DNA from: an uncultured Pelagibacteraceae bacterium
GTDB taxonomy: Bacteria; Pseudomonadota; Alphaproteobacteria; Pelagibacterales; Pelagibacteraceae
Assembly (NCBI GenBank): GCA_902626185.1
Contig: CACOEA010000008.1
Location: 1-32,886 of the forward strand
Length of the DNA: 32,886 bases
Direction of reading: 5' to 3'
Made by a program: the position numbers and the translations under genes. Shown here one piece after another: positions 1 to 32,886 of this stretch. Numbering within the stretch: the stretch's first letter is position 1; every line of letters begins with the position of its first letter. The notes below the pieces were generated by a model, which did not search any database, had not been told where the DNA came from, and worked only from the letters and a program-made list of their open reading frames with translations.

Positions 1-368
1 GAAAAAAATTCTCCTGTTAGATGTATTATTAATGGCTTAAAGACAATGATTAAAATTGAAATGATTATTGCTATCAAAAAATTTCTCAGTAAAGTTCTTA
101 TAATCTCTCTGTAGTCACTCTTTGCAAATAATTGGGCAACAATTCCTACCGTCCCCATTCTCAAAAAACCAAAACTCCAAACCAGCATGGTCACCACAGA
201 AGAGCCTATACTGGTAGCAGCAATAAACTTAGTTTCCCCAAGATTGCCCATCAAGCCAGTATCAACAAGACCTACCAAAGGAATTGCTAAGTTAGCAAAG
301 AAGACCGGAATGGATAGTAAAAGTATTTTTTTCTTGGTATTAGCTGTTGAATAACTTGTAATATTCAT
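1..368 (-). CDS. MATE-family efflux transporter, N-terminal part (3' end truncated by window edge)
   Basis: Reverse strand open from ATG at 366-368 to the window edge; translation begins MNITSYSTANTKKKILLLSIPVFFANLAIPLVGLVDTGLMGNLGE..., typical MATE TM1 pattern. Confidence 0.75.
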   Translation of the reverse strand, partial: MNITSYSTANTKKKILLLSIPVFFANLAIPLVGLVDTGLMGNLGETKFIAATSIGSSVVTMLVWSFGFLRMGTVGIVAQLFAKSDYREIIRTLLRNFLIAIIISILIIVFKPLIIHLTGEFF

Positions 369-429
369 ATTGAAAAAAAATTAGCCTTTAAAAATTTAGA
401 CAATTAAATTATACACATGTAATAAGAAA

Positions 430-1050
430 ATGTTAGAACAATTAATAATTTCTATTCAGATTATCCTAATAGATATAGTTATGGCCGCAGATAATGCGAT
501 CATAATAGGATTAATAGCTGCAAATTTTGCGCCAGATAATAGAAAGAAAATTATTGCTTGGGGAGTAGCAGCTGCTTTTATATTTAGAATTATTTTTGCT
601 TTTTTTGCAGATTATATGTTCGAATTTGCCTGGATAAAAATTTTAGGCGGAGTTCTGCTTCTCTGGGTAATAAATAATTTAAGACAAGATTTTTTTGGAC
701 AAAACAAAGTAAGATCACCACAAGTTAAATCAAATGAAACTCAAAGTTTTTCTAGTGGAGTTTACAAAGTATTAGTAGCCGACATTGCAATAAGCTTTGA
801 TAATGTAATAGGGGTCGTAGGTGCAGCTAAGGGGAATTATTATTTAATGGTAATTGGTTTGCTTCTATCTGTTTTCTTAATTGCCACTTTAGCCAGCTAT
901 TTTGCTGACTATATTAAGAAACATCAGTGGTTAGGTTATGTTGGCCTTATTGCAATTTTAATTATTGCTATACAATTAATTATCGGCGGATTTGTTAATT
1001 TAGAAATTTTATCAATTAACGAAAATTATAGATTTTTGTTTAGCATATAA
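430..1050 (+). CDS. TerC/YjbE-family integral membrane protein
   Basis: 206 aa; IDIVMAADNAIIIGL and ADIAISFDNVIGV repeats characteristic of TerC family (acidic residues in TM helices). Confidence 0.85.
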   Translation: MLEQLIISIQIILIDIVMAADNAIIIGLIAANFAPDNRKKIIAWGVAAAFIFRIIFAFFADYMFEFAWIKILGGVLLLWVINNLRQDFFGQNKVRSPQVKSNETQSFSSGVYKVLVADIAISFDNVIGVVGAAKGNYYLMVIGLLLSVFLIATLASYFADYIKKHQWLGYVGLIAILIIAIQLIIGGFVNLEILSINENYRFLFSI

Positions 1051-1052
1051 TT

Positions 1053-1946
1053 TTATTTTTTAGAAAATGGTCTAAAAGATGATTTTTTTAAAAAAACTGA
1101 TGCGATCATTCCATTAAATTCAGCTTTAATTAAATCTCTCTCTCTTTTTTTATTAAAAACTAAATTTGAGAAATATCTAAAAATAAACTTGACTAAAATT
1201 GGTAAAGATTTTTTAAAAGCGTAAAGATAAGAATAATTTTTTTTGAAATAATAAAATTTAGACCAGTTATAATGCCAATTTCTACTTAAGTTAGCTTCAA
1301 AATTATATTTTTTCTCGTGCGAAGCCCCTCCAATATGATTAAATTTTATATTTTCAACTACGTACATTTTTTTATTTTGTCTCTTAAAATTCAAACACAT
1401 ATCCATTGTTTCAAAATATAAGAAAAAGTTCTCATCCATAATCTTTAAATTTTTAACATTGCCTTTATTAACAATAACTGAAGAATCGATCCAATCTACC
1501 TCTTTTAAAATATATTTTTCAAGTATCTTAAAAGTTTTTTTATTTTTTGACTCTTTTGAAAAGATTTTTGTATCATAGTTTTTAAATTGATTTTCATCAC
1601 GGTATGTAGGGGCAATTAAAACAAAATCTTTAAAATTTTTTATACAATTAATTAAATCATTTAAACAATCAAAAGAAAAATCTACATCAGGAGGACTAAT
1701 CAAAACAAAATTATCTTTGGATAATTCTAAGGCTTTATTCATTCCTTTAGCATAACCAAGATTTTCGTCGGGAATATAAACCTCCACACTTTTACTATAT
1801 TTTGCTAGTAATTCATTTTTAAATGAATGGTCTAAAGAATTTTCAATAATAAGTACGGAAATATTCAAACCGTAATTCACAATTTTTTCAATATTTTTTG
1901 TTATTAAATGTTTACTATGATGTGATAAAAAAGCTACTGTAAGCAT
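1053..1946 (-). CDS. Family 2-like glycosyltransferase
   Basis: 297 aa; SVLIIENS, PDENLGYAKGMNKAL, SPPDVDF and FFLYFETMDMCLNFKRQ are the GT2 rhamnosyltransferase-like pattern. Confidence 0.8.
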   Translation of the reverse strand: MLTVAFLSHHSKHLITKNIEKIVNYGLNISVLIIENSLDHSFKNELLAKYSKSVEVYIPDENLGYAKGMNKALELSKDNFVLISPPDVDFSFDCLNDLINCIKNFKDFVLIAPTYRDENQFKNYDTKIFSKESKNKKTFKILEKYILKEVDWIDSSVIVNKGNVKNLKIMDENFFLYFETMDMCLNFKRQNKKMYVVENIKFNHIGGASHEKKYNFEANLSRNWHYNWSKFYYFKKNYSYLYAFKKSLPILVKFIFRYFSNLVFNKKRERDLIKAEFNGMIASVFLKKSSFRPFSKK

Positions 1947-2034
1947 ATATTATTAATCCTATATTATACATTATTAAACTAAACTCTAATATTTAAAAAA
2001 TTTTATTAATAAACAAAGATTATTATAAATATAA

Positions 2035-3264
2035 ATGAAGATAGCAGTTATAGGTTCTGGCATTTCAGGTTTGTCTTCGGCATATTATCTTTCAAAAAAA
2101 TTTAAAGTAGATCTTTTCGAAAAAGAGGATTATTTTGGAGGACATTCTTATACTTTTGATATTAAAGAAAAAAACAAGACCATTCCCGTAGATTTGGGTT
2201 TTATTGTATTCAATCAATTAACTTATCCAAATTTAATTAATTTTTTTAAAGAATTAAATGTCCCTTTTGAAAAAAGTGATATGTCTTTTGCTGTTTCAGT
2301 ACAAGACAGCGACATCGAATACGGTGGCAAAGGATTTAATACATTTTTTGCAAAACGATCGAATATTTTTAATTTCAGTTTTTTAAAAATGTTTTTTGAG
2401 ATAATATTTTTTTATAAAAATTCATCTACGTTAATTAAGCAAAACTTAAAAGATATATCTCTCGGCCGTTATCTCGAAAATTCAAAATTATCAAAATATT
2501 TTATAAATTATCACATAATACCAATGGTCGCAGCAATTTGGTCTATGCCTTTTGAAAAAGCTAAAGACTTGCCTTTGAAACTATTTTTAGATTTTTTTAT
2601 TAATCATGGATTATTTAAATTTAAAGAAAGACCTCAGTGGTATACTGTAACTAATCGTAGCAAGGCCTATGTAGATAAAGTGTTACCTAAGATAAGTGGT
2701 GAGATATTCAAAAATTATAAAGTTGAAAAAATAATTAGAAACGATGATAACGTAAGGATATTCTTTGGAAATGAGCACCTTGATTACGATCAAGTAATTT
2801 TAGCTTCTCATGCTGACCAAGCACTTGATATGATAAAAGATACTACTGAAGATGAAAAAAGAATTTTAGGTAAATTTAAATATGTTTCAAATTTGGCAGT
2901 ATTGCATAAAGATAGTTCGCTAATGCCAAAAAGAAAATTAACCTGGTCTAGTTGGAACTCTATTACAAAAGGCAATAAGACGTGCGTAACTTATTGGCTA
3001 AATAATTTACAAAATTTAAAATGTGAAAATAATTATTTTTTAACTTTAAATCCAATTTATGAAATTGATAAAAGAGATATTATTAAAAATGTTAATTTTA
3101 CTCATCCATTCTTCAATTCTACAACTACCAAATTACAGAAAGAGTTAATTTTACTTCAGGGAAAAAAAAGAACTTGGTTTTGTGGAAGTTATTTTGGTTA
3201 TGGTTTTCATGAAGATGGGATAAAATCAGCAAAAAAATTGTTAGATAGGTTTACAGCAAAATGA
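2035..3264 (+). CDS. NAD(P)/FAD-dependent oxidoreductase (COG2907-like amine oxidase family)
   Basis: N-terminal MKIAVIGSGISGLSSAYYLSKKFKVDLFEKEDYFGGHSYTF dinucleotide-binding motif; C-terminal WFCGSYFGYGFHEDGIKSA; overlaps the DUF1365 gene. Confidence 0.88.
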   Translation: MKIAVIGSGISGLSSAYYLSKKFKVDLFEKEDYFGGHSYTFDIKEKNKTIPVDLGFIVFNQLTYPNLINFFKELNVPFEKSDMSFAVSVQDSDIEYGGKGFNTFFAKRSNIFNFSFLKMFFEIIFFYKNSSTLIKQNLKDISLGRYLENSKLSKYFINYHIIPMVAAIWSMPFEKAKDLPLKLFLDFFINHGLFKFKERPQWYTVTNRSKAYVDKVLPKISGEIFKNYKVEKIIRNDDNVRIFFGNEHLDYDQVILASHADQALDMIKDTTEDEKRILGKFKYVSNLAVLHKDSSLMPKRKLTWSSWNSITKGNKTCVTYWLNNLQNLKCENNYFLTLNPIYEIDKRDIIKNVNFTHPFFNSTTTKLQKELILLQGKKRTWFCGSYFGYGFHEDGIKSAKKLLDRFTAK

Positions 3265-4019
3265 AATCTTTTATTTATAATGGGCTAGTAACACATAAGA
3301 GATTCAGGCCAGTTAAACATTTTTTGAAATATCAAACTTTCTCTTTTCTCTTAGACTTAGATGAAATCGAAGAATTAGATAAAAATAATTTAATTTTCTC
3401 TTACAATAGATTTAATATTTTTAGTTTTTATAACAAGGATCATGGAAATAGAGATGGGTCTTCATTAAAAAATTGGGTATTGAAAAATTTGAAAAAATTT
3501 AAATTTCAAAAAAATATTAATAAAATTAGATTACTTTGCTACCCAAGAGTTTTTGGGTATGTGTTTAATCCATTAAGTATATTTTATTGTTATGAGAAAA
3601 ATAAGTTAAAAGCTATCTTTTATGAAGTTAAAAATACTTTTAATGAACAACACACATACATATTTAAAGTAAACAAAAAAAACAAGAATAAGCAATTTTG
3701 TAAAAAAAAATTTTTTGTATCTCCATTTATGGACATGGAAACAAATTACACTTTCAAGTTGATAAATCCAAAAGACAAATTATTTGTATCTATTAAACAA
3801 AGGGATAAAAAAGGCATAGTTTTAACTGCTGTGCAAACTGGAATTAGAAAAGAATTTAGCACGTCGCAGCTTGTTAGAAATTTTTTTAAATATCCTCTAA
3901 TGACGATAAAAATAATTTTTGGTATACATTTTGAAGCATTGTTATTATGGAAAAAAGGAGCAATATACAGATCTAGAGTTACTAAGATAAAAAATAAAGT
4001 CAGCTTTGAAAATACTTGA
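3261..4019 (+). CDS. DUF1365 family protein
   Basis: GLVTHKRFRPVKHFLKYQTFSFLLDLDE and YPRVFGYVFNPLSIFYCY motifs; 4-nt ATGA-type overlaps with both neighbours. Confidence 0.88.
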   Translation: MKSFIYNGLVTHKRFRPVKHFLKYQTFSFLLDLDEIEELDKNNLIFSYNRFNIFSFYNKDHGNRDGSSLKNWVLKNLKKFKFQKNINKIRLLCYPRVFGYVFNPLSIFYCYEKNKLKAIFYEVKNTFNEQHTYIFKVNKKNKNKQFCKKKFFVSPFMDMETNYTFKLINPKDKLFVSIKQRDKKGIVLTAVQTGIRKEFSTSQLVRNFFKYPLMTIKIIFGIHFEALLLWKKGAIYRSRVTKIKNKVSFENT

Positions 4020-5200
4020 TGAAAATTAATAAAATAGCAGAAAGGTTTGTATTAAATAAGTTGAAACTTATTAAAAATGCAAATTTAAAACTGATCAATT
4101 ATGATGGAAAGGTTTACCACTTTGGTGATCTGGAGAGCTCTTTGAGTTCAGATATAAAGATTAATAATCAAAATTTTTATCAAAATATAATTTTAGGCGG
4201 TAGTTCAGCTCTAGGAGAAGCACATATTAACAAGGATTTTTATAGTTCAAATTTAACTAATTTAATTGAACTTACCGCAAAAAATATACAACTAGTTTAT
4301 ACATTCTCTGGGAGTTTAAGACTACAAACAGCAAAAAATTTTCTAAAAAATATATTTGCATCTAATACGAAATCGAAAAGCCTAAAGTATATTTCAACTC
4401 ACTACGATCTAGGCAATGAATTTTTTTCAGCTTGGCTTGATAAATCCCTGACTTATTCAAGCGCTATATATGAGACTAATGTTAAAGACTTGGAACTTGC
4501 ACAAAGAAATAAATATCAAAAACTAATAAACTTACTTGATATTAAAGATGGTGATAAAGTTTTAGAAATTGGATGCGGTTGGGGCGGGTTTTCAGAATAT
4601 TTAGCAAAGAAGAATAATGTGTTAATTGACTGCATAACTATCTCAAAAAAACAATTCGAGTATACGCAAAAGAGAATATTTAAAAGCGGTCTAAATAATA
4701 AAGTTAATGTAATGTTCCTAGATTACAGAGATTTAAAAGACAAGTATGATAAAATAGCTTCAATTGAAATGATTGAGGCTGTTGGAGAAAAATATCTTTA
4801 CCAATATTTTAGGAAAATCAAGGAGTCTTTAAGTCTGGGAGGTTCAACGGCAATACAAGGAATTACAATCAAAGACGAGTTATTTGAAAGATATAGAAAT
4901 AATGAGGATTTCATTCAAAAATACATATTTCCAGGAGGTTTTCTTCCTTCACTAAATTATATAAATACGCTTACAAGGGAAAACAATTTGAAATTAGATA
5001 AAATTAATTCTTATTCAACTGATTATGCAAAAACTTTATCAGAATGGCGTAAGAATTTCTTAAACGCCTGGGACAATATTGCACCTCTAGGTTTCGATGA
5101 TTATTTCAAAAGAATGTGGGAATTTTATTTATCTTATTGTGAAGCAGGTTTTAAATCAAAAAATATTGACTTGATTCAATTTTCTTTGTCCCATAGATAA
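4016..5200 (+). CDS. Cyclopropane-fatty-acyl-phospholipid synthase family SAM-dependent methyltransferase
   Basis: ISTHYDLGNEFFSAWLDKSLTYSSAIY, VLEIGCGWGGFSEYLA, IEMIEAVGEKYLYQYF, KYIFPGGFLPS. Confidence 0.92.
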   Translation: MMKINKIAERFVLNKLKLIKNANLKLINYDGKVYHFGDLESSLSSDIKINNQNFYQNIILGGSSALGEAHINKDFYSSNLTNLIELTAKNIQLVYTFSGSLRLQTAKNFLKNIFASNTKSKSLKYISTHYDLGNEFFSAWLDKSLTYSSAIYETNVKDLELAQRNKYQKLINLLDIKDGDKVLEIGCGWGGFSEYLAKKNNVLIDCITISKKQFEYTQKRIFKSGLNNKVNVMFLDYRDLKDKYDKIASIEMIEAVGEKYLYQYFRKIKESLSLGGSTAIQGITIKDELFERYRNNEDFIQKYIFPGGFLPSLNYINTLTRENNLKLDKINSYSTDYAKTLSEWRKNFLNAWDNIAPLGFDDYFKRMWEFYLSYCEAGFKSKNIDLIQFSLSHR

Positions 5201-5205
5201 CTAAA

Positions 5206-5730
5206 ATGAAAAAGATATTAACTTTTATTTTAATAATTTTAATAACAGGATGTGCAAATAATATGAAGCCTACAGATTTTAAAGATCAAAAACCTAGATT
5301 AGTAATAGAAGAGTATTTATCTGGGAATGTAAAAGCTTGGGGAATTTTACAAAATAGATCGGGAAAAGTAATAAGACAATTTTCTGCTGACTTAGATGGA
5401 AAATGGGACGGTGAACAATTAATTTTGGATGAAAAGTTTAATTGGTCAGATGGTGAAATTCAAACTAGACAATGGCAAATTAAAAAAATAGACCAACATA
5501 ATTATGAAGGAACAGCCGGGGATGTCGTTGGTAAAGCCAAAGGTTTTTCATATGGTCCAGCATTCAAATTTGAATATGTATTGCTAGTTCCAATTAAAGG
5601 GAAAAATATAAAGATCAAATTTGATGACTGGATATTCAAACAAGATGAAAAAGTTGCTATTAATAGAGCAACAATGACTAAATTTGGTTTTAAAGTAGCA
5701 GAATTAACGGTAATGTTTGTTAAGAATTAA
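5206..5730 (+). CDS. DUF3833 family lipoprotein
   Basis: Lipobox-like LIILITGCANN, then PRLVIEEYLSGNVKAWGILQNRSGKVIRQFSADLDGKWDG; position after cfa-like gene. Confidence 0.85.
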   Translation: MKKILTFILIILITGCANNMKPTDFKDQKPRLVIEEYLSGNVKAWGILQNRSGKVIRQFSADLDGKWDGEQLILDEKFNWSDGEIQTRQWQIKKIDQHNYEGTAGDVVGKAKGFSYGPAFKFEYVLLVPIKGKNIKIKFDDWIFKQDEKVAINRATMTKFGFKVAELTVMFVKN

Positions 5731-5751
5731 AATTAATATTAAAAAGGCAAT

Positions 5752-6201
5752 ATGATAGATAAATTGAAAAACTGGATGATTGAGAGCGCAAACATTATGT
5801 TTGATGACTCAAAATCAGATCTTAGGAGTTTACCAAAAACTGTACGTCTTCAAATATTGATAGTTTTATCATTTATTTGGTCCACAGTATTTAGTTTGTA
5901 CGTTTTTAGTTTAACTACATTTATTTGGGGATGGGCCGGCGTTGTTATGGCTCATATTGGATTAATAATAGCAGTATACATTACCTTTAAATTTTTTCAT
6001 AAAGCTCAGAAAGAACAGAGAAGTGTTTTTGAAACTGGAAACTATAACCCTGCAAAAATTTTTGTTGTATTTTTTTTAGTTTTTTTCATCTTTATATTTA
6101 CTAAGGGCGTCGAAGTTTTAACGAAATCAAACTCTTATTCTATAAAATATGATGGTCCGAAAAAAACTACACTTGAAAGAATTATAGAGTTTGTAAATTA
6201 A
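5752..6201 (+). CDS. Hypothetical membrane protein
   Basis: 149 aa ORF between DUF3833 and sodB with three hydrophobic segments; no family recognised. Confidence 0.6.
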   Translation: MIDKLKNWMIESANIMFDDSKSDLRSLPKTVRLQILIVLSFIWSTVFSLYVFSLTTFIWGWAGVVMAHIGLIIAVYITFKFFHKAQKEQRSVFETGNYNPAKIFVVFFLVFFIFIFTKGVEVLTKSNSYSIKYDGPKKTTLERIIEFVN

Positions 6202-6203
6202 TT

Positions 6204-6791
6204 ATGTTTGAATTACCAAAATTAGATTATAAAAAAGATGCTTTATCACCGGTAATGTCAGAGCAAACTTTAGATTTACATCATGGTAAACACCATCAAA
6301 CTTATATAACTAATCTAAATAATTTTATTAAAGGCACAGAATACGAAGAATTATCTTTAGAGGAAATTATAAAAAAATCTTTTAAAGACAAATCTAAAGC
6401 TGGGATTTTTAATAATGCGAGTCAACATTGGAATCATAATCTTTTTTGGAAGTGTATGAAACCTAACGGAGGCGGGAAGATGCCTAAGAAAATTGAAGAA
6501 AGTATTAAAAGTTCATTTGGCAGCATAGAAAAATTTAGAACGGAATTCATTAACGCGGGTACTACTCAATTTGGTTCTGGATGGTGCTGGCTTTCAGTTA
6601 ATAAAGATAAGTTGGTTGTTACAAAAACACCGAACGCAGAAAATCCAATTGTTCATGGCATGAAACCATTGTTAGGATGTGATGTGTGGGAGCATTCTTA
6701 TTATATAGATTATAAGAATAAACGACCAGTATATTTAGAAAACTTTTTTGACAAATTAATAAATTGGGAATTTGTAGAGTCTAATCTTTAG
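6204..6791 (+). CDS. sodB: Superoxide dismutase, Fe/Mn type
   Basis: LDLHHGKHHQTYITNLN, NNASQHWNHNLFWKCM, FGSGWCWLSV, LLGCDVWEHSYYIDYKNKRPVYLENF. Confidence 0.95.
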   Translation: MFELPKLDYKKDALSPVMSEQTLDLHHGKHHQTYITNLNNFIKGTEYEELSLEEIIKKSFKDKSKAGIFNNASQHWNHNLFWKCMKPNGGGKMPKKIEESIKSSFGSIEKFRTEFINAGTTQFGSGWCWLSVNKDKLVVTKTPNAENPIVHGMKPLLGCDVWEHSYYIDYKNKRPVYLENFFDKLINWEFVESNL

Positions 6792-7090
6792 ATTATTTTT
6801 TCGAAACCTTCAAAAATTGGATGACCAATGTACAAATCCTGGTGTTGACCAGCGTTTTTATGAGCTAACCTAAATGCTTCTGATTTTGTCCAATTAAAAA
6901 AATCTTCTTTAGAATCCCAGACGCTATGAGAAGCATAAAGAACATGGTCATCTTTTTTTTCTCCTTTAACCAAGTTAAATTTTTTGAAACCTGGAACGTC
7001 TTCTAAATGCGTCTCTCTATTTTTCCAAACATTCTCAAAATCTTTTTCTTTGCCAATAACGATCTTAAATCTGTTCATTGCAATAAACAT
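6788..7090 (-). CDS. Antibiotic biosynthesis monooxygenase / heme-degrading monooxygenase-like (ABM domain)
   Basis: MFIAMNRFKIVIGKEKDFENVWKNRETHLEDVPGFKKFNLVKG; internal ATG at 7088-7090 preferred over the track start. Confidence 0.82.
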   Translation of the reverse strand: MFIAMNRFKIVIGKEKDFENVWKNRETHLEDVPGFKKFNLVKGEKKDDHVLYASHSVWDSKEDFFNWTKSEAFRLAHKNAGQHQDLYIGHPIFEGFEKII

Positions 7091-7091
7091 G

Positions 7092-7211
7092 CTAAAATAT
7101 CTTTCCAATTCCTAAAGCAGCTGCTGTAAATACTACTAACCACAGTATACCTTTAATCAAAAAAAAATAAAAACTTCCTAAAATTAAATGTTTGTATAAT
7201 TTTTTTTTCAT
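7092..7211 (-). CDS. Small single-TM membrane protein (39 aa), not in the ORF track
   Basis: Reverse-strand ORF MKKKLYKHLILGSFYFFLIKGILWLVVFTAAALGIGKIF ending 1 nt before the ABM start; fills the only gap between ABM and the SDR gene. Confidence 0.5.
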   Translation of the reverse strand: MKKKLYKHLILGSFYFFLIKGILWLVVFTAAALGIGKIF

Positions 7212-7268
7212 AAACTATTTTTATATAAAAATATGAAAAAAATCTTAAGACTATTTGTCTCTCAAAGA

Positions 7269-8021
7269 TTAACGTTTAACGAGCTTATCTACTAAAAATA
7301 GGTATATTTTGTAAGGCAAAACTCTCAAGAATTTCAATGTTAAAGTTAATCCCTTTGGAAAATGGATTTCAAAAGCATTTTCTTTTACCAATCCTTTGAA
7401 TATTTTCTCAGCTGCAAAATCTACAGTTTTTAAAAAAGGCATGGGGAAATTATTTTTGTCTGTCAGGGGAGTTTTGATAAATCCAGGAGAAATAACTGAA
7501 ATTCTCACATTAAATTTTTTAAAATCAAAATAAATACTTTCACAAAAATTAGTTAAAGCCGCTTTAGAAGGACCATAGCCACTAGAGTTCGGCAGCCCTC
7601 TATAACCTGCAATTGATGAAACAATAGAAATATGTCCAGATTTTCTTTTTTTAAAATAATCTTCGACTGTTTTTACGCAATCTACTACACCAAAGAAATT
7701 AACTTTTATTACGTTTTTAATTTTATCGGGATCAATTTTTTGTTCGTTTTTTGGATCATAAGTTCCACTTGAAAATAAACATAAATCTAATTCACCGAAG
7801 TCATTCAAAATTTTTTGAAAAACACTATTAATTTGATCTTCATTTGTTACATCTAGAGGGTAAGAAAATATATTTTGTGTTTTTGTCATCTCATCAAGAA
7901 CTTCTTTTCTTCTAGCAGATACAGCTACCTTCCAACCTTCTAAGGCAAATTTTTCAGCTACAGCTTTTCCAATTCCACTGCTAGCACCAGTTATCCAAAT
8001 TTTTTTCTGATTTTCTGACAT
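7269..8021 (-). CDS. SDR family NAD(P)-dependent oxidoreductase
   Basis: ITGASSGIGKAVAEKFA, LFSSGTYD, SIVSSIAGYRGLPNSSGYGPSKAAL, PGFIKTPLTD. Confidence 0.9.
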   Translation of the reverse strand: MSENQKKIWITGASSGIGKAVAEKFALEGWKVAVSARRKEVLDEMTKTQNIFSYPLDVTNEDQINSVFQKILNDFGELDLCLFSSGTYDPKNEQKIDPDKIKNVIKVNFFGVVDCVKTVEDYFKKRKSGHISIVSSIAGYRGLPNSSGYGPSKAALTNFCESIYFDFKKFNVRISVISPGFIKTPLTDKNNFPMPFLKTVDFAAEKIFKGLVKENAFEIHFPKGLTLTLKFLRVLPYKIYLFLVDKLVKR

Positions 8022-8042
8022 AAATTAGTTATACATTAAATT

Positions 8043-8507
8043 GTGACTCATAAAAAATATTTATCTTTAATAATAATACTGATTATTACTTTTACAGCAT
8101 CTTATTTGGGCTCGTTTGTCACAACAACTTTTAAAGAGCCGTGGTATTCAAGTTTAACATTACCTTCCTTTAACCCACCTAGCTGGGTTTTTCCTCCAGT
8201 TTGGACCTCGTTATATTTTATGATGTCCATTGCGATATGGATAATATGGATAAATTTTTTCGATAAAAATATTTTGAAAATCTATTTCATTCATTTATTT
8301 TTTAACTCAATTTGGAGTGTAATTTTTTTTGGTTTTCATTTTATAGGTTTAGCATTAATAGATTTACTTATAATTCTAATATTCATCGTTATATTAATGA
8401 AGATTTATTATAGCAAGAATAGAATAAGTTTTTATTTAATGATCCCATATTTTTTATGGTCCACTTACGCATTAGTTTTAAATTTTACAATTTTTATTAT
8501 TAATTAA
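8043..8507 (+). CDS. tspO: TspO/MBR family tryptophan-rich sensory protein
   Basis: EPWYSSLTLPSFNPPSWVFPPVWTSLYFMMSIAIWIIW and five TM segments; GTG start. Confidence 0.92.
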   Translation: MTHKKYLSLIIILIITFTASYLGSFVTTTFKEPWYSSLTLPSFNPPSWVFPPVWTSLYFMMSIAIWIIWINFFDKNILKIYFIHLFFNSIWSVIFFGFHFIGLALIDLLIILIFIVILMKIYYSKNRISFYLMIPYFLWSTYALVLNFTIFIIN

Positions 8508-8974
8508 AACCATTTACTTGGATATTTTCTTTTCAAAATTTTGTTATTAATTATAAATGACAGAACAATTATCATTAAACAACCTACAACTACCGGAAAT
8601 AAAATAAAATCAAATGATAAATCCATAGATAAAGCTACAAGTGGGTTCGAAGCAGCTGGTGGATGCATAACTTTAAAATAAATCATTAATGTTACAGCGA
8701 CTCCAACAGATAGTCCTAAAGTGTAAAATGATAAACCAAAATACTCATTAAAAAGAACTCCAATAATTATTGATATAAGATGTCCAAAAAAAATATTTTT
8801 TGGTTGCGCTGTTTCTAAATTATAAAGTACGAATACTATAAAAACAGTAGCCCCAAATGAAAACATAAGCCATATACCTGCCGGGGTTTCTAAAGTTAAA
8901 AAAGCTAACACCCCAATAACAAATGCAGCAGAAACTCCAGATAAAATTGGCTCTAAGCTTTTTTTAAATTTCAT
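8504..8974 (-). CDS. HPP family protein
   Basis: VMHPPAASNPLVAL motif with four TM segments. Confidence 0.85.
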   Translation of the reverse strand: MKFKKSLEPILSGVSAAFVIGVLAFLTLETPAGIWLMFSFGATVFIVFVLYNLETAQPKNIFFGHLISIIIGVLFNEYFGLSFYTLGLSVGVAVTLMIYFKVMHPPAASNPLVALSMDLSFDFILFPVVVGCLMIIVLSFIINNKILKRKYPSKWF

Positions 8975-9022
8975 ATATATTTTTCCTATAATTCAGTTAT
9001 ATACACTTAAAGGAGAAAAAAA

Positions 9023-9544
9023 ATGATTTCTATTTTTATAAATAGAGTATTTAGAGCGATTAAAATTGATATAGATCTCTATGAAGAAGTAGAAAAAGAT
9101 AAATCAGCTACCATTCAAGCTGGAATAGTCGTTGTTCTATCAAGCTTAGCTGCTGGAGTAGGTGCTTTACAATTAGGCGCATCTAATTTTCTCTTAGCCC
9201 CAGTTCTATCACTGTTAAGTTGGTATGTTTGGGCATATGTTATTTATTTTGTTGGTGTTAAGTTGTTTGGGGGACCATCTACTAAAAGTGATCATGGCGA
9301 ATTGTTAAGAACCATTGGGTTTTCGAGTGCTCCTGGCCTAATAAGAGTTTTTGGTGTTACTCCAGATTTGATGACTGTAACTTTTATTGGATCAGCTTTT
9401 TGGATGTTGGCATGCATGGTAGTTGCTGTAAAATCTGCATTAGATTATGAGAGTTTATGGAAAGCTTTAGGAGTTGTAGTTGTAGCGTGGTTGTTTCAGG
9501 CGTTTTTTTTATTTTTAGTAATTATTCTTTTCAAAGGTATTTAA
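9023..9544 (+). CDS. Yip1-domain membrane protein
   Basis: 173 aa; multi-TM with LLRTIGFSSAPGLIRVFGVTP and preceding GGAG at 9012-9015; Yip1-like organisation. Confidence 0.65.
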   Translation: MISIFINRVFRAIKIDIDLYEEVEKDKSATIQAGIVVVLSSLAAGVGALQLGASNFLLAPVLSLLSWYVWAYVIYFVGVKLFGGPSTKSDHGELLRTIGFSSAPGLIRVFGVTPDLMTVTFIGSAFWMLACMVVAVKSALDYESLWKALGVVVVAWLFQAFFLFLVIILFKGI

Positions 9545-9672
9545 ACAGGAAAAATGGTCTTTGATAAACTACAACTGTCACACAATTTATAGCCTGTCAT
9601 AATAAGATTAGATCTTACAGTTGGATCCTCTTCTTTGCACTCTTCGCATATGTTATCAGGTAATTCGTCCAT
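9541..9672 (-). CDS. Small two-CxxC putative zinc-binding protein (43 aa), not in the ORF track
   Basis: Reverse-strand ORF MDELPDNICEECKEEDPTVRSNLIMTGYKLCDSCSLSKTIFPV with CEEC...CDSC; its stop codon overlaps the Yip1-like stop. Confidence 0.5.
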   Translation of the reverse strand: MDELPDNICEECKEEDPTVRSNLIMTGYKLCDSCSLSKTIFPV

Positions 9673-9723
9673 ATAGGACAAGATACACCTTTTAAAAAGT
9701 AAAATCTATTCTAGAATCATATC

Positions 9724-10353
9724 ATGAAAAAGTTGTTTTTTTTAATAATTTTTACTCAAATATTTTTGATTAATATGAATTTACTATCGGCAGGTTCATT
9801 AAAAGTTACAGCTGGCGATAAAAAGATTAGTAAAAAATTTGAGTATAAAAAAGCATATTTTGCAGGCGGATGCTTTTGGTGTATGGAGGAGTCTTTTGAT
9901 AAGATTGATGGAGTAATTACTACAATATCTGGATACTCAGGCGGGAAACTAAAAAATCCCACTTATCAAGATGTTATTTATAAAGATACAGGCCATGTAG
10001 AGACTATCGAAATTATTTATAATCCTAAAAAAGTGAACTATGAAAAATTATTAGATGTTTTTTGGAAGAACATAGATCCATTTGATAAATATGGTCAATT
10101 TTGTGATAAAGGTAAGAGTTATAGATCTGTAATTTTTTTTCAAGATAACGATCAAAAAAAAATAATCAATAAGTCAAAATTAAATGTTGAAAAAAAATTT
10201 GGTGCAAAGGTAGTCACATTAATGTGGAAATTTGAGAAGTTTTATATCGCCGAAGATTACCATCAAGATTACTATCAAAATAATTTTTTGAGATATTTAG
10301 CTTATAAAAAAGCCTGTCAAAGAGAGGAGATATTAAAAAGAATATGGAATTAA
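9724..10353 (+). CDS. msrA: Peptide-methionine (S)-S-oxide reductase MsrA with N-terminal signal/anchor
   Basis: AYFAGGCFWCMEESFDKIDGVITTISGYSGG, YHQDYY; hydrophobic N-terminus. Confidence 0.93.
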   Translation: MKKLFFLIIFTQIFLINMNLLSAGSLKVTAGDKKISKKFEYKKAYFAGGCFWCMEESFDKIDGVITTISGYSGGKLKNPTYQDVIYKDTGHVETIEIIYNPKKVNYEKLLDVFWKNIDPFDKYGQFCDKGKSYRSVIFFQDNDQKKIINKSKLNVEKKFGAKVVTLMWKFEKFYIAEDYHQDYYQNNFLRYLAYKKACQREEILKRIWN

Positions 10354-10799
10354 AAAAAATAATCGTTATTTTATTGATAACTTTTTTCTCAAGCTCTCTA
10401 CATGCCGAACTGATTAAGCCGAGTAAAGAATTAGACCCTTACGATGTTATAAAAATTCAACTTAATGCGCTACAAGACAATGACGATAAAGATAATGGAA
10501 TTAAACAAACATGGTATTTTGCTCATCCAGATAACAAAAAATATACAGGGCCTTATGATAGGTTCAGAATTATGCTTTATGGACAACAATACAAATACTT
10601 AATTAATCACTTTTCACATAAAATAAAACTTATATCAAATAGCCCAAACACGTATATTTATAGGATAGAAATATTATCCCTTGAAAAAAAATTATTTTTC
10701 TATGAGTGGCACGTACAAAAAGGAAGTGATGATGATTGTAAAAATTGTTGGTTCACATCTGCTGTTTCTCAACCAATGGATCAGGGTAATTCGATTTGA
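10344..10799 (+). CDS. DUF4864-like exported protein
   Basis: PYDVIKIQLNALQDNDDKDNGIKQTWYFAHPDNKKYTGPYDRFRIML with signal peptide; overlaps msrA. Confidence 0.65.
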   Translation: MELKKIIVILLITFFSSSLHAELIKPSKELDPYDVIKIQLNALQDNDDKDNGIKQTWYFAHPDNKKYTGPYDRFRIMLYGQQYKYLINHFSHKIKLISNSPNTYIYRIEILSLEKKLFFYEWHVQKGSDDDCKNCWFTSAVSQPMDQGNSI

Positions 10800-10996
10800 A
10801 AAAACCACCTTTCATATATCGATATATTATTGTTGGATGTATTCTTGTTATACCCCCGATACTAAGTGCGCACTATGGATCAATATATTTAGGTAAGCAA
10901 AATGGTGTGTTGTTAGGTTTTTCTGTAGGAATAATTTGTGTAACTTTTGCGTGTTGGAAATTGTACATTGATGACTGGAGAGATGACGAGGATTAA
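10796..10996 (+). CDS. Small two-TM hypothetical membrane protein
   Basis: TTG start overlapping the previous stop; MKKPPFIYRYIIVGCILVIPPILSAHYGSIYLGKQNGVLLGFSVGIICVTFACWKLYIDDWRDDED. Confidence 0.55.
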   Translation: MKKPPFIYRYIIVGCILVIPPILSAHYGSIYLGKQNGVLLGFSVGIICVTFACWKLYIDDWRDDED

Positions 10997-12132
10997 TGCA
11001 ATTTGTAACTTCTAGATTAGAAGCTTTGGATAAGCTTAATAAATTTTTAGAAAACGACATTACTAATTATAATAGCAAAAGGAATTTTGATTTTGGTGTG
11101 ACCAATAGACGAAACGTTTCTTGCTTGTCACCTTATATATGCCATAGATTAATTACTGAATATGAAACTGCAAAACTTGTTTTAAAAAAATATCCTTTTC
11201 AAAAAGTAGATAAGTTTATTCAAGAAATATTCTGGAGAGTTTACTGGAAAGGGTGGCTTGAACTAAGACCTAAAGTCTGGACCGATTTTATAGAGGATCT
11301 TAAGAGTATTCAAGATGATGAAAATTATTTGAAAGCAGTAAATGGTGAAACTGAAATTGAATGTTTTAATGACTGGGTAAAAGAGTTAAAAAAATTCAAT
11401 TATCTTCATAATCACACCAGAATGTTATTCGCAAGTATTTGGATATTTACCTTAAAGTTACCATGGCAAAAAGGAGCAGAGTTTTTTATGAAACACCTAT
11501 ATGACGGAGATGCAGCTTCCAACACACTAAGTTGGCGATGGGTTGCAGGAATACAAACAAAAGGTAAAAATTATTTAGCTAAGTCCTGGAATATAAGTAA
11601 ATTTACAAATAATAAATACAAAGATATTAAATTAAATGAAAATGCTCTACCCTTAATAGATAAAAGAGAATATAAATTAAATTCACTCAATCTAAATTAC
11701 GAAAATATTTCTAACGAGAATTTATTAGTTTTTGAGAATGAATTAAATTTAGAAAACCAAAAATTAAAAACTTATGAAAATATTTATTTAGTTTTACTCA
11801 GTAATGAAGTTAGACAATTAAAGCTTGAGCCAAAAGTATTAAATTACAAATCAGAGATAAGCAATGATCAAAAAAAAAGATTTAATCAAATTCAATTGAT
11901 AAATGAGGATAAACTCCATACTTTGTTGGAAAAAACCAAGTCCTTTGATGTTATTCACCCTAGTATTGGCGAAAATTACTCTTACCTAAATAATATGAAA
12001 AAAAAACATGATTTAAAATTAAACTTTATTATTAGAGAAGAAGATAAATTTTCCTGGCAGTTTTCTAACAAAGGATATTTTAACTTTAAAAATAATATTC
12101 CAAAAATTTTAACGAGCTTCAACTTGCAATAA
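10996..12132 (+). CDS. Cryptochrome/photolyase FAD-binding-domain protein with unusual C-terminal domain
   Basis: IQEIFWRVYWKGWLELRP, FNYLHNHTRMLFASIWIFTLKLPWQKGAEFFMKHLYDGDAASNTLSWRWVAGIQTKGKNYLAKSWNISKFT; no N-terminal antenna domain, about 150-residue C-terminal extension. Confidence 0.85.
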   Translation: MQFVTSRLEALDKLNKFLENDITNYNSKRNFDFGVTNRRNVSCLSPYICHRLITEYETAKLVLKKYPFQKVDKFIQEIFWRVYWKGWLELRPKVWTDFIEDLKSIQDDENYLKAVNGETEIECFNDWVKELKKFNYLHNHTRMLFASIWIFTLKLPWQKGAEFFMKHLYDGDAASNTLSWRWVAGIQTKGKNYLAKSWNISKFTNNKYKDIKLNENALPLIDKREYKLNSLNLNYENISNENLLVFENELNLENQKLKTYENIYLVLLSNEVRQLKLEPKVLNYKSEISNDQKKRFNQIQLINEDKLHTLLEKTKSFDVIHPSIGENYSYLNNMKKKHDLKLNFIIREEDKFSWQFSNKGYFNFKNNIPKILTSFNLQ

Positions 12133-12133
12133 T

Positions 12134-12259
12134 TTATTTTGAGGCGCACCTTTTAGAACAATATTTAACTTTTTCCCAATTTAATTTCCATTTTTTTCGC
12201 CAAGTAAAAGGTTTGTTACAAACTGGACAAGTCTTTTTAGGCAAATTAGTTTTTTTCAT
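12134..12259 (-). CDS. DUF2256 family small zinc-finger-like protein (41 aa), not in the ORF track
   Basis: Reverse-strand translation [41 protein letters not shown] matches the DUF2256 pattern K-TCPVC-PF-WRKKW---W--V-YCS-RC. Confidence 0.85.
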
Positions 12260-12605
12260 CTTTTAAAAGATGCTTGTTTTTTATAAATAGAAAAAAAGCT
12301 GCGATTTCATAAAACATATTTAATAAATAGAATAAAGGTTTGATCTTGAATAACTTATATAAAAAATTGTATTTAGGCACATGTTTCCATATTATTAAAA
12401 AGGACTCAGCTCCGTCTATTACCCTTCCATCTTGTATCACATGCATTCTTCTTAAAAGATCTCTGTAAGTCTTAGAGGTAATTTTTTGAGCTTCTTCATT
12501 ATCAGTAACATCAATCCACTCAACTTTACCATCACTATGTTTTTTATAATGATTAATTTCGGCTTTGCAAATATTACAGGAATTATTAAAAAAAACTTTA
12601 ACCAT
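12246..12605 (-). CDS. DCC family thiol-disulfide oxidoreductase-like protein (DUF393)
   Basis: [36 protein letters not shown]; overlaps the photolyase-like stop. Confidence 0.85.
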
Positions 12606-14088
12606 TTGTATTTTCTTTTATAAAATTATTAGCAGCTTTAAAAATTCTCAATTTTCTCTCTTTATTCATTTTCTCAGAAATTCTTACCATCATTGCAAGA
12701 CGCGGATTTTTTAAAAAGAATTTTTTATGTCTATCAATAAATTTCCAATACAAACCATCCATCACATCACACCAAGGTCCCTTTTTAAAATGCATCATCT
12801 TTAAGAAATAACTTGAACCACAGATATATGGTTTAGTTGCAAAAATTCCACCATCACTAAATAATCCCATTCCATATACATTTGGTGCCATTACCCAATC
12901 TGAAGAATCTACAAACATTTCCATAAACCATTTATAGACTTGTTTTGGATTTATTTCACAAAGGTTCATGACATTTGCTAATATCATTAATCTTTCTATG
13001 TGATGAGACCAACCATAATCTTTAGCGTTATTAATTGCATGGTCTAATGGAATTAAACCTGTATTTCCATCATACCAAGATTTTTTCATTTTTCTTTTAT
13101 GATTGAAAAAATTGGTTTCAGCTAATCGATCATCGTAGTTTTGGTAGATTCCTCTCATAAACTCTCTCCAACCAATAATCTGTCTTATATAACCTTCTAA
13201 AGAGTTTATAGGCACTTTACTTTCAATTTTTCTTAACTTTTCAATTATTTCTTCAGGTGTAATTAAACCTAAGTTAATTAGAGGACTTAGGGCACTATGA
13301 AATACTGTATTAGACCGATCTGTTACTGCGTCTTCATAGTCTCCAAAAAGTTTTATTCTGCTTTTTAAAAATTCATCAAGCCATTTATTTGTATCTTTTC
13401 TTGTTGTAGGAAACCAAAATTTATCTGTGTTTCCTGGGTGATCTTTAAAATTAGAATTTATAAACTTTTTAAGATTGGCAGTATCTTTTGTTTCTTTTAT
13501 TTCAGAAATTTTAGGAATTTTAATATCATTAGGTAATTTTTTTCTATTTTCTTCGTCAAAACTCCACTTGTTACCTTTCGGACTTCCATTTTTATTCATT
13601 AATAAATTCATTTTTGTCCTTACAATTTTATAAAAGTTAGCCATAAAAGGACGTTTATTTTTTGAAAGATAGTTTTTAAATTCTTGTCTATCCATTAAAA
13701 ACATTGGAGATTTGATCTGATTAATTTTTAATGAATTTTTTTTGCCTAAGTTTAATATTCTTTTTTCAAAGAATTTATCTTCAATCTCAAAGAAAGAAAT
13801 TTCTTTTATTTTCTTTTCTTTAATAGTTTTTTCTAATTTTTTTTCAAAGGATAATTTAAAATCCTTGTTTAAGTCTTTGTAAATTATATTGAAATTTTTT
13901 GATTTAAGCTCATCTTTGAACGATCTCATTGATGATAAAAACAGAAGTATTTTCAATTTATGGTGTTTTTCAAAAGTGCATAATCCATAGTCTTCAGCCA
14001 TAAAAAAGCTATGATCTTTATATTCAGAAAGATATTTTGGGTTAAATAACTGATTTCCTAAAATTATAAAAAGCTTCATTGATAACAA
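12598..14088 (-). CDS. FeS-BCP-like prokaryotic photolyase / cryptochrome (photolyase-related protein)
   Basis: FIILGNQLF, VPINSLEGYIRQIIGWREFMRGIY, YGWSHHIERLMILANVMNLCEINPKQVYKWFMEMFVDSSDWVMAPNVYGMGLFSDGG. Likely true start is the internal ATG at 14079. Confidence 0.9.
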   Translation of the reverse strand: MLSMKLFIILGNQLFNPKYLSEYKDHSFFMAEDYGLCTFEKHHKLKILLFLSSMRSFKDELKSKNFNIIYKDLNKDFKLSFEKKLEKTIKEKKIKEISFFEIEDKFFEKRILNLGKKNSLKINQIKSPMFLMDRQEFKNYLSKNKRPFMANFYKIVRTKMNLLMNKNGSPKGNKWSFDEENRKKLPNDIKIPKISEIKETKDTANLKKFINSNFKDHPGNTDKFWFPTTRKDTNKWLDEFLKSRIKLFGDYEDAVTDRSNTVFHSALSPLINLGLITPEEIIEKLRKIESKVPINSLEGYIRQIIGWREFMRGIYQNYDDRLAETNFFNHKRKMKKSWYDGNTGLIPLDHAINNAKDYGWSHHIERLMILANVMNLCEINPKQVYKWFMEMFVDSSDWVMAPNVYGMGLFSDGGIFATKPYICGSSYFLKMMHFKKGPWCDVMDGLYWKFIDRHKKFFLKNPRLAMMVRISEKMNKERKLRIFKAANNFIKENTNG

Positions 14089-14163
14089 AATACATATTTT
14101 ATTAATATTTTACACGCGTCATTAAATGCATGTAAATAACCTTTAATAATGTTATTTTTAAAT

Positions 14164-14874
14164 ATGAAAAAAGTAATTTTAGGCGCTACCGGTTCGATAG
14201 GATCTTCTCTAGCAAAAAAGCTTGTAGAGAAAGGGGATCAAGTTCATTTAATAGGAAGAGAAGAAGCCAGCTTGTCAAGTCTAGCCAGTGAGCTAGATTC
14301 TTCATTTACAACCTGCGATGTTTTAGAAGAAAATTTTTGTGAAAAAATAATAAATGATCTTAAAGATGAACCAATCAATGGTTTAGCTTTTTGCATTGGA
14401 TCAATTGACCTTAAACCATTAAAGTTGACAAAAAAAAGTGACTTCATGCAGTCATTTAATTTGAATCTAGTCTCTGCTACTGAGGTAATTCGATCTTTAG
14501 CGGATAATTTAAAAAAGAATAAAGGTTCAATTGTTTTATTTTCAACCGTAGCCGTTAGACAAGGTTTTCCCAATCATACTATTGTTTCTTCTGCTAAAGG
14601 TGCTATTGAAGGTTTGACTTTAGCTTTAGCAGCAGAACTTGCCCCAAATGTAAGAGTAAATTGTATTGCCCCGAGTTTAACTAATTCAAAAATGTCAGAT
14701 TTTTTACTTAAAAATGAAAAAGTAAAAGAGGGTATAGCTAAAATGCATCCACTTAAAAGAATTGGTGAAGGAAGTGACACAGCATCAGTAGCAAAATTTT
14801 TACTTGATAAAGAAAGCTCCTGGATTACAGGACAAATCATTGGTGTTGACGGAGGAAGATCATCTGTCGCATAA
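14164..14874 (+). CDS. SDR family oxidoreductase
   Basis: MKKVILGATGSIGSSLAKKL, FSTVAVRQGFPNHTIVSSAKGAIEGL, SWITGQIIGVDGGRS; internal start chosen. Confidence 0.88.
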   Translation: MKKVILGATGSIGSSLAKKLVEKGDQVHLIGREEASLSSLASELDSSFTTCDVLEENFCEKIINDLKDEPINGLAFCIGSIDLKPLKLTKKSDFMQSFNLNLVSATEVIRSLADNLKKNKGSIVLFSTVAVRQGFPNHTIVSSAKGAIEGLTLALAAELAPNVRVNCIAPSLTNSKMSDFLLKNEKVKEGIAKMHPLKRIGEGSDTASVAKFLLDKESSWITGQIIGVDGGRSSVA

Positions 14875-14905
14875 CAATTTTTTTTTAAATCGTTAAATTA
14901 GTTAT

Positions 14906-15400
14906 ATGAAACAAATATTAATTTTAATTTCGAGCATTCTTATAAGCACTAGTTTAATGGCTGCAGGAGGAGATGGTGGTGGTAGTGGAAACGAAAACTC
15001 CAAAGCATCTTTATACGATGACGCTGTAAAGTTAGTTAAAAGAGCTGGAAAATTAGAGAAAAAAGATAAGACTGAAAAAGCAAAAAAACTTTATTCTCAA
15101 GCATTCAAAAAATTGGAGAAAGCTTATAAATCGGATAAGAAAAATCCAGATGTATTAAATTACATGGGATTTACTTCAAGAAAAATTGGAAATTTTGAAA
15201 AAGCTGAGGAGTTTTATTTAAAAGGATTAAGTATAAAACCAGATCATAATGGAATTAACGAGTATCTCGGAGAACTTTATGTTCAAACAAACCGTATTGA
15301 AAAAGCTAATGAGAGGCTAGAAGTTTTAAAAGGTTGCAATTGTGAAGAGTATAGTGAACTTGAGTTAATAATTAAAACTCGAGGTACAAAAGTTTATTAA
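14906..15400 (+). CDS. Exported tetratricopeptide-repeat protein
   Basis: Signal peptide plus NPDVLNYMGFTSRKIGNFEKAEEFYLKGLSIKPDHNGINEYLGELYVQTNRIEKANERL. Confidence 0.82.
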   Translation: MKQILILISSILISTSLMAAGGDGGGSGNENSKASLYDDAVKLVKRAGKLEKKDKTEKAKKLYSQAFKKLEKAYKSDKKNPDVLNYMGFTSRKIGNFEKAEEFYLKGLSIKPDHNGINEYLGELYVQTNRIEKANERLEVLKGCNCEEYSELELIIKTRGTKVY

Positions 15401-15774
15401 GACAAATCCACTGCAAATTTTTTTAGTTTTTCGAGCGATATAATTTCTAAAGTCTTTATATTTGTTTTCTTTAAAAAGATCGAACAAGCTGCGTCTTCTT
15501 CAATGGCTCTTGCATACCAGGTAGCACACACACACCAACAATCACCATCTTTTAATCCCGGAAAGCCAAATTCAGGATGTGGAGTTATCAAATCGTTACC
15601 AACTTTTTTTGACCAAATTAAAAATTTATCCGTAACCTTAGCACAAACTGTGTGAGCACCTCTATCATTTTTATCAGTATTACAACAACCATCCCTGTAC
15701 CAGCCGGTAAGTGGATCATTGGAGCAGGATTCTAAAGGCTCACCAAAAACATTTTTTTGAACTTTATTGTTCAT
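15397..15774 (-). CDS. DUF2237 family protein
   Basis: NVFGEPLESCSNDPLTGWYRDGCCNTDKNDRGAHTVCAKVTDKFL. Confidence 0.88.
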   Translation of the reverse strand: MNNKVQKNVFGEPLESCSNDPLTGWYRDGCCNTDKNDRGAHTVCAKVTDKFLIWSKKVGNDLITPHPEFGFPGLKDGDCWCVCATWYARAIEEDAACSIFLKKTNIKTLEIISLEKLKKFAVDLS

Positions 15775-15785
15775 CTATATTATAT

Positions 15786-16253
15786 TTATATTTTTGTTGG
15801 ATTTGGTTGTCCTTTATAAACTTTTTCTGGATCAAACTTTTTTTCTTTTTCCTTAAACTCTAATTTAATTTCTTCAGTGTTATTTATTGGACCCAAAGGT
15901 ATTGATCTATAAAAACACGACTTATAACCCACGTGACAACTAGCACCATTTCCAATATCAACAGACATCCACAAAGCATCTTGATCATCATCAATTCTTA
16001 AATCAATAACTTTTTGAGTAAACCCACTTGTTTTCCCTTTATGCCATAAAGATTTTCTTGATCTGCTCCAATAGTGTGCTTCTTTAGTTTCTATTGTTTT
16101 CCTTAAAGCTTCACTATTCATAAAACCGTGCATCAGCAACTCACCTGAACTACTATCGGTAGTCGTTACTGGAATAAGTCCATTATTATCAAACTTTGGT
16201 GATAGAAATTTTCCCTCTTCTATCTCAAAAACACTCTCTCTTTTTTTAAACAT
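15786..16253 (-). CDS. hisI: Phosphoribosyl-AMP cyclohydrolase
   Basis: LLMHGFMNSEALRKTIETKEAHYWSRSRKSLWHKGKTSGFTQKV, DQDALWMSVDIGNGASCHVGYKSCFYR; internal ATG at 16253 preferred. Confidence 0.92.
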   Translation of the reverse strand: MFKKRESVFEIEEGKFLSPKFDNNGLIPVTTTDSSSGELLMHGFMNSEALRKTIETKEAHYWSRSRKSLWHKGKTSGFTQKVIDLRIDDDQDALWMSVDIGNGASCHVGYKSCFYRSIPLGPINNTEEIKLEFKEKEKKFDPEKVYKGQPNPTKI

Positions 16254-16304
16254 GGGCGTAAAATAGTGAAAAAAAGACAAAATAGCAATTTGCATTAATG
16301 AAAT

Positions 16305-16937
16305 ATGTCCTATAAAAATGATCGTTATATGAAATTAGTTAAAGACATTAGCAAATCTAGCCAAAAAAAACATGAGGTTTCAGACAAACAGGCTGAAGAA
16401 GCCTTTAAGACAATTTTAACTTGGATCGGAGAAGATCCAAATAGAGAAGGCCTTTTAGAAACCCCAAAAAGAGTTGTAAAGGCATTTAAAGAATATTTTA
16501 AAGGGTATCACCAAGATGGCAGTGCAGAATTGTTAAAAACTTTTGGAGATGTTGAAGGTTATGACGATATGGTGGTAGAAAAAAATATAACTTTGGAAAG
16601 TCACTGTGAACATCATATGGCTCCAATTATTGGAGTTGCACATATAGCATATATTCCAAAAAAAAAAGTTGTTGGCTTAAGTAAACTTGCAAGAACAGTA
16701 GAGGTTTTTTCAAAAAGACTTCAAACTCAAGAAAGATTAACTATGCAAATTGCTAAAACTTTAATGAATGCGTTAGACGCAAAAGGTGTTGCTGTAACTA
16801 TCGATGCTGCTCACCAATGTATGACAATGAGAGGAATAAAAAAAGAGAAAGCTACAACAGTCACAAATTATTACTTAGGATCTTTTAAAGAAGATCTTAG
16901 TTATCAAAATAGATATTTACGGTATATAGCAAAATAA
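16305..16937 (+). CDS. folE: GTP cyclohydrolase I
   Basis: GEDPNREGLLETPKRVVKAF, TLESHCEHHMAPIIGVAHIAYIPKKKVVGLSKLAR, RLTMQIAKTLMNAL, GVAVTIDAAHQCMTMRGI. Confidence 0.95.
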   Translation: MSYKNDRYMKLVKDISKSSQKKHEVSDKQAEEAFKTILTWIGEDPNREGLLETPKRVVKAFKEYFKGYHQDGSAELLKTFGDVEGYDDMVVEKNITLESHCEHHMAPIIGVAHIAYIPKKKVVGLSKLARTVEVFSKRLQTQERLTMQIAKTLMNALDAKGVAVTIDAAHQCMTMRGIKKEKATTVTNYYLGSFKEDLSYQNRYLRYIAK

Positions 16938-17939
16938 ATGTCATCTAATTTTAAAGCCGTTGTTATCAATAATCAAAATGAGAAATTTTCAAGAGAAATA
17001 AAGGAGATTGATGCAAGTCATTTAAAAGACGGAAATGTTTTAGTAAAGATTGATTACTCAAGTCTTAATTACAAAGATGCCTTAATTTTGAGAGATGGTG
17101 GAAAAATTGTAAGGAAATTTCCTTTTGTACCAGGCATAGATTTTTCAGGTAAAGTTATTGAAAGCGATGATAGCAAATTCAAAAAAGATGATAACGTTAT
17201 TTTAACAGGCTTCAGAGTAGGCGAGGCTTACTTTGGGGGTTTTGCACAATATGCAAAAGTTGATTCAAATTTTTTAATTAAAACACCAAAGGAGTTAGAT
17301 AATAAAAAAGTTATGATGTTGGGCACAGCAGGGTTTACAGCTTTACTTTGTGCATTTGCAGTTAAAGCGAGAGAAGAATTACTATTAGGTGAAAAAGTAA
17401 AAGAAGTTTTAGTAACTGGAGCAACAGGAGGAGTTGGAAGTATAGCAGTGATGATTTTATCTAAGATGGGTTATAACGTCCATGCAGTTACAGGGAAAAA
17501 AGATAAAAATGATTATTTAAAAAATTTAGGAGCAAAAAATATTTTAGATAGAAAAGAATTTGAAGGCGAAAGCAAACTATTAGAAAAAGGTATTTGGGAC
17601 GGAGTTGTCGATACTGTTGGAGGGCCGGCTTTGACAAAAATATTTGCTCAAACAAAACCGACCGGAATTGTAGCTGCATGTGGTAATGCCGGAGGCATAA
17701 AGATTAATACAACTGTAATGCCATTCATTATAAGAGGAGTAAAGCTTTGGGGAATTGATTCTTCAGCAGCTCCAATAACTAGAAGAGAATTCGTTTGGAA
17801 CGAAGCTTCTAAATTAATTGATTTTGAAAAACTAAAATCTTTCACGAATGAGCTTTCTTTTAATGAGCTTTTAGAGACATATCCTAAATTATTAAAAGGT
17901 GAATATTTTGGAAGAGCTATAGTAAATCCTAATAAATAA
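16938..17939 (+). CDS. YhdH/YhfP-family quinone oxidoreductase, acryloyl-CoA reductase-like (AcuI-like)
   Basis: VKIDYSSLNYKDALILRDGGKIVRKFPFVPGIDFSGKV, VLVTGATGGVGSIAVMILSKMGYNVHAVTGK, AACGNAGG, LWGIDSS. Confidence 0.88.
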   Translation: MSSNFKAVVINNQNEKFSREIKEIDASHLKDGNVLVKIDYSSLNYKDALILRDGGKIVRKFPFVPGIDFSGKVIESDDSKFKKDDNVILTGFRVGEAYFGGFAQYAKVDSNFLIKTPKELDNKKVMMLGTAGFTALLCAFAVKAREELLLGEKVKEVLVTGATGGVGSIAVMILSKMGYNVHAVTGKKDKNDYLKNLGAKNILDRKEFEGESKLLEKGIWDGVVDTVGGPALTKIFAQTKPTGIVAACGNAGGIKINTTVMPFIIRGVKLWGIDSSAAPITRREFVWNEASKLIDFEKLKSFTNELSFNELLETYPKLLKGEYFGRAIVNPNK

Positions 17940-17955
17940 ACTATAAATAGAATTA

Positions 17956-18846
17956 ATGGATTGGGATAAATTAAAGATATTTCATACTGTTGCGGAAGCT
18001 TCAAGCTTCACCAAAGCTTCAACGATATTAAACTTAAGTCAATCAGCTATAAGTAGGCAGATTCAATCATTAGAAAGTGATTTAAAAGTCCAGCTTTTTG
18101 AACGTCATGCTAGAGGCCTAGTTTTAACGGAGAACGGTGAATATCTTTTTAAATCTGCTCATGAGGTAATTACTAAATTAAAGGATGTAGAATCCAATTT
18201 AATTGGTCATAAAGATAAGTTAAATGGAAAACTCACAGTCACTACAGTTGTAAGTTTTGGTACTACTTGGCTCACTCCGAGAATAAAAGAATTTATGGAT
18301 CTTCATCCTGAAATTGAAATAGAATTAATATTTGATGATAAGGAGCTTGATTTAGCTACACGTCAAGCTGATGTAGCAATTAGAATGAGAAGGCCGAAGC
18401 AATTAAATTTAATTCAAAAAAAATTCGTTGATTTTAATTATCATATTTATGGTTCAAATGAATATCTTGAAAAAAATGGATATCCTAAATCTTTAAAAGA
18501 TTTAGATAAGCACAAATTTATAACTTATGGAAAAGGAGCTCCGTCACCAGTTTATAACCCTGATTGGGTTTTAAGAATTGGAGCAAAAGATGGAAAAAAA
18601 AGAAAATCATTGATGAAAGTTAATAGTGTTTATGGATTATTATTAGCAGTTCAAAGTGGTGTTGGCTTAGCTGCATTACCGGACTACATTGCTCACAATA
18701 AAAGTGGGATAACTAAAGTTTTACCAAATGATCCTGGAAAACCAACGGAGACACACTTTGTTTACCCTGCTTCTTTAAAAAATAATGCGAGACTAGTGGC
18801 TTTTAGGAACTTTTTATTTAGTAAGGTAAACGAATGGAAATTTTAA
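17956..18846 (+). CDS. LysR family transcriptional regulator
   Basis: MDWDKLKIFHTVAEASSFTKASTILNLSQSAISRQIQSLESDLKVQLFERHARGLVLTENGE. Confidence 0.93.
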   Translation: MDWDKLKIFHTVAEASSFTKASTILNLSQSAISRQIQSLESDLKVQLFERHARGLVLTENGEYLFKSAHEVITKLKDVESNLIGHKDKLNGKLTVTTVVSFGTTWLTPRIKEFMDLHPEIEIELIFDDKELDLATRQADVAIRMRRPKQLNLIQKKFVDFNYHIYGSNEYLEKNGYPKSLKDLDKHKFITYGKGAPSPVYNPDWVLRIGAKDGKKRKSLMKVNSVYGLLLAVQSGVGLAALPDYIAHNKSGITKVLPNDPGKPTETHFVYPASLKNNARLVAFRNFLFSKVNEWKF

Positions 18847-19949
18847 ATTTTATAATACCATTTATAATACTTCTAACGATTGTTGTTTTTGTTCATGAAT
18901 ACGGTCATTACTATTTTGCAAAAAAATATGGTGTGGGTGTGACAGATTTTTCTATTGGATTTGGTAAAGAAATTTTTGGTTTTAACGATAAATCAGGTAC
19001 TAGATGGAAATTTTGTGCGATACCACTCGGTGGCTATGTTAAATTTTTTGGTGATAGAAATGTTTTTAGCCAAGCTGAACAAGAGGAACTTTTAAAAAGA
19101 TATGATAAAGCAGATCAAAATAAATTATTTGTAACAAAACCTCTTTATCAAAGATCTCTAATAGTTTTCGCTGGACCGCTAGCAAATTTTATTTTAGCAA
19201 TATTAATTTTTTCATTTATATATATTTTTTCTGGAAAGGATTTTACTCCCGCTCAAATTACTGAAGTACAAACTGGCAGTCCTGCTCATTCTGTGAAAAT
19301 CAAAAGTGGAGATTTGATTCTATCAATTAATGATAAAAAAGTAGGTAGTATTCTAGATGTCTCTACATATATTAATACTTCCACAACGAATGAAATTAAG
19401 ATTAATGTTTTAAGAAATAATGAAGAGCTTACATTTAACGTAATTCCACAAATAATAAAAACAGAAGACTCTTTAGGCAATGTAATAAATAAAAAAGTAA
19501 TTGGAATAAAGATTGCACCTCCTAATAATGAATTTAATAAAGAGCGGCTAGGTCCATCCACAGCTGTATACTATGCTGTCAAAGAAACCTGGTTTGTTAC
19601 AAAAGCATCCTTTGATTTTATTGTTTCATTTATGAGAGGCAAAGGAGACTCTAGTCAGTTAGGTGGACCAATAAAAATTGCAAAAATTACAGGTCAAGTT
19701 GCCCAAATTGGTTTTATAGCTTTTTTAAGCATCACTGCATATATCTCCATAAGTTTAGGATTTATTAACTTATTACCAATTCCGATGTTGGATGGTGGGC
19801 ATTTAATGTTCTATGCATTTGAGAAAGTTTTAGGGAGACCGCTTACTCAAAAAACTCAAGAGGGATTCTTTCGAATCGGGCTTTTTTTACTTATTTTTTT
19901 AATGCTATTTACTACAGTAAATGATTTAAGAGATTTAGGCTTATTTTAA
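18834..19949 (+). CDS. rseP: RIP metalloprotease RseP (site-2 protease family)
   Basis: VVFVHEYGHYYFAKKYGVGVTDFSIGFG, IPLGGYVKFFGD, PDZ-like SPAHSVKIKSGDLILSINDKKV, LLPIPMLDGGHLMFYAFEKVLGRPL. Confidence 0.92.
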   Translation: MEILNFIIPFIILLTIVVFVHEYGHYYFAKKYGVGVTDFSIGFGKEIFGFNDKSGTRWKFCAIPLGGYVKFFGDRNVFSQAEQEELLKRYDKADQNKLFVTKPLYQRSLIVFAGPLANFILAILIFSFIYIFSGKDFTPAQITEVQTGSPAHSVKIKSGDLILSINDKKVGSILDVSTYINTSTTNEIKINVLRNNEELTFNVIPQIIKTEDSLGNVINKKVIGIKIAPPNNEFNKERLGPSTAVYYAVKETWFVTKASFDFIVSFMRGKGDSSQLGGPIKIAKITGQVAQIGFIAFLSITAYISISLGFINLLPIPMLDGGHLMFYAFEKVLGRPLTQKTQEGFFRIGLFLLIFLMLFTTVNDLRDLGLF

Positions 19950-19993
19950 AGGCTTTTTGATCGTTAAAAAACTCAATAAAATCAGCCTTTTTT
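19948..19993 (+). terminator. Putative intrinsic terminator after rseP
   Basis: AAAGGCT (19948-19954) pairs with AGCCTTT (19984-19990), followed by T tract. Confidence 0.45.
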
Positions 19994-20094
19994 CATCATA
20001 CTAGATATAGTGTTAATATTTATGTGAAACACTAAAAAAGTGTTGATTTTATTAAGAAATTGTTGAAATTCAATACTAACCATAAGGGGCATAA

Positions 20095-20370
20095 ATGAAT
20101 AAAAAACAATTAGTAGCTAAAATATCGTCCACATTAGGTCAAAGCAAAGCCGATGCTGAGAGAACCTTTGATTCTATAACGACTATAATTTTAGATGCAT
20201 TGAAAAACGACGATACTGTTAAAATAGCAGGTTTTGGTACTTATAAAGTGGCTAAAAGAAAAGCTAGAGTAGGTAGAAATCCTAGAACAGGTGAGTCAAT
20301 TCAAATAGCAGCATCTCAAAAAGTTAAGTTTTTACCAGCTAAAAGCTTAAAAGAAATGTTTAATCGATAA
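20095..20370 (+). CDS. HU/IHF family DNA-binding protein
   Basis: MNKKQLVAKISSTLGQSKADAERTFDSI... VKIAGFGTYKVAKRKARVGRNPRTGESIQIAASQKVKFLPAKSLKEMFN. Confidence 0.95.
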   Translation: MNKKQLVAKISSTLGQSKADAERTFDSITTIILDALKNDDTVKIAGFGTYKVAKRKARVGRNPRTGESIQIAASQKVKFLPAKSLKEMFNR

Positions 20371-20378
20371 ACGTTATT

Positions 20379-20414
20379 TTTAGCCCTTATTTAATAAACT
20401 AAATAAGGGCTAAA
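20379..20414. terminator. Bidirectional-type intrinsic terminator hairpin after HU gene
   Basis: Perfect 15-bp inverted repeat TTTAGCCCTTATTTA (20379-20393) / TAAATAAGGGCTAAA (20400-20414), 6-nt loop. Confidence 0.75.
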
Positions 20415-20504
20415 CTACTTGCAAAAATTGCATAGCTAAATTCAACACATAACAATTCTTTTAAATTTTTTAATTTTTATAAGGACTCTTAACAAGGAGT
20501 TTTT

Positions 20505-21797
20505 ATGATTAACAAATTAATTAAGCTTATGGCTGTTTTAACCCTAACGTTAGGTTTCTCAGCCTCGGCATATGCTGATACGACGATGACTGCTGAAGGT
20601 CAGTACATCTTTAATTCACTAGCTTTTTATATAGGTGGAGTTCTAGTTGCTTTTATGGCTGCTGGTTTCTGTATGTTAGAAAGCGGATTAGTAACAACAA
20701 AGAGTGTTTCAACAATCGCAGCTAAAAATATTGGTAAGTTTGCAATTTGTTCAATGGTTTTCTTTTTTGTTGGATATAATTTAGCTTACGGTATTTCTGA
20801 AGGAGGATACATTGGATCATTTTCAATGTGGAGCGAAGGTTCTAAGTTGGACACAGGATATTCAGATAGTTCTGACTGGTTTTTTCAAACAATGTTCGTT
20901 TGTGCAACAGTTTCAATCGTTTCAGGAGCTGTAGCTGAAAGAATAAAAATTTGGCCATTCTTTGTATTTGCAGTTTTAATGTCAGGATTTATTTATCCAG
21001 TTTCAATGGGTTGGCAGTGGGGAGGCGGCTGGTTAAGCACAGCAGGCTTTTCTGATTTTGCTGGCTCTACATTAGTTCACGCTTGTGGTGGTGCCGCAGC
21101 TTTAGCTGGTGTTATAGTTCTTGGAGCTAGATCTGGAAGATTTACTTCTCAAGGCGGAAAAAGAGTGATGGTTCCATTCGCTGCTTCAAGTATTCCCTTA
21201 ACAACATTAGGTACATTTTTGTTATGGTTTGGTTGGTTTGGCTTTAATGGAATGAGTCAACTAGCAATGGGAACGTTTGATGACGTAACTGCTATTAGTA
21301 AAATTGCAGTAAACACTCATTTAGCTGGTGCAGCAGGAACTTTTGCAGGAGCAGTTGTGAGTCGTTTAATTGGTGGAAAAACAGATGTGATAATGATGTT
21401 AAATGGTGCACTAGCAGGTTTAGTTGCAATTACAGCAGAACCGCTTACGCCTAGTCCTTTAGCTGCAATAGTTATTGGAGCAATAGGTGCAATTATTATG
21501 TATTTCGGTACTAAAATGCTTGAAAGTTTTGGACTTGACGACGTAGTAGGCGCAATACCTGTACATATGTTTGCTGGTATCTTCGGTACTTTGGTCGTTC
21601 CTTTTACAAATGGAGACACATCTCTTGGAACTCAATTTGTTGGAACACTTTCAGTAGTCGCGTTTAGTTTTGTCTTATCTTACATTGTTTTTGTAGCTTT
21701 AAAATCTACAATTGGTTTAAGAATTAGTAAGGCAGCTGAAAAACTAGGAACTGATAAAGCAGAAATAGGAGTTGTTGCCTATTCGATAAGAGATTAA
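20505..21797 (+). CDS. amt: Ammonium transporter (Amt family)
   Basis: Signal peptide, FMAAGFCMLESGLV, ISEGGYIGS, DFAGSTLVHACGGAAALAGVIVLGARSGRF, GFNGMS, DDVVGAIPVHMFAGIFGTL. Confidence 0.95.
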   Translation: MINKLIKLMAVLTLTLGFSASAYADTTMTAEGQYIFNSLAFYIGGVLVAFMAAGFCMLESGLVTTKSVSTIAAKNIGKFAICSMVFFFVGYNLAYGISEGGYIGSFSMWSEGSKLDTGYSDSSDWFFQTMFVCATVSIVSGAVAERIKIWPFFVFAVLMSGFIYPVSMGWQWGGGWLSTAGFSDFAGSTLVHACGGAAALAGVIVLGARSGRFTSQGGKRVMVPFAASSIPLTTLGTFLLWFGWFGFNGMSQLAMGTFDDVTAISKIAVNTHLAGAAGTFAGAVVSRLIGGKTDVIMMLNGALAGLVAITAEPLTPSPLAAIVIGAIGAIIMYFGTKMLESFGLDDVVGAIPVHMFAGIFGTLVVPFTNGDTSLGTQFVGTLSVVAFSFVLSYIVFVALKSTIGLRISKAAEKLGTDKAEIGVVAYSIRD

Positions 21798-21827
21798 TTA
21801 CTTTTCCCTCGTTAGATAGTAATTAAG

Positions 21828-21853
21828 ATAAGGCCCGTTAATTCGGGCCTTAT
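21828..21853. terminator. Intrinsic terminator after amt
   Basis: ATAAGGCCCG (21828-21837) / CGGGCCTTAT (21844-21853), 6-nt loop TTAATT, followed by TTATTTT. Confidence 0.8.
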
Positions 21854-22860
21854 TTATTTTCATCCCACAATTTTTTATGATCTATAAATGGTGATACTCC
21901 GAAAACAGAATTTATATTAGCGCAATGATAAGCAAGGGCAGGCAAAGGTGAAAGACATGGATTTTTCTTATAAATTTCGTGCAAAGGTTTTTCCCATGGA
22001 TCAATCCATTGAATACCCATTTTTTCTAAATTAGCGTAATTTTCATCAACAATATTTTTACTGGTCATAAATGTGACTAAGCTCTCAGATACAAGTCTCC
22101 AATGGTATTTTTCACCAAGATAAATCTTCGTACTTTCATCTTTTGTATACAGGTAAGGATAATCAGAGGGAATCAATATTAAATCTTTATCAAAAATTGT
22201 GTAAAATTTTTCATAACTGAAAATCATTTCTGTTATCGCCTGAGGGGAGTGGATATAATCATCTTCTACAAAATAAAATAAGTCAAAATTCTCATTTTTT
22301 GCTATGATTAAAGAATTATAAAAGTTAGCCATATTCGCAAATTTAGCTTTAGAATAACCTTCTTTAATCTTAGATTTGAATTCCTCCAAATTAACAGAAA
22401 TAAAATTACTTTTAATGTTAGAATTTTTAAGAATTTCTTTAATAGTATAAATGTCTCCATCTATAGAATTTGTATCAGTTATGGATAATTCAAATTTAAT
22501 ATTAGGAAATATAGACTTTGCTTTCTTGATTGAATTTATCAAAGATCTTAATGTTCTCAAAGTGTATTCTTTTTTATCAAAATCAAATAATCTCCTCTTA
22601 TTTTGATCCATAATTAATTCTGATGTGCAAGTTCTTAAAATAATTTTGAATGAATTAATTTTCTTTTTAATTTTGATTTCACCAAGAGGTAAAGTTATTG
22701 ATTTCTTTCCAGGTATACTTAGCATTTCATCAAGATCTTTTTCTAAAGTTGGAGATCTAAATTGAGCCTGATCAATTATTTCAAAACCTAGAATCCTACA
22801 GACCTTGATAAATAATCTTTTAAAAAAATTGGTTTTATTTGAATTATTAATTTTTTTCAT
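21850..22860 (-). CDS. Glycosyltransferase-like hypothetical protein
   Basis: 336 aa; FEL SITDTNSIDGD... NFDLFYFVEDDYIHSPQAITEMIFSYEKFY suggests GT-A-like nucleotide-sugar binding DDxxH segment. Confidence 0.5.
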   Translation of the reverse strand: MKKINNSNKTNFFKRLFIKVCRILGFEIIDQAQFRSPTLEKDLDEMLSIPGKKSITLPLGEIKIKKKINSFKIILRTCTSELIMDQNKRRLFDFDKKEYTLRTLRSLINSIKKAKSIFPNIKFELSITDTNSIDGDIYTIKEILKNSNIKSNFISVNLEEFKSKIKEGYSKAKFANMANFYNSLIIAKNENFDLFYFVEDDYIHSPQAITEMIFSYEKFYTIFDKDLILIPSDYPYLYTKDESTKIYLGEKYHWRLVSESLVTFMTSKNIVDENYANLEKMGIQWIDPWEKPLHEIYKKNPCLSPLPALAYHCANINSVFGVSPFIDHKKLWDENK

Positions 22861-22898
22861 TATGACATAAGGTATATATTAGTTTATAATTTAGTTCT

Positions 22899-23297
22899 AT
22901 GAACATTAAATCATCTCAAAAATTAGTACAAGAAGCGGAAAAAGAAATTGAAACTTTAGACCCTCAAACGGTGAAACAATTAAGTGATAAAAATGAAATT
23001 ACCTTAATTGATATTAGAGATATTCGTGAGCTTTGGAACGAAGGAACAATTGAAAATTCAAAGCATATACCACGAGGCATGCTTGAATTTTGGTTAGATC
23101 CGGAGAGCACCTACTACAAATCAAATAAAGTGAGTGATATGAAAAAAATGGTCCTATATTGCGGGGCAGGTTTTCGTTCTGCTTTAGCTACAAAATCATT
23201 AGTGGATATGGGATTTAGAAATGTAGCACATGTAAGTGGTGGATTTGGAGCGTTAAAAGATGCAGGATTAAAAGTTGTTGTGAAAGAAAAGAAGTAA
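22899..23297 (+). CDS. Rhodanese-like domain protein
   Basis: LIDIRDIRELWNEGTIENSKHIPRGMLEFW, VLYCGAGFRSALATKSLVDMGFRNVAHVSGGFGALKDAG with active-site Cys. Confidence 0.92.
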   Translation: MNIKSSQKLVQEAEKEIETLDPQTVKQLSDKNEITLIDIRDIRELWNEGTIENSKHIPRGMLEFWLDPESTYYKSNKVSDMKKMVLYCGAGFRSALATKSLVDMGFRNVAHVSGGFGALKDAGLKVVVKEKK

Positions 23298-23298
23298 A

Positions 23299-23886
23299 TT
23301 ATTTATTCGCTTCATTAATCGCAAACTCAATTCTATCTTGTCCCCAAAATACTTTATTATTAGAAATAAAACTTGGTGCACCAAAAACACCTTTTTCATA
23401 AGCTTCATTTGTTTTTTTTCTAAGCAAATCTTTTATTGAAGATGATTGAGATCTGAGAAAAAAAGTTTTCGGATTAATATTTAAGTTTTTAAGTATTTTT
23501 TGAATAACACTCTCATCATTCATGTTCAATCCATCTCTCCAAATTGAGTCAAATATGTTGTCGATATAGTAACTTTTAATATTATCTTCTTCAGCAACTA
23601 AAACTCCTCGCATTAGGTTTAAACTTTTTATTGGAAAATAAGAATTGAATTTAAATTTGATTTTATTTTTTTCAGCGATGAGTTTACAATCACGTATCAT
23701 GTGTTTTGCCTTGGCCGGGATAAAAGCTGGTGCTTTTATTCCGTGTAAATTGTGTAAACCACCTAAAAGAATAGGCTTGTATATAACTTTTACAGTTTTT
23801 CTTCTTTCTATTAATTTGATTTCTTTGTGAGCTAAAAAGGAATAAGGACTTACAAAATCAAAATAAAAGTCAAAAGATTTAATCAT
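23299..23886 (-). CDS. DsbA-family / 2-hydroxychromene-2-carboxylate isomerase-like protein
   Basis: FDFYFDFVSPYSFLAHKEI, YKPILLGGLHN, EKGVFGAPSFISNNKVFWGQDRIEFAINE. Confidence 0.9.
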   Translation of the reverse strand: MIKSFDFYFDFVSPYSFLAHKEIKLIERRKTVKVIYKPILLGGLHNLHGIKAPAFIPAKAKHMIRDCKLIAEKNKIKFKFNSYFPIKSLNLMRGVLVAEEDNIKSYYIDNIFDSIWRDGLNMNDESVIQKILKNLNINPKTFFLRSQSSSIKDLLRKKTNEAYEKGVFGAPSFISNNKVFWGQDRIEFAINEANK

Positions 23887-24349
23887 TGAAATTAATTTTT
23901 TTTGAAAAAAAAATTCTTATAAACCAATAAATAAATAACCCTACTGGACCACTAAAGTATGTCAATATAAGAGAAACTATTACAAAAAATCTTGGCACCA
24001 TGTATTTTTGCGAGTCCCTGATAATCCATGCGCCCACAAAAAGGCTTATAGCTAAAAAATGTAACCAAAATATTAAAAGAAAACCCTCATCAGAAAACAT
24101 CGAGTACAATCCTTCTAAACCACTATATAACTCGAAACTGTCTAATATATTTCCGTTATTAAATATATTAATAGCAACAAACACATATGCAGAAGCTAAA
24201 ATCAACGGAGCAATTATAGATTGTATAAAAAAATTTGTAAAAAAGTTATTAGGCATTATTAAAAGCATTAACCAAAAAGGTATTACCCCCCAGTTTGCTA
24301 TCAAATAAATATTTTCATAGTTTAAAAAATTTAGAAGATCATTTATCAT
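23879..24349 (-). CDS. ABA4-like family membrane protein (DUF4281)
   Basis: LIANWGVIPFWLMLLIMP, DEGFLLIFWLHFLAISLFVGAWIIRDSQKYMVPRFFVIVSLILTYFSGPVGLFIY. Confidence 0.82.
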   Translation of the reverse strand: MINDLLNFLNYENIYLIANWGVIPFWLMLLIMPNNFFTNFFIQSIIAPLILASAYVFVAINIFNNGNILDSFELYSGLEGLYSMFSDEGFLLIFWLHFLAISLFVGAWIIRDSQKYMVPRFFVIVSLILTYFSGPVGLFIYWFIRIFFSKKINFND

Positions 24350-24375
24350 GTAAAATAATATAGTATATTAAACTA

Positions 24376-24936
24376 ATGAATCCCACATCAAATAAAAGTG
24401 ATTTTGAAGACCTAACTACAAATTTGAAAGATATGGCTTATTCATATTTAGAAAAATATAACCCTTCAAAACAACAATTAAAAGTTTACTTATTAAAAAA
24501 ATACCTCACTAAAATTAAAGGATCAAAATCAAAAAGAGAAGTCTCATTAATTATTGATAAAATTATAACAAACTTAGAAAAAAATAAAATACTTAATGAT
24601 GAAATGTATTCTGACTCTAAAGCTAGAATGTATTTAAGAAGAGGATATTCTTTAAATAAGATTAATCAGTCATTAAGAAATAAAGGAATTGAAAGTAAAT
24701 ACATTAAACAAAGTTTGGATAAGATAAAAGATAATGAAATTGAGCCTGACTTTGTTTCGGCGATAAAACTTTGTAAGAGAAGAAGAATTGGGCCATTAAG
24801 ACCACAAGCTAATAGAGAACTTTATTATAAAAAAGATATGGGGATATTGGCTAGAGGTGGTTTTAATTATGAATTGTCAAAAAGAGTTTTAGATCTTGAT
24901 GCTAATGAATTCAATAAATTTCTAAAAATTGTTTAA
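24376..24936 (+). CDS. recX: Regulatory protein RecX
   Basis: Repeated helix pattern: DEMYSDSKARMYLRRGYSLNKINQSLRNKGIESKYIKQSLDKI; DMGILARGGFNYELSKRVLD. Confidence 0.78.
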   Translation: MNPTSNKSDFEDLTTNLKDMAYSYLEKYNPSKQQLKVYLLKKYLTKIKGSKSKREVSLIIDKIITNLEKNKILNDEMYSDSKARMYLRRGYSLNKINQSLRNKGIESKYIKQSLDKIKDNEIEPDFVSAIKLCKRRRIGPLRPQANRELYYKKDMGILARGGFNYELSKRVLDLDANEFNKFLKIV

Positions 24937-25061
24937 TCTTTATTCTTATTATCTTTAACAATTTGGTCTAATTTGCGTTTAAGCAAATTCCTTACAATTA
25001 TAAAAAAAAGTACACCAAATAAGGTTACAGAGGTTATTATAATTAGTATTGTTTTAATCAT
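24933..25061 (-). CDS. Small single-TM protein (42 aa), not in the ORF track
   Basis: MIKTILIIITSVTLFGVLFFIIVRNLLKRKLDQIVKDNKNKD; overlaps the end of cysQ (25054) and the recX stop. Confidence 0.5.
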   Translation of the reverse strand: MIKTILIIITSVTLFGVLFFIIVRNLLKRKLDQIVKDNKNKD

Positions 25062-25833
25062 TTAAATTATCGCTTCGTCTAATTAAAATAGTTGGATTTT
25101 TATAGTCTTCTTTACCATAGATAAATTTTTCTTTTTCTAAACTTGTCACAATAGCTCCAGCATTTTCAGCGATTGCATGACCTGCTGCATCGTCCCATTC
25201 ATTTGCTCTTACTTTATCTAAATATAGATCATACTCTCCCGTGGCTATTAAACAATATTTATAGGAACTACTTAATTTTCTAAATGAGGTAACTTTAAAT
25301 TCTTTTAATTTATTTAAAATTAGTTCAGGTGGTTTTTTATTATTTGTTAAAGCATGAATTTCACCTTTGGGTGATTGTTTTTTACAGTTTAACTTTTTAT
25401 TCTGATTTTTTTCTAACAAATATGAACTATCTTTTCCGTAAGAGTAAAAAATTTGTTTTTTTTTTGGTACACCAATAATACCAAGAACTGGAAGTGTGTC
25501 TAATATCAAACCTGCGTTTAAAGTATACTCATTACGACCTGCAATATATTCTTTTGTTCCATCAATTGGGTCTATTAGCCAAAAAGTTTTTAATGTATTC
25601 TTTTTGTTTAAGTCGACCGTTTCTTCAGAAATTATTGGAATACTAGAGGTTAATTTACTAATCTTATTAGTAATAATTTCATTAACTTTTAAGTCTCCAT
25701 TAGTTACTGGAGATCCATCTTCTTTAGTCTTTATTTTAATGCCTTCTTTTTCAATTTTGATAGACTCTCTACCTGCTTCATCAAAGGTTGGAATTAAATT
25801 TTCAACAATGTCTTTTAGTTCTTTATTATTCAT
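25054..25833 (-). CDS. cysQ: 3'(2'),5'-bisphosphate nucleotidase CysQ (inositol monophosphatase superfamily)
   Basis: EDGSPVTNGDLKVNEII, PIISEETV, FWLIDPIDGTKEYIAGRNEYTLNAGLI, EWDDAAGHAIAENAGAIV. Confidence 0.9.
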   Translation of the reverse strand: MNNKELKDIVENLIPTFDEAGRESIKIEKEGIKIKTKEDGSPVTNGDLKVNEIITNKISKLTSSIPIISEETVDLNKKNTLKTFWLIDPIDGTKEYIAGRNEYTLNAGLILDTLPVLGIIGVPKKKQIFYSYGKDSSYLLEKNQNKKLNCKKQSPKGEIHALTNNKKPPELILNKLKEFKVTSFRKLSSSYKYCLIATGEYDLYLDKVRANEWDDAAGHAIAENAGAIVTSLEKEKFIYGKEDYKNPTILIRRSDNLND

Positions 25834-25999
25834 TACTGATTTTTTCTAAAGTAACGTTTTCAAGATTAATTACTTTTTTACCACAGTTTTGAAAATTTAC
25901 AGTAGCCATATTTTTGATAATAGATTGAATTTGACCAATACCCCAATTTTTTTCTAGTGGATTTACTACAAAATTACCTGGTTCTAGATCATATTGCAT
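25826..25999 (-). CDS. DUF3553 family protein (57 aa)
   Basis: MQYDLEPGNFVVNPLEKNWGIGQIQSIIKNMATVNFQNCGKKVINLENVTLEKISNE; ATG at 25997-25999 chosen instead of the 453-nt track ORF that runs antisense into mnmA. Confidence 0.8.
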   Translation of the reverse strand: MQYDLEPGNFVVNPLEKNWGIGQIQSIIKNMATVNFQNCGKKVINLENVTLEKISNE

Positions 26000-26036
26000 A
26001 ATGGAAAATTTATTTTTTTTATAATATACACACATC

Positions 26037-27170
26037 ATGATTAATTCACTAGGAATAAAAAAATCACCCAAAGACACAAAGGTAGTTGTTGCTATGTCAG
26101 GTGGAGTAGACTCGTCAGTGGTAGCAGCATTAATGAAACAAGAAGGGTATGATGTTACAGGTATTACCTTAAAATTATATGATGATACAAAAAAATCTAG
26201 TTCAGGCAGACAATGTTGTGCGGGGCAAGACATTTTAGATGCCAAAAGAGTTTCGGAAACACTAGATATTAAGCACAAAATATTATTTTATCAAAAAAAA
26301 TTCAAAAGTGAAGTGGTTGACTCTTTCATAGATAGCTACGTGTCCGGAGAAACGCCTATTCCTTGCGTTCAATGCAATCAAACAGTTAAATTTAGAGACT
26401 TATTTAAATATGCTAAAGAATTAAAAGCTGATGCTCTTGTAACTGGACACTATGTTACAAGAGTACAGAAAAATGGTCACGCAAATATGTATCGGGCAAA
26501 AGATACTAATCGCGATCAAAGTTATTTTTTATTTAGCACATCACAAGCTCAACTTGACTACTTAAGGTTTCCTCTAGGTGAAATAGATAAATTTGAAACA
26601 AGATCGTTAGCTAAAAAACTTAAACTTAATGTTGCAGATAAACCAGACAGCCAAGATATCTGTTTTGTTCCTAATGGTGATTACAGTTCTGTAATTAAGA
26701 AATTTAGACCGGAGTCCTTTAAGTCAGGTAAAATACTAAATGTTTTAGGAGAAGAAATAGGCCAACATGATGGGATAGTCAACTATACTATCGGACAAAG
26801 AAAAGGTATCAAAATTTCAAATAAAAATCCATTATACGTTGTAAATATAGATGCAAATAAGAATACAATTACTGTTGGGGAAAGAAATCTTTTAGAAATT
26901 CAAAAAATCAAATTAAGGGATGTAAACATATTAGGAGAAAAAAAAGAATTCGATAATGAAATTAGTATAAAAGTAAGATCAACTGGAAAACTTTTGAAAT
27001 CTAAAATTTTTTTTTCAAATAAAACTGAAGCAAATGTAGAAATTTTAGACAGAGAAACAGGTATCTCGCCGGGTCAAGCGTGCGTTTTTTATATGAAAGA
27101 TGAGTTTGGGGATAAACTACTTGGGGGTGGTTGGATTCACAAGACATTCAATAGAAATTTATCCACTTAG
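26037..27170 (+). CDS. mnmA: tRNA-specific 2-thiouridylase MnmA
   Basis: [89 protein letters not shown]. Confidence 0.96.
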
Positions 27171-27220
27171 TTAACAATCACTATTCTATCTCGTAATAAG
27201 TGATACTCTTTTTTTTTTAA

Positions 27221-27226
27221 TATGAT
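27221..27226 (+). promoter_or_regulatory. Possible -10 element upstream of the structured RNA candidate
   Basis: TATGAT at 27221-27226, about 10 nt upstream of the first hairpin region; no convincing -35 seen. Confidence 0.3.
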
Positions 27227-27234
27227 TTAATGAA

Positions 27235-27410
27235 ATTAATTAAGAGGCAACTCTTAACTGGCCATTTAGGGAAAAACCGAGAGGTTCAAGCTTAAAGGGC
27301 AGAAAGGTGAACCTAGTAGCGCTAGAATAGTTCATCGGGAAGGCTTGGCGGTAGCGCATACAACGACGAGCCAAAACTACTAAATTTCTGGGCGAAAGCC
27401 TAGAAATTTA
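27235..27410 (+). ncRNA. Candidate structured non-coding RNA, family not identified
   Basis: Locally GC-enriched intergenic segment with TTAAGAG-GCAA-CTCTTAA hairpin (27240-27257), AGGTTCA/TGAACCT (27282-27288 / 27308-27314), TAGTAG/CTACTA (27314-27319 / 27377-27382), GGCTTG/CGAGCC (27342-27347 / 27367-27372) and a 13-bp hairpin with GAAA loop (27381-27410). Strand is inferred. Confidence 0.6.
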
Positions 27411-28112
27411 TGTGGTTCTCCTCCAGTAAAATCTCGAAAACAAATAAAACAAAACAACTCCAACAAAATAATTCCATTCAAGTGCATGTTTAAAATGAGT
27501 GTTACCTTTAGTAATTAAAATCGGAATACTTAAAATTGCTACAGAAGACAAAATGGCCACCAATGAAATCTTTAAATATAATATTTTAATATTTATAAAA
27601 TTAATTAATTTAAGTTTCAGTTTATAAAGATGATAAACCAAGATACCCTGCGCAATTATTTCAAATATTATAAACAACAATAGAACTATTCTTCTAAATA
27701 ATTTATACAATTGAATATCAAATTTAACACCAAGCAAAAGGGAATGTATTACTAAAAAAATAGCTGATAAAATTCCGAAAGTCTTAAACTTATAATTAAT
27801 GTTCGATAAATAAACTTTATTTATTAGTAAATTGTTATTTTTCCAGTAGATATATAAAAAAAAAGCAGTAAGAATCATAGAAGGTTTGAATATTAAGTAC
27901 TGAGGAAAAGTTCTGGAAGCTCTACTTATTGATAAGCTGCCATCTAGATAAGGGATTGAAAAACCAGATCTACCAATCTGATCAACTCTGAAAATAGTAT
28001 TCTCTAAAAATTCAGGATTTTGTGAGATGAACAAACAGAGGTTAATGGCTATTAAAGGAATTAAAAATATCCATAAACTCAATTTTCTTATTTGAGTTAT
28101 TTCACTTATCAT
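27408..28112 (-). CDS. Hypothetical multi-TM membrane protein
   Basis: 234 aa with about six hydrophobic segments; HFKHALEWNYFVGVVLFYLFSRFYWRR at the C-terminus; family not recognised. Confidence 0.6.
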   Translation of the reverse strand: MISEITQIRKLSLWIFLIPLIAINLCLFISQNPEFLENTIFRVDQIGRSGFSIPYLDGSLSISRASRTFPQYLIFKPSMILTAFFLYIYWKNNNLLINKVYLSNINYKFKTFGILSAIFLVIHSLLLGVKFDIQLYKLFRRIVLLLFIIFEIIAQGILVYHLYKLKLKLINFINIKILYLKISLVAILSSVAILSIPILITKGNTHFKHALEWNYFVGVVLFYLFSRFYWRRTT

Positions 28113-28123
28113 TTTAATACTGA

Positions 28124-28207
28124 TTATTTTCTTTTGTTTCTTTTTCGTGCTCTTCTTTTCTTAGAGCCAATTTTTCTACGGCCTCTGTGCTTTTTTGGAT
28201 ATCCCAT
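28124..28207 (-). CDS. Very basic 27-aa protein, candidate small ribosomal-type protein; not in the ORF track
   Basis: Reverse strand AAAAAAGGAGGCAAAAATATG then MGYPKKHRGRRKIGSKKRRARKRNKRK*; strong Shine-Dalgarno GGAGG, 11 nt upstream of the 27408-28112 gene. Confidence 0.65.
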   Translation of the reverse strand: MGYPKKHRGRRKIGSKKRRARKRNKRK

Positions 28208-28272
28208 ATTTTTGCCTCCTTTTTTATATTTTGTTCTTTAAAATTTATGTAAGCTCCAATTATACTTATTTT

Positions 28273-29463
28273 ATGAAAAAGTCTATAAGCACATTTTTAA
28301 AACAACCCATAAAAGATAGCATCAATAGATCAGCTAATCCATCAGTCACTCGTGCATCAACTATACTTTTTAATTCTATGCAAGAACTAGTGCAACACGA
28401 AAAAAGAATTAAAGCTAATAAAAAGATTAGTTACTATAGTTACGGAAGATACGGCAGTTCTACAACTATTGAACTAGAAAATATTCTTAAAGAGCTAGAG
28501 AAAGCTTATCACGTTTTTCTTACTGGCACTGGCTTTGGCGGAGTAGCTTTGGCTATCATGAGTTTGTGTAGACCTGGAGATGAAATATTAGTTTCTGACA
28601 ACGTATACGGACCCACTAAAGAAATTTCAGAGGAGTTAGTGAACGAATTTAATATAAACGCAAAGTTTTATGATCCAGATAATTTTAATGATTTACAAAA
28701 CAAAATTACAAAAAAAACTAAAATGATTCTTGTTGAAAATCCAGGAAGTAACACATTTGAATTTCAGGATCTTTCAAAAATTGTAAGATTAGCTAAGAAA
28801 AAAAATATATTAACTTTTTTAGATAACACTTGGGGAACGCCCTTATATTTAAAACCATTAAAATTAGGATTTGACTTATCATTCACATCAGCAACTAAAT
28901 ATTTTTCAGGACATTCAGATGCAATGGGAGGATCATTAGCGGTTAATAAAAAAGTTTTTAAAAAAGTAATGTTTTTTTACAAATTATCTGGTTATAGAAT
29001 GTCTGCAGACGAAGCATATCTAATTATTAGAGGTCTTAGAACTTTAGATGTAAGACTAAAAAAGCATTATGAAAATACGTTGGTAGTAATTAATTTTTTG
29101 AAAAAACAAAAAAAGATAAAAGAAATTCTTTATCCTTACAAACCTTCTTCAAAAAGTTACAAATTATGGAAAAAATATTATTCAGGAGCGAATGGTTTAT
29201 TTTCAATTGTCGTAAAAAGTAAAAAAAAATCATCCGTGGTAAAATTTGTTAATTCATTAGAATTATTTGGTATAGGATATAGCTGGGGTGGTTTTGAAAG
29301 TTTAGCCCTTTTACAAGATCTAAGAGATGATACTAAATATACCAAAACAAGAAGGTATTTAAGATTTGGAAAGGATGAACATATTGTTAGACTTCATATT
29401 GGATTAGAAGATCCAAATGACTTGGTTCAAGATTTGAAAAAATCTTTAAGACATATTAAATAA
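28273..29463 (+). CDS. Cystathionine beta-lyase-like PLP-dependent enzyme (Cys/Met metabolism family)
   Basis: YSYGRYGSSTTIELENILKELEKAYHVFLTGTGFGGVALAIMS, FLDNTWGTPLYLKPLKLGFDLSFTSATKYFSGHSDAMGG, HIGLEDPNDLVQDL. Internal ATG at 28273 preferred over the track start. Confidence 0.92.
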   Translation: MKKSISTFLKQPIKDSINRSANPSVTRASTILFNSMQELVQHEKRIKANKKISYYSYGRYGSSTTIELENILKELEKAYHVFLTGTGFGGVALAIMSLCRPGDEILVSDNVYGPTKEISEELVNEFNINAKFYDPDNFNDLQNKITKKTKMILVENPGSNTFEFQDLSKIVRLAKKKNILTFLDNTWGTPLYLKPLKLGFDLSFTSATKYFSGHSDAMGGSLAVNKKVFKKVMFFYKLSGYRMSADEAYLIIRGLRTLDVRLKKHYENTLVVINFLKKQKKIKEILYPYKPSSKSYKLWKKYYSGANGLFSIVVKSKKKSSVVKFVNSLELFGIGYSWGGFESLALLQDLRDDTKYTKTRRYLRFGKDEHIVRLHIGLEDPNDLVQDLKKSLRHIK

Positions 29464-30692
29464 TGTTTAAATTTATTCCGAACAAACTAGCTTTAATTGT
29501 TTTATTGTCAGCTTGTACAATAATTTTAATTTCAATGGGCCTTAGACAAACCTTTGGTTTATTTTTTAAAGCATTTGAAGAAGGATTGGGCTGCACAAGA
29601 ACAGAGTTTGGCCTTGCGATTGGTATACAAATGTTATTTTGGGGAATATTTGCTCCATTATTTGGTTACTTAGCCGATAAACTTGGAGGAAGTAAGGCTG
29701 TATTTTTAGGTTTCATAATATTTGGATTGGGTATCTATATGTTATATGCAGGACCGAATACAGGAATTTTTTTTCAAATAAGTTTAGGCGTATTAATCGG
29801 TATTGCTTTAGGAGCAACTGCTATTGGGGTACCTGTCTCAGAAGTAGGCAAACATTTTCCTAATGAAACAAGAACATTGGCCACAGGTTATGTTACTGCT
29901 GCAGCTTCTGTAGGTTATTTTTTATCACCACTTTTTACTCAGTATAGTCTCGGAGTATCTGGCTGGGAACAAACATTAAAATATTTTATGTATTTCATCG
30001 CGTTTGGACTAATAGCTTCTCTTTTTTTACTACCGTCAAAGAAATTAATAGACTCCTCTAAAGCAGACAGAGAACAATCATTTACAGCGGCAATACAGGA
30101 AGCTTTTTCACACAGAGGTTACGTTCTTTTAGTTTTAGGGTTTTTTGTTTGTGGGTTTCAAATTACTCTTGTCGGCACCCATGTTCCTGGCTACATGCAA
30201 GATAGAGGAATGGGAGGCTGGTCAGCTACAATTATTTTAGCATTAATTGGTTTGTTTAATATATTTGGAACATTGGGGATGGGTTATCTTGGAACAAAAT
30301 ATAGAAAAAAAAATCTTCTAAGTATTTTATATTTTTTAAGAGCTGTAAGTATTTGTGTATTTATTTTTTCACCACCATCTCTATTAAATTCAATTATTTT
30401 TGGTATAACATTTGGCCTACTTTGGTTATCAACTGTTCCACCGACTAATGGCATAGTTGCACAAATATTTGGAACAAAATATCTAAGTACTTTATTTGGC
30501 ATAGTATTTTTGTGTCACCAAATTGGTGCATTTTTAGGAGCTTACTTAGGAGGTTATTTTTTCGATTTATACGGTTCGTATGACTACGCTTGGTACATTG
30601 CCATTGCGCTTTCAATATTTGCAACCTTAGTTCATTATCCTATTGATGAGACACCTCTTGTAAGAAAAACTGAGGAAGAAAAAGCTTTGTAA
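29463..30692 (+). CDS. MFS transporter
   Basis: Twelve-TM pattern; GLRQTFGLFFKAFEEGLGCTRTEFGLAIGIQMLFWGIFAPLFGYLADKLGGSKAVFLG. Confidence 0.9.
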   Translation: MFKFIPNKLALIVLLSACTIILISMGLRQTFGLFFKAFEEGLGCTRTEFGLAIGIQMLFWGIFAPLFGYLADKLGGSKAVFLGFIIFGLGIYMLYAGPNTGIFFQISLGVLIGIALGATAIGVPVSEVGKHFPNETRTLATGYVTAAASVGYFLSPLFTQYSLGVSGWEQTLKYFMYFIAFGLIASLFLLPSKKLIDSSKADREQSFTAAIQEAFSHRGYVLLVLGFFVCGFQITLVGTHVPGYMQDRGMGGWSATIILALIGLFNIFGTLGMGYLGTKYRKKNLLSILYFLRAVSICVFIFSPPSLLNSIIFGITFGLLWLSTVPPTNGIVAQIFGTKYLSTLFGIVFLCHQIGAFLGAYLGGYFFDLYGSYDYAWYIAIALSIFATLVHYPIDETPLVRKTEEEKAL

Positions 30693-30699
30693 TTCATAT

Positions 30700-30708
30700 T
30701 GTGGATAA
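30700..30708 (-). promoter_or_regulatory. Exact DnaA box (TTATCCACA on the minus strand)
   Basis: TGTGGATAA at 30700-30708 in an intergenic region. Confidence 0.6.
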
Positions 30709-30792
30709 CAACACCCTCTGGTTGTATTTTGAGTCCACCATGGAATCAAAAGTGAATCAAAAGGTGAACATCTTAAGTAAAAATTTATATAT

Positions 30793-30801
30793 TGTGGATA
30801 A
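30793..30801 (-). promoter_or_regulatory. Second exact DnaA box (TTATCCACA on the minus strand)
   Basis: TGTGGATAA at 30793-30801, same orientation, 93 nt from the first. Confidence 0.6.
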
Positions 30802-30876
30802 TTATTTTTGTTTAAATTGGATATCGTATTTAGTAGTGTTTTTATATCAAATTAAATTCTTAAAAAAGGAGATCAC

Positions 30877-31548
30877 ATGTTTTCAAAAGAACTAGGCGAA
30901 AAATTAGACAAATTTCATTTATTAAAACACCCTTTTTATCAAATACATTGGAATGAGGGAAAATTAACAAGAGAAATAATCAAGGATTATGCAGAACAAT
31001 ACTACCAACACGTAAAAGCTTTTCCTAGATATATCAGCGCTACGCACTCAATATGTAATGATATCGAGAAAAGAAGAATCCTTTTAGAAAATTTACAAGA
31101 TGAAGAAAATAAAGATGGAGACCACCCAAAACTATGGAAAAATTTTGCTAAAGCAATGGGTGCAGATGAAAAAGAAATAGAAAATGTAAAACTTGAAACT
31201 TTTACAAAAAAAATGATTGATAATTTCTTTTTACAAGCAAGAGCTTCTTATGCAGAAGGTTTGGCGTCTTTATATACTTATGAAAGACAAATTCCCGAGA
31301 TAGCTGAAACAAAAATTCAAGGTCTTAAAAAATTTTATGGTGTGAGCTCCAAGGAAGGTCTTGAGTTTTTTGAAGCACACAAATCAGCTGATGTAATTCA
31401 TAGGGCTGAGTGTGAAAAATTGTTAGACGGTCTATCAAAAGAAGAACAAATTAAAGCTGAAAAAGCATCTTTAAAAACAGCTAAATTTCTTTGGAACTTT
31501 TTGAGTGGTATGACTGCTAAACATAAACTAGAGCCAGTTGCAGCTTAA
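30877..31548 (+). CDS. CADD/PqqC/TenA-like family protein (heme-oxygenase-like fold)
   Basis: HPFYQIHWNEGKLTREIIKDYAEQYYQHVKAFPRYISATHS, LLENLQDEENKDGDHPKLW, ASLYTYERQIPEIAETKIQGLKKFYG, FFEAHKSADVIHRAECEKLL; SD-like AAAAAGGAGATCAC upstream. Confidence 0.85.
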   Translation: MFSKELGEKLDKFHLLKHPFYQIHWNEGKLTREIIKDYAEQYYQHVKAFPRYISATHSICNDIEKRRILLENLQDEENKDGDHPKLWKNFAKAMGADEKEIENVKLETFTKKMIDNFFLQARASYAEGLASLYTYERQIPEIAETKIQGLKKFYGVSSKEGLEFFEAHKSADVIHRAECEKLLDGLSKEEQIKAEKASLKTAKFLWNFLSGMTAKHKLEPVAA

Positions 31549-31566
31549 AGACCAAATTAAAGCAAG

Positions 31567-31947
31567 ATGAAAAACGACAATCACGTCTGGGACAATAAAC
31601 TCCCAACAGCTCAGATGTTAGGTCGATGGCAACCATGGCATGCAGGACATCAAAAACTTTTTGAGGAAATACTTAAAAAAACCGGACAGGTAAATATAAT
31701 GGTTCGAGATGTAAAAGGAGTTGATGACAATCCTTTTGATTTTGAAACTGTAAAAAAGAATATTTTTGAAGCCCTGAAAGATTATAAAAATAGAATAAAG
31801 ATTACATTGGTTCCAAATATTACAAATATTTGTTATGGAAGAGGAGTAGGATACAAAATTGAGGAGATAGTTCTTGATGAAAAAACCCAACAAATTTCAG
31901 CAACAAAAATTAGAGAACAGATGAGAAAAGAGGGAAAACTTAAATAG
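31567..31947 (+). CDS. Nucleotidyltransferase (cytidylyltransferase-like fold) family protein
   Basis: MLGRWQPWHAGHQKLFEEIL (HxGH motif) and ISATKIREQMRKEGK (ISxTxxR-like). Confidence 0.8.
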   Translation: MKNDNHVWDNKLPTAQMLGRWQPWHAGHQKLFEEILKKTGQVNIMVRDVKGVDDNPFDFETVKKNIFEALKDYKNRIKITLVPNITNICYGRGVGYKIEEIVLDEKTQQISATKIREQMRKEGKLK

Positions 31948-32016
31948 TTGCGATTGGTTCTCACTTGACCTGCTATAATCACATATATAAAATAATTATT
32001 CTAGGAGAAATTCATT

Positions 32017-32808
32017 ATGTTTACAAATAATCCGTTCGCAGATTTAGCATTAATAATTCCAGCAGCAGCGATGCAATATTTTGTTGTAGCAATGGTGTTA
32101 TTAGTAATAATTAGCACTGGTTTAGATATGCTTCATAAGAAAAATGTAGTTTATTTTTTTAGGAACGCTAAAAAGGCAAAAAAATTTGCTAAAACCGAAT
32201 TAAGTACTGGAAAAAAAACTGCGGTTATTTTAAAGACAGTCGCTCACGACATTGCAACAACTTCAGAGCTTGGTATGGGCAAAAGAAGATTGGCTCATGT
32301 TCTAGGCATGTATGGCACAATATTATTTTGGATTACCTCTGCTGTCTTAATTTTTAAATACACTGATGGATCAATTGCACCGACCTATATTACTTCGTTG
32401 TGGCATGCAGGAGCATTATTAACATGCTTAGGAGGATATTGGTTTTGGTTTTTTTTAAGGGTTGACGTATCTGCTGAAGCTCATCCATGGTATAGAATCA
32501 TAACTGCTGATTTATTCGTGCTAGCCTTACTAGCTTGTTCAACATTTGGTTTTGCGTGGTCATACACACAATTTTCAAACATGATCGGACTTAGCTATTT
32601 ATTTTTAATATTATATATAATTTCTAATTTGGTTTTATTTGGTGGAGTTTACTGGTCAAAATTTGCTCATATGTTTTATAAGCCAGGAGCAGCAATACAA
32701 AAAAATTTAGCAGAGGCTGATGGCTCTAGAGACAATTTGCCACCACCAGCTGACGCTCCAGAACGATTTGGTTTAGGAATTAAAAGAGAACAACCAAAAC
32801 ATTATTAA
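32017..32808 (+). CDS. Multi-TM protein, probable adenylylsulfate reductase membrane anchor (AprM-like)
   Basis: Five or six TM segments with AHVLGMYGTILFWITSAV and LWHAGALLTCLGGYWFWFF; AprM identity rests on recalled gene order and general resemblance. Confidence 0.55.
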   Translation: MFTNNPFADLALIIPAAAMQYFVVAMVLLVIISTGLDMLHKKNVVYFFRNAKKAKKFAKTELSTGKKTAVILKTVAHDIATTSELGMGKRRLAHVLGMYGTILFWITSAVLIFKYTDGSIAPTYITSLWHAGALLTCLGGYWFWFFLRVDVSAEAHPWYRIITADLFVLALLACSTFGFAWSYTQFSNMIGLSYLFLILYIISNLVLFGGVYWSKFAHMFYKPGAAIQKNLAEADGSRDNLPPPADAPERFGLGIKREQPKHY

Positions 32809-32813
32809 GGTTT

Positions 32814-32879
32814 ATGGAAATAAAAGCTAGTATAAAATCAAATGCTGATGTAGAAGACAAAAGGGAGATTAATAATTAA
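32814..32879 (+). CDS. Possible 21-aa leader/small ORF
   Basis: MEIKASIKSNADVEDKREINN; its TAA overlaps an ATG (32879-32881) starting MST... at the window edge. Confidence 0.3.
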   Translation: MEIKASIKSNADVEDKREINN

Positions 32880-32886
32880 TGTCTAC
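32879..32886 (+). CDS. Start of a next CDS (truncated by window edge), possibly aprB
   Basis: ATGTCTAC preceded by GGGAG; only 8 nt visible. Confidence 0.35.

Follow-up and report, generated by a model that had tools for sequence, protein, structure and literature searches.

A mid-arm DNA module of SAR11 bacteria with DnaA boxes and three phased GANTC sites as a candidate control region corresponding to Rfam RF01827

In a contig of an uncultured Pelagibacteraceae bacterium (the window hereafter, meaning the whole stretch of 32,886 nucleotides that was analysed), the intergenic region upstream of a CADD-family gene carries a short conserved module in which DnaA boxes accompany three helically phased GANTC sites. 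The module has a fixed anatomy, is present in nearly all genomes of its family and lies midway along the replichore, and both CcrM and GcrA are encoded in the same genome. Judging from the sequence, it is best explained, with a probability that we put at roughly 0.4, as a protein-binding stretch of DNA recognised by DnaA and by a protein that reads GANTC, being neither an RNA gene nor an origin of replication. Two points are mainly new: the Rfam family RF01827, to which the module corresponds, seems to be a DNA element carrying sites for DnaA and CcrM, and the mid-arm position is kept despite the change of locus.

Anatomy of the module in the window

The features of the region are given in Table 1. 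The original prediction had described two exact DnaA boxes around three GANTC sites, and this description holds. The two boxes read TGTGGATAA in identical orientation and are the sole exact TTATCCACA within the window, and the near-match noticed by the end of mnmA, TTATCCACT, is found at 27159. The whole-genome count of boxes, proposed then as a check, gives 3 exact boxes in the 799-kb draft genome (G000), 2 of them at this site, where they are 93 bp apart; by simple arithmetic, 3 boxes in 799 kb would be expected to form by chance only about 0.001 pairs lying ≤100 bp apart. The GANTC sites themselves, GAGTC at 30731 and GAATC at 30743 and 30754, form the single place in the window where three such sites lie ≤24 nt apart, with 0.04 expected, and a sample of 1.6 Mb taken from four relatives contains only one further three-site cluster, which is HTCC1062's own copy of the module. 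Since GANTC is depleted genome-wide in these SAR11 genomes (observed/expected 0.50-0.65), the cluster is all the more conspicuous. Beyond what had been predicted, the site also contains two GAATCAAAA repeats, GAACAT, GGTTGTA and a match to an Rfam family. Elsewhere in the window, the IMES-2 RNA motif (RF02035, 156.7 bits) lies at 27233-27374, downstream of mnmA.

Table 1. Features of the module region, in positions of the window
Feature	Position	Strand	Remarks
Intergenic region	30693-30876	.	Between MFS transporter gene (29463-30692) and CADD-family gene (30877-31548)
Left DnaA box, TTATCCACA	30700-30708	-	≤1 mismatch in 68/81 CADD-locus copies; distance to the right box 90-93 bp
GGTTGTA block	30720-30726	+	Conserved; left edge of the module
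GANTC site 1, GAGTC	30731-30735	+	GAGTC in 81/81 CADD-locus copies
GANTC site 2, inside repeat GAATCAAAA	30743-30751	+	12 bp past site 1; N = A in 54/55 aligned copies
GANTC site 3, inside repeat GAATCAAAA	30754-30762	+	11 bp past site 2; N = A in 53/55 aligned copies
GAACAT	30766-30771	+	Invariant; 12 bp past GANTC site 3
Spacer	30772-30792	.	Sequence unconserved, length nearly constant (right box 27 or 28 bp past GAAC in 81/81 CADD-locus copies)
Right DnaA box, TTATCCACA	30793-30801	-	Among CADD-locus copies, exact in 78/81 and with 1 mismatch in 3/81
Rfam RF01827 'SAR11_0636 sRNA' match	30720-30809	+	49.3 bits, E 9.5e-8, gathering score of 67 not reached; sequence-only model R1 also matches
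CADD family putative folate metabolism protein (TIGR04305), downstream gene	30877-31548	+	

Conservation and distribution

The relatives of the CADD gene belong to Pelagibacteraceae (SAR11), one of the most abundant groups of ocean bacteria, and upstream of the gene the three GANTC sites recur at the 12/11 bp spacing in 80/80 related loci. With the window included, the core GAGTC-12-GAATC-11-GAATC-12-GAAC, followed by the box 27 or 28 bp on, is present in 81/81 copies. Conservation of the boxes among relatives had also been proposed as a check, and with one mismatch allowed the right box is retained in every one of these copies and the left box in 68. In the aligned copies the conservation is limited to short blocks at fixed helical spacing.

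Searched for with ≤2 mismatches, and with the reversed pattern as a control, the core pattern is found in 106 of the 118 genomes of the family, usually in 1 or 2 copies each, while the reversed pattern has 0 matches in the family genomes. Outside the family the core pattern is absent from all alphaproteobacteria searched (0/237). Of 33 near-complete genomes from the order, the sequence-only model R1 matches 30; the three that it misses are all three members of another family. Copy number per genome is one to three, often two or three. The window's own genome has a second copy (L089, at G000:C19:119-206), upstream of a GFA-type gene within a GFA/tolC cluster that is followed by recA in other genomes; its box reads TGTGGACAA. 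The strong copies L095 and L099 of genus g8 are without a recognisable box.

Gene context

It is noted that the neighbouring genes are named from our reading of their translations, with the exception of CADD (TIGR04305). The module is flanked by MFS and CADD at the window's locus. In genus g1 it lies directly upstream of CADD, with a second copy between glycosyltransferase and GFA genes; in g4 it lies between umuDC and SOUL or GFA genes, followed by tolC and recA; in g5 between dxs and DUF2237 and between SDR and rhomboid genes; and in g10 between umuDC and FNR and between GMC and TauE genes. CADD is present in g5, g8 and g10, whereas all seven g4 genomes that were tested lack it and yet carry the module. 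Because the neighbours differ between genera, being convergent in some cases, and because the tested g4 genomes are without CADD, a role for the downstream CADD gene alone, which the original prediction had considered equally possible, is unlikely. In the stretch 30877-32808, CADD is followed by a small nucleotidyltransferase-like gene and then a QmoC-like membrane gene.

Weaker copies in g4 lie directly upstream of mraZ-ftsZ, with the RNase P RNA gene on their other side (L223 2978-3055, corresponding to HTCC1062 38978-39054, and L224-L227, L232 and L233); the HTCC1062 copy, though weaker, has an exact box. These copies are candidates for DnaA/CcrM control of ftsZ, and in some alphaproteobacteria ftsZ is predicted to be GcrA-regulated (PMC7987155). 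Together with the copies beside umuDC and the g1 module just upstream of CADD, they argue for an alternative in which the module is an operator or promoter element, with DnaA and/or GcrA-CcrM switching the adjacent gene (CADD-apr, mraZ-ftsZ, umuDC) as at an ordinary cell-cycle site. By contrast, several strong copies, including L096, L097 and L230, lie between convergent genes, where no mRNA promoter is needed, the neighbours vary from genus to genus, and promoter-like matches are at chance level. As an account of the module in general we consider this alternative possible but rather unlikely. In addition, partial or weak copies are found at typA (L228, L229, L094, L098, L108), with hemA adjoining in g10 and glnK/amtB in g8; in complete genomes they lie far nearer parS, at 0.10-0.13.

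CcrM, GcrA and the reader of the GANTC sites

The check on the presence of ccrM gave a clear result, CcrM being encoded in the window's genome (6pbd, E 3.7e-139), as is GcrA (7ye1, E 8.9e-28). Both PF01555 (CcrM) and PF07750 (GcrA) are present in 10/10 genomes tested; CcrM in SAR11 has been reported already (PMC3973325), and a CtrA ortholog is reported to be absent from Pelagibacter/SAR11 (PMC2877005). The GcrA consensus is YGAKTCK, a motif that is dispensable in Brevundimonas (PMC7987155), and none of the window sites, TGAGTCC, GGAATCA and TGAATCA, matches it.

Moreover, since N of the inner sites is nearly always A (Table 1), the reader protein would see more than GANTC, and a regulator that is neither CcrM nor GcrA may be the reader, which counts against our own reading. 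Taken further, it could be proposed that another regulator reads GAATCAAAA and GAACAT, the GANTC sites and the DnaA box being incidental or secondary, and the A-tracts and GAACAT are indeed conserved as strongly as GANTC. This stronger version is improbable in view of the DnaA box, which ranks second in conservation among the blocks and is kept separately, and of the three phased GANTC sites, which in GANTC-depleted genomes are hardly a coincidence. An IHF site was rejected by inspection: AATCAA is half of the IHF consensus and the second half, TTR, is missing.

RF01827 as RNA or as DNA

The module is the Rfam family RF01827, with which the window copy aligns end to end and the copy of genome G003 scores 119.9 bits. 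The family, 'SAR11_0636 sRNA', was described by Meyer et al. in 2009 in HTCC1062 at 622388-622552 (PMC2704228), a locus that contains the module. The authors took the variability of the flanking genes as an argument that the RNA is transcribed on its own, and they saw no covariation in the P2 stem; DnaA is nowhere mentioned in their paper, and the GANTC sites and the box are not noted (PMC2704228).

That the module is a small RNA gene, as the curated family and its authors propose, gains something from the moderate folding of the HTCC1062-type copies (z -1.45), and we nevertheless find it quite improbable. When the RF01827 structure is laid on 55 copies, 71.7% of cells pair as against 71.9% in shuffles, and its covariation score is matched by 450 of 500 shuffles, in line with the authors' own lack of P2 covariation. 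The invariant helix of the structure is GANTC opposite GANTC, a pairing that follows from the palindromic nature of the site. Folding is weak overall (z-scores -1.5 to +0.4), and in the window region no terminator was found and promoter-like matches do not exceed chance. A structured RNA was rejected on covariation, folding and the missing terminator, and RF01827 has instead the look of a DNA element that carries sites for DnaA and CcrM.

Chromosome position and the question of an origin

With parS, which adjoins mnmG, taken as the marker of the origin region, the 11 single-contig genomes have 15 strong copies, all at 0.212-0.334 of the chromosome from parS (277-428 kb). It should be noted that the placements are not all independent owing to synteny, perhaps only five being so, and that a conserved order of genes may account for part of the mid-arm position. 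The module keeps this position though its locus differs between genera. The orientation is with the replication fork in 12 of the 15 strong copies, and so not in all. In G005 there is one module per arm, 365 and 370 kb from parS, and likewise in G030, at 428 and 418 kb. In G039, which belongs to the window's genus, two copies facing each other are 419 kb apart on one contig without mnmG; this fits a mid-arm placement of both and is no proof of it.

GC skew had been proposed as a check on the origin, and it was computed here from sampled 20-kb stretches of four genomes. SAR11 skew is weak and mostly tracks gene orientation. The best position is 1060-1110 kb in G005 (parS at 1107 kb) and 140-180 kb in G008 (parS at 122 kb), both clearly above the shuffled null, and 360-370 kb in HTCC1062 (parS at 345 kb), which is marginal (0.60 vs 0.57 for the null); in G003 the skew is below the null and not significant. 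The skew favours the parS region in the first three, and in none of the four genomes does it indicate a module as the origin.

The classical place of the alphaproteobacterial origin is the gap between hemE and ppsR. In g1, g4 and g5 genomes this gap lies near parS and is conserved, with a length of 261-282 bp and 13-18% GC. In the genomes checked, the gap (L110, L185-L190), which is the presumed SAR11 origin, contains neither GANTC nor an exact DnaA box. In HTCC1062 no TTATNCACA DnaA box is found near parS, in 340-380 kb. In genus g8, hemE lies about 600 kb from parS in another gene neighbourhood (L191, L192; G016 412363, G008 718082).

In E. coli, one half of oriC is made up of 13-mers with GATC, then box R1, and the module, with a box beside repeats that carry methylation sites, is reminiscent of that half; yet that the module is a chromosomal origin, the second option of the original prediction, is extremely improbable, with the module 277-428 kb from parS, the skew backing no module, one to three copies per genome in place of a single one, and the hemE-ppsR gap near parS instead. 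Gene context, skew and the distance from parS all led to the rejection of the origin reading. The E. coli 13-mers also suggested a DUE-like element by analogy, which was dropped, as the position excludes oriC, and a phage or mobile origin was set aside because neither phage records nor viral contigs gave a match. What had been proposed as a DnaA-controlled region or origin is thus supported in its first half: a control region is likely, given the conserved boxes, GANTC sites and spacing and the encoded CcrM and GcrA, with DnaA binding as a prediction, while the origin half falls with the parS distance, the skew and the hemE-ppsR gap lying elsewhere.

Discussion

We propose a model for the module as a binding site for DnaA and a GANTC-reading protein. 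In the model, DnaA would bind the boxes, of which there is one, or two in the CADD-locus copy of this genus, beside the three helically phased GANTC sites; the GANTC sites would be methylated by CcrM; and GcrA or another regulator would read GAATCAAAA in a methylation-dependent manner. When the fork passes half-way through replication, the site would become hemimethylated and doubled, and the binding of DnaA or GcrA would be altered until CcrM restores the methylation. The outcome may be a mid-arm cell-cycle checkpoint or a site of DnaA titration or activity, by analogy with datA, DARS1 and DARS2 of E. coli, and at some places, such as mraZ-ftsZ, the module may act as a promoter switch. A more far-reaching form of the model, which is speculative and which we hold to be doubtful, is that SAR11, without CtrA, has a DNA sensor dedicated to this purpose at mid-arm, with one on each arm and equidistant from the origin in some genera, where the fork would hemimethylate the three phased CcrM sites and reset the adjacent DnaA site, so as to couple the progress of replication to initiation and division.

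Should the module prove to be a DnaA/CcrM site, what Rfam curates as an RNA family would really be a control site in DNA, and there would be a small and concrete target for studying replication timing and the cell cycle of SAR11 without CtrA. Position-conserved DnaA control sites are known chiefly from gammaproteobacteria; they would then extend to alphaproteobacteria, with methylation as an added layer.

Finally, we compare the module with known systems. With RF01827 it shares the identical sequence block and length, and it differs in that the family is described as a structured RNA whereas no covariation is found here. The alphaproteobacterial oriC at hemE-ppsR likewise has DnaA boxes in AT-rich DNA; it occupies another place in the genome, and in SAR11 that gap is without GANTC and without an exact box. 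The GcrA-CcrM promoters of Caulobacter and Brevundimonas are similar in having intergenic GANTC, with both proteins encoded and weak module copies upstream of mraZ-ftsZ, whereas the module combines a DnaA box at a fixed place with three phased sites, often stands between convergent genes, and has sites in the window that do not fit YGAKTCK. For datA and DARS of E. coli, the relative distance from oriC is conserved (PMC4585315, PMC5010248), and the cores contain three DnaA boxes in DARS and five in datA (PMC4585315). The module is unrelated to them in sequence, has one or two boxes (the left one only in CADD-locus copies) and adds three CcrM-type sites, with one or two strong copies per genome; having no three-box core, it is no member of that group. 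By analogy, it would still be closest in function to datA, DARS1 and DARS2, as a non-coding chromosomal DnaA-box site for which a conserved relative distance from the origin is likewise found, in 15 copies that are not all independent.
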